A stretch of DNA of 64,000 nt, taken from the NCBI GenBank assembly GCA_027486845.1, contig JAIXOL010000028.1, positions 62,001 to 126,000 of the forward strand, given 5' to 3'. The DNA comes from Cytophagaceae bacterium. GTDB taxonomy: Bacteria; Bacteroidota; Bacteroidia; Cytophagales; Spirosomataceae. The translations under genes and the position numbers were made by a program. The notes beneath the pieces were generated by a model. It did not search any database. It was not told the DNA's origin and saw only the letters and a list, made by a program, of their open reading frames with translations. Below are positions 1 through 64,000 of this stretch, piece by piece (position 1 is the stretch's first letter; each line of letters begins with the position of its first letter).

Positions 1-1014
1 AACAATACCAAAGTTATACCAGCTCGTTTGTTTTTTCAGAAAATAAACGGTGTCGTAATCGAAGTTTTTTTATTGAATCCCGTCGAGCCTTCAAGTGTAA
101 TTTCGCAAGTAATGGAAACCACCGATACTTGCACGTGGGCTTGTATGATTGGCAATAAGAAACGTTTCAAGGAAAAAGTTGTAGGAACGTATCATATACG
201 CCCAGAAAACGTAGAATTAACAGCCGAATTAGTTGATTCTGAAAAAAATTACGTAAAATTTTCGTGGAATAACTCAGATTTAACTTTTGCCGAAATAGTT
301 AGGTTTTTCGGACAAATTCCATTGCCTCCTTATCTCAAACGAGAAACTGAACAAAAAGACTACGACACTTATCAAACTGTCTATTCAAAAAATGACGGAG
401 CAGTGGCTGCACCAACTGCCGGGCTTCATTTTACCAAACAAGTTTTTGCGGATTTAGCTCAAAAAGGCGTGAAGCACGATTTCGTTACCTTGCACGTAGG
501 AGCGGGGACTTTCCAGCCAATAAAAGTTCAGAATGTAGTAGAACATAAAATGCACTGCGAACAAATTGTTTTTGATAAATCGTTCATTATCAATTTATTA
601 GAAAATGTTTTGTTCGTAATACCTATTGGAACAACCTCAATGCGTTCGCTTGAAAGTCTTTATTGGTTTGGTGTAAAGTTGTTATCGGGTGAGCAGACTT
701 TCTTTATTGAAAAACTTTCGCCATATAACCAAACGGAAAGCTTCACGGCTGAACAATCACTGAAAGCAATCATTGATTATATGAACGAGAATAACCTTTC
801 ACAGCTCGTCGGCGAAACCGAAATTTTTATTTTTCCGAGCTATGAATTCAAAATATGTAAAGGAATTATAACTAATTTTCATCAACCAGATTCGACCCTC
901 ATTCTACTTGTGGCGGCATTGGTTGGCGAAAATTGGAAGAAAATTTATGATTATGCTCTCGAAAATAATTTTCGTTTTCTAAGTTATGGTGATTCTTCGC
1001 TTTTGATTCCGTAA
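1..1014 (+). CDS. queA: S-adenosylmethionine:tRNA ribosyltransferase-isomerase QueA (5' end outside window)
   Basis: QueA transfers and isomerises the ribosyl part of SAM onto 7-aminomethyl-7-deazaguanine in tRNA, the penultimate step of queuosine synthesis in the cytoplasm. The reading frame is open from base 1, and the first visible residues (NTKVIPARLFFQK) match the conserved VIPARL segment that lies some 60 residues into the family, so the start is upstream of the window. Further family signatures are visible: AAPTAGLHFT, the VTLHVGAGTFQPI segment, and the C-terminal TNFHQPDSTLILLVAAL. The TTG at base 28 is inside the conserved core and is not a credible start. The 337 visible residues plus the missing N-terminus fit the normal length. 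Identification is firm. Confidence 0.95.
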   Translation, partial: NNTKVIPARLFFQKINGVVIEVFLLNPVEPSSVISQVMETTDTCTWACMIGNKKRFKEKVVGTYHIRPENVELTAELVDSEKNYVKFSWNNSDLTFAEIVRFFGQIPLPPYLKRETEQKDYDTYQTVYSKNDGAVAAPTAGLHFTKQVFADLAQKGVKHDFVTLHVGAGTFQPIKVQNVVEHKMHCEQIVFDKSFIINLLENVLFVIPIGTTSMRSLESLYWFGVKLLSGEQTFFIEKLSPYNQTESFTAEQSLKAIIDYMNENNLSQLVGETEIFIFPSYEFKICKGIITNFHQPDSTLILLVAALVGENWKKIYDYALENNFRFLSYGDSSLLIP

Positions 1015-1112
1015 TTTTGCGACTCAAATTTCGTTATCAAAGTGGTGTGAGCTTTTAGTTCACATATTTATTTCTTATGAATAGTGAACGTAAGGTCACT
1101 AAAACCAAAAGC

Positions 1113-1131
1113 GACAGGTTGAAAACCTGTC
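1113..1131. repeat. short intergenic palindrome
   Basis: Two 8-bp arms, GACAGGTT (1113-1120) and AACCTGTC (1124-1131), are separated by GAA. It lies between queA and the following membrane protein gene. There is no T-run next to it, so it is not an obvious terminator. Confidence 0.6.
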
Positions 1132-1151
1132 TTACAAGACAAAAAATTTCA

Positions 1152-1811
1152 ATGAAAAAAGCACTTACCACTATTTTAGTTTTGATAAGCATTCTTAGTT
1201 TTGCTCAAGTGCGTCCAGCTACGCAATATGGTTTTAAAATTGGAATCAGCGATTCTAAAACTGCTATTATAAACAACCGCACAAATATTACTCCTAAATT
1301 AAAAAACAACATTAATGCAGGAGTGTTTTATCGTTGGAATCTAAAAAAAATAAGTATCCAACCAGAGGCATATTTTCAAGCAAAAGGAGGAAGCTTTAAA
1401 GCAACAACCAATTTTGCAGAAACGGAGAATACAATTCTCCGTAATGACTATCAATATCTTACAGGTTCGGTGGTTTTGGGTTATGAAGTTGCCAAAAACA
1501 TACATTTAGTAGTTGGTCCCGAATATGGTTACTCACTCAATTCAGGCTCAAAACGTGGGCCTTATGCAAAAACTGACTTTAGTATAGCTGGTGGTATTCG
1601 TATAGACATGCTTGATGCTGCCCATTTGTTTAGTTTGAATATTAGATATATACATGGTTTGACAAATACGACTAACAAAACTTATAAGCTCGAAGATAAA
1701 TCTGTGATTCCACTCAATTTTCAAAATCGTACCTTACAAGTGTCTGCAAGTTTCAATTTCAGCGATTACTATCGCTGGGCGAAAAAAGATAAAGTTTTAA
1801 AGAAAAAATAA
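1152..1811 (+). CDS. small outer-membrane beta-barrel protein
   Basis: The 219-residue product begins with a clear signal peptide (MKKALTTILVLISILSFA, cut near AQV), so I take the ATG at 1152. The same frame is open upstream to 1077, but that part is polar, overlaps a palindrome and would bury the signal peptide. The mature part has alternating short strands rich in aromatic and polar residues (for example AGVFYRWNLKKISIQPEAYFQAKGG and LFSLNIRYIHGL) and resembles the PorT/OmpW-like barrel proteins common in Bacteroidota. No specific function can be assigned. It stands alone between queA and tyrS. Confidence 0.7.
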   Translation: MKKALTTILVLISILSFAQVRPATQYGFKIGISDSKTAIINNRTNITPKLKNNINAGVFYRWNLKKISIQPEAYFQAKGGSFKATTNFAETENTILRNDYQYLTGSVVLGYEVAKNIHLVVGPEYGYSLNSGSKRGPYAKTDFSIAGGIRIDMLDAAHLFSLNIRYIHGLTNTTNKTYKLEDKSVIPLNFQNRTLQVSASFNFSDYYRWAKKDKVLKKK

Positions 1812-1851
1812 TAATGTGAGATGATTCTCTCAATCGTCAATAAGTAATTAT

Positions 1852-1859
1852 TATTTTTG
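1852..1859 (+). promoter_or_regulatory. candidate -7 box of the tyrS promoter
   Basis: TATTTTTG matches the Bacteroidota -7 consensus TAnnTTTG. No good TTTG is seen 19-20 bases upstream, so support is partial. It lies about 105 bases before the tyrS start and just before a leader hairpin. Confidence 0.4.
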
Positions 1860-1872
1860 CGGAAAATATCTC

Positions 1873-1897
1873 ATGCCACGCCCGAAAAGCGTGGCAT
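1873..1897 (+). repeat. hairpin in the tyrS leader
   Basis: Nine-base arms ATGCCACGC (1873-1881) and GCGTGGCAT (1889-1897) enclose a seven-base loop. If transcription starts just after the -7 box at 1852, the hairpin lies at the start of the mRNA leader. No T-box features (specifier loop or conserved T-box sequence) are visible, so a regulatory role is only a possibility; it may equally be a dispersed palindrome. Confidence 0.5.
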
Positions 1898-1964
1898 AAT
1901 TGTAAAAAAAAATATTGAAAAGTGTCCATAGGCCTTCATCTATTGATCGTTTACTATAATAATT

Positions 1965-3299
1965 ATGAATTTCATCGAAGAATTACGTTGGAGAGGAATG
2001 TTACAAGATGCCATGCCAGGCACCGAAGAACAACTTAATAAAGAAATGACGGCTGGTTATATCGGTTTCGATCCAACCGCAAAATCACTACATATTGGCA
2101 ATTTAGCAACCATTATGTTGCTCAAACACTTTCAATTGGCAGGACACAAACCTTATGCACTTGTTGGTGGAGCAACTGGTATGGTAGGCGACCCTTCGGG
2201 GAAATCGGCTGAACGTCAGTTTTTATCAGAAGAAACTTTGAAAGCAAACCAAGACGGCATCAGAAATCAATTAGTAAAGTTTTTGGACTTTGATTGTGGG
2301 GCAAATTCGGCCGAAATGGTCAATAACTACGATTGGTTCAAGGAAATCGGCTTCTTAGAGTTTTTGCGTGAGGTAGGTAAATACTTGACCGTTAATTATA
2401 TGATGTCGAAAGATTCGGTAAAAAATCGTTTGACGACAGGTATTTCATTTACCGAATTTTCTTACCAGTTACTACAAGGATACGATTTCTACTGGTTATA
2501 TAAAAATAAAAATGTTCGCCTACAAATGGGTGGTTCTGATCAGTGGGGAAATATTACAACCGGTACAGAGCTGATTCGTAGAAAGGAAGCCATAGTAGAC
2601 ACTGCCGCAATCGTTAGTGATGTTGAAGATGAAAATGTATCGCATAAAGCATTTGCTCTTACTACCCCATTAATGACAAAAGCTGATGGTCAGAAAATGG
2701 GTAAAACAGCAGGTGGCGAAACTATTTGGTTGGATGCCAATTTGACTTCACCTTACCAATTTTATCAATTTTGGCTAGGCCAAGACGATAGAGACGTGCC
2801 GAAATTATTGAGAGTATTTACTTTATTCTCTAAAGAAGAAATCGAAACAATCGAAAATCAACACGCTGAAGCTCCACATTTGCGAATTGCTCAAAAAGCA
2901 TTGTCAAAAGATGTAACTGCTCGTGTACACGGCGAAGAACAATATGATTTGGCAGTGAAAGCATCAGAAGTATTATTCGGGAAAGGTACGCTCGAAACGC
3001 TCCAAAGTTTAGATGAAGCCACTTTTACAATCATATTTGATGGCGTACCACAAACCGAAATCTCACAAGAAGCATGGGGCGATTGTGCAAGTGTTTTGGA
3101 TTTAATTTCAGTTTCGACCAACAATGAAGTTTATCCATCGAAAGGCGAAGCACGTCGTGCGATGCAAGGCAATGCCGTAAGTATCAATAAAGTGAAAATC
3201 ACCGACGAAAAATTGTCAGTTTCAGAGTTACAATTATTGCAAGGTAAATATTTATTAGTAGGAAAAGGCAAGAAAAACCATATTGTGAAAATTGGTTAA
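1965..3299 (+). CDS. tyrS: tyrosyl-tRNA synthetase
   Basis: This enzyme charges tRNA-Tyr. It is a class I synthetase of 444 residues. The HIGH-type signature reads HIGN near residue 42, followed by the LVGGATGMVGDPSGKS segment; the tyrosine-site LQMGGSDQWGNI is present; the KMSKS loop appears as KMGKT near residue 245. The last 70 or so residues form an S4-like RNA-binding domain (VYPSKGEARRAMQGNAVSIN). Length and motifs are normal for bacterial TyrRS. It has its own leader with a hairpin and is followed by a long AT-rich intergenic stretch. Confidence 0.97.
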   Translation: MNFIEELRWRGMLQDAMPGTEEQLNKEMTAGYIGFDPTAKSLHIGNLATIMLLKHFQLAGHKPYALVGGATGMVGDPSGKSAERQFLSEETLKANQDGIRNQLVKFLDFDCGANSAEMVNNYDWFKEIGFLEFLREVGKYLTVNYMMSKDSVKNRLTTGISFTEFSYQLLQGYDFYWLYKNKNVRLQMGGSDQWGNITTGTELIRRKEAIVDTAAIVSDVEDENVSHKAFALTTPLMTKADGQKMGKTAGGETIWLDANLTSPYQFYQFWLGQDDRDVPKLLRVFTLFSKEEIETIENQHAEAPHLRIAQKALSKDVTARVHGEEQYDLAVKASEVLFGKGTLETLQSLDEATFTIIFDGVPQTEISQEAWGDCASVLDLISVSTNNEVYPSKGEARRAMQGNAVSINKVKITDEKLSVSELQLLQGKYLLVGKGKKNHIVKIG

Positions 3300-3301
3300 G
3301 A

Positions 3302-3427
3302 AAATTACGAATTACGATTTATGAATTACGAAAAAAGAAATTAGTCTAAATTGTTGATTATGAGTGTCTTGTGAAAGTATTTTACTTGAAAAAAATATTC
3401 ATAATTTGTAATTCGTAATTCGTAAAT
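3302..3427. repeat. imperfect long inverted repeat of ATTACGAATT-type sequence
   Basis: Left arm 3302-3330 and right arm 3398-3427 are imperfect inverted copies built from repeats of ATTACGAATTACG. It fills the gap between tyrS and the tRNA-Trp promoter. Similar low-complexity islands (for example near 17770) occur elsewhere in the window. No coding potential. Confidence 0.5.
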
Positions 3428-3458
3428 CTTTTTTTTGGCATAATTTTGGCGTTTCTAA

Positions 3459-3489
3459 TTTGCAAAGAAAAAAAATACACTTATCTTTG
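3459..3489 (+). promoter_or_regulatory. promoter for tRNA-Trp/secE/nusG
   Basis: TTTG at 3459-3462, a 19-base spacer, and TATCTTTG at 3482-3489 match the Bacteroidota primary-sigma consensus (TTTG-N19-TAnnTTTG). It ends 28 bases before the tRNA and is the best promoter match I found in the window. Confidence 0.75.
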
Positions 3490-3516
3490 CAGTCCCAAAC
3501 AAAAAGGGAAATATAC

Positions 3517-3587
3517 ACGGGCATGGTGCAATGGTAGCATACGGGTCTCCAAAACCTTTGATCTGAGTTCGAATCTTAGTGCCCGTG
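3517..3587 (+). tRNA. tRNA-Trp (CCA anticodon)
   Basis: Acceptor arms ACGGGCA (3517-3523) and TGCCCGT (3580-3586) pair fully, followed by discriminator G. The D-arm has stem GTGC/GCAT, the anticodon loop reads CTCCAAA with CCA as anticodon, and the T-arm loop is TTCGAAT. The 3' CCA is not encoded. The anticodon stem (CGGGT/ACCTT) has one G-U pair and an outer C-U mismatch, a little weaker than usual. tRNA-Trp directly before secE is a common Bacteroidota arrangement. Confidence 0.93.
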
Positions 3588-3609
3588 CAATTTTATTAAT
3601 AAAGAAATT

Positions 3610-3792
3610 ATGCAAGAATTTTTTAAGAACTCTTGGGAAGAAGTAACCAAAGAGGTAACATGGCCCAAATGGAGTGAACTACAATCAAGTGCAACACTTG
3701 TATTGGTGGCATCACTAATTTTTGCTTTAGTAGTAGGTGTTATCGATTTTTTAATCGAAAATGGTTTGCGTTTGTTCTACCAGTCAATCTAA
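3610..3792 (+). CDS. secE: preprotein translocase subunit SecE
   Basis: SecE is the small essential clamp subunit of the SecYEG channel in the inner membrane. The 60-residue product is the short single-span type: an amphipathic N-terminal helix with the conserved WPKWSEL segment (family signature of a VxWP turn) and one membrane segment near residues 29-49. It starts 22 bases after the tRNA-Trp gene and is followed after 23 bases by nusG, so the three are probably transcribed together from the promoter at 3459. Confidence 0.93.
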   Translation: MQEFFKNSWEEVTKEVTWPKWSELQSSATLVLVASLIFALVVGVIDFLIENGLRLFYQSI

Positions 3793-3815
3793 GTTATTCC
3801 TAAATTTCCTATACA

Positions 3816-4373
3816 ATGAGCGAAATCAATTGGTACGTTGTGCGGGCAGTTTCGGGACAGGAGAAGAAAATCAAAACCTACATCGAAAACGAAGCAGCCC
3901 GACGCAAGTTGGATGAGTTAATACCGTCGATTTTGATTCCAACCGAAACAATTACCGACGTTCGCAATGGCAAGAAGCGTACTCGTGAGAAAAATTTCTT
4001 TCCAGGTTATATTATTGTTAATGCCGACTTGAATAATGGTGAAGTACTTCACTTAATCAAAAGTATGCCAGGTGTAATTGGTTTCTTAGGTCGTAATAAT
4101 GGTACTTCTATGACACCTGAGCCTCTGCGTCAGTCGGAAATTAATCGTATTTTGGGTGTGAAAGAAGAAATAGTTATAGGTGATAATATTTCTCCATCAT
4201 TAACATTCACAAAAGGCGAAAACGTGAAAGTAATAGATGGTCCATTCAGTGGTTTCGATGGTGCAGTTGAAGAGGTGAATGAAGATAAGAAGAAGTTGAG
4301 CGTAAGCGTAAAAATCTTCGGTCGTAGTACACCAGTAGAATTGGGATATATGCAAGTTGAAAAAATGCAATAG
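3816..4373 (+). CDS. nusG: transcription termination/antitermination factor NusG
   Basis: NusG binds RNA polymerase and, through its KOW domain, Rho or ribosomal S10. The 185 residues carry an N-terminal NGN domain (INWYVVRAVSGQEKKIKTYIE at the start, FFPGYIIVN in the middle) and a C-terminal KOW domain (FTKGENVKVIDGPFSGFDG). Length is normal. It forms the usual pair with secE, but the ribosomal genes rplK-rplA-rplJ-rplL and rpoBC that usually follow are not here: a terminator comes 23 bases later and the next genes run in the opposite direction. Confidence 0.97.
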   Translation: MSEINWYVVRAVSGQEKKIKTYIENEAARRKLDELIPSILIPTETITDVRNGKKRTREKNFFPGYIIVNADLNNGEVLHLIKSMPGVIGFLGRNNGTSMTPEPLRQSEINRILGVKEEIVIGDNISPSLTFTKGENVKVIDGPFSGFDGAVEEVNEDKKKLSVSVKIFGRSTPVELGYMQVEKMQ

Positions 4374-4396
4374 TCATTCAAAGAATATTGAAGAGG

Positions 4397-4423
4397 GCCT
4401 TTCTGAAGAGAAAGGCTTTTTTT
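4397..4423 (+). terminator. Rho-independent terminator after nusG
   Basis: Arms GCCTTTCT (4397-4404) and AGAAAGGC (4409-4416) with a four-base loop are followed by seven T. It ends the secE-nusG transcript. Confidence 0.88.
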
Positions 4424-5120
4424 ATGCCCAAAAGTGATAGATATTTTGAACTGACTTTTCTGTGAAGCCACATTTTTCGTAAAATTTGCAAGCTTGAGCA
4501 TTATCAAGCTGAGTTGGTACATCAAGAGTATTTATATTTTTGGCTTTACAATACCGCATACAAGCATCAATCAGCGACATTCCGATACCTTTTCCCTGCA
4601 AAGTTTCATCTACCGCTATGAGCCCGATATTTGCGACTTTTTCCTTTATTCCCAAAGTTATCATTCCCTTTATTTGCTTATTTTCTTCATAGACAAACAC
4701 CTTTTTAGCAATTTGACGACTCACCGATTTATCAATCCATTCTCGGTATAAACGTTTGAAGTTTTCTATTTCTAAGTTTTCATCCAATCTAAAACGCGAG
4801 TATTTTCCACTCAAATAAGCTAATTCGTATAATAAATTGCCGTTTTTTTCTTGAAATTCATTAATTTCGACCGTGTTTTTAGTTTGCAAATCTTCGATTT
4901 GAGCAGTATATATAATTTTTTTATCAACTAATTTTCCGTTAAATTTTGAAAGAATCCGGTTCGGAATATCAGTGTTTTTATGTCCAAATACATAAACTAA
5001 ATCGTATTCTTGTTTAAACGCATTTTTGAGATTTTCGACTAAATTGAGGTAATCGTTTTTAAACTCAATTCTTCCGATTTTCTTATTGAAAAAATCACTA
5101 TCCCACGTAAGTTCTATCAT
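4422..5120 (-). CDS. GNAT-family N-acetyltransferase (RffC/WecD-like)
   Basis: A 232-residue protein whose N-terminal half (LTWDSDFFNKKIGRIE) and C-terminal GNAT fold resemble dTDP-amino-sugar acetyltransferases such as RffC/WecD. The acetyl-CoA site is seen as IAVDETLQGKGIGMSLIDA (Q/RxxGxG/A), followed by the typical FYEKCGF near the C-terminus. It probably acetylates an amino sugar used for surface glycans, but the substrate cannot be read from sequence. Its ATG overlaps the stop codon of the upstream glycosyltransferase by one base (TAATG), so the two are translationally coupled and likely act in one pathway. Confidence 0.75.
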   Translation of the reverse strand: MIELTWDSDFFNKKIGRIEFKNDYLNLVENLKNAFKQEYDLVYVFGHKNTDIPNRILSKFNGKLVDKKIIYTAQIEDLQTKNTVEINEFQEKNGNLLYELAYLSGKYSRFRLDENLEIENFKRLYREWIDKSVSRQIAKKVFVYEENKQIKGMITLGIKEKVANIGLIAVDETLQGKGIGMSLIDACMRYCKAKNINTLDVPTQLDNAQACKFYEKCGFTEKSVQNIYHFWA

Positions 5121-6040
5121 TAGAAATTGAGTTTTTGGTCGATAATATGAGCAGGACGGCCTTTTACTTGCTCGAAAGTTTTGCCTAAATAAATACCGAT
5201 AATGCCCAAAATAAATATAATTAAGCCTGAAAAAAAAGTAATAGAAATAATGATACTGGCAAAGCCTAATTGCTTGATTTGGTTGGTAAAATATAAATAT
5301 AGGTAAGCTACTCCTAAAAAAATCGCAATTACCGACATAATTAGACCCAAGCGTACGGTGAGCCGTAAAGGTTTATCAGAAAATGAAATGATATTATTGA
5401 AAGCAAGTTCGATAAGTTTTGACCATGTGTAAGAAGATTTTCCCGATGCTCGTTCATCATGTTTGACGGGTAAATACGCTTTTCGGAAACCAACCCACTG
5501 AGTCATAGTTGGAAAGAACCGAACGCGGTCGCCCAGACTTACAACTGCATCAACCACTTTTCGGTGGTAAATACCGAAATTAGCTACACTACTATCTTGC
5601 ACGGTATCTGTCAGATAACTGAAAACCTTATAGAATAATTTTGAAGAAAGTTTCTTGAAAAATCCGTCTTGGCGAACTTGACGTTGAGCAAAAACAAGTT
5701 CAAAGCCTTCTTTTGCTTTAGCCAGTAAATGAGGAATCTCATCGGGTCGGTCTTGAAGGTCACAGTCCATAACCACGACCCATTCCCCTTTTGAAGTGGC
5801 CAAACCTGCTGTAATTGCAGCGTGTTGACCAAAATTTCTACTAAGTTTTACGCCTTTAACTGTTTTATCTCGCTCACATACACTCAAAATAGCTTCCCAA
5901 GATTTATCTGGACTGCCATCTTCTACCAATATAATTTCATATGAATCAGTTATTAGCTTAACTGCTTGATGGATTTCTGTTACTAATTGTTGAACGATTT
6001 CTTCGGCTCTGTAAACGGGCGAAATAATAGATAAATACAT
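5120..6040 (-). CDS. family 2 glycosyltransferase with two C-terminal membrane spans (DPM1/GtrB type)
   Basis: It transfers a sugar, typically to a polyprenyl phosphate at the cytoplasmic membrane. The GT2 fold starts with MYLSIISPVYRAEE; I chose this ATG (6040) because the conserved fold begins there and the upstream extension has no family match. Visible motifs are LVEDGSPDKSW, MDCDLQDRPDEIP (the DxD-type metal site) and the VRFFPTMTQWVGF segment typical of GtrB/ArnC-like enzymes. Two membrane spans lie near residues 230-255 and 265-290. It is coupled to the acetyltransferase that follows. Confidence 0.88.
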   Translation of the reverse strand: MYLSIISPVYRAEEIVQQLVTEIHQAVKLITDSYEIILVEDGSPDKSWEAILSVCERDKTVKGVKLSRNFGQHAAITAGLATSKGEWVVVMDCDLQDRPDEIPHLLAKAKEGFELVFAQRQVRQDGFFKKLSSKLFYKVFSYLTDTVQDSSVANFGIYHRKVVDAVVSLGDRVRFFPTMTQWVGFRKAYLPVKHDERASGKSSYTWSKLIELAFNNIISFSDKPLRLTVRLGLIMSVIAIFLGVAYLYLYFTNQIKQLGFASIIISITFFSGLIIFILGIIGIYLGKTFEQVKGRPAHIIDQKLNF

Positions 6041-6106
6041 TCGGAAAGAGTTTTTACTGCAATATTCGTTACTTACAATTAGAGTGCCAAATGATTTACC
6101 GATGAT

Positions 6107-6137
6107 TTTAAAATATATTAATAAAACCGTAACTTTG
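6107..6137 (+). promoter_or_regulatory. candidate promoter for the SDR gene
   Basis: TTTA at 6107-6110, 19-base spacer, TAACTTTG at 6130-6137. It differs from the -33 consensus by one base and lies 20 bases before the SDR start, in the divergent gap with the glycosyltransferase. Confidence 0.55.
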
Positions 6138-6157
6138 GACACAAATAATACAAAGCT

Positions 6158-6946
6158 ATGAATCTTGACTTAACAGGAAAAACTGCCTTCGTATGCGGCA
6201 GCACACAAGGAATTGGAAAAGCCACAGCCATTGAATTGGCTCTTTTGGGGGCAAATATTACGCTTGTCGCTCGAAATGAAGATAAACTGAAAGCTGTCTT
6301 AGACGAATTACCACGCAAAAAAGGTCAAAAACACCGGTATCTTTTGATAGACTTCTCGAAAACTAATCAGATTAATTCTCGTATCGAGCGTCATTTATCA
6401 AAGTATCCCGAAGCACATATTCTGATAAATAATACAGGCGGACCTATAGGAGGGCCAGTGCTTCAGGCAAGTCCAGAGCTTTTTGTGCAAACTTTCAACG
6501 AACATGTTGTTTCGGCTCAAATCTTGACTCAATCCATTGCTCCAAGCATGATAAAAGCAGGTTTTGGACGAATCATTAATGTGACTTCGATTGGAATGAA
6601 ACAACCGATTATAGGTTTGGGAGTGTCGAATACCGTTCGTGGGGCAATGGGAAATTGGGCGAAATCAATGGCCAATGAGTTGGGGGAATATGGCATTACC
6701 ACCAATAATGTTTTGCCAGGCTACACAACGACTGCTCGTTTACAGAAAGTAAACGAAATGAAAGCTGGTTCGACAGGCAAACCAATTGCTGATGTTGAGC
6801 AAGATTTAATCAAAGATATTCCAATTGGGCGATTTACTACCCCGCAAGAAACGGCTGCCGTAATTGCATTCTTATGTTCGCCTGCGGCTGCCTCTGTCAA
6901 TGGTGTAAGTATTCCAGTTGATGGTGGTAAAACGAGTAGTTTATAA
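6158..6946 (+). CDS. SDR-family oxidoreductase lacking the usual catalytic Tyr/Lys
   Basis: The 262-residue protein has the SDR cofactor site (FVCGSTQGIGKA), the NNTGG motif in place of NNAG, a conserved Ser in INVTSIG, and a C-terminal IAFLCSPAAASVNGVSIPVDGG segment as in FabG-like enzymes. At the position of the active-site YxxxK, however, it has SNTVR, so both Tyr and Lys are replaced. This is a feature of the BKR-like SDR subgroup, known to have an imperfect catalytic tetrad. It is therefore probably not a standard ketoacyl reductase; substrate and even catalytic activity are open. It is monocistronic, with a promoter close upstream and a terminator after it. Confidence 0.85.
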   Translation: MNLDLTGKTAFVCGSTQGIGKATAIELALLGANITLVARNEDKLKAVLDELPRKKGQKHRYLLIDFSKTNQINSRIERHLSKYPEAHILINNTGGPIGGPVLQASPELFVQTFNEHVVSAQILTQSIAPSMIKAGFGRIINVTSIGMKQPIIGLGVSNTVRGAMGNWAKSMANELGEYGITTNNVLPGYTTTARLQKVNEMKAGSTGKPIADVEQDLIKDIPIGRFTTPQETAAVIAFLCSPAAASVNGVSIPVDGGKTSSL

Positions 6947-6984
6947 AAATTGTCAATAGTTTTTAGTTGGCAATCAGCAATAAT

Positions 6985-7019
6985 AAAAAAGCTCTTTGAA
7001 ATTAATCAAAGAGCTTTTT
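6985..7019. terminator. bidirectional terminator between the SDR gene and yceI
   Basis: Arms around AAGCTCTTTGA and TCAAAGAGCTT with a short AT loop, flanked by an A-run on the left and a T-run on the right. It can serve both converging genes. Confidence 0.85.
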
Positions 7020-7039
7020 GCGATTCTCACCTTAAAAAA

Positions 7040-7570
7040 TTATACTTGTTTCGATACTTGAATGTTGAAAGCTAATCTTACTTCATCACTTACTACAACG
7101 CCACCAGCTTCGGTAACTGCACCCCAAGCAAGACCAAAATCTTGACGATTGATTTTACCCGAAATATCAAAACCCGCTTTTGTATTTCCGTAGAAATCGC
7201 CCATAATTCCACCAAATTCGGCTTTCAATATTACTTGTTTTGTTGTGCCTTTGATTGTTAAATCGCCAATTACTGTATAATTTTCTTCATCACCTTTTTC
7301 CATTGAAGTGGAAACAAAAGTCAATTTCGGAAAGTTTTCTGCATCAAAGAAGTCACCAGATTTCAAGTGTCCGTCTCTTTGCTCTTGTCCAGTCGAAATA
7401 CTGTCGATGTCAGCCGAAAAACTCACTTTTGCCCCTGCAAAATCTTCGTCGTTTGCTGTTTCTACACTTCCTTCATAGGTTTCGAAATTACCAGTTACTG
7501 TCGAAATCATTAAGTGTTTTACTTTGAAATTTACTTCTGAGTGCGTTGGGTCAATAATCCAATTTGCCAT
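7040..7570 (-). CDS. YceI-family protein
   Basis: YceI proteins are lipocalin-like barrels that bind isoprenoid lipids. The 176 residues start WIIDPTHSEVNFKVKHLMISTVTG, the family opening, and contain SADIDSISTGQEQRDGHLKSGDFFDAENFPKLTF and the C-terminal GAVTEAGGVVVSDEVRL. No signal peptide is present, so this is the cytoplasmic type frequent in Bacteroidota rather than the periplasmic E. coli type. A perfect 22-bp palindrome 48 bases upstream suggests control by a dimeric repressor such as a MarR-family protein. Exact ligand unknown. Confidence 0.92.
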   Translation of the reverse strand: MANWIIDPTHSEVNFKVKHLMISTVTGNFETYEGSVETANDEDFAGAKVSFSADIDSISTGQEQRDGHLKSGDFFDAENFPKLTFVSTSMEKGDEENYTVIGDLTIKGTTKQVILKAEFGGIMGDFYGNTKAGFDISGKINRQDFGLAWGAVTEAGGVVVSDEVRLAFNIQVSKQV

Positions 7571-7617
7571 TGTTTTTAATATTTAATTTTTTATGAAATT
7601 ATTAATTATGTATTTAC

Positions 7618-7639
7618 ATTGTATGTATATACATACAAT
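7618..7639 (-). promoter_or_regulatory. perfect 22-bp palindrome, candidate operator of yceI
   Basis: The left half is ATTGTATGTAT (7618-7628) and the right half (7629-7639) is its exact reverse complement. It lies 48 bases upstream of the yceI start. Size and symmetry fit a MarR- or TetR-type dimer site. No regulator gene adjoins it. Confidence 0.6.
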
Positions 7640-7672
7640 ACAAACAAATTTAATGAATGGTTTCAAAGGAAT

Positions 7673-7711
7673 AAAAAAAAGTGCTATTCTATTTTCAGAA
7701 TAACACTTTTT
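7673..7711 (-). terminator. terminator after pyrD
   Basis: AAAAGTG-C-TATTCT pairs with AGAATA-A-CACTTTT; on the minus strand the hairpin is followed by a run of eight T. It lies 29 bases past the pyrD stop. Confidence 0.82.
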
Positions 7712-7739
7712 GAGGATTACCCCGTTGATTATCAGTTAA

Positions 7740-8789
7740 TTATTTCTTTGGGGTTTCTTTCAAAATTCCTTTACAAATTTCTTTAACTATACTTGGCCCT
7801 TCGTAGATAAAGCCTGAATAGACTTGCACAAGAGATGCACCAGCATTTAGTTTATCAATAGCATCTTTTGCGTTGTAGATTCCGCCCACGCCAATGATAG
7901 GGAATGCTTTGTTTGATTTTTCGGATAAATATCTTATAACTTCGGTTGAGCGGTTGGTAAGGGGTTTTCCGCTTAAACCACCCGATCCTATTTCACTAAC
8001 TATCTCATTATTAGACACTAATCCTTCACGACTGATGGTTGTGTTGGTAGCAATTACTCCGGCTGTGCGAGTTTCTTTTACGATTTCAATGACATCATCG
8101 AGTTGTTCGTTTGTCAAATCAGGGGCAATTTTTAAGAGAATCGGTTTTGGTTTTGATTTGCGACCGTTATCTCTTTCCAAAATCTTCAAAATATATTTCA
8201 GCGGCTCTTTTTCTTGTAAATCTCTTAGTCCAGGTGTGTTGGGTGAACTCACATTTACCACAAAATAATCAACGTAAGGATAAAGGTCATTGAAGGCTTT
8301 GAGATAATCAATGACAGCATCGTCATTGTCAGTTATTTTATTTTTACCGATATTTCCACCGATAATCACTTTTGATTTGCGTTTACGTAGATTATTAGCC
8401 GCTTCGATTGAGCCATTGTTATTGAAACCCATGCGATTAATGAGTGCTTCATCTGATTTTAGTCTAAAAAGACGAGGTTTATCGTTGCCTGCTTGTGGTT
8501 TTGGGGTCACTGTTCCGATTTCGATAAAACCAAAACCAAGATTTGAAAGTTGATCAGTCCAAACACCATTTTTATCAAAACCAGCCGCCAGACCTACTGG
8601 GTTTTTGAAGTGTAAACCGAAAATATTTCTTTCTAGGCGAGTATCTTTTTTTTCAAAAATCAATCTCAAAATACTTGACATGAGTGGAATCGCACAGATA
8701 ATCTTGAGTGCATTCATTACTACATAATGAACTTTTTCAGCATCGTAGCGAGTGAGGTATGGAAATACATTTTTTTTGTAGAAACTCAT
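7740..8789 (-). CDS. pyrD: dihydroorotate dehydrogenase (quinone), class 2
   Basis: PyrD oxidises dihydroorotate to orotate in pyrimidine synthesis, passing electrons to membrane quinone. The 349 residues carry the class 2 N-terminal helices ([27 protein letters not shown]), FMN-site [10 protein letters not shown], the active-site loop [16 protein letters not shown] with the catalytic Ser of class 2, LLKIAPDLT, and the phosphate-binding IIGVGGI. Length and motifs are normal. It is monocistronic, with its own terminator, and its upstream region is a long AT-rich gap shared with a divergent TetR gene. Confidence 0.96.
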
Positions 8790-9297
8790 TTAGGCTTAAA
8801 AAATTTAGATTTTTGTAAGTGTTTTTTGCTAACTATTTGATATTCATTTCGAAATTTTGGATAGAACCAAAACCATATTCTGAATTTTGTAAAAGACTTT
8901 TTGAGTATTAAAAATATATAGTAAAGCAGAACTAATACAAAGGTTGACAAAAGTACAATTTATCCACAAAATTTCCTCAAAAATCAATCATAACATTTTG
9001 TTATTGAAATTGTAAATTAGAAAAGTGCAATTTATTATTGTCTTGATTCAATTGATAAGATGCTTATTTTATATTTAAAAACATGTTCATCCTCATATTT
9101 TTAGGGTTTATGCCAGTATTTTATTGCTTCATCATCTTTGTTTTCTAAAAAAAAGTTTGATTTTTAAACTTTGTGTAATTAAAGTGGAGTTCTAAAAAAA
9201 ATTATAAAAACTTTGAACCTTTTGAAAGTTTCCATAGTTTCTTAAAAAGTAAAAGAAATTAATTCGATGGAAATATAGGTCATTTTAAGGACAAAGA
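8790..9297. other. 508-bp AT-rich intergenic region, no gene seen
   Basis: The gap separates divergent pyrD and the TetR gene. I see no ORF with plausible coding sequence, no tRNA and no strong hairpin. One isolated DnaA-box-like TTATCCACA lies at 8960-8968. The right part presumably carries the promoter of the efflux operon, but no clean consensus is visible. Confidence 0.6.
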
Positions 9298-9909
9298 ATG
9301 GAGGTGAGAGAACGTATATTAAAAGCTGCTGAAGAACTTTTCTTAAAGTTTGGGATTCGTAGTGTGACTATGGATGAGATTGCTTCTAAACTTGGGATTT
9401 CAAAAAAAACAATCTACATGCATTTTGAAGATAAAGATGCAATCGTGCATGAAGTTGCTACCAATAGAATGAATCACGAACAGGGAGTTTGCGAGCAAAT
9501 TTATAAAGAATCAGAAAATCCTGTTCATGAGGTAGTGAAAGAAATTGAAGTTTTGAAAAAGGATGCTGCTACATTTAATCCTGTTATAATTTACGACTTA
9601 AAAAAGTATCATCCTAAAACATGGGCGGTTTTTCAGCAACATAAACAAACTATTTTTTTGGATATAACTCGACGTAATTTACAAGAAGGTGTAAAGCAAG
9701 GACTTTACAGACCAGAAATTAATATTGAGATTCTATCAAAGCTTCGTATGGAAGAAATTGATTTTGCTTTCGATCAAAGTGTTTTTCCGAATAATACATT
9801 TAATCAGTTTGACATTCATAAAACTTTTATCGACCATTTTTTAAGAGGCGTGCTGACCGATAAAGGTTTAAAAATTTACGAACAATATATAAATGCAGAC
9901 AATAGCTAA
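9298..9909 (+). CDS. TetR/AcrR-family transcriptional regulator of the RND operon
   Basis: The 203-residue protein has a TetR HTH at its N-terminus (ILKAAEELFLKFGIRSVTMDEIASKLGISKKTIYMHF in residues 6-43, split by the usual turn) and a divergent all-helical ligand domain. It is the first gene of what looks like a four-gene efflux unit (TolC-like at 9973, adaptor at 11488, pump at 12861), 63 bases before the TolC gene, so it most likely represses its own operon until an inducer binds. Inducer unknown. Confidence 0.88.
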   Translation: MEVRERILKAAEELFLKFGIRSVTMDEIASKLGISKKTIYMHFEDKDAIVHEVATNRMNHEQGVCEQIYKESENPVHEVVKEIEVLKKDAATFNPVIIYDLKKYHPKTWAVFQQHKQTIFLDITRRNLQEGVKQGLYRPEINIEILSKLRMEEIDFAFDQSVFPNNTFNQFDIHKTFIDHFLRGVLTDKGLKIYEQYINADNS

Positions 9910-9972
9910 ACTTCAATTTTTAAACCAAAAAATCTACAAATCAAAATCTTAATTAAAATCAAATACAAAAAT

Positions 9973-11367
9973 ATGGAAATAAAATACCTATGGGCAACAT
10001 TCCGCAGGGCGGCGACATTCCGCAGGGCGGCGACATTCCGCCGAAGGGCATTAGGCTTATTGTTTCTGATTGTTAGTACAAGTGCGTATAGTCAGCAATC
10101 GTTTACAATAAAAGAGGCAGTTCAATATGCCTTAAAAAATCACATTACTGTAAAAAATGCCGAATTAGAGATTTATTCAGCCGAAAACACTATTAAACAG
10201 GTCAAAGCTGCTGGTATGCCGCAAATCAGTGGGCAGTTTCAATACACGGCCAACGTGATTGTTCCGACACAATTAGTTGATGCTAAAAACTTTAATCCAC
10301 AAGCAGCAGATGGCGAAGTAGTAAAATTTAAGTTTGGCGTTCCATGGGGCGGGCAAGCTGGCATTGGCGTTAATCAATTGATTTTTGACGCTACTTGGTT
10401 GGTTGGTTTAAAGGCCGCTCCAGTTTATCGCGAGTTGGCACAACGCACAGTAACAAACTCTAAAGTGTCAGTTGCCGAAAACGTAATGAAGGCTTATTAT
10501 TCGGTTTTAGTTGCTGAAGAAAGAAGTAAAATTTTGACTTTGAATATCAGTCGTTTAGACACGCTTCTTAGGGAAATCAAGATAATGAATGAAAAAGGTT
10601 TTGTAGAAAAATTAGATGTTGACCGCTTACAGGTGCAACGTAATAATTTGGTTACGGAAACAATCAAAGTTCAGAATTTGATTCAGTTATCTTATGGTTT
10701 GTTGAAATTTCAGATGGGAATAAAGCAACAAGAGTCGGTTTCATTGAAAGATAAACTTTCTGAAACTGATATAAATATGTTGCAATTGCCCGAGTATTTA
10801 GGGGTTGATTACGAAAATCGTATTGAATATTCAACTTTGATGACACAACGTAAACTTACCACACTTGATATCGAACGTATTGAGAAAGGTTCTTTGCCAA
10901 AGGTGTTTTTTAGTGGTTCGTTAGGAGCCGGTCATAGTAATCCACGTTTTAATCCTTTTGAACGTTGGTTTGGTTCGTCTGCTTTAAGTTTGGGCGTCCA
11001 GATTCCGATTTACGATAGCGGTCTTCGAAAGATTCAGGTTCAACAGCAAAATATCAATTTGACGAAAATCGACCAAAGTGCTTTGTTATTGCGTGAATCA
11101 TTTGAATTACAAGCTAGTCAAGGCATTATTAGTTTGAAAAATGGTTTGGAAACACTCAAATCTCAAAAAGCAAATATGGAATTGGCAACGGAAATAGTAC
11201 GAGTATCTAAAATCAAGTATCAAGCTGGTGCAGGCACAAATATCGAAGTAGTAAATGCTGAATCTTCATTAAAAGAAGCACAAACCAACTATTTTGCAGC
11301 ATTGTATGATTTATTGATTGCAAAAGTAGATTTAGACAAAGCAATGGGTAAACTATTGGTGGAGTAA
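9973..11367 (+). CDS. TolC-family outer-membrane efflux protein with a repeat insertion before the signal peptide core
   Basis: A 464-residue TolC-like channel with two outer membrane efflux repeats: the first starts at FTIKEAVQYALKNHITVKNAELE, and the second half shows LSLGVQIPIYDSGLRKIQVQQQNINL and a long helical TNIEVVNAESSLKEAQTNYFAALYDLLIAKVDLDKAMG near the C-terminus. It would form the outer-membrane exit for the adaptor and RND pump downstream. Its N-terminus is odd: residues 9-26 are a tandem TFRRAA-type repeat encoded by three GC-rich 18-bp units, placed just before the hydrophobic core LGLLFLIVSTSAYSQ. No other in-frame start precedes the signal peptide core. Confidence 0.9.
   Translation: MEIKYLWATFRRAATFRRAATFRRRALGLLFLIVSTSAYSQQSFTIKEAVQYALKNHITVKNAELEIYSAENTIKQVKAAGMPQISGQFQYTANVIVPTQLVDAKNFNPQAADGEVVKFKFGVPWGGQAGIGVNQLIFDATWLVGLKAAPVYRELAQRTVTNSKVSVAENVMKAYYSVLVAEERSKILTLNISRLDTLLREIKIMNEKGFVEKLDVDRLQVQRNNLVTETIKVQNLIQLSYGLLKFQMGIKQQESVSLKDKLSETDINMLQLPEYLGVDYENRIEYSTLMTQRKLTTLDIERIEKGSLPKVFFSGSLGAGHSNPRFNPFERWFGSSALSLGVQIPIYDSGLRKIQVQQQNINLTKIDQSALLLRESFELQASQGIISLKNGLETLKSQKANMELATEIVRVSKIKYQAGAGTNIEVVNAESSLKEAQTNYFAALYDLLIAKVDLDKAMGKLLVE
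9997..10050 (+). repeat. three tandem 18-bp GC-rich units inside the tolC-like gene
   Basis: Units ACATTCCGCAGGGCGGCG at 9997-10014 and 10015-10032 are identical; a third, diverged unit is at 10033-10050. Across unit boundaries the sequence GCGG-CGACATT-CCGC can fold as a mini-hairpin. Base composition is far above that of the surrounding gene, and being a multiple of three the repeat keeps the frame. Confidence 0.9.
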
Positions 11368-11487
11368 ATCAGTGGGCAGTTTTCAGTAATTGGTCTCAGT
11401 ACTTTTTGAAAAAACTCAAGGTAGATTCATTCACTCATTCAAACATTCAAAACAGGCGGCGTTTCGCCTCATTTATTAATTTTTAAT

Positions 11488-12618
11488 ATGAAAAACACAT
11501 TATATATTTTATCAGCAGTTGTCATTTTAGCTTCTTGTGCGAAAGGAGGTGGAGACAAAATTTCAGAAAAAAGAGCAGAACTTACTAAACTTCAAGGCGA
11601 AGAAAAAGTAATTGCGGCAAGTATCAAAAAACTACAAGCAGAGCTTGATATTCTTGAGCCTAAGAAAGAGGTTGAAAAAGTCGTCGCCGTAACGGTTTCG
11701 CCGATTGCAGCACAAACTTTCAAGCATTTTGTTGAAATTCAAGGTCGTGTTGATGCTAAAAATAATCTTTTTGTTTCGCCACAAATGGGTGGAGCCATCA
11801 CGAATATTTACGTAAAAGAAGGTGACTACGTAAAACAAGGGCAACTAATAGCTTCGATTGATAATGCGGTTTTGAAGCAATCTATTCAAGAAATTGATGT
11901 GCAACTCGGTACAGCGAAGGTTTTCTACGAAAAGCAAAAATCGCTCTGGGATCAAAAAATTGGTACTGAAATTCAATATATTCAAGCCAAAGCTAATGTT
12001 GAAGCTCTTGAAAAACGTTTGGCTACCCTCCAAACTCAAACAGGTATGACTAAAGTTATTGCCCCATTGAGCGGTTTTGTTGACGAAGTACGTATGAAGG
12101 CTGGTGAAATGGCTGCCCCAGGCCTCGGCATCGTAAGAATCGTAAATACGGATAACTTAAAAGTTGTTGCACAAGTGGCTGATACTTACGCAAGTACAAT
12201 CAGACAAGGCGATGTGGTAACTATCAAATTTCCAGATTTAGGCAAAGAGACTATTGCTAAGTTGACATTCGTTGGCCAAACAGTAAATCCTGCTTCAAGA
12301 ACATTCTCAGTAGAGGCCTCAATTTCTAAAATTGACCCGCAATTAAAGCCAAATATGACGGCCGTAATGAATATCAACGACCAAGCTAAAGGTAATGCGA
12401 TTATCATTAATCAAAATTATATTCAGCATACAGAGTTGGGCGATATTGTTTATGTAGCCGTAAATGAAGGAGCAAAAAAAGTAGCACGCAGTCGCAAAGT
12501 GACCACTGGTATCACTTATAATGGTGACATCGAAATTACATCGGGCTTACAAGCGGGCGATATGCTTATTACGCAAGGCTACCAAGATTTAGTTGATGGG
12601 CAAACGGTTAATTTTTAA
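11488..12618 (+). CDS. RND efflux periplasmic adaptor lipoprotein (HlyD/AcrA family)
   Basis: The adaptor bridges the inner-membrane pump and the TolC channel. The 376 residues start with a lipoprotein signal (MKNTLYILSAVVILASCAKGG, lipobox LASC), then a short coiled coil (about residues 30-60, ISEKRAELTKLQGEEKVIA), a split lipoyl/barrel core (GGAITNIYVKEGDYVKQGQLIASID; VIAPLSGFVDEV) and a beta-barrel plus membrane-proximal domain with ITSGLQAGDMLITQGYQDLVDGQTV at the end. It lies 120 bases after the TolC gene and about 240 bases before the pump. Confidence 0.92.
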   Translation: MKNTLYILSAVVILASCAKGGGDKISEKRAELTKLQGEEKVIAASIKKLQAELDILEPKKEVEKVVAVTVSPIAAQTFKHFVEIQGRVDAKNNLFVSPQMGGAITNIYVKEGDYVKQGQLIASIDNAVLKQSIQEIDVQLGTAKVFYEKQKSLWDQKIGTEIQYIQAKANVEALEKRLATLQTQTGMTKVIAPLSGFVDEVRMKAGEMAAPGLGIVRIVNTDNLKVVAQVADTYASTIRQGDVVTIKFPDLGKETIAKLTFVGQTVNPASRTFSVEASISKIDPQLKPNMTAVMNINDQAKGNAIIINQNYIQHTELGDIVYVAVNEGAKKVARSRKVTTGITYNGDIEITSGLQAGDMLITQGYQDLVDGQTVNF

Positions 12619-12647
12619 TAAATTTTTAGAATTAGTTTCTTTTTTAA

Positions 12648-12759
12648 TCCCCCCATTTGTAAGGAGGGGTGGCAAAATTTCGACAAAGTCGAATTTTGAC
12701 GGGGTGGTTAATTCCAACTAGACTACCTTTCGAACTAATTCTATGGCAACAAACCACCC
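12648..12759. repeat. composite palindromic intergenic repeat between adaptor and pump genes
   Basis: Three nested inverted pairs: TCCCCCC/GAGGGG near 12648-12668, CAAAATTTCGAC/GTCGAATTTTG at 12673-12698 with one bulge, and GGGGTGGTT (12701-12709) with AACCACCC (12752-12759). The stretch up to about 12838 is also unusually GC-rich. From memory, GGGGTGG-containing palindromes of this kind are frequent between Bacteroidota genes. It sits inside the efflux operon. Confidence 0.7.
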
Positions 12760-12860
12760 TCGACTGGGCGTCCCCGCCAAATTTGTCAGGCGACTCGTGC
12801 TTGAAAAAAGGAGCGACCGTCGTACGGGGAAAAATATCGGAATCAAAAACATATTATATT

Positions 12861-15800
12861 ATGGAAAAAGATAATTTACATGAACAAGATTTACCTCACG
12901 GAAGTGGGTCAATCTACAACCTCGTACGCTGGTTAGGAAATAATCAAACGACGGTTTATATTTTTACGGTCATGATTTTTATGGCAGGTTTGGGAATTTA
13001 TTTCAACCTTCCAAAAGAACAATTTCCCGATATTAAAGTACCACAAATTTATGTGCAAACAATTTATTTCGGAACTACGCCTTCCGATATCGAAAATGTT
13101 ATCAATAAGCCAATTGAGAAACAATTAAAAACGATTTCAGGCGTAAAGCGTATTAAATCAAATGCTTTACAAGATGTTTCAGTGATTTTAGTAGAGTTTA
13201 ACCCTGACGTAAAAGTTGAGGCAGCTTTACAGAAAGTACGTGATGCGGTCGATAAAGCTAAACGTGATTTACCACAAAAATTGGATAGTGGTCCAACTGC
13301 CCAAGATGTTAACTTCTCGGAGTTTCCGATTATGAATATCAATTTGGTTGGAAATTTTCCGCTTGAAAAACTCAAAGGATACGCCGAACAATTACAAGAT
13401 GAGATTGAATCTTATCCAGAAATTACGAAAGTTGATATTGTTGGTACTTTGAAACGTGAGATTCAGATAAACCTCGATTTGTATAAAATGCAAGGAGCTG
13501 GTCTGACATTTTATGATATTCAGAGTGCGGTTCAAGGCGAAAATGTGAATATTTCGGGCGGCGAACTAAACGTTGATAATGTGCGTCGCACAATTCGGGT
13601 GAAAGGAGAATTTAGTAGTGTTCAACAAATCCAAGACTTGCAAATTCGTAGTTCGACAGGTGCGACAGTTCGTTTGGGTGATGTTGCTGATGTGCGAGAT
13701 AGTAACGAAGAGCAACAAGATTTTGCTCGTTTAGATGGAAAATCGGCCGTTACGCTCAATGTCGTGAAGCGTGCAGGTGCTAACGTAATTGCAGTTTCGG
13801 AACGTATCGAACAATTACTCGAAAAATACCGCGGCGACCGTTTTCCACAAGGATTGGAGGTAAAAGTAACAGCTGATACTTCGGAGCGTGTGAAAAGCGA
13901 AATTGCTGACTTAGTAAATACGGTTGTTTTAGGTTTTATTTTCGTAGTAATCGTTTTGATGTTTTTCATGGGTGTGCGTGATGCCATCTTTGTTGGTCTT
14001 TCGGTGCCACTTTCGGCTTTGATTGCCTTTATTCCGCTTTGGTTTTCGGGTTTTACTCTCAATACAATCGTACTTTTTGCGTTCTTGCTCGGACTTGGAA
14101 TTGTGGTGGATGACGCCATCGTGGTTATCGAAAACGCTCACCGTTTGTTTAATAGATTCAAGAATTTAAGTATCAAAGAAGCGGTAGCATTGGCAGCATC
14201 AGAAGTTTTCTTGCCTGTATTGTCAGGAACACTCACTACGATTGCTCCGTTCTTCCCTTTGTTATTTTGGCCAGGAATCGTTGGTGAATTTATGAAGTAT
14301 TTGCCAATTACTTTAATATATACGCTTTTGGCTTCTTTGATTGTTGCTTATGTAATCAACCCAGTTTTTGCGATTTCATTTATGAAACGTCATAATGAAG
14401 GTGATCATGAAGACACAAGTTTCAAAACAATCAAACGCCCCTTGATTATTATGGCAATAATAATATTGCCAGCTTATTTAATCAATGTTGGTATCGGTAA
14501 CTTGTTAGTTTTGTTTGCATTGTTGTATGTTTTCAACCACTTTATTCTTACGCCAAAGATTATCATACCTTTCCAAGATGGAGCCTTACCACGTTTCAAA
14601 CAAGCGTATCGCAACCTTATCTCTTGGGTAATTACAGGTTATCGTCCAGTAATTGCGGTTTTAGCCATGTTTGGCGTCTTGATTATGACATTCGTTTTGT
14701 TGGGAATAGTTAAACCAAAAGTTATTTTCTTCCCAAGTGGCGAGCCAGATTATATTTATGTTTATAACGTTATGCCAGTCGGGACTGATGCTCGTGTAAC
14801 TGACTCGGTGACGAGAATTATCGAAAGCAAAGTTTTTAAGGTAATCAAGAAAAATAAGGCAGAAACCGCTATCAATTCAGTAATCTCGAATGTTGGTAAA
14901 AATGCAGGTGACCCATTCAATCCTGACCGTTCTGCAACACCTCAGAAATCGAAAGTGACGATTGCTTTTGTCAAAAAAGAATTCCGTGGAGAAACATCTT
15001 CGGCCAAACTTTTGGAAGAAATGCGAAAAGAAATTCAAGGAATTCCAGGAAGTGAGATTTCAGTTCAAAGAGAAAATAATGGACCACCAACCGGAAAGCC
15101 AATTTCGGTAGAAATTTCGGGTGATGATTTTGATAAATTGATTTCTATCGAGAAAGAGGTGCGTAAACGTATCACCACCGAGGGCATCCAAGGTATCGAA
15201 GAATTGAAATCAGATTTGATTACAAATAAACCAGAAATTATTATTGATGTTGATAAAGTAAAAGCACAGCGAGAGGGTATCAGTACTTCACAAATTGCAT
15301 TGGCGATTCGTACAGCTTTGTTTGGTGCAGAAATTTCAAAGTTTAGAGATGATAAAGATGAATTCCCGATTCAGCTAAGATTAAAAGCCGATGATCGTAA
15401 TCAGATTGAAAAATTATTGAGTTTAAATATTACTTATCGTGACATGAACTTGGGCGGTGTTTTACGTCAAGTTCCGTTAAATTCGGTCGCAAAAGTGAGT
15501 TATTCAACAACTTTTAGCCAAATTAACCGTAAAAACCAACAACGTATCATTACACTTGGATCTGAAGTTTTGAATGGTTTTAATGCCAACGAAATTGTTA
15601 GTGAAATCCAAGAAAAAGTTATTGATAGAATGGAAATTCCGAGCGGTTATATCGTAAAGATGGGTGGCGAGCAAGAGGAACAAGCTGAAACAGGAATTTT
15701 CTTAGCAGGTGCCTTGGGTGCAGCCGTTTTGTTGATTTACTTGATTCTTGCAACTCAATTTAACTCGGTTATTAAGCCAATTATCATTTTTGTAACAATT

Positions 15801-16292
15801 CTACTTTCATTTATTGGAGTTTTCTTAGGCTTCATGGCCTTTGGAATGACTTTCTCAGTTCTAATGTCGGGTGTTGGTATTATTGCTTTGGCAGGTATCG
15901 TGGTGAAAAACGGTATTTTGCTCATTGAGTTTACCGACGAATTACGCAACAGGGGTTATGGCCTCAAAGAAGCGATTATAGAAGCAGGTGGTGTGCGTCT
16001 AACGCCTGTGTTATTGACTGCATCTGCCGCTATATTAGGACTTGTACCTTTGGCTTTTGGTGTGAGTCTTGATTTTGTGACGATGTTCACCGAACTGAAT
16101 CCACATTTATTTTTTGGCGGAGATAGTGCTGTTTTCTGGGGAATCTTAGCGTGGACAATCATTTTTGGTTTGAGTTTCTCGACCATTCTTACCTTGGTTA
16201 TCGTGCCATGTTTGTATTACATCAATGAGCGTGTACGTGACAAATGGTTCCGCAAGAAAAAAGTAGTTGAGTTGGTGGAAGAAACAGCTTAA
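12861..16292 (+). CDS. RND-family inner-membrane efflux pump (AcrB/HAE1-like)
   Basis: Proton-driven drug or metabolite exporter of the inner membrane, 1143 residues. The N-terminal span sits in VYIFTVMIFMAGLGIYFNLPKEQFPDIKVP; the family signature in span 4 is GLGIVVDDAIVVIENAHR, with the Asp residues needed for proton transfer; the C-terminal half repeats the fold (GVGIIALAGIVVKNGILLIEF). It is about 100 residues longer than AcrB: an additional hydrophobic region (RPLIIMAIIILPAYLINV and GNLLVLFALLYVFNHFIL) lies between the sixth and seventh expected spans. I start at 12861 because the open frame upstream runs through a palindromic intergenic repeat. Partners are the adaptor and TolC protein upstream. 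Confidence 0.93.
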   Translation: MEKDNLHEQDLPHGSGSIYNLVRWLGNNQTTVYIFTVMIFMAGLGIYFNLPKEQFPDIKVPQIYVQTIYFGTTPSDIENVINKPIEKQLKTISGVKRIKSNALQDVSVILVEFNPDVKVEAALQKVRDAVDKAKRDLPQKLDSGPTAQDVNFSEFPIMNINLVGNFPLEKLKGYAEQLQDEIESYPEITKVDIVGTLKREIQINLDLYKMQGAGLTFYDIQSAVQGENVNISGGELNVDNVRRTIRVKGEFSSVQQIQDLQIRSSTGATVRLGDVADVRDSNEEQQDFARLDGKSAVTLNVVKRAGANVIAVSERIEQLLEKYRGDRFPQGLEVKVTADTSERVKSEIADLVNTVVLGFIFVVIVLMFFMGVRDAIFVGLSVPLSALIAFIPLWFSGFTLNTIVLFAFLLGLGIVVDDAIVVIENAHRLFNRFKNLSIKEAVALAASEVFLPVLSGTLTTIAPFFPLLFWPGIVGEFMKYLPITLIYTLLASLIVAYVINPVFAISFMKRHNEGDHEDTSFKTIKRPLIIMAIIILPAYLINVGIGNLLVLFALLYVFNHFILTPKIIIPFQDGALPRFKQAYRNLISWVITGYRPVIAVLAMFGVLIMTFVLLGIVKPKVIFFPSGEPDYIYVYNVMPVGTDARVTDSVTRIIESKVFKVIKKNKAETAINSVISNVGKNAGDPFNPDRSATPQKSKVTIAFVKKEFRGETSSAKLLEEMRKEIQGIPGSEISVQRENNGPPTGKPISVEISGDDFDKLISIEKEVRKRITTEGIQGIEELKSDLITNKPEIIIDVDKVKAQREGISTSQIALAIRTALFGAEISKFRDDKDEFPIQLRLKADDRNQIEKLLSLNITYRDMNLGGVLRQVPLNSVAKVSYSTTFSQINRKNQQRIITLGSEVLNGFNANEIVSEIQEKVIDRMEIPSGYIVKMGGEQEEQAETGIFLAGALGAAVLLIYLILATQFNSVIKPIIIFVTILLSFIGVFLGFMAFGMTFSVLMSGVGIIALAGIVVKNGILLIEFTDELRNRGYGLKEAIIEAGGVRLTPVLLTASAAILGLVPLAFGVSLDFVTMFTELNPHLFFGGDSAVFWGILAWTIIFGLSFSTILTLVIVPCLYYINERVRDKWFRKKKVVELVEETA

Positions 16293-16298
16293 TTTCTG

Positions 16299-16345
16299 AC
16301 AACTTGCTTAAGCGAAGTTGTGGTGCTGCTCGAGCGAAGTCGTAG
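16299..16345. repeat. palindrome pair after the RND pump gene
   Basis: 16299-16321 is a near-perfect inverted repeat (ACAACTTGCTT / AAGCGAAGTTGT). It is followed by CTCGAGCGAAGTCG, the reverse complement form of the CGACTTCGCTC motif that also occurs at 62588-62615. Probably a dispersed intergenic repeat. Confidence 0.55.
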
Positions 16346-16355
16346 GTAATAACAA

Positions 16356-16392
16356 AAACTCCCCATTCTCGTAAGAGTTTGGGGAATTTTTA
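16356..16392 (+). terminator. terminator of the RND operon
   Basis: ACTCCCC pairs with GGGGAAT-type sequence with one mismatch, enclosing a loop with its own CTC/GAG pair, followed by a T-run. It lies between the pump gene and the xylanase gene. Confidence 0.7.
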
Positions 16393-16425
16393 TTTATTTT
16401 TATACTAAAATTCAACCCTATATAA

Positions 16426-17571
16426 ATGATCTCTATTTCAAAAACCCTTTGTTATTCTTTATTATTATTATCGTCAAACTATTGTTTTGCACAAATAACC
16501 CTCAAGGAAGCCTACAAAGATGCTTTCATGATGGGAGTTGCTGTAAACGATGGTGTCGTTTCGGGGCGAGATAAAGACTCGCAAAATATTGTCGTAAAGC
16601 AGTTTAATACTATTACGATTGAGAACTCAATGAAGGCAGAGCGTATTAATCCTAAGCCTGGGGTTTTTAATTACGAATCTGCTGATGCGTTTGTAGAGTT
16701 TGGCAAGAAAAACAATATGTTTATTGTAGGCCATACGCTTGTTTGGCATAACCAAACCCCTGATTGGTTTTTTCAGAATGAAGATGGAAAACCAAAAACA
16801 AAAGATGAAGTGATTGAACGTTTGCGTGAGCATATAAAAACTATTGCAGGAAGATATGTTGGTAAAGTAAATGCGTGGGATGTGGTCAATGAAGTAATTG
16901 ATGATGACGGAAATTACCGCCAAACTACATGGGTAAAAGGAGTGGGTAGTGGCGATGAATTAGTAAAATTGGCCTTTAAATATGCCGCAGAATATGCCCC
17001 AAACACTGAATTATATTACAACGATTTTAATGCGTGGCGACCAACCAAACGAGATGGAATCGTGAGAATGGTAAAAATGCTCCAAAAAGAGGGCATCAAA
17101 ATCGACGGTATCGGCATTCAAGGGCATTGGGGACTCAATTATCCAAAAACTGAATATATCGAATCGGCAATAGAAGCTTATGCCGCTTTGGGCGTAAAAG
17201 TAATGATTACAGAGTTGGACGTTGATGTTCTGCCATTGACCAAAGAGGGACAAGTAATCGGACAAGGAATGAGTGAAAAACAATTTCAAAACGAAGAGTT
17301 TAAAGAGTTTCTCGACCCATACAGCAAAGGTTTACCAGCAGAAGTCCAAATCCAATTGGCTAATCGTTATGCTCAGTTATTTGAGATTTTATACCGAAAA
17401 CGTGATAAAATAGATAGAGTAACGATGTGGGGTGTTCACGATGGTATGTCTTGGAAAAATAATTATCCAGTACCTAAACGAACAAATTATCCGCTACTTT
17501 GGGATAGGAATAAACAGCCAAAACCTGCCTATGATGCAGTTTTAAATCTACCGAATAAATTGAAGTACTAA
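16426..17571 (+). CDS. endo-1,4-beta-xylanase, glycoside hydrolase family 10
   Basis: Secreted enzyme that cuts internal xylan bonds. The 381 residues begin with a signal peptide (MISISKTLCYSLLLLSSNYCFAQ). The catalytic domain fills the rest: ENSMKAERINPKPGVFNYESAD, GHTLVWHNQTPDWFF, the acid/base Glu in WDVVNEVIDD, and the nucleophile Glu in MITELDVDVL. There is no carbohydrate-binding module and no obvious C-terminal type IX sorting domain. It stands alone between two transcription units, away from the SusCD loci, yet fits a plant cell-wall lifestyle. Confidence 0.96.
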   Translation: MISISKTLCYSLLLLSSNYCFAQITLKEAYKDAFMMGVAVNDGVVSGRDKDSQNIVVKQFNTITIENSMKAERINPKPGVFNYESADAFVEFGKKNNMFIVGHTLVWHNQTPDWFFQNEDGKPKTKDEVIERLREHIKTIAGRYVGKVNAWDVVNEVIDDDGNYRQTTWVKGVGSGDELVKLAFKYAAEYAPNTELYYNDFNAWRPTKRDGIVRMVKMLQKEGIKIDGIGIQGHWGLNYPKTEYIESAIEAYAALGVKVMITELDVDVLPLTKEGQVIGQGMSEKQFQNEEFKEFLDPYSKGLPAEVQIQLANRYAQLFEILYRKRDKIDRVTMWGVHDGMSWKNNYPVPKRTNYPLLWDRNKQPKPAYDAVLNLPNKLKY

Positions 17572-17845
17572 AAAAAATTGTACTGATGTGAATATATAAT
17601 AACTTAAATTTCATGCCTAATAAAATTTTGTACAAAAGTGGTATAAATATGAGGTTTATTTGACCTTCACTTTAAAGTTTTCAAAGAACTATAAAATTTT
17701 AGCAAAAATTAATTAAAATATAATAATCTGATTATTAGTTATTTATGTATTGAAATAGCAGTAAGGAATTTGTAATTTGTAATTTCATTTTGTACTTTTC
17801 TCATTTCAAACTACTTTTACGTAAAATTCAAAATACACGAAAATA

Positions 17846-18721
17846 ATGAGCGTTCTTGTTAATAAAAACTCCAAAGTAATCGTACAAGGTTTTACTGGCT
17901 CGGAAGGAACTTTCCATGCAGGTCAAATGATTGAATACGGCACAAATGTCGTTGGTGGTGTAACGCCAGGAAAAGGTGGACAATTGCACCTTGACCGCCC
18001 TGTTTTCAATACTGTTGAGCAAGCAGTAGTTAGCACAGGAGCTGATGTCTCAATTATTTTCGTGCCACCGGCGTTTGCAGCCGATGCAATCATGGAAGCA
18101 GCCGATGCAGGTATAAAAGTAATTGTTTGTATTACTGAAGGTATCCCAACTAAAGATATGGTAACTGCCAAATCTTACATTCAAGGTAAAAATGTTACCC
18201 TAATTGGGCCAAATTGTCCAGGTATTATCACAGCCGAAGAATGTAAAGTTGGTATCATGCCAGGGTTTATCTTTAAAAAAGGTACAATTGGTGTAGTTTC
18301 TAAGTCAGGTACCTTGACTTACGAAGCCGTTGACCAATTGTCAAAAGTAGGTCTTGGCCAAACAACCGCTATCGGTATCGGTGGTGACCCAATCATCGGA
18401 ACAACTACAAAAGAAGCAGTTGAATTATTAATGAACGACCCAGAGACTGAAGGTATCGTTATGATTGGTGAAATAGGTGGTGGAATGGAAGCAGAAGCCG
18501 CCCGTTGGATTAAAGAAAATGGAACAAAACCAGTAGTTGGTTTTATTGCAGGCCAAACAGCTCCGAAAGGACGCCGTATGGGTCACGCAGGTGCAATCAT
18601 CGGTGGTGCTGATGATACAGCCGCAGCTAAAATGAAAATTATGGAAGAATGTGGAATCTTTGTAGTAGCATCTCCTGCCGACATCGGTGCAACAATGTTG
18701 AAAGCTCTTGGTAAAGCTTAA
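17846..18721 (+). CDS. sucD: succinyl-CoA synthetase (ligase) alpha subunit
   Basis: Alpha subunit of the TCA-cycle enzyme that converts succinyl-CoA to succinate with formation of a nucleoside triphosphate. The 291 residues show the CoA-binding [54 protein letters not shown], and the phosphorylated His in [10 protein letters not shown]. Normal length. The beta-subunit gene sucC, often adjacent in other bacteria, is not in this window; separated sucC and sucD are common in Bacteroidota. A strong terminator follows. Confidence 0.97.
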
Positions 18722-18822
18722 TTCAAAATTGACGATTCGTTAAGAATTTGTAAATATTTATCCATAATTTCAGCAATCTTGCCCATTAAGTTTACAAATC
18801 TTTTTGGTCTAATTATAAAAAC

Positions 18823-18855
18823 AAAAGGTCAGACTCTATAAGTCTGACCTTTTTT
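18823..18855 (+). terminator. terminator after sucD
   Basis: AAGGTCAGACT pairs with AGTCTGACCTT around a short loop and is followed by a T-run. A related GGTCTGAC/GTCAGACC palindrome occurs at 53856-53883. Confidence 0.9.
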
Positions 18856-18888
18856 GCTTAATTTTGCAAAAAAAATTAAAGCAGAACT

Positions 18889-20043
18889 TTGAAGAAGATT
18901 CTTTTCATATTTTTACTAATCATATCGTCAAAGTCGTTTGCCACAACCGTTGGCCCAAACGAACAATACTTCTTAGTGCATGATTACCACGATGATTGGC
19001 AAGTGTATGACGACCGAATGAAATCCTATATTCCATACATTTCAGAAAAGCACTTGGGGTATCCTTCGCACACTGTTTTCTGTGATATACAGAGTAATCG
19101 AGGTTATAATATTTTGGTTTATGCCCAAAAGGCTGATAACTTCTTGTTTATCAATGGTTCCCTTCGTCAGAAAATCCCAGTTGGCAAATGGATGGTCTTG
19201 AGTGTCGATAGTCTTTATCGTGCTTATGAACAACCCATAATCTACATTACTCTCTACGGCTCAAATGATATCGGCGATAAAAAATTGATGCTGGGATACA
19301 AACGCTCACTTAATCAGAAACCAATAGTATTGGCAGAGTCAGGTATCACAGCTAAACCTCGAACACCTACACCTTACAGAAATTACATCGTACTGGTGTC
19401 GATGTTTATATTGGTTTTCTTTTCATATTTATCTAACTCATATATTAGAGCTTTTCAACGATATTTCAACCTAAAAGATTTATTCAACACCTTTGTCCGG
19501 GAGCAATCGTCTCTGATAAACAAGCCACTGAATAGAATGAATGTCATGTTTCTGATTCTACTGAGCTTAATAATCAGTTTGTTTTATATGCTTTTGCAAA
19601 GCAAAGGTATTCATGTTTTTGGAGGAAGAACAATCTTACAAGAAGGTGATACACTTGGAGTTTTGCTTTCAAACTATTTCCGAATCAGTTTAGCAGTGTT
19701 TGTTATAATGGTTATGAAATACTTTTTCATTGGGTTAGTTGGGCAATTATTCAACCTCGAAAAAATAGTCGATTTGCATTATTTCAAGATTGTTCAAGCA
19801 TCAATCCTTTTTTACTCGGCTTTAGTTTTAGTCTTATCGATACTCTTTATGCAATACTTACCGAACGATTTCAACTGGCAAGTATATCTATTTACACCAA
19901 TAGTCGCATTTTATTTTATTAGAATATTCATTCTATATTTCACTATTATTCGTAGTATTCCTAAACAAAGTCTCTATTTAATTTCGTACCTTTGTATAGT
20001 AGAAATATTGCCCGTTATTCTCGGCATAAGGTTTGCCATATAA
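18889..20043 (+). CDS. DUF4271 domain membrane protein
   Basis: The 384-residue product has a signal peptide (MKKILFIFLLIISSKSFA), an extracytoplasmic N-terminal part of about 140 residues, and then six or so membrane spans starting near residue 165, including AVFVIMVMKYFFIGLVGQLFNLEKIVDLHYFKI, which is typical of DUF4271. Function is unknown; the family is confined to Bacteroidota and is regularly found next to hemD, as here. The start is a TTG at 18889, which gives the signal peptide directly; no ATG is available at that point. A TAATTTTG box at 18859-18866 may be its promoter. Confidence 0.82.
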   Translation: MKKILFIFLLIISSKSFATTVGPNEQYFLVHDYHDDWQVYDDRMKSYIPYISEKHLGYPSHTVFCDIQSNRGYNILVYAQKADNFLFINGSLRQKIPVGKWMVLSVDSLYRAYEQPIIYITLYGSNDIGDKKLMLGYKRSLNQKPIVLAESGITAKPRTPTPYRNYIVLVSMFILVFFSYLSNSYIRAFQRYFNLKDLFNTFVREQSSLINKPLNRMNVMFLILLSLIISLFYMLLQSKGIHVFGGRTILQEGDTLGVLLSNYFRISLAVFVIMVMKYFFIGLVGQLFNLEKIVDLHYFKIVQASILFYSALVLVLSILFMQYLPNDFNWQVYLFTPIVAFYFIRIFILYFTIIRSIPKQSLYLISYLCIVEILPVILGIRFAI

Positions 20044-20112
20044 TGATTTCTTTTAGTTTTCATCATTTAAAAAAACCAAATAAAATTTTGTACTTGAAAA
20101 CCCGCAATTTGG

Positions 20113-20898
20113 ATGAGTGAAGTAGCAGAAAAAATAATTTTAGACCGCCTCCGCAAAGTGGAGAGTATTTTGGTAACTCAAGCGAGACCTGCCGACGAGA
20201 AGTCTCCGTATTTTGAAATGGCCAAAAAATTTGATTTAAAAGTGGACTTCCGTTCTTTTATTGAAGTAAAAGGCTTAGACCACCGTGATTTTCGTCGTCA
20301 AAAAATAGATATTTTGGCTCATTCAGCTATTATTCTTACAAGTCGTAATGCAGTAGATAATTTCTTTCGTATTGCAAAAGAAATGCGTATCGAAATTCCA
20401 ATAGATATGAAATACTTCTGTATTTCTGAGCAAACGGCTAATTATTTACAGAAATACATCGTTATTAGAAAACGTAAGATTTTTGTAGGTCAGAAAATTG
20501 CTGCTGACTTGGAAGCGTTGATTTTGAAGCATAAAAGTGAGAAATTCTTGTTCCCTTGCTCAAACATTCGTAGTAATGAGATTCCAAATTTGATGAACCG
20601 TAATGATTTACACCTCACAGAGGCAATCATGTACGAAACAGTTCCATCTGATTTGTCAGATTTGACAGAGGTTTTCTACGATATTATTTGTTTTTATAGC
20701 CCATCTGGAATTACATCATTGATTTCTAATTTCCCAGACTGGAAACAAAATAATACGCGTTTGGCAGCTTTTGGCCCAACAACTGCCAAAGCTATTCGAG
20801 ATGCAGGCTTTATTCTTGATATTGAAGCTCCGCTACCCAACGCACCTTCAATGACTGGAGCTTTAGAACTCTATATAAAAAAGGCAAACAATATTTAA
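20113..20898 (+). CDS. hemD: uroporphyrinogen-III synthase
   Basis: HemD closes hydroxymethylbilane into uroporphyrinogen III for heme and siroheme synthesis. The 261-residue protein shows the weakly conserved two-lobed HEM4 pattern: ILTSRNAVDNFFRIA in the first lobe, FLFPCSNIRSNEIPNLM, and near the end CFYSPSGITSLISNFP and AAFGPTTAKAIRDAGF. The family is poorly conserved, but these anchors and the neighbouring DUF4271 gene, a recurring Bacteroidota pairing, support the assignment. It precedes a terminator and then the secretion operon. Confidence 0.88.
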   Translation: MSEVAEKIILDRLRKVESILVTQARPADEKSPYFEMAKKFDLKVDFRSFIEVKGLDHRDFRRQKIDILAHSAIILTSRNAVDNFFRIAKEMRIEIPIDMKYFCISEQTANYLQKYIVIRKRKIFVGQKIAADLEALILKHKSEKFLFPCSNIRSNEIPNLMNRNDLHLTEAIMYETVPSDLSDLTEVFYDIICFYSPSGITSLISNFPDWKQNNTRLAAFGPTTAKAIRDAGFILDIEAPLPNAPSMTGALELYIKKANNI

Positions 20899-20910
20899 TA
20901 AAAATAAGTT

Positions 20911-20945
20911 AATAGGCTAAACCATAAGTTTAGCCTATTTTTTTT
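20911..20945 (+). terminator. terminator after hemD
   Basis: AATAGGCTAAAC pairs with GTTTAGCCTATT around a short loop, followed by eight or more T. It separates hemD from the type IX secretion genes. Confidence 0.92.
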
Positions 20946-21078
20946 CGTTATGGTGTAAGGATACAAATAATTAATTAAATTGCCTTTGGAAAGAGAAATA
21001 TTATAAAAAAAACGTTGCTTTTGCAGCCTAAATCTTATCAATTCTCGTTTATTGACTATTCGACTATTTTCGCCCACT

Positions 21079-22020
21079 ATGAGAAAGATTTATTATATAG
21101 TTTTTTTGATAGCATCCTTTACAGCTCATGCTCAACAAGATGCACAGTTTACCCACTTCATATACAATCAGTTATTTCTGAATCCCGCTACGGCTGGTTC
21201 TGAAAATGTTACTCGTTTTCAAGCAATTTACCGTACCCAATATCAAGGTTATCAAAGTACTTTCGATGATGGTGGAGCTCCGGTTACGCAAGTAATTTCG
21301 GCCAATATTCCGCTTAAAATGCTTAAAGGTGGTGTCGGAATTACATTCGTTAATGATAAAATTGGTGCAAGCACACAGAGAGATTTTAAATTATCGTATG
21401 CTTATCAAATGCCTGTTGGTAATAGCCAATTAGGGATTGGTGTAAGTGGCGGTTATTTTTCACGAGGGATAGATTACAGCCGTTTACGTGCAAAAGATGA
21501 AAATGACCCACTTTTAGCTACCGGTCGCTTTAGCCAAACCGCTATTGATTTAGGAGCGGGTCTTTATTTAAACAATCCCTCTTATACGATTGGATTATCC
21601 ATGAATCATATCAATCAACCAACATTTGGACTCGGAACTGATAAAGCAACAAATACTCTCAAACGTAGTGCCTATCTGACGGGAAGTGTGTTAATTGGTG
21701 TTTCATACACAATCGACGTAAGCCCTATGTTGATAATAAAATCAGATTTAAGCACAATTTCTGCAGAAGTAGGGGCGATAGCTACTTATGATAATCGTTA
21801 TTGGATAGGTACTAGTTATCGCACTGGAGATGCCATGTCGGGGCTTGTAGGTGCGAATTTACTAGGTGGAAGTATGAGAGTTGGTTATGCCATTGATGTG
21901 ATTATTGGAGGAAAAAATGCTAAAAGTCCGATGTCACACGAAGTGCTTTTGAGCTATTCGCTAGCAGCTCTTAGAGCTGGAAAGAAATCAATCGTTCGTA
22001 CACCAAGGTATAGATATTAA
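21079..22020 (+). CDS. PorP/SprF-family type IX secretion membrane protein
   Basis: Outer-membrane barrel of the PorP/SprF family, which links the type IX secretion machinery to the cell surface. I start at 21079, where MRKIYYIVFLIASFTAHAQQ gives a clean signal peptide. The family opening QDAQFTHFIYNQLFLNPATAGS follows directly, then GGAPVTQVISANIPL, many short barrel strands, and an AGL.L/VGYAID-type end. The 313-residue size is usual. As in Porphyromonas, where porP lies upstream of porKLMN, it precedes gldKLMN here, but a 367-bp gap with its own promoter-like box intervenes. Confidence 0.9.
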   Translation: MRKIYYIVFLIASFTAHAQQDAQFTHFIYNQLFLNPATAGSENVTRFQAIYRTQYQGYQSTFDDGGAPVTQVISANIPLKMLKGGVGITFVNDKIGASTQRDFKLSYAYQMPVGNSQLGIGVSGGYFSRGIDYSRLRAKDENDPLLATGRFSQTAIDLGAGLYLNNPSYTIGLSMNHINQPTFGLGTDKATNTLKRSAYLTGSVLIGVSYTIDVSPMLIIKSDLSTISAEVGAIATYDNRYWIGTSYRTGDAMSGLVGANLLGGSMRVGYAIDVIIGGKNAKSPMSHEVLLSYSLAALRAGKKSIVRTPRYRY

Positions 22021-22387
22021 TTTTAAAAAAAATGTCAAAAAAACTGAAATAACTACTCGTTTTTATTTCAAAAAACACCCAAAAGCCTAAATTTCGGTGT
22101 TATTTGATTCATTTGTCATTAAAATTAATATTTTCTCCACCCATCTCTATAGCCCAACAAAACCTTGTGGTTTTAACAATAATAGGTTGAAAATTGTTAA
22201 TTTGTTTGTTCTAAACCTTCAAATTGATATTTTGGCTTAATAATTGCTTAATCAGTTTATAGTTATCGGAAAAGCTTATTTTTTTTTATAACTTTGCGGG
22301 CTAATGCAATATTAATTTCAGAAGTCACGTTTCTATATTATCGAAAGTATCAATACAAAAAAATAGATAACCAACTTGTTTTCAGCT
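22021..22387. other. 367-bp intergenic region upstream of gldK
   Basis: No coding sequence. It holds weak AT-rich hairpins near 22042-22100 and a promoter-like box (separate entry) at 22289. The length suggests gldK starts its own transcript. Confidence 0.55.
22289..22296 (+). promoter_or_regulatory. candidate -7 box of the gldKLMN operon
   Basis: TAACTTTG followed by C matches TAnnTTTG. It lies 92 bases upstream of the gldK start. No clear TTTG at the -33 position was found. Confidence 0.45.
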
Positions 22388-23482
22388 ATGAGCAAGAGAA
22401 TTTTAAGTACCTTTTTGAAAAGTCTGTTAGTGATTGCTCCAATCGTAATGATGCAGAGTTGCGGTTCCAAAAGTCCCTTAAGTAAACTGGGGATTGGAGG
22501 AAAGAAGAGCAGTAAAAGTGGAGGCAATGATAATGGCATGAATGGTATCCGTGATGGTGAAATCATGGCAACCTCTCGTAAAGGATTCAAGCAAACTGCT
22601 CCTTTCGGAATGGTGCTAATTCCTTCGGGATCTTTAATGATGGGACAAGCCGATGAAGACGTAATGTCGGCTCGTATCTCAATGAACAAGCGAGTAACAA
22701 TTGTTCCGTTTTATATGGATGATACAGAAGTTACTAACCATGAGTACCGTCAGTTTATGAATTCAATGATGACTGACTCGGTTTCTTTTTTAGGTGAAGA
22801 GTTTATTATGTCAACACTTTATCCTGATACTTCGGTTTGGAGTAAAGATTTTACTTATTTCAATGGCGACGTAATGACCGAGAATTATTATTCGTCACCC
22901 GCTTTTGATACGTATCCAGTAGTAGGTATTAGCTGGGATGCCTCTGTTTATTTTAGCAAATGGCGAACAAAATTATTGAATGACAATAGATCTCAGAAAA
23001 ATTTATTTAAATCACCTCGCTATCGTTTGCCTTCTGAAGCAGAATGGGAGTGGGCAGCACGTGGTGGTAAAGAAGGAGCAAAATATCCTTGGGGAAATCC
23101 TTACGTAGCAAATGGCAAAGGATGTTTCTTAGCAAACTTCAAACCCTTGAGAGGAAATTATCGTGCAGATGGATATGTGTATACAGCCCCAAATAATGCT
23201 TTCAACCCGAATGATTATGGTTTGTATAATATGGCAGGAAATGTTGCAGAATGGTGTCAAGATGCTTATGCTGAATCGTATATGCCAGTTACATGGGATT
23301 TGAACCCCGTGTATAATGACGAAAACGAGCCTCGTAAAATTATTAAAGGTGGTTCTTGGAAAGATGTTGCATATTTCCTCGAAACAGGTACTCGAACTTA
23401 TGAATTCCGTAACGAACGCCGTTCCTACATCGGTTTCCGTTGTGTGATGGACCGTTTGGGTAGTGTTCCAGGAAGAGAATAA
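22388..23482 (+). CDS. gldK: gliding motility/type IX secretion lipoprotein GldK (PorK)
   Basis: GldK forms, with GldN, the periplasmic ring of the type IX secretion system attached to the outer membrane. The start at 22388 gives MSKRILSTFLKSLLVIAPIVMMQSCGSK, a lipoprotein signal with Cys in SC. The rest is a formylglycine-generating-enzyme-like (sulfatase-modifying) domain: FGMVLIPSGSLMMGQ, FYMDDTEVTNHEYRQFM, PVVGISWDASVYFSKW, YRLPSEAEWEWAARGG, and the C-terminal IKGGSWKD...RSYIGFRCV. The fold is structural here rather than enzymatic. First gene of gldK-L-M-N. Confidence 0.95.
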   Translation: MSKRILSTFLKSLLVIAPIVMMQSCGSKSPLSKLGIGGKKSSKSGGNDNGMNGIRDGEIMATSRKGFKQTAPFGMVLIPSGSLMMGQADEDVMSARISMNKRVTIVPFYMDDTEVTNHEYRQFMNSMMTDSVSFLGEEFIMSTLYPDTSVWSKDFTYFNGDVMTENYYSSPAFDTYPVVGISWDASVYFSKWRTKLLNDNRSQKNLFKSPRYRLPSEAEWEWAARGGKEGAKYPWGNPYVANGKGCFLANFKPLRGNYRADGYVYTAPNNAFNPNDYGLYNMAGNVAEWCQDAYAESYMPVTWDLNPVYNDENEPRKIIKGGSWKDVAYFLETGTRTYEFRNERRSYIGFRCVMDRLGSVPGRE

Positions 23483-23495
23483 AATCAAAAATGAT

Positions 23496-23548
23496 TGCGA
23501 AGTATATTCTGATTTATTCAACACGAATATTTCGATTTATACTTCGCA
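23496..23548 (+). repeat. hairpin between gldK and gldL
   Basis: Eleven-base arms TGCGAAGTATA (23496-23506) and TATACTTCGCA (23538-23548) enclose a 31-base AT-rich loop. There is no proper T-run, so it may be an attenuator or mRNA-stability element that adjusts gldK against gldLMN expression. Confidence 0.6.
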
Positions 23549-23629
23549 TTTATTATGTTTATTTGAAATTAGATTCAAAAAATAAATTCCCTTTTAAATT
23601 AAAGATTAATTCTTAACTTTTTTAAACAC

Positions 23630-24445
23630 ATGGCAGCAAATAGTAATAGTACAAGTTTATTTTGGGACAAAATTATTCCGTTTTTCTACGGAGCTGGAGC
23701 ATCAGTTGTAATTTTGGGTGCGTTAGGTAAAATCATGCACTACGATTGGGCAAATTTTATGTTACCTATTGGATTAGGTACTGAAGCTGCTATCTTCTTA
23801 ATCTATGCTTTCCAGTCATTTCTTCGCCCAGATAGTGAATATCAGTGGGAAAAAGTATATCCAGAATTAGCTGATGATTTTCAAGGTGAACTTCCAAAAA
23901 GAAGTATTTCTCCAACTCAAGGAGCAGGTTTAACAGCAAAAATGGATGATATGCTTGCAAACGCTAAGATTTCGCCAGATATTTTTGATGGTTTGAAGAC
24001 TGGAATCCAAAGCTTAACAGGACAAGTTGCAAAAATGTCAGATTTGACAGATGCGACGGTAGCAACAAGCGATTATGCTAAAAATGTAAAAACAGCTTCT
24101 GGTCAGGTAACAGCCATGAATACAGCATATGGCTCAGCAATGAATGCGATGAACAGCATGGCCGATGCAACCAAAGATGCTCAAGAATATCGTTCACAAT
24201 TCAGCAAGATTACTCAAAATATGGGTGCATTGAATGCCGTTTATGAACTCGAATTACAAGATACTAATAAACATTTGAAAGCAATGAACGCTTTCTATGG
24301 TAACTTGACAACTGCTATGCAGGATATGTCAGATGCCTCGAAAGAAGCTCAACAATTCAAATCTGAAATGTCTAAATTGACAAATAACCTTACATCGTTG
24401 AATAACGTTTACGGAAGTATGTTGTCTGCAATGAAAGGAAACTAA
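23630..24445 (+). CDS. gldL: type IX secretion/gliding motor protein GldL (PorL)
   Basis: GldL forms the pentameric stator-like part of the GldLM motor that uses proton motive force to drive gliding and secretion. The 271 residues have two N-terminal membrane spans (about 15-35 and 44-66) joined by the KIMHYDWANF loop; the second contains the conserved Glu (residue 52, in GLGTEAAIFLIYAF) thought to take part in proton transfer. The C-terminal cytoplasmic part is helical, with two similar segments (DATKDAQEYRSQFSKIT and DASKEAQQFKSEMSKLT), suggesting an internal duplication. Confidence 0.95.
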   Translation: MAANSNSTSLFWDKIIPFFYGAGASVVILGALGKIMHYDWANFMLPIGLGTEAAIFLIYAFQSFLRPDSEYQWEKVYPELADDFQGELPKRSISPTQGAGLTAKMDDMLANAKISPDIFDGLKTGIQSLTGQVAKMSDLTDATVATSDYAKNVKTASGQVTAMNTAYGSAMNAMNSMADATKDAQEYRSQFSKITQNMGALNAVYELELQDTNKHLKAMNAFYGNLTTAMQDMSDASKEAQQFKSEMSKLTNNLTSLNNVYGSMLSAMKGN

Positions 24446-24450
24446 AAAAG

Positions 24451-24465
24451 AGTGCTGAGTTAAGA
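24451..24465. repeat. intergenic 15-mer shared with 63388-63402
   Basis: AGTGCTGAGTTAAGA occurs here between gldL and gldM and again at 63388-63402. Both copies are followed by further GAGTTA- or GAATTA-type sequence. Low-complexity intergenic filler of unknown origin. Confidence 0.5.
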
Positions 24466-24557
24466 ATGCTGAGTTATATTCTACATTCATTCTTAATTTT
24501 ACATTCTACATTCTTAATTTAAAAAAATATTTACTAACTGTATAATATATAGAATAT

Positions 24558-26144
24558 ATGGCAGGTGGAAAAGAGTCGCCACGTCAGAAGATGATCAACA
24601 TGATGTATCTCGTTCTGACGGCAATGTTAGCACTCCAGGTAAGCAATGCACTTCTACAAAAATTTCAGCTTTTGAATAATAGTTTGGAAAGAGCAAACGG
24701 TTCTGCTAATGGCAATAACGAAAAATCATTAAAAGCAATTGAAAAAGAAATCAGGGAGAAACCAGGTGGTGCTCAATATGCTGAGATTCTTCAAAAAGCT
24801 GTTGAGGTAAGAAAGATTACAACCGAAATGGATAATTATATCGGTGGGTTGAAGCAAGAAATCGTCGATGCTGGCGGTGGAATGGATGCTGAAACTGGTG
24901 GTGTAAAAAATCCTTCGGAAGAAGAAAAAGTAGCGATTTTGATGGTCGGTAATTCAAAAAATGGTAAAGGATACGAATTGAAAAATAAATTGAATGATTT
25001 CGCTATTCAATTACAAAAATTTGCTGCACCAAACACAAAATTTCCTGAGTTAGCAGTTGATGCTGCTCAAGACCCTGCTTTGGCCAAAACTGATGCAATT
25101 ACTAAAAGTAAAGACTTTACTGAATTATATTTTGCTCAAACTCCAGTGCCAGCAGCATTGGCGGTTTTAAGTCAAAAGCAATCAGAGGTTCGTCGTATTG
25201 AAGGTGAAGTTTTAGAATATCTTGCCAGCCAAGTTGGTATTAAAGAAATCAAATTTGATGAAATCTTTGCGGTGGTTATTCCAGATTCAAGATCGGTAGT
25301 TGCTGGTCAGAAATATAAAGCTGAAGTAGCGATTGGAGCATATTCTAAATCAATCACGCCAAGAATCAGCATTAATGGTTCGGCTTTACCAGTAAAAGAT
25401 GGTAAAGGTTTATACGAAATTACAGCATCAGGTGGCGATTTTGACAAAAATGGTCAGTTGAAACGTTCATACAAAGCAACAGTTTCTTATCCTTCACCAG
25501 ATGGAACAATGAAGTCGGTTGAAAAAGAAGAAACTTATACAGTACTGAAGCCTTCGGTACAAATCGAAACGGCCTCAATGCCAGCTTTATATTTCAAATG
25601 TGCTAACCGTTTAGCAACATATTCCCCAGGTTTAGGTGGTTTGTATAGCCCAACATTTGGTGGTTCAGGTGCTGAGTTTATAGCAGGAGGAAGCGGCAAA
25701 GTTACCATCGTGCCAAATTCAGCAAAAGTAACAATGGATGTTGTGAACAATGGTATTACTTTACAAACATTCCCATTTCCAGTTCGTCGTGTTCCCAAGC
25801 CTACAATTAAATTGGTGGGAATTGATGAACGTAGAGGGGCTTCAGCAACTGGTTTAAGAACGATAAATATTGCTGCTATTGCAGACGAATCTTTCAAAGC
25901 AACTAACCCAGAAGATGCTCAATTTAGGGTAGCAGAGTTTGAGGTAAACTTGGCTCGTGGAACAAGAAAAATTGATGGTAAACCATTTAGTGGTGGCTCC
26001 GCAAATATTTCAGGCTTCGCACAACAAGCACAAGCGGGCGATCGTTATGTAATTATTGTAAAAAGAGTAGAACGTAAGAATTTTAAGGGAGAAATAGAAT
26101 CAGTTGATGTAGGTGAAGTCTATTATACTATTCCTCTCAATTAA
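24558..26144 (+). CDS. gldM: type IX secretion/gliding motor protein GldM (PorM)
   Basis: GldM pairs with GldL in the inner membrane and reaches through the periplasm to the GldKN ring. The 528 residues start MAGGKESPRQKMINMMYLVL; the Arg at residue 9 corresponds to the conserved basic residue proposed to pair with the GldL Glu. One membrane span covers about residues 14-33. Four periplasmic domains follow, including the C-terminal GEIESVDVGEVYYTI. Length is as expected for the family. Confidence 0.95.
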   Translation: MAGGKESPRQKMINMMYLVLTAMLALQVSNALLQKFQLLNNSLERANGSANGNNEKSLKAIEKEIREKPGGAQYAEILQKAVEVRKITTEMDNYIGGLKQEIVDAGGGMDAETGGVKNPSEEEKVAILMVGNSKNGKGYELKNKLNDFAIQLQKFAAPNTKFPELAVDAAQDPALAKTDAITKSKDFTELYFAQTPVPAALAVLSQKQSEVRRIEGEVLEYLASQVGIKEIKFDEIFAVVIPDSRSVVAGQKYKAEVAIGAYSKSITPRISINGSALPVKDGKGLYEITASGGDFDKNGQLKRSYKATVSYPSPDGTMKSVEKEETYTVLKPSVQIETASMPALYFKCANRLATYSPGLGGLYSPTFGGSGAEFIAGGSGKVTIVPNSAKVTMDVVNNGITLQTFPFPVRRVPKPTIKLVGIDERRGASATGLRTINIAAIADESFKATNPEDAQFRVAEFEVNLARGTRKIDGKPFSGGSANISGFAQQAQAGDRYVIIVKRVERKNFKGEIESVDVGEVYYTIPLN

Positions 26145-26166
26145 TAATAAAATAATTGTCAGAATT

Positions 26167-27045
26167 ATGAAGAAATTACAAGGCTTGGCTTTTGGTATCT
26201 CATTGATTATCAGCCATTTTTCAGTAGCTCAAGAAAAGTCAAATAATTATTTGAATCCGCTATCGCTTCGCCCTATACATGAGGAAAACGTTATGTATAA
26301 AACAACTTTGTGGCGAAGAATTGACTTGAAAGAAAAGCAAAATCAACCGCTTTTCTCGAAAGGAAATGAAATTACGAGACATTTAATTGATGCCGTAAAA
26401 GCAGGCTTGATTGAAGCTTATGACAATGATTCTTTGACAACTAAACTTACTCTTGACCAATTTATGGAGCGTTTGATGCTGAAAGGTGAAGGTGGTGGTT
26501 TATCTGAAGAAGAAAAAGCTGCTGGTTTTTCTTCAGGTGGTGACGATGGTTGGGGTGGAGATAGCGGCGGTGCTGCAAAACCTGCGACTGGTGGTACTGC
26601 CCCTGCAGCAGCAGTTGATCCAGGTGCTGGTGTAGAGATTTTTCCGACTCAATTGACAACTTTAGAATTGAAAGAGGATTGGATTTTTGATAAACAACGT
26701 TCACGTCAGTATTTTGACATCCTTTCGTTGAAATTAATCATTCCAGCCGAGCAAACAACTTTAGGTTTTGACCGCCCTATTTGCGTATTTAAATATAAAG
26801 AATTAGAGCGTTATTTCCGTAGCAATCCTAAATGTATTTGGTACAATGCTGCTAATGGAGCAGCACACAAAAATTTGGCTGATGCTTTTGAATTGCGTTT
26901 GTTTCACGGAAAAATTATCAAAAAATCTAATGCTTTAGATAGTTTCTTAGATGATATTTACAAATCTCCACGTGAAGGTTTGTTGAAATCTGAGCAATTA
27001 GAACATGAATTGATGGAGTTTGAACACAATTTGTGGGAATATTAA
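26167..27045 (+). CDS. gldN: type IX secretion/gliding protein GldN (PorN)
   Basis: GldN completes the periplasmic ring with GldK. I start at 26167 (MKKLQGLAFGISLIISHFSVAQ, signal peptide), since the frame upstream overlaps the gldM end and lacks a signal sequence. Family features include NPLSLRPIHEENVMYKTTLWRRIDLKEKQNQPLFS in separate blocks, KEDWIFDKQRSRQYFDILSL and FKYKELERYF. A low-complexity Gly/Ala/Pro/Asp-rich insertion lies near residues 117-155. It is the last gene before a strong terminator. Confidence 0.94.
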   Translation: MKKLQGLAFGISLIISHFSVAQEKSNNYLNPLSLRPIHEENVMYKTTLWRRIDLKEKQNQPLFSKGNEITRHLIDAVKAGLIEAYDNDSLTTKLTLDQFMERLMLKGEGGGLSEEEKAAGFSSGGDDGWGGDSGGAAKPATGGTAPAAAVDPGAGVEIFPTQLTTLELKEDWIFDKQRSRQYFDILSLKLIIPAEQTTLGFDRPICVFKYKELERYFRSNPKCIWYNAANGAAHKNLADAFELRLFHGKIIKKSNALDSFLDDIYKSPREGLLKSEQLEHELMEFEHNLWEY

Positions 27046-27065
27046 GATTCATTTAGTAATTTATC

Positions 27066-27099
27066 AAAAAAGGGAAAATCGAAAGATTTTCCCTTTTTT
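27066..27099. terminator. bidirectional terminator between gldN and inositol oxygenase
   Basis: AAAAAAGGGAAAATC pairs perfectly with GATTTTCCCTTTTTT around a GAAA tetraloop. It serves both converging genes. Confidence 0.95.
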
Positions 27100-27116
27100 G
27101 ATATCTATTACATTTA

Positions 27117-27995
27117 TTAGAATTTCAAAGTAGCGGGTAAGTATTTAGCCACTAAATCTTCGTAATATGGGCGAAGTTCTTTTGCATTTGGTGGTACTGG
27201 CACTTTAGAATACAAATCATAAGGATTGAATTTATCTACCCATTTGAACATTTTATAATCGTGAGCTGACATCAAATGGCTGTAAGCATCATCACGGTGT
27301 TGTGGGTAGAATGAGTGATAGCGAATAGGGTAAAGAGCTTCTTCTGGTAAATAATTTTTCATCATTTGGTAAAGATACTCGTCGTGTCCCCAAGACATCT
27401 TAACGTTTTCAAGTCCACAATTTGGGGCATAAACACCATATTTTGTATTGTAACGCTCATCTTTTGAGTCAGGATTTGCCTCGAAAAACTCAGGATAAAC
27501 GATTTTGTCAGAGTGCTTGCAACCAACAGGGAAAGTATCGCCTACAACTGCCCATTGTGGCTCGCCGAACAAGCAAAGAACTTTACCTAAATCGTGCATA
27601 AAACCCATCAGAACGAACCAATCTGGGTGTCCATCAGCTCTGATAGCTTCTGATGTTTGAAGTAAGTGTTGAAACTGGTCGAGATTTGTGTCGGGGTCAG
27701 AATCATCAACCAAAGTATTTAAGAAATCAATCGCACCCCAAATTGACATTTCTCGTTTATCAAACTTCAAGAATTCTTTTTCTTTCTGAACAACAAAATC
27801 GTAGGTTTGGTAAGTATGGTTTAAACGATAGAATTCTCTAACGGTATTTACACGCTCAGAATCAGCGTAGTTCCGATATTCTTCTTTTGTTTTTGTTGTT
27901 TCTACATTTTTAGGCTCTGGATATCTTACTAGCAAATCATCTTCCCATTCTTCGATACTTGCCAAAGGTGAAATTTCTTTTTCGGTGAAGTTCAT
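27117..27995 (-). CDS. myo-inositol oxygenase
   Basis: MIOX cleaves myo-inositol with O2 to D-glucuronate using a mixed-valent di-iron centre. The 292 residues match the family over their full length: [45 protein letters not shown] with the HD metal ligands, [45 protein letters not shown] and [41 protein letters not shown]. It is best known from eukaryotes but occurs in several Bacteroidota. A LacI-type operator about 137 bases upstream is shared with the susC gene at 30018-33047, suggesting co-regulation with glycan uptake. Confidence 0.96.
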
Positions 27996-28131
27996 TTCTA
28001 TAATTTTTTGAATTTTCTAATGAATTTTTCGACTTTTTGGAATTTTATAAAAATATCTAACATATGATATAGACATTTAAATAAATTCTAATGCAATAAA
28101 GGGATAAAATTTATATTTCTAAAAATAAACT

Positions 28132-28156
28132 TTACGCAAACGTTTGAAATTGTTAT
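28132..28156 (-). promoter_or_regulatory. candidate LacI-type operator upstream of inositol oxygenase
   Basis: Contains GCAAACGTTTGAAATT with a perfect 10-bp palindrome CAAACGTTTG (28138-28147). All 25 bases are identical to 33425-33449 upstream of susC pair 1. Size and CG-centred symmetry fit a LacI/GalR-family site. Confidence 0.7.
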
Positions 28157-28171
28157 AATAATGTAATTTAA

Positions 28172-28207
28172 TAAAAAGCGATGATAAAGTTTGATTTATC
28201 ATCGCTT
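28172..28207 (-). terminator. terminator after the susD-like gene
   Basis: AAGCGATGATAAA (28176-28188) pairs with TTTATCATCGCTT (28195-28207); on the minus strand it is followed by a T-run. It ends the SusCD pair 1 transcript. Confidence 0.88.
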
Positions 28208-28258
28208 AATCATTTCATAATGAACTCTTTATATTTGCTAATGTTATATTACCAAAAA

Positions 28259-29941
28259 TCAATATCCTTGATTTTGTTTCAAATAACCAGGAAGGTTTGA
28301 GGCCCCATCAATGGCGGTTTGTGGAATTGGGAAGACACGTTTTAGTTTATCGGTATTGGTTTTTTCTGTCCAAATTCCTTCATATTTTCCGAAACGTATC
28401 ATGTCAGAACGGCGAAGCATTTCCCAGTAAAACTCAAAACCACGCTCTTTGAATAGAATATCAAGAGACATAGAAGTGAGTGGTGGGGGAGGTGTAGTAC
28501 GTGAGGCTCGAACGATGTTTACATCAGCCAAAGCTCCAGCTGCATCATTACTTTTACGAAGTTTTGATTCGGCACGCATCATGTAAACATCGGCCAAACG
28601 AACAATCACAATATCGGCATCGCCAAAGTTACGTCCGCTCACTGATTTTCTGCTAAATTCATATTTCAATACTCGAAATCCAGAGCTATAATCGCTTCCC
28701 GCAGTTGTATAATCTACTTTTTCGGTGAAAAGTACAGGTGTTGTTGGACGGTTACGAGTATCATTGAAGATTCTACCAACTTTAAACCTACCATCAGGAC
28801 ATTTCAAGAAAACTCCATTTTTTCTTATTAAACCGAATTGTTGGCCACGCAAAATACCACGATTCATATTAAAATTAGCATCAGTAACACAGGTATCGGC
28901 AGGATTTGAGAATGCAGAAATATTCTGCTTATAAAATCTTGGGTCAGAACCAGCGGGGTCTTTAGGGGCATATTCGTTTACCCAAGTTCGGTAGAAATCA
29001 GGCGTAATAGCAGGGCCGTCAGTACCGTTGGCGTTTGGATAAGCAGGAAGCGGAAATTGGTCGCCCGAAAGAGAGAAATACGCCATACGGTTATGTCCAT
29101 TTAATTCGGCTCTTTGGTCAACAGCAAAAACTAATTCAGGGTTTGAATGATTATCAGAGTTGAAAATAGAGAAATAATCAGCCGCTAATTTATACTGCCC
29201 TGAATTGATGATTTTATCGCAATATTCGGTTACTTTATCCATTTCATCAGCTTTGAAGCTTGGTGTTCCGTAAACGTCACGATAGACAGCGGCATTCAAG
29301 TACAAACGAGCTAATAATCCCCAAACCGCACCTTTCGATAAACGACCAGGGCCAACAGTTGTATCTAAGTTTGGCTCAACGGCTAAGAGTTCGTTTTTGA
29401 TATATTGAAAAGCCTCTTCTCCACGAAGGATTTTTGAAGTTTCGCCAATATCTTCTTTAACAAAAACCAAACCAAACAAGTCGAGTGTTAGCATCGAATA
29501 ATACGCACGCATACCACGAGCTTCAGCCAAATAAACTTTGGCATTGGGGTCATTGAGTGTTGGAAGTGTATTAATAGCCGTGATGGCACGAGACATTCCT
29601 TGTAGAATCAAATTCCAAGTATTTCTGATATTCGGGTCGGTGCTTTGATAAGTGTGTTGGTGCATTGCCAAGTAGATACCGTTATCACCCCAATCAGTAC
29701 CGCCACGATAAGGCAAAATTGCTTCATCAGTCGAGATTTCTTGAATAGCAAAATAGTTGGTATGTAAGAAAATATCAGGGAGACGTGCATACACAGGAGC
29801 AATGATACCATCAGCAGCTTGCTTATCGGTTAGTTTGGCAGCAGAAAGGGTTTCGTCAAGAATTTCTTCCTTTAGGTCGGTGCAGCTTTCTAAAAAAGCA
29901 AAACTACACAGTAATAATAATGAATATATTTTCTTTTTCAT
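28259..29941 (-). CDS. RagB/SusD-family nutrient-binding outer-membrane lipoprotein (pair 1)
   Basis: SusD-like lipoproteins sit as a lid on the SusC channel and bind glycan or other oligomers outside the cell. The 560 residues begin with a lipoprotein signal (MKKKIYSLLLLCSFAFLESCTDL). The SusD-like TPR region appears in the N-terminal half (ARGMRAYYSMLTLDLFGLVFV), and the C-terminal RagB domain shows IVRLADVYMMRAESKLRKSNDAAGALADVN and FKERGFEFYWEMLRRSDMIRFG. It follows its susC partner by 76 bases and has its own terminator. The ligand cannot be read from the sequence. Confidence 0.95.
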   Translation of the reverse strand: MKKKIYSLLLLCSFAFLESCTDLKEEILDETLSAAKLTDKQAADGIIAPVYARLPDIFLHTNYFAIQEISTDEAILPYRGGTDWGDNGIYLAMHQHTYQSTDPNIRNTWNLILQGMSRAITAINTLPTLNDPNAKVYLAEARGMRAYYSMLTLDLFGLVFVKEDIGETSKILRGEEAFQYIKNELLAVEPNLDTTVGPGRLSKGAVWGLLARLYLNAAVYRDVYGTPSFKADEMDKVTEYCDKIINSGQYKLAADYFSIFNSDNHSNPELVFAVDQRAELNGHNRMAYFSLSGDQFPLPAYPNANGTDGPAITPDFYRTWVNEYAPKDPAGSDPRFYKQNISAFSNPADTCVTDANFNMNRGILRGQQFGLIRKNGVFLKCPDGRFKVGRIFNDTRNRPTTPVLFTEKVDYTTAGSDYSSGFRVLKYEFSRKSVSGRNFGDADIVIVRLADVYMMRAESKLRKSNDAAGALADVNIVRASRTTPPPPLTSMSLDILFKERGFEFYWEMLRRSDMIRFGKYEGIWTEKTNTDKLKRVFPIPQTAIDGASNLPGYLKQNQGY

Positions 29942-30017
29942 TGTTTTTTACTTTATGCCTTATGCTTTACGCTCTAGGCAGTTTTTAAACATTTATTTAT
30001 AGCTTACAGCAATTTTT

Positions 30018-33000
30018 TTAGAATGAAACATTTAGGCCAAAGATGATTGATTTAGCTTTTGGATAGCTTAAATAGTCGATACCGTAGGATGAAATACCGT
30101 TGATTGTTCGGTCGGTATTTACTTCTGGGTCATAACCATTGTATTTGGTGATTACGAAAAGGTTTTGGCCTGTAACTGATAAACGTAAAGCTGGAATGTA
30201 TTTATCAATGCCGAGTGCTTTGGTATTGAAACTATACCCTAAAGCCATATTGTTGAGGCGAAGGAACGCTCCATCTTTCAAGAAACGTGTTGAGACTGGG
30301 GCTGCGTTATTCACCGATTCTTTGGCATATTGTACGGCCTCTGGCGTTGTATTGATTCCTTTTGATAAACGTAATTTATAGAAATTTGAGTTGGCCGTGT
30401 TATCATAGATTTTATTGCCACGCACACCATTGAAGTTTACGACTAAATCGAAGCCTTTGTAACCAATATTTCCGAAAAAGTTATATTGCATCGTTGGTAA
30501 TGCACTTCCTGCCGCAATGCGGTCTTTGTCGGTCACGATTCCATCACCATCAGTATCACGATAAGTGCTTATGCCTTTATCATCAAAACCTGTGAAATCT
30601 CTCAAGAAGAAAGTACCGATTGGTTCGCCACTAAGATACCCATTGATAGTTGCCGATGTAAGACCTGAACCCGAAGCACTTCCCGAAGGGATAACCGAAT
30701 AAGGTGAGTTGGTTACTTTATTTCTGATAAAGGTAGTGTTTCCTCCGATGCCGTAATTGATACCGCTGGCAGTTTTTTGGCGATAAGCTAGTTCGATTTC
30801 TAAACCTTTATTGATGATATTCATATTATTAACGTTTGTCCAAAATGTACCTGCTGGTTGAACAGGGTCAGACGGAATTACTTCCAAGAGAATATCGCTT
30901 GAGATTTTATTGAAATAATCAACCGCACCTGTTAAAGCACCATTAAATAAACCAAAATCGAGACCAATATTTGTTTGGCTCGAAACCTCCCACTGGATAT
31001 CAGGGTTGGCTAAACGACTATAAGTTGTTCCTGCTGGAAATGGGCCAGTGTTTAAGAGTGGATAACTCGTAGAAGCTGAAACCGTTGAAGTAAACAAGGC
31101 TTGGGTGATTTTTGATGGAATTTCTTGATTACCAGTTTGTCCCCAACCTGCACGTAATTTCAAATTGCTCACAGGTGAGCCTTTCATGAATTCTTCTTCC
31201 GAGATTCTCCAACCTGCGGCAAAAGAAGGGAAAATGCCGTATTTATTATTTGCACCAAATTTTGATGAACCATCGGCACGAACTGTAGCAGTGAGTAAAT
31301 ATTTATCTTTAAAACTATAGTTTAATCTTGAGAAAAACGATTGTAACTCGTTTTTGAGTGCATAGCCCGATGGTTTATTATTGGCCAAAGTAAGTTCTTG
31401 ACCTAAACCGGGATTGTAGATTGGGTCAATATCTGAAATTGGGAATTTGTTGATACTCGATGAGCGACCTTGTAAGAAAAACTTTTGGTAAGAGTGTCCA
31501 ACCAATGCTGTAAGGCTGTGGTTATTGAAGTCTTTGTTATACGTCAAATAGTTTTCAATGAGGCTATTATTGTTGGTCAAGTAAACCGTTTCGAGGCGGC
31601 CATCTTGTAAAGGTACTGCGTTGGGCAATGAAACTAAATCACGTACTGAGTTTGAGTTATCGATACCATAATTTAATTTATAAGTTAAATCCTTCGTTAT
31701 TTTGAGCGATGGCGAGATATTTCCAATCAAGCGATTTGTTTTAGTAATATCTTTTTCCAATTTCAAACTAACTAACGGATTTACCAAGTTGGGATAAACC
31801 GCAGGATTTCCTTGTGCATCATAAGCAGGATAAGTTGGGTTTACCGAAATAGCATTTCCAATCATACTTCCGATTGGCGGACGTGTATTGTTTGTAAATG
31901 TTGCATTAAGGTTTACATCAACATTTAGTCGGTCTTCCCAGAATTTCTGATTTACATTGATACGACCTGTATAGCGATTCAAATCATTGTTTTTTAAGAT
32001 ACCTTCTTGTTTTTGAGCTCCAAACGACGCATAATAAGTCAATTTCCCTACACCGCCACCTAATGTAAGGTTATGATTTTGTGTGTATGCTGTGCGAGTG
32101 ATTTCATTTTGCCAATTAGTATTTCCTTTTAAATCTTCCAGAACACCACCTAAACTCGGTACCGCTTTGCGGTATTCGTCTGCAGTGTAAAGGGGCAATG
32201 CACGAGCAATTTCTGAGATACCCAAACTTGCCGAATAATTCATTGAAGAAGTGCCAGCTTTGCCTTTTTTAGTAGTAATCAAGATAACACCATTTGCTCC
32301 GCGTGCACCATAGATAGCCGTTGCTGAAGCATCTTTCAATACATCTATTGTTTCAATATCTTGGGGGTTTAAGAATGTTAGAGGGTTCATTGCTCCGCCT
32401 GTTCCTGAATTGTCTAGAGCTAAACCGTCCACTACGAATAGGGGAGTACTACCAGTACGAACACCACCCGGCCCTCTGATTGAGATATTTTGTGCCGAAC
32501 CTGGCTCGCCACTTGCTGAGGTAACGTTTACACCCGCTACTTTGCCTTGTAAAAGTTGTTCAGGAGAGTTGATGATACCTTTATTGAAATCTTCGCTTCT
32601 AACTGATTTTACCGCACCTGTGATGTCAGTTTTCTTGGCTGTGCCGTAACCTACCACCACTACTTCGCTGAGCGTTTTGCTATCAGATTTGAGCTGTATA
32701 TTGATTTGGGTTTGTCCACCAACATTTACTTCTTGTGGCGTGTAACCTACGTAGCTAAATACCAAGACAGCTTTGTTATCAGGCACATCGATTGTATAAT
32801 CTCCATTGCTATCGGTAATTGCACCTTTATTACTGCCTTTAGCTGTTACGCTTACTCCTGAAAGTCCGTCTCCAGTTTCGGCATCGCTTACTTTTCCTTT
32901 GACCGTGATGTCGGCAAGATTGATGCTTTTGTTGGGATATGTTTTTGCATAGCCAATATCAACGCAAAAGAGCGTGAATAATAATGTGATAACAGATAGT

Positions 33001-33047
33001 CCTAATGCTTTACGGAACAATCTATTTTTTTGTAGTTTTTGATTCAT
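30018..33047 (-). CDS. SusC/RagA-family TonB-linked outer-membrane transporter (pair 1)
   Basis: TonB-dependent channel for uptake of SusD-captured ligand. I prefer the ATG at 33047 (MNQKLQKNRLFRKALGLSVITLLFTLFCVDIGYA, signal peptide); ATGs at 33092 and 33113 would only lengthen the n-region. Domains: carboxypeptidase-regulatory-like (VKGKVSDAETGDGLSGVSV, about residues 45-120), TonB plug (SEVVVVGYGTAKKTDITGAV to IDVLKDASATAIYGARGANGVILITTKKG), and a 22-strand barrel of about 750 residues. A tandem operator lies about 380 bases upstream, and the inositol oxygenase gene has the same site. Confidence 0.95.
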   Translation of the reverse strand: MNQKLQKNRLFRKALGLSVITLLFTLFCVDIGYAKTYPNKSINLADITVKGKVSDAETGDGLSGVSVTAKGSNKGAITDSNGDYTIDVPDNKAVLVFSYVGYTPQEVNVGGQTQINIQLKSDSKTLSEVVVVGYGTAKKTDITGAVKSVRSEDFNKGIINSPEQLLQGKVAGVNVTSASGEPGSAQNISIRGPGGVRTGSTPLFVVDGLALDNSGTGGAMNPLTFLNPQDIETIDVLKDASATAIYGARGANGVILITTKKGKAGTSSMNYSASLGISEIARALPLYTADEYRKAVPSLGGVLEDLKGNTNWQNEITRTAYTQNHNLTLGGGVGKLTYYASFGAQKQEGILKNNDLNRYTGRINVNQKFWEDRLNVDVNLNATFTNNTRPPIGSMIGNAISVNPTYPAYDAQGNPAVYPNLVNPLVSLKLEKDITKTNRLIGNISPSLKITKDLTYKLNYGIDNSNSVRDLVSLPNAVPLQDGRLETVYLTNNNSLIENYLTYNKDFNNHSLTALVGHSYQKFFLQGRSSSINKFPISDIDPIYNPGLGQELTLANNKPSGYALKNELQSFFSRLNYSFKDKYLLTATVRADGSSKFGANNKYGIFPSFAAGWRISEEEFMKGSPVSNLKLRAGWGQTGNQEIPSKITQALFTSTVSASTSYPLLNTGPFPAGTTYSRLANPDIQWEVSSQTNIGLDFGLFNGALTGAVDYFNKISSDILLEVIPSDPVQPAGTFWTNVNNMNIINKGLEIELAYRQKTASGINYGIGGNTTFIRNKVTNSPYSVIPSGSASGSGLTSATINGYLSGEPIGTFFLRDFTGFDDKGISTYRDTDGDGIVTDKDRIAAGSALPTMQYNFFGNIGYKGFDLVVNFNGVRGNKIYDNTANSNFYKLRLSKGINTTPEAVQYAKESVNNAAPVSTRFLKDGAFLRLNNMALGYSFNTKALGIDKYIPALRLSVTGQNLFVITKYNGYDPEVNTDRTINGISSYGIDYLSYPKAKSIIFGLNVSF

Positions 33048-33497
33048 TTTTATTGACTGGGTTTTGATAATACTTTTTTTAAAGAGGTTCATTTTTTGAA
33101 TTAAATCATTCAATTAATACATTGTAATTGACGTTTTGAGTTTACTTTTTTATCATTTACTAAGAAATTGATGTTATTAAATAAATTGTAAAGGAGCAAA
33201 AATAAAGATGAGCATAACTATAGGCTGTTGCTAAAATAATCCTTTAAAAATGCAAAATTACATTTCCAACATTACCAATGTGTTAATACATTATTATCAA
33301 TATTTAGCATATTGATTCTTTTGAGAAGCAGATTTTTCATATAGGTGTTATTAGGTCAATAGAAGGTAATTCTATTTTTACGATGCAACTTACTAATAAA
33401 AAATAAGATATTTTATGTAAATTATTACGCAAACGTTTGAAATTGTTATGCAAACATTTGAAATTGGGGAGGATGTTATGGAAAGAGAATGGAATCT
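33048..33497. other. 450-bp region upstream of susC pair 1
   Basis: AT-rich and without a gene. It holds a TATTTTTG -7-like box on the minus strand (33204 to 33197) and, farther out, the tandem operator at 33425-33465 just past the end of the acyltransferase gene. Confidence 0.6.
33425..33465 (-). promoter_or_regulatory. tandem LacI-type operators upstream of susC pair 1
   Basis: Two copies of GCAAACRTTTGAAATT start at 33429 and 33450, 21 bp apart, that is two helical turns. The first copy and its flanks (33425-33449) equal 28132-28156 base for base. The second copy has an A for G change in the centre. Confidence 0.75.
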
Positions 33498-34307
33498 TTA
33501 AGAAAGAAGAGATTCCAACAACTCAGGATTACTAACATATCGTTTCAGTTGTTTAAATAATTTTCCGCCGTGCGAGGCATCAATTACTCGATGGTCGAGG
33601 GCTGCTCCGAGCATCAAAATACTACGAGGTACGATTTCGTTATTCACAACCCAAGGTTTTTTTGTAACTCCACCCAAAATCAAGACAAAGGCAATATTGG
33701 CCGAAGGCATCAAGGCTGGGTAGCCAATGTCCAGACCAATGCTACCGATATTTGATAAAATAAAAGAACCAAAATTATTTGCCGAAAGCCCAAGTGGAGG
33801 AATAGAAATACCAAGCGTGGTAGTTATATATTTAATTGACTGATAAACCCACCCACGCAAAGGCCAAGGTATAGCCGCCAGTTTTTCCTTCATTTGCATG
33901 GTAACGTTTTCATCTCCATTATGTGTTTTCTGGATTTCTTCTTTTAGTTTTTTGGCAGATTCCGTGAGTGTCAGTTTATCAACGTTTTGCATTTTTACCG
34001 AACCCATTTCTCCGCTGTGCAAAAGCACGCTTACGGTAGCATCAACCTGTTCGTGTGAATAAATATTGCCTCTTTTTACATAGGTATTGAGTTCTGGAAC
34101 GTGTTCTTTGATTGCCCGAGCCGTAGCCACCAAAAAAAAATGTGTTAGTGTGATTTTAATGCCTGATTTACGTTTTTTGGCAATGTATTTTTCTAAATCT
34201 GTAATATCAATCTCGACCGAGCCAAAGATTTTTGAATCTACAGGTTTTTTGTATATCGTTAAGGCAGTCTTTCGCCAAGAAGTATTTAGTGGGTTGTTTT
34301 CTTTCAT
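33498..34307 (-). CDS. stand-alone 2-oxoacid dehydrogenase E2-type acyltransferase domain protein
   Basis: The 269 residues match only the catalytic (chloramphenicol-acetyltransferase-like) domain of dihydrolipoyl acyltransferases: the N-terminal KITLTHFFLVATARAIKEHVPELN, NFGSFILSNIGSIGLDIGYPAL and the active-site region LGAALDHRVIDASHGGKLFKQL, where the catalytic His and following Asp are present. There are no lipoyl or subunit-binding domains and no E1 or E3 genes nearby, so a role in an oxoacid dehydrogenase complex is unlikely; a free acyltransferase is more plausible. Its ATG overlaps the stop of the SRPBCC gene (TAATG), placing it last in a three-gene unit. Confidence 0.8.
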   Translation of the reverse strand: MKENNPLNTSWRKTALTIYKKPVDSKIFGSVEIDITDLEKYIAKKRKSGIKITLTHFFLVATARAIKEHVPELNTYVKRGNIYSHEQVDATVSVLLHSGEMGSVKMQNVDKLTLTESAKKLKEEIQKTHNGDENVTMQMKEKLAAIPWPLRGWVYQSIKYITTTLGISIPPLGLSANNFGSFILSNIGSIGLDIGYPALMPSANIAFVLILGGVTKKPWVVNNEIVPRSILMLGAALDHRVIDASHGGKLFKQLKRYVSNPELLESLLS

Positions 34308-34759
34308 TAGCTCGTTTTTAGTTGCTTTCTTAAATTCTCAAATGTTTGCAAATGAGTTTTTTTTAGAATTGATGCAAAATAAACAATTAGTAAAGGATTT
34401 CCTTTTATTTCGATTCGTTCGGTTAAATTAAAAGCAGTATTTAAGCCATTTTCAGAAAAAACAAAGTCAATATTTAGTAAAAACGCACTTTTGATATGGC
34501 TGAAATATCGAATATGTTTCTGGGCTTCAAGTTCAATTACTTTAGCTTTATAAACTGGCTTGGTTTTTACGAAACCCAATAAAAACACTTTCTCCTTTAC
34601 CTCATAATTGGTACTATTTGGCTCGATTTTAGAAAGTTCTGTAACCTTTTTCATGTACGGATGAACATCTCCAAATTTTTTGAAGTTGAGGATATGTTCA
34701 TAGACATCATCAAATTTTCTATCGAAAGAATGATATAAAAGTAATGTTTTTTTTGCCAT
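34307..34759 (-). CDS. SRPBCC-like (START/polyketide cyclase fold) protein
   Basis: The 150-residue product (start at 34759, one base after the stop of the preceding esterase) reads as a SRPBCC fold: an N-terminal strand and helices (TLLLYHSFDRKFDDVYEHILNFKKFGDVHPYMKKV), a curved sheet (YEVKEKVFLLGFVKTKPVYKAKVIE, IRYFSHIKSAFLLNIDFVF) and a long C-terminal helix. Such folds bind hydrophobic ligands; no catalytic residues can be named. It is tightly coupled to the esterase before it and the acyltransferase after it. The ATG at 34837 would overlap the esterase gene by 77 bases and is unlikely. Confidence 0.65.
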   Translation of the reverse strand: MAKKTLLLYHSFDRKFDDVYEHILNFKKFGDVHPYMKKVTELSKIEPNSTNYEVKEKVFLLGFVKTKPVYKAKVIELEAQKHIRYFSHIKSAFLLNIDFVFSENGLNTAFNLTERIEIKGNPLLIVYFASILKKTHLQTFENLRKQLKTS

Positions 34760-34760
34760 T

Positions 34761-35942
34761 TTATTTTTTCTCCAAAAGTGCCATAACTTCTGCATCACCC
34801 AATACGGCATTAGCTGGACGTGGATGTTTTTCATCAAAAACTTGTAGTTCAGTTTGGGTCAAAACTTTATTAGCACTTTCGTCGATTTTTTCATCAACCA
34901 TTACTTTTTGTATGTCGAGTTTTAAATTTTTTGCCAAAAACGAATAAGCAGCTTGGCGTTTTGAAGGTCCATAATCGTGCTTTTCATTGGCGAGATGAAT
35001 ATTTGCCACCTTGTTTTCAGCACCAAAATACGAATAAACATTTTTGATGTAAGGATACTCCATCGTAGGCGTATTTACTGTCCAATCGCCACCATCTGAA
35101 ATCAAGAGGAGTGGTTTTGGAGCGAATGTAGCGGCAATTTCTACATTGCTTGTTTGATGAGTTGGTCGTTTATGAATTGGCATTCCGCTTTCGCAAGTGC
35201 AACCTCCAAAGAAATAACCCGAAACCATCACAACGGGTACGGAAACTTTAATGCGGTCGTCGATGGCAGCTAATAAAAACGTTTGTGTTCCACCACCAGA
35301 TTCGCCTGTAATGCCAATGCGATTTTTATCGATATTGGGTAAGTCGAGCAAGAAATCAAGAGCTGATTTGCTATTGATAATTTGTAGTTTTAGTGCTTTT
35401 TCTATTTTATGCATAGATTGTTTCGAATCGCCGACGCCAATCATATCATAAGCGAAAACAACGGCTCCCATACGAGCGAGCGTCGCACAACGTTGTTGAG
35501 TATAGGCCGCAAAACGTGGGTCGGGACCATGCCCATGCGGACATAAAATTCCCGCAGTTTTACCTTTGGATGTCAGACCGTTAGAATCGGTAGGACGATA
35601 CAAATTTCCTGTTACATAAATGCCCTCAATGCTCTGAAAAGATACATTTTCTACTGAATAACCATTCAAAGTTTTTTTGCTGTGAATGCTAATATTAGTT
35701 GGTTTTTTGAACTCATAACTACTTAATTCGGCACCATCCAAAATTCCCTGTCTGATTTCTTGAGCGTGTTTTTGCCAAGATTTTTTATCAGAATATCGCT
35801 TTGCAAAATCAGCGTGCAGGTTGTTTGCATCTTCTTCCGTAAAGAATTTGCCTTGGCAAAGGTCTGGCTTTTCGGGATTGTATTGAGCAAAACTTAATTG
35901 CCTTATGAACAGTAAAGAAAGTGTTAAGAAAGAGATTTTCAT
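34761..35942 (-). CDS. secreted alpha/beta hydrolase, acetyl-xylan-esterase-like
   Basis: A 393-residue exported hydrolase with signal peptide MKISFLTLSLLFIRQLSFAQ. The alpha/beta fold shows GILCPHGHGPDPRF near the oxyanion site, the nucleophile Ser in GITGESGGGTQTF, a likely catalytic Asp in ISDGGDWTVN, and His in NEKHDYGPSK. It resembles the acetyl xylan esterase/dienelactone hydrolase group found in polysaccharide loci, and probably removes acetyl or other ester groups from plant glycans. It is first in a three-gene unit with an SRPBCC protein and an E2-like acyltransferase. Confidence 0.82.
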   Translation of the reverse strand: MKISFLTLSLLFIRQLSFAQYNPEKPDLCQGKFFTEEDANNLHADFAKRYSDKKSWQKHAQEIRQGILDGAELSSYEFKKPTNISIHSKKTLNGYSVENVSFQSIEGIYVTGNLYRPTDSNGLTSKGKTAGILCPHGHGPDPRFAAYTQQRCATLARMGAVVFAYDMIGVGDSKQSMHKIEKALKLQIINSKSALDFLLDLPNIDKNRIGITGESGGGTQTFLLAAIDDRIKVSVPVVMVSGYFFGGCTCESGMPIHKRPTHQTSNVEIAATFAPKPLLLISDGGDWTVNTPTMEYPYIKNVYSYFGAENKVANIHLANEKHDYGPSKRQAAYSFLAKNLKLDIQKVMVDEKIDESANKVLTQTELQVFDEKHPRPANAVLGDAEVMALLEKK

Positions 35943-35972
35943 GGTTTTTTTAGGTTGAATAATTGGATGCTA

Positions 35973-36317
35973 TCAAACTTTTACAAAATCTTCACGCATT
36001 GGGTTGAACACATCAATCAAAATGCCATCTTCCAAACAAACTGCTCCGTGAAGTAAATCAGAAGGAATAAAGTAAACATCGCCTTCTTTCAGGATTTTGC
36101 TTTGGCCGTCGACCATAATTTCAAACGCACCACTAGCTACATAACTGATTTGTAAATGGGGATGCTTGTGTGTAGTACCGATTCCGCCTTTCTCGAAGGC
36201 TACTTTTACGAGCATGATGTCTTCGTTATAAGACATGATTTTACGCTTGATTTTTGGTTCAACCACTTCCCACGGAAGTTCGTCGTCGGTCACTAAGGTT
36301 TTATTGAACTGTATCAT
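35973..36317 (-). CDS. cupin protein, KdgF-like (uronate linearisation)
   Basis: KdgF-type cupins convert unsaturated galacturonate or mannuronate monomers into linear ketouronate, speeding pectin or alginate catabolism. The 114-residue protein (start 36317; an ATG at 36338 is possible) has the single cupin barrel with metal ligands in THKHPHLQISYVASGAFE and PSDLLHGAVCLEDG, ending DVFNPMREDFV, which is characteristic for KdgF. It lies beside the pectin methylesterase gene, in line with a pectin role. A cupin of another kind cannot be fully excluded from sequence alone. Confidence 0.82.
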   Translation of the reverse strand: MIQFNKTLVTDDELPWEVVEPKIKRKIMSYNEDIMLVKVAFEKGGIGTTHKHPHLQISYVASGAFEIMVDGQSKILKEGDVYFIPSDLLHGAVCLEDGILIDVFNPMREDFVKV

Positions 36318-36326
36318 TTTTTGTAT

Positions 36327-36345
36327 CACAATTTTCAAAATGGTG
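36327..36345. repeat. near-palindrome CACAATTTT-C-AAAATGGTG
   Basis: It lies 10 bases upstream of the KdgF-like gene and closely resembles the perfect palindrome at 55250-55268 upstream of moxR (two arm differences at most). A further small palindrome, ACAATTC-GGT-GAATTGT, is at 36380-36396. Operator or dispersed repeat cannot be decided. Confidence 0.35.
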
Positions 36346-36397
36346 CTTATATTTTACATTAAATATGTTTGATAAATGGACAATTCGGTGAATTGTG

Positions 36398-38293
36398 CTA
36401 TTTAAATACTTTCATTAAAAACTTATCGATAAACTCAACCGTAGGCTCAAACCACGGTGAAAGTAAACAAAATGAGTGCGGTGAATTCTCGAAAGTATGA
36501 ACTTCTGAATAAATACCAAAAGTATCTAATTTCTTGCGATAATCATCACGGCCAGCATGCATTCTGTCAACTGAGCTATTCAGGAAAAGCGTTGGGGGCG
36601 TGTTTTTGCCAGCATGTGTAAGTGCTGATGCTTCGTGCCAAAGTTCGGGATTCTCATTTTTGCTAAATCCGAACCAATAGGTAGCAGCAGATATGCTTTT
36701 ACGGTCATCTCCCTCGCCTGATTCTGGGTGAATATAGGCCAATATTCCATCAATATCTATGATAGCGTTGATTTTGCTCGATTTTTTCAAATTGCCAATA
36801 CTTCCTTCAAATTTTGGTAAATTATTTGTATTTCCCAAAAGTGCTGAAAGCTGTCCGCCCGCCGAAAAACCCATGCTGGCAATTTTGTTCGTATCAATTT
36901 CGTATTTCTTGGCATTTGCTCGAATCCATCTTACGGCGGCTTTCAAATCGTGTACGGCAGCAGGGTAAAGGGCTTCGGTTGAAAGGCGATATTCGGCCGT
37001 AAAAGTAGCATAACCCAAAGCCGCCAAGCGTTGAGCAAGCGGAATATGCTGCGAACGATTTCCCGTACGCCAGCCACCACCATGAATAATCAATATAGCA
37101 GGACGAAGTTTTTTAGATTTATTTTTCGGATAAAAAGCATCTAGTTCCAGATCTCTCGTGCCTGTGTTGGCGAAAACGATATTTCGTTCTTCAAGAATAT
37201 TAGCAGGCGTATTTTCAGAAATTAGCTTTGCTTCTGGGTTTGTTTTTAGCGAATTTTTCAATGCACTATAATTGTTGTAAGAAGTATCTCGAACATTTGT
37301 TATGCCTTTTAGGGAAGGTATTTTACTCCAAAAATCTTGGTTTTGAATCAATAATTTTCCTGAGAAAACTTCCTCTTTGGTATAGTTTTGTGCTTCTTTT
37401 TCACTCAGTTGATGCGACCATTTTACTCTTTCTTGTATATTGGTACCTACTCCTTTTGAGCCAAACTCGGCAAAGAAAGTGCTTTTTTCGGTTTCTGGAC
37501 GATTCCAGTTATTCCAACCTTCGGGTAAAATGTGGCTGTCCATCTCGCAGTTAATGAAAACAGTTTTGGCAAAATCTCGCCATGGACGGCCCAAATATAT
37601 TTTCGTAGCTGCTTTATCGGCAGTTAGTTTACAATCTTTGAAAACATAACCATAAGCTACCCATTTTGGTGTAGAAGCTGCCGTAATATAACCATCGGTT
37701 TTGGAGTGAATATGGCAATTTTCAAATAAAGCCGTTGACGACCCGAAAATAAAATCGACCGTGCCTTCGATATAGCATTTCGAGAAATATTGTCTTGAGT
37801 TTTCGCCTGAAGCAAATATGGTATCTTGATTTCCAAGAAATTTACAGTTATCAAACATACATCTATCGCCTTCAACGTGCAGAGCTACTGCTTGTCCGAC
37901 TCTTCCTGCAGTATTTTCTATGGTTAAATTCTTGAATTTAATATCATTTCCCGACACTTTTAAGGTGTAGGAATCGAAGGTTTCCATTTTGCCTTTTCCT
38001 GAAAAATCATCGTAGCTAATGATTGTGCTATCGAGGCTTTCGCCCACAAAAGTGATATTTGTAAGTGTGCTGTAAACTTCAAGTTTTTCTTTATAAAAAC
38101 CTTTTTTGATTTTAATCGTAATTGGTTTGGGCAGATAAACCCGAACTGCATTAATAGCATCTTGGATATAACGAAAATCGCCAGTACCATCTTTGGCTAC
38201 TACCAAATCGTGCTGCACTTTAAGGGTTTGGGCGTGGATTTTTGTAGCAAAAAGGCTAAAAAAAAGGAGGAGTATTTTGATTGTATATTTCAT
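36398..38293 (-). CDS. pectin methylesterase (CE8) fused to an alpha/beta-hydrolase esterase
   Basis: A 631-residue exported protein (signal peptide MKYTIKILLLFFSLFATKIHAQ, start 38293). Residues 23-320 are a CE8 pectinesterase: GTGDFRYIQDAI, GQAVALHVEGDR (Gln 134), GNQDTIF with catalytic Asp 157, GTVDFIFGSS with Asp 180, and YLGRPWRDF with Arg 236. After a linker, residues 375-631 form an esterase-lipase domain: oxyanion HGGGWRTG (404 on), nucleophile Ser 478 in GFSAGG, Asp 576 in SSVDRMH and His 606 in SPHSF. The protein should remove methyl esters and probably acetyl esters from homogalacturonan. It adjoins KdgF and SusCD pair 2. Confidence 0.93.
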   Translation of the reverse strand: MKYTIKILLLFFSLFATKIHAQTLKVQHDLVVAKDGTGDFRYIQDAINAVRVYLPKPITIKIKKGFYKEKLEVYSTLTNITFVGESLDSTIISYDDFSGKGKMETFDSYTLKVSGNDIKFKNLTIENTAGRVGQAVALHVEGDRCMFDNCKFLGNQDTIFASGENSRQYFSKCYIEGTVDFIFGSSTALFENCHIHSKTDGYITAASTPKWVAYGYVFKDCKLTADKAATKIYLGRPWRDFAKTVFINCEMDSHILPEGWNNWNRPETEKSTFFAEFGSKGVGTNIQERVKWSHQLSEKEAQNYTKEEVFSGKLLIQNQDFWSKIPSLKGITNVRDTSYNNYSALKNSLKTNPEAKLISENTPANILEERNIVFANTGTRDLELDAFYPKNKSKKLRPAILIIHGGGWRTGNRSQHIPLAQRLAALGYATFTAEYRLSTEALYPAAVHDLKAAVRWIRANAKKYEIDTNKIASMGFSAGGQLSALLGNTNNLPKFEGSIGNLKKSSKINAIIDIDGILAYIHPESGEGDDRKSISAATYWFGFSKNENPELWHEASALTHAGKNTPPTLFLNSSVDRMHAGRDDYRKKLDTFGIYSEVHTFENSPHSFCLLSPWFEPTVEFIDKFLMKVFK

Positions 38294-38312
38294 AAAAACG
38301 AATGTTGCTATT

Positions 38313-38350
38313 AAAAAAGAGCCTCTCCACAAATATCGGGAAAGGCTCTA
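38313..38350 (-). terminator. terminator after SusCD pair 2
   Basis: AGAGCCT (38318-38324) pairs with AGGCTCT (38343-38349); on the minus strand it is followed by six T. It lies between susD pair 2 and the pectin esterase gene. Confidence 0.75.
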
Positions 38351-38385
38351 AATTATTCTTGTTATTTTGAGTCAAATCTTACGAT

Positions 38386-39852
38386 TTATTTTATCAAAGG
38401 ATTATTGGTCAATTCAATATCTGGAATGAAATACGTAAATCGGGTAATGCTTCCGCCCGTTGGTGTTTTGCCTGCGGCTTTGGCCACTGCATCGGCTCTG
38501 CCTGTGCGAATCATGTCCCACCATCTTTTACATTCGTAGATAAATTCATAGCCACGTTCCTGAAAAATTAAATCATCAAAAGCTGTTTTTGATAATCCAG
38601 CAGGAAAATCCGATACGGTATTTGCTTTGGTAAAATCAACACCATAGCCTCTTCTACGCACTTGATTTACGGCATCGTAAGCGGCGGCAGTTGGTCCATT
38701 TACTTGGTTTTCGCTTTCTGCAAAAATCAAAAGTGCATCAGCATAACGATACAAATAAAAATCGTTGCCCGAAGCGGTTTCTTCTGGTGCTGCACCATCA
38801 CGATATTTGCCAAACATATAAGTAGAACCAGGAATGAGATTTGCTCTTATTTTTACGCCAGCAACCGTAATGCTGTCCATCAGATTCCAAGTTCTACGTA
38901 AATCTTTTCTATCCCAACCCTTGATTAGTGGCGAATCACGAACCATTAAAGCTGCAATTCCACGAGCGGCAAGACCTGCCTGTAAAGCTCTTCCTTCAAA
39001 AGCATAAGTTGGCAAAAACGAACCTAAGGCTTTTTGTTGAGAAAATTTAATCGCAAAAATCTCTTCTGAATTAGTGGGCGTTGAAGGCGAATAAAGTGTC
39101 TCTAATGATTTTACTAATTCGTAGCCATATTTGGCTTTATTATCAATTACCTCTTTTGATTTTGTACGTGCGTTTGCGTAGTCTTTGCTCCAAAGATAAA
39201 TTTCGGCTAACATCATTTTTGCTGCTCCTTGTGTAGCACGACCTGTACTTGCTTCGGCAACTTTCAATGGTAAATTTGCCTCACAGATAGTCAAATCTTT
39301 GATAAGCTGGTCAATTATTGTCTTTTGGTCAGACAAAGCGAGTGCAGTATCATTAGAGTTTTCGATAGGTTTTAGGCGTAAAGGCACAGCTCCAAACATA
39401 CGAGTAAGCCACCAATAACAAGTTGCTCTAATAAAAAGAGCTTCCGATTTAAAAGGTGCTTTGATAGCTGCATCAAGGGTTTGGTCATCTTCAATTGTTT
39501 TGAGAATAAGATTTGCCTTGCCGATTGCTTCATAAAAAGTTGTCCAACGGGCAGTATTATCGCCTCTTTGTGGCTCAAAATTATAGTTCATATAATTTGT
39601 ACCTCCACCAGCAGGTAATTGACAGTATTCTGCACAACCTTCAATGTCACGGGTGAGGGTTGATTCCCAAAGGCGACCACGAGAGCGGGAAAGTGGCTCA
39701 TAAGCCCCAATGACAAAGGCATCTAACAAGGGTTTGTTAAGGACAGAAATCTGGTATTTTGCAGGTGGAACTTCTTCTAAGAATTTTTCACAACCTGTTG
39801 ATAATCCTATCAAGAGTATTGACAGTAAAGGAATAATTTTTATATTTTTCAT
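38386..39852 (-). CDS. RagB/SusD-family outer-membrane lipoprotein (pair 2)
   Basis: The 488-residue protein starts with a lipoprotein signal (MKNIKIIPLLSILLIGLSTGCEKF) and has the SusD-like pattern: FKSEALFIRATCYWWLTRMFGAVPL, a TPR helix run (TQGAAKMMLAEIYLWSKDYANA), and the C-terminal FYLYRYADALLIFAESENQVNGPTAAAYDAVNQVRRRGYG and LIFQERGYEFIYECKRWWDMIRTG. It caps the SusC channel encoded just upstream. The position next to the pectin esterase and KdgF genes suggests pectin fragments as ligand, which is inference. Confidence 0.94.
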   Translation of the reverse strand: MKNIKIIPLLSILLIGLSTGCEKFLEEVPPAKYQISVLNKPLLDAFVIGAYEPLSRSRGRLWESTLTRDIEGCAEYCQLPAGGGTNYMNYNFEPQRGDNTARWTTFYEAIGKANLILKTIEDDQTLDAAIKAPFKSEALFIRATCYWWLTRMFGAVPLRLKPIENSNDTALALSDQKTIIDQLIKDLTICEANLPLKVAEASTGRATQGAAKMMLAEIYLWSKDYANARTKSKEVIDNKAKYGYELVKSLETLYSPSTPTNSEEIFAIKFSQQKALGSFLPTYAFEGRALQAGLAARGIAALMVRDSPLIKGWDRKDLRRTWNLMDSITVAGVKIRANLIPGSTYMFGKYRDGAAPEETASGNDFYLYRYADALLIFAESENQVNGPTAAAYDAVNQVRRRGYGVDFTKANTVSDFPAGLSKTAFDDLIFQERGYEFIYECKRWWDMIRTGRADAVAKAAGKTPTGGSITRFTYFIPDIELTNNPLIK

Positions 39853-39962
39853 TTGATATTTTTATTTAAACAATTAAATAAGTCAATATAATTAGCGTGT
39901 AAAGTCTGATTATCAGTAAATTAACAATTAATCATTAACCATTAATCATTGTGCGTAAGCAC

Positions 39963-42900
39963 TTAAAGACTTATTGATAAACCCAAAGTAACAGATTTAA
40001 CGCCTGGATAAACGCCATTATCAACACCTTGTTGGAGTGAGTTTCCGCTAAAAGCATTTACTTCTGGGTCGAATCCTTTGTATTTTGTGAAGGTTATCAA
40101 GTTTTGACCAGAAATATATACACTTGCTGATTTGACGGTTTTGTTTGCGGCAATCGGAAGTCTATAATCTAATCTGACATTACGCATACGTATATAAGAA
40201 CCATCTTCAATAAATAATTCAGAACGGCGGTGAATATCCGAAGCCTTTGGATTTGGATAATATTTATAGATATCAGCAATTCTGTTGAAGGCAGGCGTTG
40301 GCGTTGCCAATGTAAATAAAAGCTGATTATCAATGCGATTACCTTGTACGCTCGACCAAATCATTGTGAAATTAAATTGTTTATAACGAATCGAGTTCGT
40401 TATACCAATGATTGATGTAGGGTATGGACTTCCGAGAAACTGATTATCTCGTCCATCAATGATTCCGTCTTTATTGATGTCTTCAAATGTCAATTCTCCT
40501 TTTTCGTTTACGCCACTCGTTTTAGGGCCATAAAAAGCCGAAAGTGGGTCGCCAGGAGTTACGATTGAGTTGCCCGAAGTAAAGGGAAGATTGTTTTTGG
40601 TAGCTACAACTTTGTTTCTATTGATTGATAAATTGGCATCAACTGACCATCGAAGGTTTTTCGTGTTCATTATATCAGTGCCAATTTCCAACTCAAAACC
40701 TTTGTTTTGCACTTCACCTACGTTGTCAATAATGGTATTGTAGCCAGTTGAAGGAGCTAACTGTACCGTTGCCAATAACGAAGTTGTGTTTTTGATATAA
40801 TAGTCCATCGAAACACGGTATTTGTCATTGAACAAACCTAAATCTACGCCAACATTACTTTGGGTTGTAGTTTCCCAAGTAAGGTTATCGTTTGGAAGTG
40901 TCGGTGCCAGACCAACCGCCAAGCCCGCACCCGCACCTTGTGCCGTATTGATGATATTTCCGACCAATAAAGATTGGTAAGGTTGAATGGCTGGATTACC
41001 CGATTGTCCCCAACTTCCACGCACTTTTAGGTTAGAAATAGCTGCAATTTCTTTGATGAAAGATTCTTCGGATGCTCTCCAAGCAAGCCCCACCGAAGGG
41101 AAAACGCCATATTTGTTATTTTTGCTGAAAACCGAAGAACCATCTCTACGAATACTTGCCGAAAACAAATAACGCTCTTTGTAATTTAAACGCAAGCGAC
41201 TAAACACTGATGCTAAATTATTTTTGATAATATCAGTTATAGGTTTTGTTACACTTCCTGCTGCCGAAAAATTATAGTTTTTCAAGTCATCATTGATATA
41301 TTTCGAGCCTAATAATTGAATAATATCTTGTTGGGACGATTGAACCGATGCTCCGATAACTCCTTCAAAATCTAATGCCCCAAATTTCTTTTTATACTCT
41401 AAATAATCTTCTGCCACCACATTGAGCGAATTATTGGTAGATAATTGGCCAATACCTACGCCAGAACTTAGCTGAGGTAATACAATCGGGAAATACAAAT
41501 CGGCACGAGCAGTGTAATTATCACCACCAAAACGTGTAGTATTAGTTAAGCCTTCGGCAAGTTTTATGCTAAAATCCATACCTCCTTGAAAACGGGTAAC
41601 AGTGTTTCTATCCAACGATTCTTTCGTGAAAGCCAATGGATTTTCGATGTCAATATCACTGAATGAAAATGGACGAGCATTGCCATAAGTACCATTTGCA
41701 TTATAGGTAGCAACGGTTGGAGATGCCAAAACCATTGCACCAACGCCATTTTTTCCACGATAACGAGTCGGCGAATTATCTGACGGAGAAAAACCATTGG
41801 ATTGCGTGCGTGAAGCACTCATATATGTACGCAAACTTACTCTTGAATTTATTTGAGTATTTAGGTTAAAACGAAGCGAACCTCTAAAAAAATTGGTTGC
41901 CAAGATAATACCAGGTTGCGTTAGGTAGTTTCCCGAAACATAATATTGAGTTTTGTCGGTTCCGCCCGAAAAACTCAAGGTATGATTTTGTTGCAAAGCA
42001 TTTCTCAAAATTTGGTCTTGCCAATCGGTATTTGCGTTTGTTGCATTCGTTACCTCGGCAGGTAGCGTTAAATTAGAGTTGGCATAATATTTTTTGATAA
42101 AGTCTAAAAATTGCGTGCCGTCCATTACATCCATTTTCCGTTGAATGGTCTGGTTCGTAAAACTCGCATCATAAGTGATTCGATTTTGTCCAGCCTTACC
42201 ACTTTTTGTAGTGATTTGTACCACACCGTTTGCACCTCTCGAACCATAAATGGCTGTTGCAGAAGCATCTTTTAGCACTTCAATGCTCTCAATATCGCTC
42301 GAATTGAAAGATGCCAAACCATTCAGTGTACGGCTATCATTATTGTATTGTGGCACACCATCAATCACAAATAAAGGCTCATTTCCACCAGCAATCGAAG
42401 TTACACCACGTACACGAATCGAAACACCCGCACCAGGTTGTCCCGAACTTTGCTGCACTTGCACACCCGTCATACGGCCTTGCATGGCACTTTCTACACT
42501 CGTAACTGGCATTTCTTGAATCGTAGCCGCCTTAATTGCGGTAGAAGAACCAACAAATTCAGATTTTTTCTGATTACCATATCCCGTTACCACAACCTCC
42601 GAAAGTGTTTGATTATCAACTATTAAGCTGATATCAAGCGTACTTTCTCCACTAATTTTTACTTCTTTTTTCTGAAAGCCGATGGAAGAAAAGACCAAAG
42701 TTTCGCCTTTATTGGCATCAATCGTGTAATTTCCAGAAGCATCGCTTGTTGTACCTTTCGATGTACCTTTTACGCTCACACTTACACCAGGCAAGCCCTC
42801 GCCTTTGTCGTCGCTTACTTTTCCTTTGATTGGCTGAACTGCTACTGCATGAACCGAGGGCATTTTTGCGAAAGAAGTTTGTGCAAAACCTCCCATTAGG

Positions 42901-42980
42901 CAGGTCGCAATGACAGCACATTGCCACGTTTTTTTAACAAACAGCTTTGAAGCCGTCGGTAAACGGAGTTGTTTTTTCAT
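39963..42980 (-). CDS. SusC/RagA-family TonB-linked outer-membrane transporter (pair 2)
   Basis: TonB-dependent transporter of 1005 residues. It has a long-n-region signal peptide ending near TSFA, a carboxypeptidase-regulatory-like domain (IKGKVSDDKGEGLPGVSVSVKG), the plug (SEVVVTGYGNQKKSEFVGS; IEVLKDASATAIYGSRGANGVVQITTKSG), and a barrel ending in VTLGLSISL. It shares its transcript with susD pair 2, 110 bases away. No LacI-type site like that of pair 1 is seen upstream; AATACTATTTT (43080 on) and AAAATAGTATT (43144 on) form an inverted pair there. Confidence 0.95.
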   Translation of the reverse strand: MKKQLRLPTASKLFVKKTWQCAVIATCLMGGFAQTSFAKMPSVHAVAVQPIKGKVSDDKGEGLPGVSVSVKGTSKGTTSDASGNYTIDANKGETLVFSSIGFQKKEVKISGESTLDISLIVDNQTLSEVVVTGYGNQKKSEFVGSSTAIKAATIQEMPVTSVESAMQGRMTGVQVQQSSGQPGAGVSIRVRGVTSIAGGNEPLFVIDGVPQYNNDSRTLNGLASFNSSDIESIEVLKDASATAIYGSRGANGVVQITTKSGKAGQNRITYDASFTNQTIQRKMDVMDGTQFLDFIKKYYANSNLTLPAEVTNATNANTDWQDQILRNALQQNHTLSFSGGTDKTQYYVSGNYLTQPGIILATNFFRGSLRFNLNTQINSRVSLRTYMSASRTQSNGFSPSDNSPTRYRGKNGVGAMVLASPTVATYNANGTYGNARPFSFSDIDIENPLAFTKESLDRNTVTRFQGGMDFSIKLAEGLTNTTRFGGDNYTARADLYFPIVLPQLSSGVGIGQLSTNNSLNVVAEDYLEYKKKFGALDFEGVIGASVQSSQQDIIQLLGSKYINDDLKNYNFSAAGSVTKPITDIIKNNLASVFSRLRLNYKERYLFSASIRRDGSSVFSKNNKYGVFPSVGLAWRASEESFIKEIAAISNLKVRGSWGQSGNPAIQPYQSLLVGNIINTAQGAGAGLAVGLAPTLPNDNLTWETTTQSNVGVDLGLFNDKYRVSMDYYIKNTTSLLATVQLAPSTGYNTIIDNVGEVQNKGFELEIGTDIMNTKNLRWSVDANLSINRNKVVATKNNLPFTSGNSIVTPGDPLSAFYGPKTSGVNEKGELTFEDINKDGIIDGRDNQFLGSPYPTSIIGITNSIRYKQFNFTMIWSSVQGNRIDNQLLFTLATPTPAFNRIADIYKYYPNPKASDIHRRSELFIEDGSYIRMRNVRLDYRLPIAANKTVKSASVYISGQNLITFTKYKGFDPEVNAFSGNSLQQGVDNGVYPGVKSVTLGLSISL

Positions 42981-43159
42981 GAATTAATAGATTAGTTTTA
43001 AGAAAAAAGAATGATTGTATTTTATTAATACAATTTTATCAAAAAAAAGTGAAAAAAAATTCTGTATTTTATTGATTTATAATACTATTTTGACAAAAAT
43101 TTATATTTATTAAATACTGCAACATAATGTCATTATAAAATGCAAAATAGTATTATAAT

Positions 43160-43204
43160 AAAAAAGGCTCATCAAAATATAAAAATTTTGATGAGCCTTT
43201 TTTA
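43160..43204. terminator. bidirectional terminator before susC pair 2
   Basis: AAAAAGGCTCATCAAAAT (43161-43178) pairs perfectly with 43185-43202, with A-run and T-run flanks. It ends the large ThuA-domain gene on the minus strand. Confidence 0.93.
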
Positions 43205-43217
43205 TTACTTAATCTTC

Positions 43218-46200
43218 TTACTTCACAACCTTCATCACACCATTCATGATACTCCAATGACCTGGGAATGTACACACAAATGGATAATCACCGACTTGGG
43301 CTGGAGCAGTAAATTTCAAACGATAAGTTTCACCTGCATTTACCAATGGTGTCGAAAATAGTATCTGTGGAATAGCAGGAACGTAGTTTTTCTCAACAGC
43401 GTCTTTCTGCGTAATCATTTTATTGGCCGCATTTCCGATGATTTCAAGGCTTTTTGGCTTACCAATTACCAAGTTGTGTTGCATGGCATCGGGATTTTCA
43501 AGAACCAAAATTATTGTTTTTCCTGCTGGAACCGAAAATTCTTTTTTATCAAATTTCATCGCTTCTACCACAGTTTTGATATTGATGATAATGGCATCTT
43601 TTTCTGCTTCGCTGGCCGAATTTTTCAAGTTCCAAGCTTGCATTAATTTGTTGATTCTTGTTAAATTATCATCACTCAATTTATTGCTTAAACTAACCAT
43701 AAATTCTTGATTAGCAGCATTTAGTGTTCCTTTTTTACGAGGATTCCAGCCATTTGATAAGCCCTTTAATAATGCGGCGTTTTCGGTATTTGGTAGTTTA
43801 TCATACAATTTCAAGAGACTAACAATCGAGTCAGGAGCTGAAACCGAAGCATAACTACGAGCAGCTCTTTCGAGAGCAAACGTGCTGAGTTTTTGTGCTT
43901 GTTGGAAGGTTACTTTTTTCACGAAAGTGTTGTTTCTTTCGTTTCCTTCTGCAATTTTGTTTTCCTCATCAACCATAACTGTAAAGGTATATTCACCTGC
44001 CAAATCGGTTGAGTAACCAAAATCTCCTGACCATGGTCCGTTGGTATTTTTACTAATAGTCACGGTTTCGTTTGGTGCAATGCCAGTTGTATGCACCTTA
44101 CTCCAAACCGTTGATTTCTGTCCCACGCCCATAATTTCAATCTTTAGAGAAGCAACTTGACCTTTTTTCAATGAATCAGTTCCGTTGTTTTTTACTTCCA
44201 CAAAATATCTCATTCCTTCACGAACAAACGGAGAAGTTGGCTCGGTACGCACATTTGTGATAACTAAATCCACCCCTTGCGAAGCTGTTTCTGCCATAGT
44301 TGTAGCAACTTTAGTTTCGGTCATTGCAGCACCATGATTCATCATCGAGTGGTCGTGCGATGCTGCTGCTGTTTTGCTCATTGTTAGATTACGCAAGTGT
44401 TTTTTTAATAAAACCGATTTGTGACTTGTCAAAGCAGTAGCAAAGGCATCTGGGAGCCAGCGGTCGGTTGCCTCCGTTGCTTGTTCGATGCGTGTTAAAA
44501 TTGCTTTTTCGGCCGCTGCCGTTAATGGCATTTGGTTGAGTGCTAAAACACTATTTAAAATAACCAAAGGCTCTTTATCGTTCAATAAATTATTTTTCAA
44601 GATAACATCAACCGACTTGGCGTTGGTTGGTAAAACTTGTACAGCATTCTTGCGAACAGCCCATGATTGGTGTTTCAATGCTCCAACGGCTGCTTGCAAT
44701 GCCGCAGGGTTTTTGTCAATCGCACCTAAGCCTTTCAAAGCCCAAAGTGCATGAATAGCAGCTGGATTTAGTCCAAGTTCATCAACTGATTGGTCGTTTA
44801 CGAGAGCAATCAAAGCAGGCACAACGTCGGTGTTTCCACGTTCTACCAAAAGACGTTGAGCGTGATTTCTCCAAAACATATTATCGTTTTTGAGAGCTTT
44901 TAACAAGCCATCTTTATCGTTTTTGTTGAGTGTAATTGGCTGATAAGCAGGAGCGTTTTTGTAGCCAACTCGGTAGATACGTCCGTGCGTGAAATCTCTC
45001 AAATCTGTATCGTAGGCATTTCCTTTACCATTGCCAAAGCCTTGTGGTGTTGGATTGTGCTGAATTATATAACTATACCAATCGGCTACCCAAACCGCTC
45101 CATCGGGGCCAACTTCGGCAAAAACTGGCGAAAACCACTCATCTGCACCTGCCATAAGGTTGAATGATTCTTTGTCTTCGTAGTTTGTTCCTTTTTTCAC
45201 CATCATGTTTTGGTGTAAAATATGTCCAGTTGGCTCGGCAACAAATGCAATCTGATTCCAATAATTTTTCGGGAATGCACGAGCCGTGTAGAAATTATGT
45301 CCAGCCGCCGCCGTAAAACCACCAAAAACATCTACTTGACGAACCTTTTCGGTGATAGGTTTCATGTCTTTGTGCGTATCTGTTCCACGACTTCCGTTAT
45401 CGCCATTAAAACCTGGATTTAAGAAGTTTTGGTGCGGAATAGCCATGTACCAACCGTGTGAGTTGTTAGCCGTTGAACCAAATACGTCACCCGCTTCGTT
45501 GAAGCCCATTCCCCAAGTATTGTTTGAAGTGCTGGTTGTCCATTCCATTTTCGAGCCATCTGGTTTGAATCGGAAAAACGCTTGTCCAAACTTCAATGAA
45601 TCGCCTTCGGCCAATTTTCCGTTAAAACCCGAATAACCTACACAACCCCAAATCCAGTTATCGAAACCATAGTGCAAGTTCGATGGCCCAGCGTGTGTAT
45701 CGCCTGTTCCGAAACCTGTGAATAATATTTTCTTTTCGTCGGCTTTATCATCACCATCGGTATCTTTCAAAAATACCATGTGTGGTGCTTGCGAAACAAT
45801 CAAACCACCATTGGCGAAAACCATTCCCGTCGGAATGCTTAAACCTTCAGCAAAACGTGTGAATTTATCGGCTTTGCCATCTTTGTTGGTATCTTCACAA
45901 ATTAAAATATAATCGCTACCGCCCGATTCTTTGCGTTCGTTTGGATAATCTTTCGTAATTAGTACATACAAACGTCCTTTTTCGTCCCAACTCATCGCAA
46001 TCGGGTGCATTACGTTTGGTTCGGCAGCAAACAAACTCAAATCAAAATCAGCAGGTACTTGAATGTGCTTCATTGATTCTTCGGGTGTAAGAGCTAGTTG
46101 TTGTTGTTGTTCGCCTGGGCGTTTTTCGTAATTGGGCAATTTTGCTCCTTTATACTCAAATGGTTTCGGATTTAGTGCTGCATGAGCTACACGAGCTTCA

Positions 46201-46904
46201 TCGTTTACTGCCCAAATAATGCCATTTTCGAGTAATTTTTGGAAATTTACATTGCTCCAAGTTCTATCATCGTGACCATAAGCTGTGTAGAAAACTCGAC
46301 CTTTTCCGTAGCTGCGTGTCCAAGTATAAGGCTCAGTTTTGGCATCGGGACGGTCTTTTGTTTGGTCGGCTTTTATTTCACGAGTTTGTAAAACATTGTT
46401 ATCAGCTTGTAATTGACTGTGTAAATAAGTTTCGTCGAAAGCCTTAATTACGCCTAAATCTTTCATTATGATATGATTTGGCTGAACAGTATTCACTTGA
46501 ATCGTATCCATGCGGTGTCTCCAAAACTGACCACCAACCATTTTTACATATTCGGGTGAATTGCGGAAACAATACGAAGCACAGTGAATCGGTAAAATAC
46601 CTTTTCCCGAAGCTACGTAATCAAGCAAAGCCTTTTCGGCAGCGGGCGTGATGTCGTCCCAGTTAGCAAAAATCATCAAGGCATCGTATTTCGATAAATT
46701 TTGAGCGTTAATATCCTCCAATTTATCGGTATAAGTAAAATTGATGCCTCGGTTTCCCAAGGCCGCCATGATTGTCGGAACTCGCTCAATGGGTTTATGA
46801 TGCCCATTATCACCGAGGAAAAGGATTTCAAGCCTTCGGCCAGTTTGGGCGAAAATACTCGAAAACGAGAGCGTAAGAGTTAGAAATAGAATGATTTTTT
46901 TCAT
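43218..46904 (-). CDS. large secreted multidomain protein: ThuA, PVC-type dehydrogenase propeller, HEAT, CARDB, cupredoxin
   Basis: A 1228-residue exported protein (signal peptide MKKIILFLTLTLSFSSIFAQ). Domains in order: ThuA (about 22-245; FANWDDITPAAEKALLDYV, GILPIHCASYCF, YTAYGHDDRTW); a six-bladed propeller of the PVC membrane-bound dehydrogenase type (about 280-660) with Ca-binding-like DTNKDGKADKF and DTDGDDKADE loops; HEAT-like repeats (about 690-830); a His/Met-rich linker (HDHSMMNH); a CARDB domain (about 865-980); and a C-terminal azurin-like cupredoxin with ligands in MQHNLVIG and CTFPGHWSIMNGVM. No CxxCH heme site is present. Probably a periplasmic or surface sugar-oxidising redox protein; substrate unknown. 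Confidence 0.85.
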   Translation of the reverse strand: MKKIILFLTLTLSFSSIFAQTGRRLEILFLGDNGHHKPIERVPTIMAALGNRGINFTYTDKLEDINAQNLSKYDALMIFANWDDITPAAEKALLDYVASGKGILPIHCASYCFRNSPEYVKMVGGQFWRHRMDTIQVNTVQPNHIIMKDLGVIKAFDETYLHSQLQADNNVLQTREIKADQTKDRPDAKTEPYTWTRSYGKGRVFYTAYGHDDRTWSNVNFQKLLENGIIWAVNDEARVAHAALNPKPFEYKGAKLPNYEKRPGEQQQQLALTPEESMKHIQVPADFDLSLFAAEPNVMHPIAMSWDEKGRLYVLITKDYPNERKESGGSDYILICEDTNKDGKADKFTRFAEGLSIPTGMVFANGGLIVSQAPHMVFLKDTDGDDKADEKKILFTGFGTGDTHAGPSNLHYGFDNWIWGCVGYSGFNGKLAEGDSLKFGQAFFRFKPDGSKMEWTTSTSNNTWGMGFNEAGDVFGSTANNSHGWYMAIPHQNFLNPGFNGDNGSRGTDTHKDMKPITEKVRQVDVFGGFTAAAGHNFYTARAFPKNYWNQIAFVAEPTGHILHQNMMVKKGTNYEDKESFNLMAGADEWFSPVFAEVGPDGAVWVADWYSYIIQHNPTPQGFGNGKGNAYDTDLRDFTHGRIYRVGYKNAPAYQPITLNKNDKDGLLKALKNDNMFWRNHAQRLLVERGNTDVVPALIALVNDQSVDELGLNPAAIHALWALKGLGAIDKNPAALQAAVGALKHQSWAVRKNAVQVLPTNAKSVDVILKNNLLNDKEPLVILNSVLALNQMPLTAAAEKAILTRIEQATEATDRWLPDAFATALTSHKSVLLKKHLRNLTMSKTAAASHDHSMMNHGAAMTETKVATTMAETASQGVDLVITNVRTEPTSPFVREGMRYFVEVKNNGTDSLKKGQVASLKIEIMGVGQKSTVWSKVHTTGIAPNETVTISKNTNGPWSGDFGYSTDLAGEYTFTVMVDEENKIAEGNERNNTFVKKVTFQQAQKLSTFALERAARSYASVSAPDSIVSLLKLYDKLPNTENAALLKGLSNGWNPRKKGTLNAANQEFMVSLSNKLSDDNLTRINKLMQAWNLKNSASEAEKDAIIINIKTVVEAMKFDKKEFSVPAGKTIILVLENPDAMQHNLVIGKPKSLEIIGNAANKMITQKDAVEKNYVPAIPQILFSTPLVNAGETYRLKFTAPAQVGDYPFVCTFPGHWSIMNGVMKVVK

Positions 46905-46933
46905 TTGATTTTTAATTGGATAAGGCGTTAAAA

Positions 46934-47410
46934 TTATTCGTCCCAAGAAATATTTTCTAAGAAATCGAATATATAACGTTCATCATATTCGACTTCAAAA
47001 ACTTCTAAAAACTTGAGGTATTCTTCTCTGAATGTGTGTTTTTTATGGTGTTCTTCTTGGTTATTGATGTATTTGATAACAGTATCAATTTGAGAACGAC
47101 TGTAAGAAAATGCTCCGTAGTCCTTCTGCCATTTAAAGGCTTTATTTGAAAAGTTCTCTTTTATAAATTTATTAGAAGAAGTTTTAAGTTCTTCAACAAG
47201 ATTTGAAATTGTTGTTGCAGGATTATGCCCAACAAATATGTGAACGTGGTCAGGCATTCCGTTAATGACCAGCGGTTTTGAACCTAAATTTTTAATAATT
47301 CCACCTATGTAGGCGTATAATTCATTTTTCCATACCTTTTTTATTACATTTTCATGTCCTTGCACTGCAAAGATGATATGAATATAAATTTGGGAATAGG
47401 TATTTGCCAT
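46934..47410 (-). CDS. Y1/HUH transposase of the IS200/REP-associated (RAYT) type
   Basis: A 158-residue single-domain HUH nuclease: IYIHIIFAVQGHENVI at the N-terminus, the HUH motif in GMPDHVHIFVGHN, and the catalytic Tyr in VIKYINNQEEHHKK, with KWQKDYGAFSYSRSQ between, as in Bacteroidota IS200-like/RAYT proteins. Such enzymes cut and rejoin single-stranded DNA at hairpins. Directly upstream are three REP-like mini-hairpins inside a 22-bp inverted repeat. There is no accessory TnpB. I favour a domesticated REP-associated enzyme over an active IS, but cannot prove it. Confidence 0.85.
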   Translation of the reverse strand: MANTYSQIYIHIIFAVQGHENVIKKVWKNELYAYIGGIIKNLGSKPLVINGMPDHVHIFVGHNPATTISNLVEELKTSSNKFIKENFSNKAFKWQKDYGAFSYSRSQIDTVIKYINNQEEHHKKHTFREEYLKFLEVFEVEYDERYIFDFLENISWDE

Positions 47411-47441
47411 TATTAAATGTTTGTTTTTAACAGCGTGATTA

Positions 47442-47603
47442 TATTTCGGTGCGATGCACCTTAAAGTTTGTTTTGGTATGTATTTTCTACAAATATTTTG
47501 CGACTCTGCCGCTTTTCAAAACGCTTTTTATTGGTGCGTAGCACCCAAATATTTGTAGAAAAAAAGAATTTCTGACACCTCTAAGGTGCATCGCACCGAA
47601 ATA
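47442..47603. repeat. REP-like structure: nested inverted repeats with three GGTGC-NNN-GCACC hairpins
   Basis: Outer arms 47442-47463 and 47582-47603 are perfect 22-bp inverted copies. Inner arms 47483-47498 and 47547-47562 are perfect 16-bp copies (TTTTCTACAAATATTT and its complement). Three GGTGC-NNN-GCACC mini-hairpins lie at 47448-47460, 47533-47545 and 47585-47597, with loops GAT, GTA and ATC. The whole can fold as a branched cruciform directly upstream of the Y1 transposase gene. Confidence 0.9.
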
Positions 47604-47631
47604 AAAGTTTGGCTATATGTTAATTTAAACA

Positions 47632-48862
47632 TTACTGCTTTTGTTCGGATATTGAATGAATTATTGCTAACATTTCTTTTACTTTTTCTTCAAAATCAGA
47701 TTTAAAACTGCCGAATTTAATATTTTTTAAGGTTTCAAGGTCTTCCCAATTGGAGTAGTTATCGAAAAGTTGCCAAGTGAGATAATAAAGAGTTTCTTTC
47801 TGCACATTATTATCAAAATTACTTTTAATCAAGTCATAAGATTCTTTAAATTTAAAATTCTTATTAACGTTTTCATCATCAGAGCGAAACCCATAGCCGA
47901 ATCCAATATACCGTTTGGATGTTCGGAATTCAAAGCATAATTGTAGTTCAAGCTCTCGAATGCTATCATTGAAAAAATAGACTCTTTTCCACTCCTTATC
48001 GTCTAAATGTGATATATCTACATCTAAACTTAATTTTTTTGCTATTGAATCTATTAATGTTATAAAATCTTCTCTGATGATTTTTTTAACTATATTGTCA
48101 TAACTACACGATTTCGTGAGGTCAATATATGCCTCAAAACGTTCTTTATTTCCTACTATTTTTTCTAAAATATCTTCGCTCATCTTCGTGTTAATATTTT
48201 GACCAGTTAGTTTTTTTATCAGATTTATATAATGAGTAATAGCTTCCCTTAGGTTAGGAATACTTACAGATTCTTTCCTACATTCTTCTAACCAGTTTAT
48301 AATATCATTTTCGTATGAAATACACTCATAATCATTTTTATCAATATTCTTATCTTCACTTTCTTTACCATCTAATGTTAAATAAAAGAGTTTTCCACTC
48401 GGGTGATAGTTTCTATATCGTGTGAGTTGATTTGGCTGTTCAATTGCATAAATTTTATTCTCAATCATTATAACATTTTCTCCACTTCTAATAAGAATAT
48501 CTATTCTGCCCCCCCCCCGTGCATTTAGTACTTCTATTGAGAATGTCCATTTTGTCATCTTTGCATTCAGTAACTTGGCCAATAAAAAATTCTACATCTA
48601 CTTTTGCATTACTTGTATAAAACTTTTCAATTCCAAATCTTTCAATAAACTTCTTCAAAAAGACATCTTTCTGTCCATGACTACCTTTCGGATTTAATAA
48701 TTCTGCTAAAAATCTTGAATGAGTTTTTACTTCGTCAGATTCCATTTGAAGAACCGAGAAAATATTAAAATTTTCGCCAGTTGCCTCAGCTACTCGTTTA
48801 TAAGATTCTGAAATTGTCTGAATCTCATTTAATAATTGATTGATTGTGTTTAATTCTGCCAT
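47632..48862 (-). pseudogene. PD-(D/E)XK nuclease family protein, split by a frameshift at a run of ten G
   Basis: Two overlapping frames encode one protein. The N-terminal part (48862 down to 48488) starts MAELNTINQLLNEIQ and has SRFLAELLNPKGSHGQ; it shifts out of frame at the G-run (48518 to 48509) and stops soon after. The C-terminal part (about 48520 down to 47632) begins with GRIDILIRSGENVIMIENKIYA, which carries the nuclease Asp and the ExK-type ENK, then QPNQLTRYRNY. Nine G would join the two as a 409-residue protein of the PD-(D/E)XK_4-like type. As read, the product ends just before the catalytic residues. Phase variation, a fixed mutation and a sequencing error are all possible. Confidence 0.8.
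48509..48518 (-). repeat. homopolymer of ten G (minus strand) at the frameshift
   Basis: Ten consecutive C on the plus strand, by far the longest G/C run in this AT-rich window, exactly where the nuclease frame breaks. One base fewer restores the frame. Confidence 0.95.
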
Positions 48863-48961
48863 TTATTTTTTAAGGATATTTTGAAACCATATTAATCCTC
48901 AGAATGACGATTTTTGCACAGAATTTTGAAAAAGTTATCCACAATTTGAAAATATTCATAG

Positions 48962-48992
48962 TGTAGAGACAGGGCATTGCCCTGTCTCTACA
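48962..48992. repeat. 31-bp near-perfect palindrome between nuclease and oxidoreductase genes
   Basis: TGTAGAGACAGGGCA (48962-48976) and TGCCCTGTCTCTACA (48978-48992) are perfect inverted arms around one base. It is followed by a short direct repeat TGCGACGAAA and a CCCCTTTAGGGGTTAGGGGT segment, both typical of dispersed intergenic sequence. Confidence 0.85.
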
Positions 48993-49051
48993 TTGCGACG
49001 AAAAAATGCGACGAAATATTCTTATTCCCCTTTAGGGGTTAGGGGTGATTC

Positions 49052-50167
49052 TCAAAACTCAGGCAAATAAATAATCTCGCCACCTTTCATGGCCGACTCG
49101 TGAGCCAAGATTCCAACTGATGTCCAGTTTGCCGATTGCACGGCATTTGGGAATGGGTCACGGTCTTCGATGAGTGCCGAAATAAACTCATGAGCCAAAT
49201 GTGGGTGCGAGCCACCGTGTCCGCCACCTTGTGCAAAACTTAGGTGCGTGTTGTCGTCGTGGTCATAGACACCTTTTCCTGTAAAAGATTGAATTTCTTT
49301 CGGAAGTAAGTGAGCATAATCAGGCGTTTCAACTTTTTCTGGAATTTCTGGCTCAGGTTTTTTAGCGGTGTGAATAACGTTTGGTTCGTTTTCAATCAAA
49401 GCCCACTCGAAAGATTTTTTCGAGCCGTAAACCTCGAAACTCTCACGGTATTGACGTGCTACATCGAATAACGAACGATAAACGTAAGCACTCAAATCAC
49501 TATTTTTGAATTTTATGTGTGCCGATTCAACCGCAAATGGTGAATTATGTATTTTTATCAAATCTTCCGAAATTGTTCCCGAGCCAAAGCATGAAACGTA
49601 TTCAGCTTCTAGTCTCAATAAACCAGCTACTGGTCCAACGCAATGCGTAGCGTAGTGCATCGGTGGTAATCCTGGCCAATAGTCAGGCCAGCCTTCCATG
49701 TCTTGTTGGTGCGATGCCTTCAAGAATTGTACTTTTCCGAGCTCGCCTTTTTCGTATAATTCTTTTACAAACAAAAATTCACGGGCATAAACCACGGTTT
49801 CCATCATCATATATTTCTTGCCAGTTTCTCGACAAGCTTTTACGATGGCTTTGCAATCTTCCACCGAAGTTGCCATCGGAACTGTACACGCTACGTGTTT
49901 TCCTGCATAAAGAGCCTTCAAAGTTTGCTCGGCGTGGTTCGGAATTGGCGAATTGATATGAACCGCATCAATGTTTGGGTCTTTTAATAACTCGTCATAA
50001 TCTGAATAGCGAACATGAACCCCAAAAGTATCACCGATTGCATTAAGTTTTTCAACATTTCTTTGGCAAATAGCGTACATATTTGCATTTGGGTGACGTT
50101 GATAAATTGGAATAAATTCTGCTCCGAAGCCAAGTCCAACGATGGCTATGTTTATTTGTTTTGACAT
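49052..50167 (-). CDS. Gfo/Idh/MocA-family oxidoreductase
   Basis: An NAD(P)-dependent sugar or cyclitol dehydrogenase of 371 residues. The Rossmann start is INIAIVGLGFGAEFIPIYQ, followed by DAVHINSPIPNHAEQTLKALYAGKHVACTVPMATS, where the usual EKP Lys motif reads CTVPMA, so the typical catalytic Lys is absent. The central part shows KYMMMETVVYAREFLFVKELYEKGELGKVQFLKASH. A His/Gly-rich SFAQGGGHGGSHPHLAHEF lies near the C-terminus. Only five bases separate it from the epimerase gene upstream, so the two form an operon, probably controlled by the divergent AraC gene. Confidence 0.88.
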   Translation of the reverse strand: MSKQINIAIVGLGFGAEFIPIYQRHPNANMYAICQRNVEKLNAIGDTFGVHVRYSDYDELLKDPNIDAVHINSPIPNHAEQTLKALYAGKHVACTVPMATSVEDCKAIVKACRETGKKYMMMETVVYAREFLFVKELYEKGELGKVQFLKASHQQDMEGWPDYWPGLPPMHYATHCVGPVAGLLRLEAEYVSCFGSGTISEDLIKIHNSPFAVESAHIKFKNSDLSAYVYRSLFDVARQYRESFEVYGSKKSFEWALIENEPNVIHTAKKPEPEIPEKVETPDYAHLLPKEIQSFTGKGVYDHDDNTHLSFAQGGGHGGSHPHLAHEFISALIEDRDPFPNAVQSANWTSVGILAHESAMKGGEIIYLPEF

Positions 50168-50172
50168 ATTAT

Positions 50173-50997
50173 TTATAGGTGAGATTTTAAAAACGATAGA
50201 CTATCTTTCATTAATTGTTCTTCTGAATCAAACATTTTTCGCCAAATATTAGCCGCTGGAAGTTTCATGCTAAATGCTTCGATGCTTAGCATTCCATCAT
50301 AATTGATTGACTGTAAGGCGGCTAAAATTTCTGTAAAATCAATTCTGCCTTTGCCAAGCGTGCTGCGGTCGTTTTCCGAAAACTGTACATGAACGATGTG
50401 TTTGGCCAATTTTTTGATGGCTTCGGTCATTGATTTTTCTTCGATATTGGCGTGGAAAGTATCAAACATTATCTTGCAAGCAGGGTGATTGATGTCTTCT
50501 ACTAAAGCCAAAAGTTCGTCCGACGACGAAACCAAATAGCTTTCAAAGCGATTCAAATATTCAAGTCCGAGGGTTATGCCCATGCTGTCGGCATATTCGG
50601 CCAAATCCCAAAGGTTTTCTTTTGCCCAAAGCAATTCTTTTTTCGTCGGTGGCACACCTGTAAACACGCCTAAAGCTGAGTGAAAAGGACCAGTGAGTAA
50701 ATCCGAACCTAAAATCATGGCACAATCAATCGCACGTTTGTTTCGTTCCAAAGTTGCTTTACGCATATCTTCGTTAGGACTTATTTGGTTAAAATCACTA
50801 CCATTTATCGTAACAGCGATGCGTTTCAGGCCTAATTCGTCTAATTTTTGTCGCCAAGAATACCATTTCTCAGGGTTTACATCGAAGATAGGAATCTCCA
50901 CACCATCAAATCCAATCTCCTTGATTTGTTCTAAAACAGGAAAAAGGTCTTCGTTAATTTCAGTTCCCCATAAAAGGAGATTCATTCCGTAGGTCAT
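50173..50997 (-). CDS. sugar phosphate isomerase/epimerase (keto-sugar 3-epimerase-like TIM barrel)
   Basis: A 274-residue protein of the xylose-isomerase-like TIM-barrel family (start 50997, MTYGMNLLLWG, the usual family opening; a further ATG lies three codons upstream). Metal and catalytic residues expected for tagatose/psicose 3-epimerases are visible: Glu in LGLEYLNRFE, Asp in MFDTFHANIEE, His in IVHVQFSENDRSTLGKG and Glu in LSIEAFS. It probably epimerises a keto sugar that its operon partner, a Gfo/Idh oxidoreductase, forms or uses. Exact substrate unknown. Confidence 0.87.
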   Translation of the reverse strand: MTYGMNLLLWGTEINEDLFPVLEQIKEIGFDGVEIPIFDVNPEKWYSWRQKLDELGLKRIAVTINGSDFNQISPNEDMRKATLERNKRAIDCAMILGSDLLTGPFHSALGVFTGVPPTKKELLWAKENLWDLAEYADSMGITLGLEYLNRFESYLVSSSDELLALVEDINHPACKIMFDTFHANIEEKSMTEAIKKLAKHIVHVQFSENDRSTLGKGRIDFTEILAALQSINYDGMLSIEAFSMKLPAANIWRKMFDSEEQLMKDSLSFLKSHL

Positions 50998-51224
50998 AGC
51001 CCCCAAACCCCCAAATAGGGCTTTTTTAATTAAAAATAATAGTACAAATTTATCACAATAAAATCATATATAATATGCTTTGATTTACTAATTTTGACTG
51101 TATTTTGATTATTTTAAATATATTTGTAGAAAAATAAGCAAATATACGTATATATGTATTTTAACTAAAACGACAATTAAGCGGTACGTCGCCCGCTGTC
51201 GCCTGGAGATGGTGGACTTTTTCT

Positions 51225-52091
51225 ATGAAATTACTAAAAAAAACACTCGGAAGTCAGGTTTATTCGTTTGAAGTGCAGGAATTGCGTCAATCTCATTTTG
51301 ATGCGAGTTGGCACTTTCATCCTCATTATCAACTGTTTACGGTTTTTGAAGGAACTGGAACACGTTTTATTGGCGATGATATTCAACATTTTGAAGCAGG
51401 TGATACTGTTTTTTTAGGTCCAAACGTACCACATCTTTGGCGGAATGAAAAAGCTTATTTTGAACAAAATTCTGAACTGCAAACGCACGGAATTGTTGTT
51501 TATTTTACGGAAGATTTTTTAGGAAATAATTTCTTTGAAAAATCAGAAATGCACCGCCTCAAACAACTTTTACAAAATGGTCAACGAGGGATGGATATCG
51601 TAGGCACAATGCGAGAGAAAATAAGAGAAAGCTTAATAAAATTAAATAAATTGGAAGGTTTTGAACGTGTTTTGAAACTGCTTTTCATGCTACATGAACT
51701 TTCTCAAACGGCTGATTATGAGTTTATTACGAGCTTAGGTTATGTAAATATGCATAAGATTTCGGAAACTGAGCGGATGCAAAAAGTGCATGATTACGTA
51801 ATGAAACATTTCAAAGAAGAAGTACGATTAAGCGAGTTAGCATCGCTCGTGAGCATGAGTGATGCGGCTTTTTGTAGGTATTTTAAGAGCCGAACCAATA
51901 AATCTTTTTTCGATTTTATTGCTGAAATTCGCATCGGACACGCTTGTAAACTGCTACATGAAGGCACGCTCAATGTTACTCAAATTGCTTATGAAAGTGG
52001 GTATAATACTATTTCAAATTTTAATCGACAATTTAAGGCAATTGTCGGGAAATCGCCATTGATTTACCAAAAAGAGTATCGGAGAGATTAG
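51225..52091 (+). CDS. AraC-family transcriptional regulator
   Basis: A 288-residue regulator with an N-terminal cupin sensor (WHFHPHYQLFTVFEGTGTRFIGDDIQHFEAGDTVFLGPNVPHLW) and a C-terminal pair of HTH motifs (LSELASLVSMSDAAFCRYF and LNVTQIAYESGYNTISNFNRQF). It is divergent from the epimerase-oxidoreductase operon, with a 227-bp gap between them, and most likely activates that operon in response to a sugar bound by the cupin domain. The gap includes a GC-rich piece at about 51181-51210 next to the start. Confidence 0.92.
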   Translation: MKLLKKTLGSQVYSFEVQELRQSHFDASWHFHPHYQLFTVFEGTGTRFIGDDIQHFEAGDTVFLGPNVPHLWRNEKAYFEQNSELQTHGIVVYFTEDFLGNNFFEKSEMHRLKQLLQNGQRGMDIVGTMREKIRESLIKLNKLEGFERVLKLLFMLHELSQTADYEFITSLGYVNMHKISETERMQKVHDYVMKHFKEEVRLSELASLVSMSDAAFCRYFKSRTNKSFFDFIAEIRIGHACKLLHEGTLNVTQIAYESGYNTISNFNRQFKAIVGKSPLIYQKEYRRD

Positions 52092-52321
52092 AGAAATAAA
52101 GGAGCCAAAAATCTCATATATAATTTTACTGATTATGAGAATTTGTAAGATTGGTTGTCATTAAGATTAGAATAAATAATGCAAATACGATTTACTTCAT
52201 TGCCTTGAAGAAGCAATAATTATTAATGTCTTTTTCAAAGGAAATTATTTTTAACAATATTTGCGATAAAATATTTATATTAAAAAGAATAAATTTACTA
52301 TTCAACAAAATAAAAAACATA

Positions 52322-53839
52322 ATGAAAGCTCTCCTTTGTAAAGAATTTGGAATGCCTGAAACCCTCGTATTAGAGGATTTGCCCGCTCTGAAAGCAGAAG
52401 CTGGTAAAGTCGTGATAAGTATTAAGGCGTGCAGCGTTAATTTTCCAGATACACTTATAATTCGAAATTTATATCAGTTTAAACCTGCTTTGCCTTTCTC
52501 GCCTGGGGGCGAAGTTTCTGGAATTGTAAAAGAGGTAGGTGAGGGCGTAAAACACTTAAAAGTAGGTGATAAAGTTTTTGCCATGACAGGCTGGGGCGGA
52601 ATGGCCGAAGAAGTGCTGGTCGATGCTCGCAGGGTATTTCCGATGTTGCCCAAAATGGATTTCGTAACGGCGGCCTCGGTGATGTATAATTACGGGACAT
52701 CTTACCATGCTCTGAAAGATCGTGCCGAATTAAAAGCAGGGGAAACCCTTTTGGTACTTGGTGCGGCCGGTGGCGTAGGTTTGGCGGCAGTCGAATTAGG
52801 TAAATTGATGGGAGCAACCGTTATTGCTGCAGCATCGAGCGATGAAAAATTGGCTATTTGCCAAGAAAAAGGAGCAGATTTTACGATAAATTATACAAAC
52901 GAAGATTTACGAGAAAAAATAAAAAGCATTACCGAAGGTAAAGGCGTTGATGTGATTTATGATGCCGTGGGAGATAAATATGCCGAGCCGGCTCTCCGTT
53001 CGATTGCTTGGAAAGGGCGTTATTTGGTAGTTGGTTTTGCGGCAGGCGAAATTCCAAAAATTGCTTTGAATTTGGCATTATTAAAAGGTTGTGCGATTGT
53101 TGGCGTTTTTTGGGGACAGTTTGCTGAAAAAGAACCCGCTCAAAACTTCAAGAATATTCAAGAATTGGCGGGGTATTTTATGAAAGGTAACTTACGTCCG
53201 CATATTCATAAACTATATTCGCTGGCAGAAGCGGCCGATTCGCTGAATGATTTGATGAATAGAAAGGTGGTCGGAAAAGCAGTAGTTGTGATGTCGGATG
53301 ATGTGCAAATGCCAAACTATGAAGTTGCTCAAGCTTCTCAGCAAGAAATAAAGACAGTTGTTCAGATAAGCGAAATGGGTAAAATGCTGACTTTTAAAAA
53401 TTTAGCAGCCCTAAAAAATCATATTGGCAATGAACTCGGTACTTCAGATTGGCAAACGCTTACGCAAGATAAAATCAATGCTTTTGCCGCTGCAACCCTC
53501 GATGACCAATGGATTCATGTGGATGAAGAGAAAGCTAAGCTTTCGCCATTTGGAAAGACGATTGCTCATGGATTTTTATCGCTTTCTTTTTCTCCGAAAT
53601 TCATGTACGAAATGTTTAAAGTAGAATCTGCCAAAATGGGACTGAATTATGGCACAAATAAAGTGCGTTTTATCTCGCCCGTGCCTGTGGGTAGTCGTGT
53701 GCGGATGAAGGCTACTTTGAAAGATGTAGAAGATATGCAACCTAATGGAGCGAAACTCATTATTGATGCAGTTTTTGAGTTAGAAGGCTCAGAAAAACCC
53801 GCTTGTGTGGCGGAGTTATTGAGTGTGGTTTATGAGTAG
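52322..53839 (+). CDS. NADPH:quinone oxidoreductase-type MDR enzyme fused to a MaoC-like hydratase domain
   Basis: Residues 1-330 are a zinc-free medium-chain reductase: MKALLCKEFGMPETLVLEDLP at the start, ACSVNFPDTLII, FSPGGEVSGIVKEVG, the NADPH site LVLGAAGGVGLAAVELGKLMGA, and VVGKAVVVMSDD at the end. After a short linker, residues 350-505 are a hot-dog MaoC/NodN-type domain (DWQTLTQDKINAFAAATLDDQWIHVDEEKAKLSPFGKTIAHGFLSLS, in which the catalytic Asp and His of MaoC hydratases are seen). The start at 52322 opens the MDR fold directly; the frame upstream is AT-rich and not family-like. The substrate may be an acyl-CoA. Confidence 0.87.
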   Translation: MKALLCKEFGMPETLVLEDLPALKAEAGKVVISIKACSVNFPDTLIIRNLYQFKPALPFSPGGEVSGIVKEVGEGVKHLKVGDKVFAMTGWGGMAEEVLVDARRVFPMLPKMDFVTAASVMYNYGTSYHALKDRAELKAGETLLVLGAAGGVGLAAVELGKLMGATVIAAASSDEKLAICQEKGADFTINYTNEDLREKIKSITEGKGVDVIYDAVGDKYAEPALRSIAWKGRYLVVGFAAGEIPKIALNLALLKGCAIVGVFWGQFAEKEPAQNFKNIQELAGYFMKGNLRPHIHKLYSLAEAADSLNDLMNRKVVGKAVVVMSDDVQMPNYEVAQASQQEIKTVVQISEMGKMLTFKNLAALKNHIGNELGTSDWQTLTQDKINAFAAATLDDQWIHVDEEKAKLSPFGKTIAHGFLSLSFSPKFMYEMFKVESAKMGLNYGTNKVRFISPVPVGSRVRMKATLKDVEDMQPNGAKLIIDAVFELEGSEKPACVAELLSVVYE

Positions 53840-53855
53840 GATTGAAATTTGCAAA

Positions 53856-53883
53856 AGGTCTGACCGATTTGAATGTCAGACCT
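53856..53883. terminator. hairpin between the MDR-MaoC gene and a convergent small gene
   Basis: AGGTCTGAC (53856-53864) pairs with GTCAGACCT (53875-53883). No T-run follows directly, so termination is uncertain. It resembles the arms of the sucD terminator. Confidence 0.45.
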
Positions 53884-53909
53884 GCAACACTTTATGATTT
53901 TTCAAACCA

Positions 53910-54215
53910 TCATTTATACTTCTTAACAATCATATTTGACTTAAAAAGAGAATCTGTCTCATAGACTCTTATCACCGAATTATCTGATTTAACATCCTTT
54001 ACAGGCATTTTATATGTAATAATATTAGGTTTCGTTGAAGGCTTTATTGTTTTATATCCTCCATCGAAATTAAATTTATGCGACGGAAATTTAATAGCTG
54101 GCTTTGAATTTTCCGACAATTTATCGGTGAAACCTTTTTCTGACGAAAGAGGTAAAGTTTGTGCTTGAACAGCCGCTGTTGTGCAGATAAAAAGAGAAAA
54201 AAGTAGCGTTTTCAT
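53910..54215 (-). CDS. small exported protein of unknown function
   Basis: A 101-residue protein with signal peptide MKTLLFSLFICTTAAVQAQ (start 54215). The mature part, about 80 residues, is Lys- and Ser-rich (AIKFPSHKFNFDGGYKTIKPSTKPNIITYKMPVKD) and has no motif I recognise. It lies 49 bases after moxR on the same strand and could be co-transcribed with it. A DUF58 gene, the usual follower of moxR, is absent. Confidence 0.65.
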   Translation of the reverse strand: MKTLLFSLFICTTAAVQAQTLPLSSEKGFTDKLSENSKPAIKFPSHKFNFDGGYKTIKPSTKPNIITYKMPVKDVKSDNSVIRVYETDSLFKSNMIVKKYK

Positions 54216-54264
54216 AAATTTTGAATTGTTTATGTTGTTCAAAAATTCACTTTTATTTCAATAA

Positions 54265-55236
54265 TTACCTCCCAATTGCCACACGTTTCAGAACATTATC
54301 AATCACTTCGTGCGTAGTGAGGCCGTCGGCTTCAGCTTCGTAGTTAAGGATAATTCGGTGATTGAAAACATCGTGTACAAGAGCTTTGATATCTTCTGGT
54401 AAAACATAATTACGCTCATCAAAATAAGCAAGGGCTTTAGCTGCATTATAGAGCGAAATACCCGCACGTGGCGAGACCCCAAATTGAATATAGCGAGCTT
54501 CATCTTTAAGGCCATATTCTGCTGGGCGACGAGTAGCAAAAACTAGCTCAATTATATAACGTTCGAGCATTTCTGAGATTGTAATTCTATTGATTTCTTG
54601 CCCGATTGCAGCAATTTCTTCTTTATCCAGAATAGGTTTTGGTGTGTAGTTTTCGTTCAGATTGGCTATTTTTCTAACCATTTCCAATTCATCGTTTTTA
54701 TTGAGATAATCAACAAAAACTTTCATCATAAAACGGTCAACTTGGGCTTCGGGTAGGGGATACGTTCCTTCTTGCTCAACAGGGTTTTGAGTAGCCATTA
54801 CCATAAATGGGCGGTCGAGCTGATGCGTTTCATCACCGATAGTTACTTGTTTTTCGGCCATTGACTCCAAAAGTGCCGATTGTACCTTTGCAGGAGCTCT
54901 ATTTACCTCATCTGCTAAAATCAAATTGGCAAAAATTGGCCCTTTTTTAACCTCAAAATCTCCCGATTTTTGGTTATAAATCATCGTACCGACTAGGTCG
55001 GCAGGAAGCAAATCAGGAGTAAACTGAATACGGTTGAAACCCAAATCTAAAACTTTAGCTAAAGTGTTGATAGTTTTAGTTTTAGCCAGGCCTGGAACGC
55101 CTTCAAGCAGGATATGCCCGCCCGTAAAAAGTCCAATTAACAAGCGATTAATTAATTTTTCTTGACCAATCACCACTTTTCCAGTTTCAGCAAAGACGTC
55201 TCTTATTTTTTTATGTAAAATTTTTGAGGTTTCCAT
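54265..55236 (-). CDS. MoxR-family AAA+ ATPase
   Basis: MoxR ATPases act as chaperones that assemble or activate other protein complexes. The 323 residues show Walker A in GHILLEGVPGLAKTKTI, Walker B in NLILADEVNRAPAKVQSALLESM, sensor 1 in VMATQNPVEQEGTYPLPEAQVDRFMM, and the C-terminal lid with SPRAGISLYNAAKALAYFDERNYVLPEDIKALVHDVFNHRI. Family partners (DUF58 and VWA proteins) are not adjacent on this side; only a small exported protein follows. A perfect 19-bp palindrome lies 14 bases upstream of its start. Confidence 0.95.
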   Translation of the reverse strand: METSKILHKKIRDVFAETGKVVIGQEKLINRLLIGLFTGGHILLEGVPGLAKTKTINTLAKVLDLGFNRIQFTPDLLPADLVGTMIYNQKSGDFEVKKGPIFANLILADEVNRAPAKVQSALLESMAEKQVTIGDETHQLDRPFMVMATQNPVEQEGTYPLPEAQVDRFMMKVFVDYLNKNDELEMVRKIANLNENYTPKPILDKEEIAAIGQEINRITISEMLERYIIELVFATRRPAEYGLKDEARYIQFGVSPRAGISLYNAAKALAYFDERNYVLPEDIKALVHDVFNHRIILNYEAEADGLTTHEVIDNVLKRVAIGR

Positions 55237-55249
55237 ATATCTTGTAGCA

Positions 55250-55268
55250 CAATTTTTAAAATTGTGGA
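55250..55268 (-). promoter_or_regulatory. 19-bp palindrome upstream of moxR
   Basis: CACAATTTT and AAAATTGTG flank a single T. It may be an operator or simply a hairpin; a near copy lies at 36327-36345. Confidence 0.4.
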
Positions 55269-55312
55269 GTTTTTAAAACGTGAAGTTAGCAAAAAGCATT
55301 AAAAAGCCGCCA

Positions 55313-56212
55313 TCATTTCCCATCTTTTTTATGAAGTATGGCACTTACGAACCTATCTTTTTGATGAATATCCTTAATGATTTCAACTTTCGAAAAGCCT
55401 TTTCTTCTAAAAACATTGGCCGTTTCTTCGCCCAAAGCTTCATTTATTTCGACTGCCACTAAACCATTGTCAGTTAGGTTATTGAATGCAAAATTAGCGA
55501 TTGCTTGGAAGAAAATCAATGGCTCTGAGTCTTCTACAAAAAGTGCCAAATGTGGCTCAAAATCTAAGACATTTTTTTGCATTCGGTCAATTTCCTGCTT
55601 CGTCACATAAGGAGGATTACTTACTATAATGTTGAATGAGTGCCGCAATGGATATTGAATGACTGAATGAATGAATGAGGGTTTTAAAATATCTACTTTT
55701 TCAAAAGTTATGTCAGCCTTATTAAGTTCGGCGTTCTGTTTGGCTGTTTCGAGGGAATTTTCTGAAATATCGTAGGCTGTAACTTTAAAATTCGGCAATT
55801 CTTTGGCTAATGAAATGGCAATACAGCCACTTCCTGTGCCGATGTCGAGTAGCGTTCTGAGTCCTGAACAGTCCGCCGTACGGTTATGAGTTCTGAGTGT
55901 TTGTTTGACAATGAAATTCACTAACTCCTCGGTTTCAGGTCTTGGAATTAATACTGAATTATTGACTAAAAATCTTCGTCCGTAAAATTCGGTTTCACCC
56001 AAAATATATTGGATTGGCTCATTGTTGTTTAATCTCTCGATAATATTCGTCCAATCAATGGTTTTTTCAAAAGATTTATTGCTAAGAATATCTACTTTTC
56101 TAAGACCTAAATAAAATTCCATTAACCAAAAAACAATTTCTTTTGCTTCTTGTGATTCGTAAGCCGTAATTTGTTGTAGTAAATTATCGTATAATTGTTT
56201 GCTTGATTGCAT
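55313..56212 (-). CDS. prmC: peptide chain release factor N5-glutamine methyltransferase
   Basis: PrmC methylates the GGQ glutamine of release factors RF1 and RF2. The 299 residues (start 56212, MQSSKQLYDNLLQQI) have the N-terminal helical domain, the FYGRRFLVNNSVLIPRPETEELV segment, the SAM site LLDIGTGSGCIAISLA and the catalytic VSNPPYVT. The ATG at 56248 only adds residues without family match. It is divergent from ribD across a 115-bp gap of CATTCA-type low-complexity sequence; the prmC/ribD divergent pair recurs in Bacteroidota. Confidence 0.94.
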   Translation of the reverse strand: MQSSKQLYDNLLQQITAYESQEAKEIVFWLMEFYLGLRKVDILSNKSFEKTIDWTNIIERLNNNEPIQYILGETEFYGRRFLVNNSVLIPRPETEELVNFIVKQTLRTHNRTADCSGLRTLLDIGTGSGCIAISLAKELPNFKVTAYDISENSLETAKQNAELNKADITFEKVDILKPSFIHSVIQYPLRHSFNIIVSNPPYVTKQEIDRMQKNVLDFEPHLALFVEDSEPLIFFQAIANFAFNNLTDNGLVAVEINEALGEETANVFRRKGFSKVEIIKDIHQKDRFVSAILHKKDGK

Positions 56213-56327
56213 AAATTTGCATTTGCTAAGAGAATGTTCGCACCACATTTATTGCAAAAATATTCATTCATTCACTCATTCACTAATTCAACATTAGATT
56301 TATTCACCAATTTACTCATTAATTCCA

Positions 56328-57302
56328 TTGGATTTCAACGAAAAATATATGCTCCGTGCCTTACAACTGGCCGAAATCGGTCGAGGAACTGTAAGTCCGA
56401 ACCCTATGGTGGGATGCGTAATTGTGCATAATGATGTGATTATCGGTGAGGGCTGGCACAAAAAATACGGTGATTGGCACGCCGAAGTAAACGCCGTAAA
56501 CTCGGTAAAAGATAAAACTTTACTTGCGGAAGCAACTGCCTACGTTACGCTCGAACCTTGTTCACACTTTGGCAAAACACCTCCATGTGCTGATTTACTA
56601 GTAAATCACCAGCTAAAGAAAGTGGTGATTTGCAATAATGACCCCTTTCTGTTGGTTGCGGGTAAAGGCATACAGAAATTGCTCGATGCTGGTATTGAGG
56701 TAGTTACGGGAGTTTTAGAAGAAAAAGGTAGACAATTAAATGCTCGTTTTTTTACGGTAGTTGAGAAAAACCGACCTTATATTATTTTGAAGTGGGCTGA
56801 AACAGCAGATTGTTTTATTGCTGGCGAAGATTTCGAGCAAATCAAGATTAGCAATGCACTTTCACACAGACTTTCACATAAATGGCGGAGCGAAGAAGAT
56901 GCAATCATGGTCGGAACAAATACTGCTTTGCATGATAATCCAAGATTAAATGTAAGAGAATGGACAGGCCGAAATCCTGTACGGATTGTGATTGATAGAA
57001 ATAAACGTTTGCCGAAAGATTTGCATTTGTTCGATGATTCAGTAAAAACATTGATACTATCTGACCCTTTTTCATGGGAAGAATATCAAAAAGAAAAATT
57101 ACAATCAATCATCATCGAAGGTGGAACGCAGCTTTTGCAAAGTTTTATTGAAGCAGAGTTATTTGATGAAATCAGAGTTTTTAGAAGTCAGAAGCAACTC
57201 AAAAAAGGAATTTTGGCTCCGGTTTTGCCTAAAAATATTACGATAATCACTCGTCAAAATCTGTTAGGTGATGAGCTAACAATTTATCAGTCAGATAAAT
57301 AA
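56328..57302 (+). CDS. ribD: bifunctional riboflavin deaminase/reductase RibD
   Basis: RibD carries out the second and third steps of riboflavin synthesis (pyrimidine deamination, then ribose reduction). The 324 residues have an N-terminal cytidine-deaminase-like domain with MVGCVIV, zinc ligands in DWHAEVNAV and TLEPCSHFGKTPPCADLL, and a C-terminal dihydrofolate-reductase-like domain starting near RPYIILKWAETADCFIAG, with DAIMVGTNTALHDNPRLNVR. The TTG at 56328 is taken as start, since DFNEKYMLRALQLAEIGRG is the conserved opening; an ATG at 56349 would delete part of it. Confidence 0.93.
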   Translation: MDFNEKYMLRALQLAEIGRGTVSPNPMVGCVIVHNDVIIGEGWHKKYGDWHAEVNAVNSVKDKTLLAEATAYVTLEPCSHFGKTPPCADLLVNHQLKKVVICNNDPFLLVAGKGIQKLLDAGIEVVTGVLEEKGRQLNARFFTVVEKNRPYIILKWAETADCFIAGEDFEQIKISNALSHRLSHKWRSEEDAIMVGTNTALHDNPRLNVREWTGRNPVRIVIDRNKRLPKDLHLFDDSVKTLILSDPFSWEEYQKEKLQSIIIEGGTQLLQSFIEAELFDEIRVFRSQKQLKKGILAPVLPKNITIITRQNLLGDELTIYQSDK

Positions 57303-57311
57303 GCGTGGTAC

Positions 57312-57343
57312 TTGTTAATTCTGAAACCAAAAACTTATTTTTG
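57312..57343 (+). promoter_or_regulatory. candidate proC promoter
   Basis: TTG at 57312-57314 and TATTTTTG at 57336-57343 with a 21-base spacer roughly match the Bacteroidota consensus. Confidence 0.45.
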
Positions 57344-57352
57344 TACTTTCAT

Positions 57353-57383
57353 TGAGTCTTTTCCCTAAAGGGCTCAATTTTTC
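57353..57383 (+). terminator. possible weak terminator or leader hairpin between ribD and proC
   Basis: TTGAGTC pairs with GGCTCAA (one G-U) around a 12-base loop and is followed by TTTTT. It may end ribD transcription, although it lies after the candidate proC promoter. Confidence 0.4.
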
Positions 57384-57425
57384 TAATAAAACACTCCTCT
57401 TTTTAGGGTTAAAAGATCTTTTATC

Positions 57426-58226
57426 ATGAAAATTGCCATCGTAGGCTGCGGAAATATGGGAATGGCGTTTGCTCGCTCATTTTTGCAGTATGATTTAGTA
57501 AAAAAAGAAGATTTACTCCTCATCGAAAAAAGTCAAGAGCGTAGCGAAGCATTACGCACTGCTAAAGAAGGCTTGGTTGTGAGTGTAATTAATTCACAAA
57601 TTGCTGATTATGAGTTGATTATATTGTCGGTAAAACCCCAAGATTTTGCTTCAGTACAAGACGAACTCCGTGCCGTTATTCAGCCACAACAAGTTGTTTT
57701 ATCAATCATGGCGGGTGTGCCAATTTCGAAAATACAAACTGTTCTCGAACATAAATTAGTTGTGCGAGCCATGCCAAATACACCTGCCATGTTGGGAATG
57801 GGAATTACAGGCTTCACGGCTTCGCCCGAACTAGACGCTTTAAAACTTCGCAAAGTTGAAAACCTAATCAATGCCACAGGTCGTTCTGTTTATTTGGAAG
57901 ACGAAGGTATGATTGATGCCGTAACAGCCTTGAGTGGTAGTGGGCCAGCATATTTTTATTACTTTGTGAAGCAAATGATAGACGCTGGTAAGAAAATGGG
58001 CTTCGACGAAGGAATGGCAAGTTTGCTTGTGAAGCAAACCATGTTGGGTTCTTATCATCTCATCAATAATGCCGAGCAAAGCCTTGATGATTTGATAAAA
58101 GCCGTTGCCTCAAAAGGTGGGACAACCGAAGCGGCCTTACGCACTTTTGAAGAAAATAATATTTCAGAAGGAATTGTGAAAGGTATTTTGGCTGCCGAAA
58201 ATAGAGCAAAGGAATTATCGAAATAG
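57426..58226 (+). CDS. proC: pyrroline-5-carboxylate reductase
   Basis: ProC reduces pyrroline-5-carboxylate to proline with NAD(P)H. The 266 residues show the Rossmann start KIAIVGCGNMGMAFA, SVKPQDFASVQDEL, IMAGVPISKIQ, VRAMPNTPAMLGMG, and the C-terminal signature region ALSGSGPAYFYYFVKQMIDAGKKMGF with LVKQTMLGS and VASKGGTTEAAL. Length and motifs are standard. It has its own promoter-like sequence and ends at a palindrome. Confidence 0.97.
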   Translation: MKIAIVGCGNMGMAFARSFLQYDLVKKEDLLLIEKSQERSEALRTAKEGLVVSVINSQIADYELIILSVKPQDFASVQDELRAVIQPQQVVLSIMAGVPISKIQTVLEHKLVVRAMPNTPAMLGMGITGFTASPELDALKLRKVENLINATGRSVYLEDEGMIDAVTALSGSGPAYFYYFVKQMIDAGKKMGFDEGMASLLVKQTMLGSYHLINNAEQSLDDLIKAVASKGGTTEAALRTFEENNISEGIVKGILAAENRAKELSK

Positions 58227-58230
58227 TACA

Positions 58231-58270
58231 GGAAGGCTTCGGACTTGGCGTCCACCTTTCGAAGCCTTCC
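58231..58270. repeat. palindrome after proC (GGAAGGCTTCG family)
   Basis: Perfect 11-bp arms GGAAGGCTTCG (58231-58241) and CGAAGCCTTCC (58260-58270). The same core arms recur at 61440-61494. There is no T-run. It may act as a transcript end or be a dispersed repeat. Confidence 0.75.
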
Positions 58271-58415
58271 TTCGTATTTGCGACTCTACACTTTAATAAA
58301 ACCGTTTATCCATTTCTTATCTCTGAATATACTATTCTTTCGTAAAATTGTTGCGTCAAAGCCACTATTGTAATCAATGGTCTGAAAAGCTTTGACCTCA
58401 GCATCTAACATTCGT

Positions 58416-59891
58416 ATGAAATTAGCTAAAATTTTACTTTCAACTTTTCTTCTTGCAAATACCATTGCTTTCGCACAGTCGTCGGCTGTGTCTGGAAGTG
58501 GGAATCAAATAGCTTCAACAGGAGAAAAAGTGACTTTGCAAGAAGCCATTGATTTTGCTCTGAAAAACAACCTTTCAATTAAGCAAAATAGCCTACAGGT
58601 AGAGCAGGGACTCAACACCCTTGAACAATCGAAATGGGCAAAATATCCATCCCTAAATGGTGGAACAAACTTCAACGTTTTTACTGGTCGTAATATCAAC
58701 CCCTTTACCAATGGTATCATTACAAATACAGTTGGTTCAAATGGTTTTGGTTTAAACAGTGCGGTCACTATTTTTGATGGCTATCAAACACGCAATGGCA
58801 TAGCCCTAAACCAATTAAATTTGGAAGCATCTCGCCTAGATTTACAAGCCATGAAAAACCAAATCACGCTCAATATTGTGGTGGGTTATTTGAATGTACT
58901 TTCGCAACAAGATTTATTGGCGGTTGCTCAACGCCAAATCGAAGTTACACAAACACAACTTGAGCGTACACAAAAATTGGTCAATGCAGGTTCGTTGCCC
59001 GAAACAAATCTGTATGATATAAAAGCACAATTGGCGAATGACGAAGTAAGTGTTGTAAATGCCGAAAATGCCATTATTTCAGCAAAATTGACTTTAAAAC
59101 AACTGATGAATTCTGCCGCTGACCGTGATATTGATGTTGTAAGAGTCGAAGTTCCTAATCCAAATATTCAGCCTTATCCAAATTCTTCAGCACAGGTTTA
59201 CGAAATTGCTCAAGGTTTTTTGGCGGATGTACAAGCTGCTGATATGCGTGTAAAGGCCTCACAAAAAGGGGTAGATATTGCCAAAGGTTTGAAGATGCCA
59301 GTCATTTCTGCCACGGCCAATATCAACTCTAATTATACAACTGCTGCTGAAAATGTAAGTGTCACCCAACGAATTGTTGAAACCGAAGCAGGCTTTGTAA
59401 ATGTAGGAGGCACTCGATACCCAGTAATTGCTTTTGTGCCGACTTCAAGTACAACATCCGAGAAAATCAATTATTTTAGACAATTAACAGGAAACGCCAA
59501 TAACTCTTTTGGAGTGAGTGTCAGAATTCCGATTTTTAATGGGTACAGCACTAAGTTTCGCTTGACAACCGCACAGATTAATCAAAAGCAAAGCGAGATT
59601 CAGGCTGATAATGTACGTTTACGTCTGCGTCAAGACATCGACCAAGCCTATGTAAATTTGACGAACTCAGCAAAAAGGTTCTCTGCACTTGGAAAGCAGG
59701 TGAGTGCTTTAGAAGAGTCTTTCCGAGCTGCGGAATCAAGATTTAATGTTGGCTCACTGAATGCATTAGATTATAGCATTTCAAAAACAAACCTCGACCG
59801 TGCCAGAATCAATCAGATTCAAGCCAAATACGATTATATTTTTCGAATCAAGATTTTAGATTATTATCAAAATAAACCGCTTTCGTTCTAA
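58416..59891 (+). CDS. TolC-family outer-membrane efflux protein
   Basis: A 491-residue TolC-like channel protein (start 58416, signal peptide MKLAKILLSTFLLANTIAFAQ). The first OEP repeat opens with VTLQEAIDFALKNNLSIKQNSLQVEQ, and a long helical hairpin follows (DLLAVAQRQIEVTQTQLERTQKLV); the second repeat shows FGVSVRIPIFNGYSTKFRLTTAQINQKQSE and NVGSLNALDYSISKTNLDRA. The next gene, 105 bases on, encodes a MacA-like adaptor, so together they form the outer half of a tripartite exporter; no inner-membrane permease is next to them. Confidence 0.92.
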   Translation: MKLAKILLSTFLLANTIAFAQSSAVSGSGNQIASTGEKVTLQEAIDFALKNNLSIKQNSLQVEQGLNTLEQSKWAKYPSLNGGTNFNVFTGRNINPFTNGIITNTVGSNGFGLNSAVTIFDGYQTRNGIALNQLNLEASRLDLQAMKNQITLNIVVGYLNVLSQQDLLAVAQRQIEVTQTQLERTQKLVNAGSLPETNLYDIKAQLANDEVSVVNAENAIISAKLTLKQLMNSAADRDIDVVRVEVPNPNIQPYPNSSAQVYEIAQGFLADVQAADMRVKASQKGVDIAKGLKMPVISATANINSNYTTAAENVSVTQRIVETEAGFVNVGGTRYPVIAFVPTSSTTSEKINYFRQLTGNANNSFGVSVRIPIFNGYSTKFRLTTAQINQKQSEIQADNVRLRLRQDIDQAYVNLTNSAKRFSALGKQVSALEESFRAAESRFNVGSLNALDYSISKTNLDRARINQIQAKYDYIFRIKILDYYQNKPLSF

Positions 59892-59996
59892 GTGTGGTGA
59901 TTAGTTATTTGGATAACCAAGCTACCGATAACCAATAACCAATAACCAAATATTATTACTGTCGTCCATCGACTATGGACTAAATAAAATTTCTCA

Positions 59997-61397
59997 ATGA
60001 AAAAATCAAATAGACTCTGGTGGATTTTGGGTGGCGTTATTGCCCTAATTGTTGTATTTTTATTGGTTGCCAAAGCACAAGGCTGGATTGGCAAAGAAAA
60101 GCCAACAGAAGTAGAATTTGTAAAAGTTGGAAAATCTGATATTACAGAAACCGTTTCAGCATCGGGTAAAATTCAGCCAGAAGTTGAGGTAAAAATTACA
60201 CCTGACGTTCCTGGAGAAATTATAGCTTTATATGTAAAAGAAGGAGATTCTGTAAAAAAAGGACAGCTTTTATTGAAAATACAACCAGAAAACTACGTTT
60301 CGGTTGCTCAACGTGCCGAAGCTGTAGTGAATCAAACCAAAGCAAATGCTGAGCAAGCAAAGTCAACTATTGCTCAGTCGGAAGCTCGTTTGGCAAGAAC
60401 GCAAGCCGAATTTAATCGCCAAAAAAGGTTATTTGATGATAAAGTTGTTTCAGCTTCTGATTTAGAAATTGCAGAAACTAATTTGAAAGTTGCTCGTCAA
60501 GATTTAGAAGCAGCTAAATCAAGTGTTGAGGCATCTAAATTTAATGTAAAAAGTGCCGAAGCGGGTCTAAAAGATGCGTCTGAAAATTTACGCAAGACAA
60601 GTATTTATGCTCCTATGAGCGGTATCGTATCGAAATTGGCAGTTGAATTAGGTGAGAGAGTGGTTGGAACATCACAAATGGCTGGTACTGAGATACTTCG
60701 TATTGCGAATTTGAATAACATGGAAGTTAGAATCAACGTAAACGAAAACGATATAGTGCGTGTAAGTTTGGGCGATACGGCCATCATTGATGTGGATTCG
60801 TATGCCATGACTGGTAAAAAATTTAGAGGAATCGTTACCGAAATTGCTAATACCGCCAATGGTTCTGGGTCAAATTCTTTGGCTGCTGCATCAACCGATG
60901 CCGTAACGGAGTTTGAAGTAAGAATCAGAATTTTGCCAGAATCTTACCGTGAATTAGTTGACCGTAAGGCTCGTAAAGTATATCCTTTCAAACCAGGTAT
61001 GACTGCCACTGTTGACATTGTGACTGAAAAGAAAATCGGTGTAATGAGTGTGCCAATTGCAGCGGTAACCACTCGCGGAGCCGACGATGCCATTAGTACC
61101 GATGCCAAACAAGATAAGGCAGCTCCAGCCGAAACTACACAAGAACCAAAACCTACGAAGAAAGATAAACCTAAAGAGGTAGTTTTTATTCACGATAAAG
61201 ACAAAGCAAAAATACGTGAAGTGAAAACTGGTATTACCGATACAGCCGCAGGAACAATTGAAGTGATTAGTGGCTTGAAAGAAGGTGAAGAAATCGTTTC
61301 GGGGCCATTTATTGCTGTTTCTAAAAAACTAAAAGATGGTGAGGTTATAATGAAAAAGGTAGAGAAAAAAGAAGATAAAGACAAGAAAAAGGAATAA
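59997..61397 (+). CDS. MacA/HlyD-family periplasmic adaptor
   Basis: A 466-residue membrane-fusion protein with an N-terminal anchor (about residues 7-26, LWWILGGVIALIVVFLLVA), a split lipoyl domain (VEVKITPDVPGEIIALYVKEGDSVKKGQLLLKI and TSIYAPMSGIVSKLAVELGERV), a long alpha-helical hairpin rich in Ala, Glu and Lys (about 90-190), a beta-barrel, and a Lys/Glu-rich C-terminal tail (KKVEKKEDKDKKKE). MacA-type adaptors usually work with an ABC permease (MacB), which is not in this window. It shares a transcript direction with the TolC gene before it. Confidence 0.9.
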   Translation: MKKSNRLWWILGGVIALIVVFLLVAKAQGWIGKEKPTEVEFVKVGKSDITETVSASGKIQPEVEVKITPDVPGEIIALYVKEGDSVKKGQLLLKIQPENYVSVAQRAEAVVNQTKANAEQAKSTIAQSEARLARTQAEFNRQKRLFDDKVVSASDLEIAETNLKVARQDLEAAKSSVEASKFNVKSAEAGLKDASENLRKTSIYAPMSGIVSKLAVELGERVVGTSQMAGTEILRIANLNNMEVRINVNENDIVRVSLGDTAIIDVDSYAMTGKKFRGIVTEIANTANGSGSNSLAAASTDAVTEFEVRIRILPESYRELVDRKARKVYPFKPGMTATVDIVTEKKIGVMSVPIAAVTTRGADDAISTDAKQDKAAPAETTQEPKPTKKDKPKEVVFIHDKDKAKIREVKTGITDTAAGTIEVISGLKEGEEIVSGPFIAVSKKLKDGEVIMKKVEKKEDKDKKKE

Positions 61398-61410
61398 ATA
61401 AATAATTGTA

Positions 61411-61494
61411 GAGGGCGTTTAGAATAAGCCCTCTCGAATAAATAAGGAAGGCTTCGCTGAGTGATATATGCTCATAGCGAAGCCTTACTTATTT
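61411..61494. repeat. two hairpins after the adaptor gene, the second of the GGAAGGCTTCG family
   Basis: GAGGGC/GCCCTC at 61411-61416 and 61428-61433, then near-perfect 22-24-bp arms at 61440-61461 and 61471-61494 (core AAGGCTTCGCT and its complement). The long arms share GGAAGGCTTCG with 58231-58241. Confidence 0.75.
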
Positions 61495-61588
61495 GTCAGC
61501 ATCTCTTTTTTTATTCAAGTGTTTTAATTTACTTAGCATCAGAAAAGTAGAACAAGTTTCCAAACTTGCTCATAATCGTTGGAATAGA

Positions 61589-62575
61589 ATGAAAATTACA
61601 GTAATCGGTGGGGGAAGCTGGGCTACGGCAATCGTAAAGATATTGAGTCAAGGAAATGTACAAATAAAATGGTGGATGCGAAGTGTAAGCGATGTGGAAC
61701 ATATCAAAAAACACCACCATAACCCCAAATATTTGAGTAGTGTAGAAATTCATCCTTCTAAAGTTAAGCCTTATACAAATCTCAAAGAAGCATTACGAGG
61801 CACTGAATGGGTAATTTTGGCCGTACCTGCGGCATTTGTGAGCGATGCAGTTAAATCCATATCAGCAGAAAATTTTATCAATAAAAAAATCATTTCAGCC
61901 ATTAAAGGAATGATTCCCGAAAGTAATCAACTTATTACGGATTATTTGGCAGAAAACTACGGAGTATTACATCAAAATATGGGTATTATCGCTGGCCCAT
62001 GCCATGCCGAAGAAGTAGCTCTCGAAAAACAATCTTATCTTACAATCGCCTCATCAAATGTCGAGCTGGCTACCGAATTTGCCGAATTGATGCGTTGCAG
62101 ATTCGTAAAAACTTCTATACTTGCTGATATTTACGGTGTAGAATATGCTGCAGTTATGAAAAATATTGTGGCTTTGGCTTGCGGTATCACGCACGGATTG
62201 GGTGGAGGAGATAATTTTCAAGCCGTTATGGTTTCAAACGCTATGCAAGAAATCAAGCGAGTGGTTGATGTAATTGCACCTTTGGAGCGAGATTTGAGTG
62301 CTTCTGCCTACTTGGGTGATTTGTTGGTAACGGCTTATTCACAATTTAGTCGAAATCGTACTTTTGGCAATATGATTGGTCGAGGATACAGCGTGAAAGC
62401 AGCTCAACTCGAAATGAATATGATTGCCGAGGGCTATTATGCAGTGAGGTGTATTTACGAAATGATGCAGCAAAACGAAATAGAAATGCCAATAACTGAT
62501 TTTGCGTATCAGATTCTTTATAAAAATGCGTCCTTCAAGAAAGAATTTGAGGTTTTGAAAGGGAAGTTGAAGTGA
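61589..62575 (+). CDS. gpsA: NAD(P)-dependent glycerol-3-phosphate dehydrogenase
   Basis: GpsA reduces dihydroxyacetone phosphate to sn-glycerol-3-phosphate for phospholipid synthesis. The 328 residues (start 61589) open with the Rossmann motif KITVIGGGSWATAIVKIL, followed by WVILAVPAAFVSDAV, ISAIKGMIPESNQLITDY, IIAGPCHAEEVAL, the catalytic-Lys region YAAVMKNIVALACGI and YLGDLLVTAYSQFSRNRTFGNMIGRGYSV. The open frame upstream to 61493 crosses palindromic DNA and lacks family sequence. Monocistronic. Confidence 0.96.
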   Translation: MKITVIGGGSWATAIVKILSQGNVQIKWWMRSVSDVEHIKKHHHNPKYLSSVEIHPSKVKPYTNLKEALRGTEWVILAVPAAFVSDAVKSISAENFINKKIISAIKGMIPESNQLITDYLAENYGVLHQNMGIIAGPCHAEEVALEKQSYLTIASSNVELATEFAELMRCRFVKTSILADIYGVEYAAVMKNIVALACGITHGLGGGDNFQAVMVSNAMQEIKRVVDVIAPLERDLSASAYLGDLLVTAYSQFSRNRTFGNMIGRGYSVKAAQLEMNMIAEGYYAVRCIYEMMQQNEIEMPITDFAYQILYKNASFKKEFEVLKGKLK

Positions 62576-62587
62576 TTTTTCTTTGTT

Positions 62588-62615
62588 GGTTACCTTCGAC
62601 TTCGCTCAGGCAACC
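62588..62615. repeat. intergenic palindrome with the CCTTCGACTTCGCTCAGG motif
   Basis: GGTTACCT and AGGCAACC arms (one mismatch) flank CTTCGACTTCGCTC. The same core occurs in reverse orientation near 16330-16343. From memory this motif is widespread between genes of Bacteroidota. Confidence 0.6.
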
Positions 62616-62702
62616 CAAAAAGCTTGAAAGTTTCTTCAGTGAATGATTTTTCGGTGAGTTAGCATATTGGGGGTGCCAAAGTAGCCAAACTTCACCCAAA
62701 AA

Positions 62703-62984
62703 TCAAACCCTACTCAAAACCTTCGAAACCAAAAATACTACGCCTGACATAATCATTTGTACGCTCGTCAGAACTCCAACGCTCATGTTAGATTTTGCAT
62801 CCGCAAGATTCAGAAAATGATGTACGCTTACGCTGATTGACACCAAAATAATTCCGCCCAAAACAGCGATAATGATACTTTTCATAAAATCAGACACTTT
62901 TGGATTTTTACGAAGCAAAAATATGGTTCTAAGCGATAAAAACAGAGGTAATATCGCAATGATAATGGCATAAACAATTTCCAT
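62703..62984 (-). CDS. small membrane protein of unknown function
   Basis: A 93-residue hydrophobic protein with three likely membrane spans (about 2-22, 36-58 and 68-90: VYAIIIAILPLFLSLRTIFLL; IIIAVLGGIILVSISVSVHHFL; VLTSVQMIMSGVVFLVSKVL). No family is recognised. It starts four bases after the stop of the HIT-protein gene and is thus probably in one transcript with it. Confidence 0.7.
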   Translation of the reverse strand: MEIVYAIIIAILPLFLSLRTIFLLRKNPKVSDFMKSIIIAVLGGIILVSISVSVHHFLNLADAKSNMSVGVLTSVQMIMSGVVFLVSKVLSRV

Positions 62985-62988
62985 AATA

Positions 62989-63381
62989 TTAGTTTAAAAA
63001 ACTCCTGATTTTGGCAGCAGTTTTGGCGAGTTCTTCTTGCGAAAGTTTTAATTTGTGATTGAAATTCATATCATTCATGCTGTTCATCGGAATCAGATGA
63101 ACGTGGGCATGGGGCACTTCTAAACCAATAACGGCAACACCCACACGCTTGCAAGGTATGGCTTTACGAATGGCTGGCTCGATTTGTTTAGCAAAAGTCA
63201 TGAGACCTGCATAAAGCTCATCGCTGAGGTCGAATAAATAGTCAATTTCTTGTTTTGGAACAACCAAAACGTGACCAACTGCACAAGGGAATACATCTAA
63301 AAATGCAAAATATTGGTCGTTTTCGGCAATTTTATGGCAAGGAATTTCACCTGCAATGATTCTTGAAAATATGGAAGCCAT
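62989..63381 (-). CDS. HIT-family protein (Hint-like nucleotide hydrolase)
   Basis: HIT proteins hydrolyse adenosine phosphoramidates or related nucleotides. The 130 residues show the family opening SIFSRIIAGEIPCHKIAENDQYFAFLDVFP, GHVLVVPKQEIDYLFDL and the active-site histidine triad HAHVHLIP near residue 95. Size is typical for the Hint/HinT type. It is first in a short unit with the small membrane protein after it. Confidence 0.94.
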   Translation of the reverse strand: MASIFSRIIAGEIPCHKIAENDQYFAFLDVFPCAVGHVLVVPKQEIDYLFDLSDELYAGLMTFAKQIEPAIRKAIPCKRVGVAVIGLEVPHAHVHLIPMNSMNDMNFNHKLKLSQEELAKTAAKIRSFLN

Positions 63382-63387
63382 TTTTTG

Positions 63388-63402
63388 AGTGCTGAGTTAA
63401 GA
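63388..63402. repeat. second copy of the intergenic 15-mer of 24451-24465
   Basis: AGTGCTGAGTTAAGA again, just upstream of the HIT gene, followed by a TATCGACT-type low-complexity run (to about 63458) that resembles the run near 59965. Confidence 0.5.
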
Positions 63403-63452
63403 GTTCTGAATTATGAGTTATTTTCTATCGACTGTCGTCTGTGGACTATCGA

Positions 63453-64000
63453 CTATAACAAATCACTCAATGCGTCTTTAATTGTTGTAAATTTATACTG
63501 AAAATTGGTTTCTTTCGAAAGCCTTTTGTTCATCACAAAGTTACCACCAGTTACGACAATTCCCATTTCTCCGAATACTAATTTTAATGCAAAACTTGGA
63601 ACATTCGGTAACCAAAGTGGCTTTTTCAGTACTTCCGCTGCAACACTTGTCATTTCTTGATTCGTGACAGGATTTGGTGCAACGGCATTAAATGCCCCCT
63701 GCATTTTTTCATCTTCGATGGCTTTTACGAAAACCCCACAAAGGTCATCTACGTGAATCCATGACATAAATTGCTTACCATTTCCCAAAGCTGCCCCAAA
63801 ACCAAGTCGAATTGGTTGAATGAGTTTGGGCAAGGCTCCACCTTTTTCGCTCAAAACAATGCCAATTCTAATGCTAACTATTCGAGCGGCATTCGTAACT
63901 TTTTTAGCATTAATTTCCCAAAGTTTGGTACATTCGGCCAAAAAGTCATTTCCTAAAACACTACTTTCATCTAATTTTAAATCACCTGTATTTCCGCCAT
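63453..64000 (-). CDS. TIGR01777-family NAD-dependent epimerase (YfcH-like), 5' end outside window
   Basis: The frame is open to the right edge, and the residues at the edge (GNTGDLKLDESSVLGNDFLAECTKLWE, in two blocks) match the middle of the TIGR01777/YfcH family, so about 120 N-terminal residues lie beyond the window. Further motifs are RIGIVLSEKGGALPKL, GNGKQFMSWIHVDDLCGVF and FNAVAPNPVTNQEMTSVAAEVLKKPLWLPNVPSFALKLVFGEMG, again in separate blocks. These proteins have an extended-SDR fold and unknown substrate. The TTG at 63941 is an internal codon, not the start. Confidence 0.9.
   Translation of the reverse strand, partial: GGNTGDLKLDESSVLGNDFLAECTKLWEINAKKVTNAARIVSIRIGIVLSEKGGALPKLIQPIRLGFGAALGNGKQFMSWIHVDDLCGVFVKAIEDEKMQGAFNAVAPNPVTNQEMTSVAAEVLKKPLWLPNVPSFALKLVFGEMGIVVTGGNFVMNKRLSKETNFQYKFTTIKDALSDLL

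What the first reader, a model, noticed from the sequence alone, without database searches (positions are those of the whole stretch)
47632..48862. Probable phase-variable PD-(D/E)XK nuclease switched by a poly-G tract
Seen: the nuclease gene is broken exactly at ten consecutive G (48518-48509, minus strand). With nine G the two halves join in frame into about 409 residues, and the catalytic Asp/ExK region (GRIDIL...IENK) begins right after the tract, so the ten-G state makes a catalytically dead stub. Known: long G tracts mutate by slippage and drive phase variation in several bacteria, and nucleases or restriction systems are common targets. Inference: this is an ON/OFF contingency locus, shown here in the OFF state, possibly an anti-phage nuclease. 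No other homopolymer of this kind is in the window.
Basis: partly seen in the sequence, partly recalled or inferred. Interest (0 to 1): 0.8.

Follow-up and report, generated by a model that had tools for sequence, protein, structure and literature searches.

The report
Nuclease gene frameshifted by ten Gs
A probable phage-defence nuclease gene in a bacterium related to Emticicia is cut in two at a run of ten Gs; its closest relative carries the gene unbroken there and without the run, so this is most likely a recent, possibly reversible slip of the DNA rather than an established on/off switch.

Summary
In detail: a minus-strand gene is split exactly at ten G (48518-48509). Its halves match the start and end of Pfam PDDEXK_4 and of PADLOC candidate defence family PDC-S26; the stub lacks the catalytic Asp and ExK.

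A syntenic orthologue in an Emticicia MAG (L094) is open through the site and has no G run there. Of 127 homologue loci, 125 hold a copy open across the motif. Three loci hold broken copies, none broken at a G run. The tract is private to this lineage as far as could be seen.

Both halves show purifying selection (dN/dS 0.14, 0.18), so the break is recent or reversible. In the genus, 3 of 4 coding G runs of 10 or more look out of frame, against 1 of 12 runs of 9, in genes of mixed function. This fits undirected slippage, or tract miscounting, better than a selected contingency locus. Reads or sister strains would decide; none were available.

By-product: an accessory-gene spot, empty in 8 of 10 congeners.

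The parts
48488..48862 (-). N-terminal piece of the PDDEXK_4 / PDC-S26 nuclease gene (124 aa, ATG start; stop soon after the tract); carries the GENFNIF and HS..LLNPKGSHG motifs and the conserved VDVE strand, no catalytic Asp/ExK
   Evidence: ORF list; PF14281 1-57 E 4.5e-15; PDC-S26 PDLC04980 3-114 E 1.6e-39; collinear with orthologue L094
48509..48518 (-). tract of ten G at which the frame is lost; encodes the Gly residues just before the Arg-Ile-Asp motif
   Evidence: no G run in orthologue L094; no run above 6 at the site in 85 recognised homologues
47632..48582 (-). C-terminal piece as listed (316 aa in the other frame; its own part is from about 48508 on): catalytic core GRIDIL...IENK and the C-terminal region
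   Evidence: PF14281 75-183 E 4.7e-21; PDLC04980 102-386 E 2.9e-66
48499..48501 (-). codon of the invariant Asp (residue 28 of the C piece)
   Evidence: invariant columns of alignments A2 and A4
48454..48462 (-). codons of the invariant Glu-Asn-Lys (ExK)
   Evidence: invariant columns of alignments A2 and A4
48519..48574 (-). loop just before the tract, about 14 residues longer than in most homologues listed, shared with L094, low pLDDT in the model; a 25-nt direct repeat at 80% (48484-48508 / 48530-48554) spans loop and motif
46934..47410 (-). IS200-like (Y1) transposase gene in the same accessory stretch; not part of the nuclease
   Evidence: PF01797 E 8.2e-25

Best explanation
A single-gene PD-(D/E)XK nuclease of the PDDEXK_4 / PDC-S26 candidate phage-defence family sits at an accessory-gene spot of this Emticicia-like genome. 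In this lineage the codons of the conserved Gly-Gly-Arg motif became an unbroken G run. The run then changed length by polymerase slippage to ten, putting the catalytic half out of frame. As sequenced, the gene can make only a 124-aa stub without catalytic residues, so it is most likely off. Because G10 is slippery the loss is probably revertible, but nothing shows that the tract has been kept by selection as a switch. SHOWN: the split, the family, the orthologue open at the site without the tract, and purifying selection on both halves. INFERRED: slippage as cause, the off state, reversibility, and defence as function.
For: Both halves match consecutive parts of the same profiles. The syntenic orthologue L094 is open through the site without a G run. 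Of 127 homologue loci, 125 hold a copy open across the motif; L056 matched only in part, in one long open frame, and L072 had no match. Broken copies occur in three loci (L040 in-frame stop, beside an open copy; L156 second copy and L060, frame lost after the motif), none at a G/C run. No G run above 6 among 85 recognised distinct homologues. dN/dS against L094 is 0.137 (N piece, 114 codons) and 0.179 (C piece, 132 codons), so there is no sign of long decay. Coding G runs in 11 genomes of the genus are out of frame in 3 of 4 cases at length 10 or more and 1 of 12 at length 9 (Fisher p 0.027, post hoc, sorted by eye). In the own genome all 7 coding runs of 8 (of 8 in all) are in frame. A slip rate that rises with length predicts this. 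The genes hit include an aldose epimerase and probably an ABC transporter.
Against: A miscounted tract in the assembly would look the same; no reads were available. No second strain of the species was available, so a tract that varies and is selected within the species is not excluded. One of the 3 out-of-frame long runs (zinc-ribbon-like gene) was judged by eye without any homologue; without it the count is 2 of 3 and p rises to about 0.08 (hand calculation). The C piece is synonymously more diverged from L094 than the N piece and flanking genes (dS 0.72 against 0.25-0.30), so its history may include recombination.
Confidence: 0.55

Rival explanations
1. A true contingency locus: the G tract is maintained by selection as an ON/OFF switch of an anti-phage nuclease, caught here in the OFF state.
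For: Tract length is in the range that switches genes in Campylobacter (PMC6321876); a poly-G switch in the phage-defence gene pglX is known (PMC4365076); candidate defence family; both halves are under purifying selection; three G runs of 10 or more in this genome, probably more than chance.
Against: No G run in the orthologue and none above 6 in 85 recognised homologues; out-of-frame long tracts in the genus are not concentrated in defence or surface genes. Congeners have only 0 to 5 runs of 9 or more, against 5-81 phase-variable genes per strain reported for Campylobacter, though two species there also have only two poly-G tracts, so a low number is not decisive.
Confidence: 0.2
2. Sequencing or assembly miscount of the G tract; the gene is intact in the cell.
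For: Both coding G runs of 10 or more in this assembly look out of frame; frameshifted genes outside clusters of frameshifted relatives are likely indel mutations or sequencing errors (PMC3711429, passages); purifying selection on both halves.
Against: The assembly keeps genes open over other homopolymers: 32 of 60 A/T runs of 7 or more in the window lie well inside one open frame (the other 28 were not examined one by one). Of the overlapping frame pairs checked, the one with long A runs is two separate genes; one pair at 34310-35969 was not resolved. Out-of-frame tracts occur in other assemblies of the genus too, though those could be errors as well.
Confidence: 0.2
3. Programmed ribosomal frameshifting or transcriptional slippage at the G run makes some full-length nuclease from the ten-G gene, so the gene is dimmed rather than off.
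For: A ten-base homopolymer directly at the frame change; both halves are conserved.
Against: No other locus examined changes frame at the motif and no slippery run is conserved; recoding signals are normally conserved (general knowledge).
Confidence: 0.05

Closest known systems
[quoted passage not shown]
   Same: A G tract inside a phage-defence gene whose length change knocks out the gene (PMC4365076, passages)
   Different: There, switching both ways is reported (10^-2 to 10^-4, as cited in that paper) and the gene encodes a methyltransferase; here no length variation has been seen and the relatives lack the tract
Poly-G contingency loci of Campylobacter
   Same: Intragenic G tract in the 9-10 range with an out-of-frame state (PMC6321876, passages)
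   Different: There, most species have many tracts, mostly variable between homologues in the core sets; here one gene in a genome with 4 G runs of 9 or more, tract not shared
PADLOC PDC-S26 (candidate defence family) / Pfam PF14281 PDDEXK_4
   Same: Both halves match consecutive parts of the profiles; same invariant residues
   Different: 125 of 127 relatives' loci hold a copy open across the motif; this copy is split there and, like L094, has a longer loop before the motif
Solved PD-(D/E)XK nucleases such as Nt.BspD6I, McrC, Can2, and the unnamed protein AF1548 (1y88)
   Different: Middling Z; Foldseek had no match at E <= 0.001; no solved relative by sequence at E below 0.6

Membership tests
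PF14281 PDDEXK_4 / PADLOC PDC-S26 | Profile match above the curated cut-off over the whole domain | tested here: met
   Pieces searched apart: PF14281 1-57 (56.5 bits) and 75-183 (76 bits), cut-off 22.3; PDLC04980 3-114 and 102-386 of 389 (PADLOC gives no cut-off)
PF14281 PDDEXK_4 / PADLOC PDC-S26 | PD-(D/E)XK catalytic residues (Asp, then Glu-x-Lys) encoded | tested here: met
   Invariant Asp and Glu-Asn-Lys in A2 and A4, present in the C piece; not in the same open frame as the N piece
PF14281 PDDEXK_4 / PADLOC PDC-S26 | One uninterrupted gene (a property of a working member, not of descent) | tested here: not met
   Split at the tract; 125 of 127 homologue loci hold a copy open across the motif, three hold a broken copy
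PF14281 PDDEXK_4 / PADLOC PDC-S26 | Anti-phage activity | not testable with these tools
   Candidate family only; no paper in the library names PDC-S26. Circumstantial: a neighbour cluster with a WYL-domain example in 19 of 80 loci and one with an HsdM-like example in 6 of 80
Slipped-strand contingency locus | Hypermutable repeat long enough to slip, inside the gene | tested here: met
   G10; 7 or more G is the cut-off used for Campylobacter, 8 or more shown to switch. Its slip rate here is unmeasured
Slipped-strand contingency locus | Length change moves the downstream half out of frame | tested here: met
Slipped-strand contingency locus | Tract kept in orthologues (expected of a maintained locus) | tested here: not met
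   L094 has no run there; no run above 6 in 85 recognised homologues
Slipped-strand contingency locus | Length variation between cells or strains, and reversibility | not testable with these tools
   One genome per species; no reads
Programmed frameshift gene | Two-frame arrangement and slippery site conserved among homologues | tested here: not met

The most novel reading that the evidence does not exclude
This lineage of Emticicia has acquired a small set of poly-G switches (runs of 10, 12 and 13), one of which turns a single-gene PD-(D/E)XK candidate defence nuclease on and off. It would be a young contingency locus that arose when codons of a conserved Gly-Gly-Arg motif turned into a G run, caught at birth next to a tractless sister gene.
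Probability: 0.17. Interest if true: 0.55.

Novelty: new member of a known kind. Interest (0 to 1): 0.3.

Why it matters
If the tract really switches, it would be a phase-variable single-gene defence nuclease in the Bacteroidota; no paper in the library names both Emticicia and phase variation. The pair of window and L094 would then show how a contingency locus can start, from a conserved glycine motif. If, as I think more likely, it is an incidental slip, it is a caution: a G tract at a frame break in one genome, even in a defence gene, does not make a contingency locus, and the closest orthologue is the quickest test. The accessory spot that holds different nuclease-like genes in different species may be of wider use.

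Tried and rejected
Rejected: (1) a recent tandem duplication broke the gene. The loop lengthened by about 14 residues is also in L094, which is open there, so it predates the break; the 25-nt direct repeat around the tract (80%) is only mildly unusual (16 of 1725 adjacent window segments score as high). (2) Recombination between two paralogues joined out of frame: PF14281 finds only this gene in the genome, and L094 is collinear through the site. (3) Internal start giving an active C piece: it lacks the N-terminal part, including the conserved Glu; not tested by experiment. (4) Mutator strain: MutS and MutL profiles match full-length open frames. (5) Second homopolymer-split gene in the window at 4425-6169: two separate genes, a glycosyltransferase and an acetyltransferase.

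Led nowhere: viral contigs (0 relatives), plasmids (1 record, only the transposase part matched), PHROGs (0 families for 3 proteins), solved structures by sequence (2 matches, E 0.6 and 0.87, taken as chance), papers on PDC-S26 (0), Emticicia with phase variation (0), PDDEXK_4 with phage defence (0). The search for PADLOC candidates in papers was seen as a listing only. The zinc-ribbon-like gene broken by G12 has no relative in 10 congeners, so its intact form could not be compared.

Corrected on re-check: a first count took the best frame of each locus and suggested that no relative was split (and my note); two searches showed broken copies in L040, L060 and L156.

Rows dropped before a count: 33 loci were not recognised by the motif pattern and not counted; the profile count covers them. 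Some loci among the 127 are the same gene fetched twice (115 distinct). A4, used for the fold, holds 30 of the 75 distinct genome contigs genes. The genome-contig scan kept the best 80 of 393 relatives.

Full report
What is there. On the minus strand a gene of the PDDEXK_4 nuclease family is split into a 124-aa frame (48862-48488) and a 316-aa frame (48582-47632) that overlap across a run of ten G at 48518-48509. The run is the only one of 8 or more G/C in the window; the next longest is 6. The halves, searched apart, hit Pfam PF14281 at profile positions 1-57 (E 4.5e-15) and 75-183 (E 4.7e-21), and the PADLOC candidate defence model PDC-S26 PDLC04980 at 3-114 (E 1.6e-39) and 102-386 of 389 (E 2.9e-66). 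The invariant Asp and Glu-Asn-Lys of the family lie only in the second half, so the frame that starts at the ATG ends without the active site. That PDC stands for phage defence candidate is recalled, not taken from a call.

The decisive relative. A scan of genome contigs (best 80 of 393 relatives kept) gave as its best hit L094 from the MAG Emticicia sp. EMPMRC01. It is a syntenic orthologue: the window from 52009 to 49048 aligns to it at 94.6% and the nuclease region (48945-48110) at 82.6%, with the same upstream neighbours (Gfo/Idh-like oxidoreductase, sugar isomerase-like and AraC-like genes; names by eye from the sequence). Its nuclease is open from the start through the site to the end of the contig (262 codons) and covers all of PF14281, 1-183. 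It has no G run at the site. This confirms that the frame before the tract is the native one, and it shows that the tract is not shared. L094 is cut by the contig end, so its last part was not seen, and its record could not be searched further. That the window itself is from an Emticicia-like bacterium is inferred from this match; no tool named it.

The wider family. A profile built from 44 homologues was run on the frames of 127 fetched homologue loci from the order, the phylum and genome contigs. In 125 the best frame is open across the motif; L056 is matched only in part, in one long open frame, and L072 has no match. The best frames are 115 distinct genes. A re-check of all hit frames found broken copies in three loci: L040 (an in-frame stop just before the motif, beside a second, open copy), L156 (a second copy that loses the frame after the motif) and L060 (frame lost well after the motif, judged by eye). 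None of these breaks has a G/C run of 5 or more near it. So broken members occur at a low rate, but the break at a G tract was seen only in the window. Among 85 distinct homologues recognised by a motif pattern the longest G run at the site is 6 (3 of 85), and none has 7 or more.

Context. The gene is absent from all 10 congeners examined, one of them only 81% complete. It sits between a Gfo/Idh-like gene and a large gene whose product begins with a ThuA-like stretch (name recalled). These two are near neighbours with no long gene between them in 8 of 10 congeners, while one congener has a PLD-like gene with a helicase-associated domain next to the Gfo/Idh gene and another has a PIN gene there. 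So this is an accessory spot with a taste for nuclease-like genes. In the window the nuclease shares it with a Y1 transposase. Among 80 relatives' loci, a neighbour cluster with a WYL-domain example recurs in 19 and one with an HsdM-like example in 6 (single linkage, only examples identified). This fits defence islands but proves nothing for this copy.

Is the gene decaying? Against L094, dN/dS is 0.137 for the N piece (114 codons) and 0.179 for the C piece (132 codons); flanking genes have 0.030 and 0.061. The C piece has no stop in 316 codons. Either the frame was lost recently or it is regained often. The dS of the C piece (0.72) is higher than that of the N piece (0.30) and the neighbours (0.25-0.27), which I cannot explain.

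Is the tract part of a pattern? The own genome (82 contigs, 5.36 Mb) has four G runs of 9 or more: 9 (in frame in a gene), 10 (this one), 12 (apparently breaking the 3' end of a small zinc-ribbon-like gene) and 13 (just before a short frame, outside long genes). Of its 8 runs of exactly 8, 7 are in genes and all 7 are in frame. Seven of ten congeners have runs of 9 or more, up to five each and up to length 11. I sorted all 24 tracts of 9 or more by eye. Of 16 runs of 9, 12 are in genes and 1 of these is out of frame (L088; its pieces hit the membrane and the ATPase domain of an ABC transporter). Of 8 runs of 10 or more, 4 are in genes and 3 of these are out of frame: this nuclease, the zinc-ribbon-like gene (no homologue to confirm it), and an aldose 1-epimerase in L084, whose pieces hit one Pfam family apart. 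Fisher p is 0.027, post hoc and uncorrected; about 0.08 by hand if the unconfirmed gene is left out. The longer the run, the more often the gene is broken, and the genes are not of one class. That is what undirected slippage, or undirected miscounting of long tracts, would give. Mismatch repair looks intact: MutS and MutL profiles match open frames. The assembly keeps genes open over other homopolymers: 32 of 60 A/T runs of 7 or more lie well inside one open frame.

Comparison with what is known. Poly-G switching of a phage-defence gene is known from pglX (PMC4365076, passages read). Poly-G contingency loci are common in Campylobacter, with 5 to 81 phase-variable genes per strain and lengths peaking at 9 and 10, though two species there have only two poly-G tracts (PMC6321876, passages). 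A large survey of frame transitions takes frameshifted genes that do not cluster with frameshifted relatives as likely indel mutations or sequencing errors (PMC3711429, passages). By that yardstick this gene is such a singleton: it could work like a switch, but fails the test of a maintained one.

Verdict. The nuclease and candidate-defence reading is supported. The contingency-locus reading is possible (about 0.2) but not favoured; a recent incidental slip at a slippery tract is favoured (0.55), and a miscounted tract (0.2) cannot be excluded without reads. Programmed recoding is unlikely (0.05).

Noticed in passing
between about 46925 and 49052; L175-L184, L094: Accessory-gene spot between two conserved genes: no long gene there in 8 of 10 congeners, a PLD-like gene with helicase-associated domain in one (L177), a PIN gene in another (L179), the PDDEXK_4 nuclease with a Y1 transposase here and with a GIY-YIG gene in L094.
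   Followed up: partly
47439-47606: Nested inverted repeats (28 nt at 93%, 16 nt at 100%) just downstream of the nuclease and beside the Y1 transposase gene, like a REP-type element with its transposase.
   Followed up: no
48962-48992: Perfect 15-nt inverted repeat with 1-nt spacer; a similar stretch lies next to the Gfo/Idh gene in congener loci L176 and L177.
   Followed up: no
L031:2918-2929 (own genome contig C70): Run of twelve C in the coding strand seems to break the 3' end of a small zinc-ribbon-like gene that no congener has; a long A run ends the same gene.
   Followed up: partly
L030:2622-2634 (own genome contig C52): Run of thirteen G just before a short frame, downstream of a large gene that looks by eye like a type I restriction R subunit; a possible second unstable locus.
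   Followed up: no
L084 and L088 (two congeners): Aldose 1-epimerase and ABC transporter genes apparently split at G runs of 10 and 9.
   Followed up: partly
L040, L060, L156: Other broken copies of the same nuclease family (in-frame stop or lost frame, no G run), two of them (L040, L156) beside an open copy.
   Followed up: partly
48110-48508 against L094: Synonymous divergence of the C piece from the orthologue is more than twice that of the N piece and the flanking genes; possible recombination in the C-terminal half.
   Followed up: no
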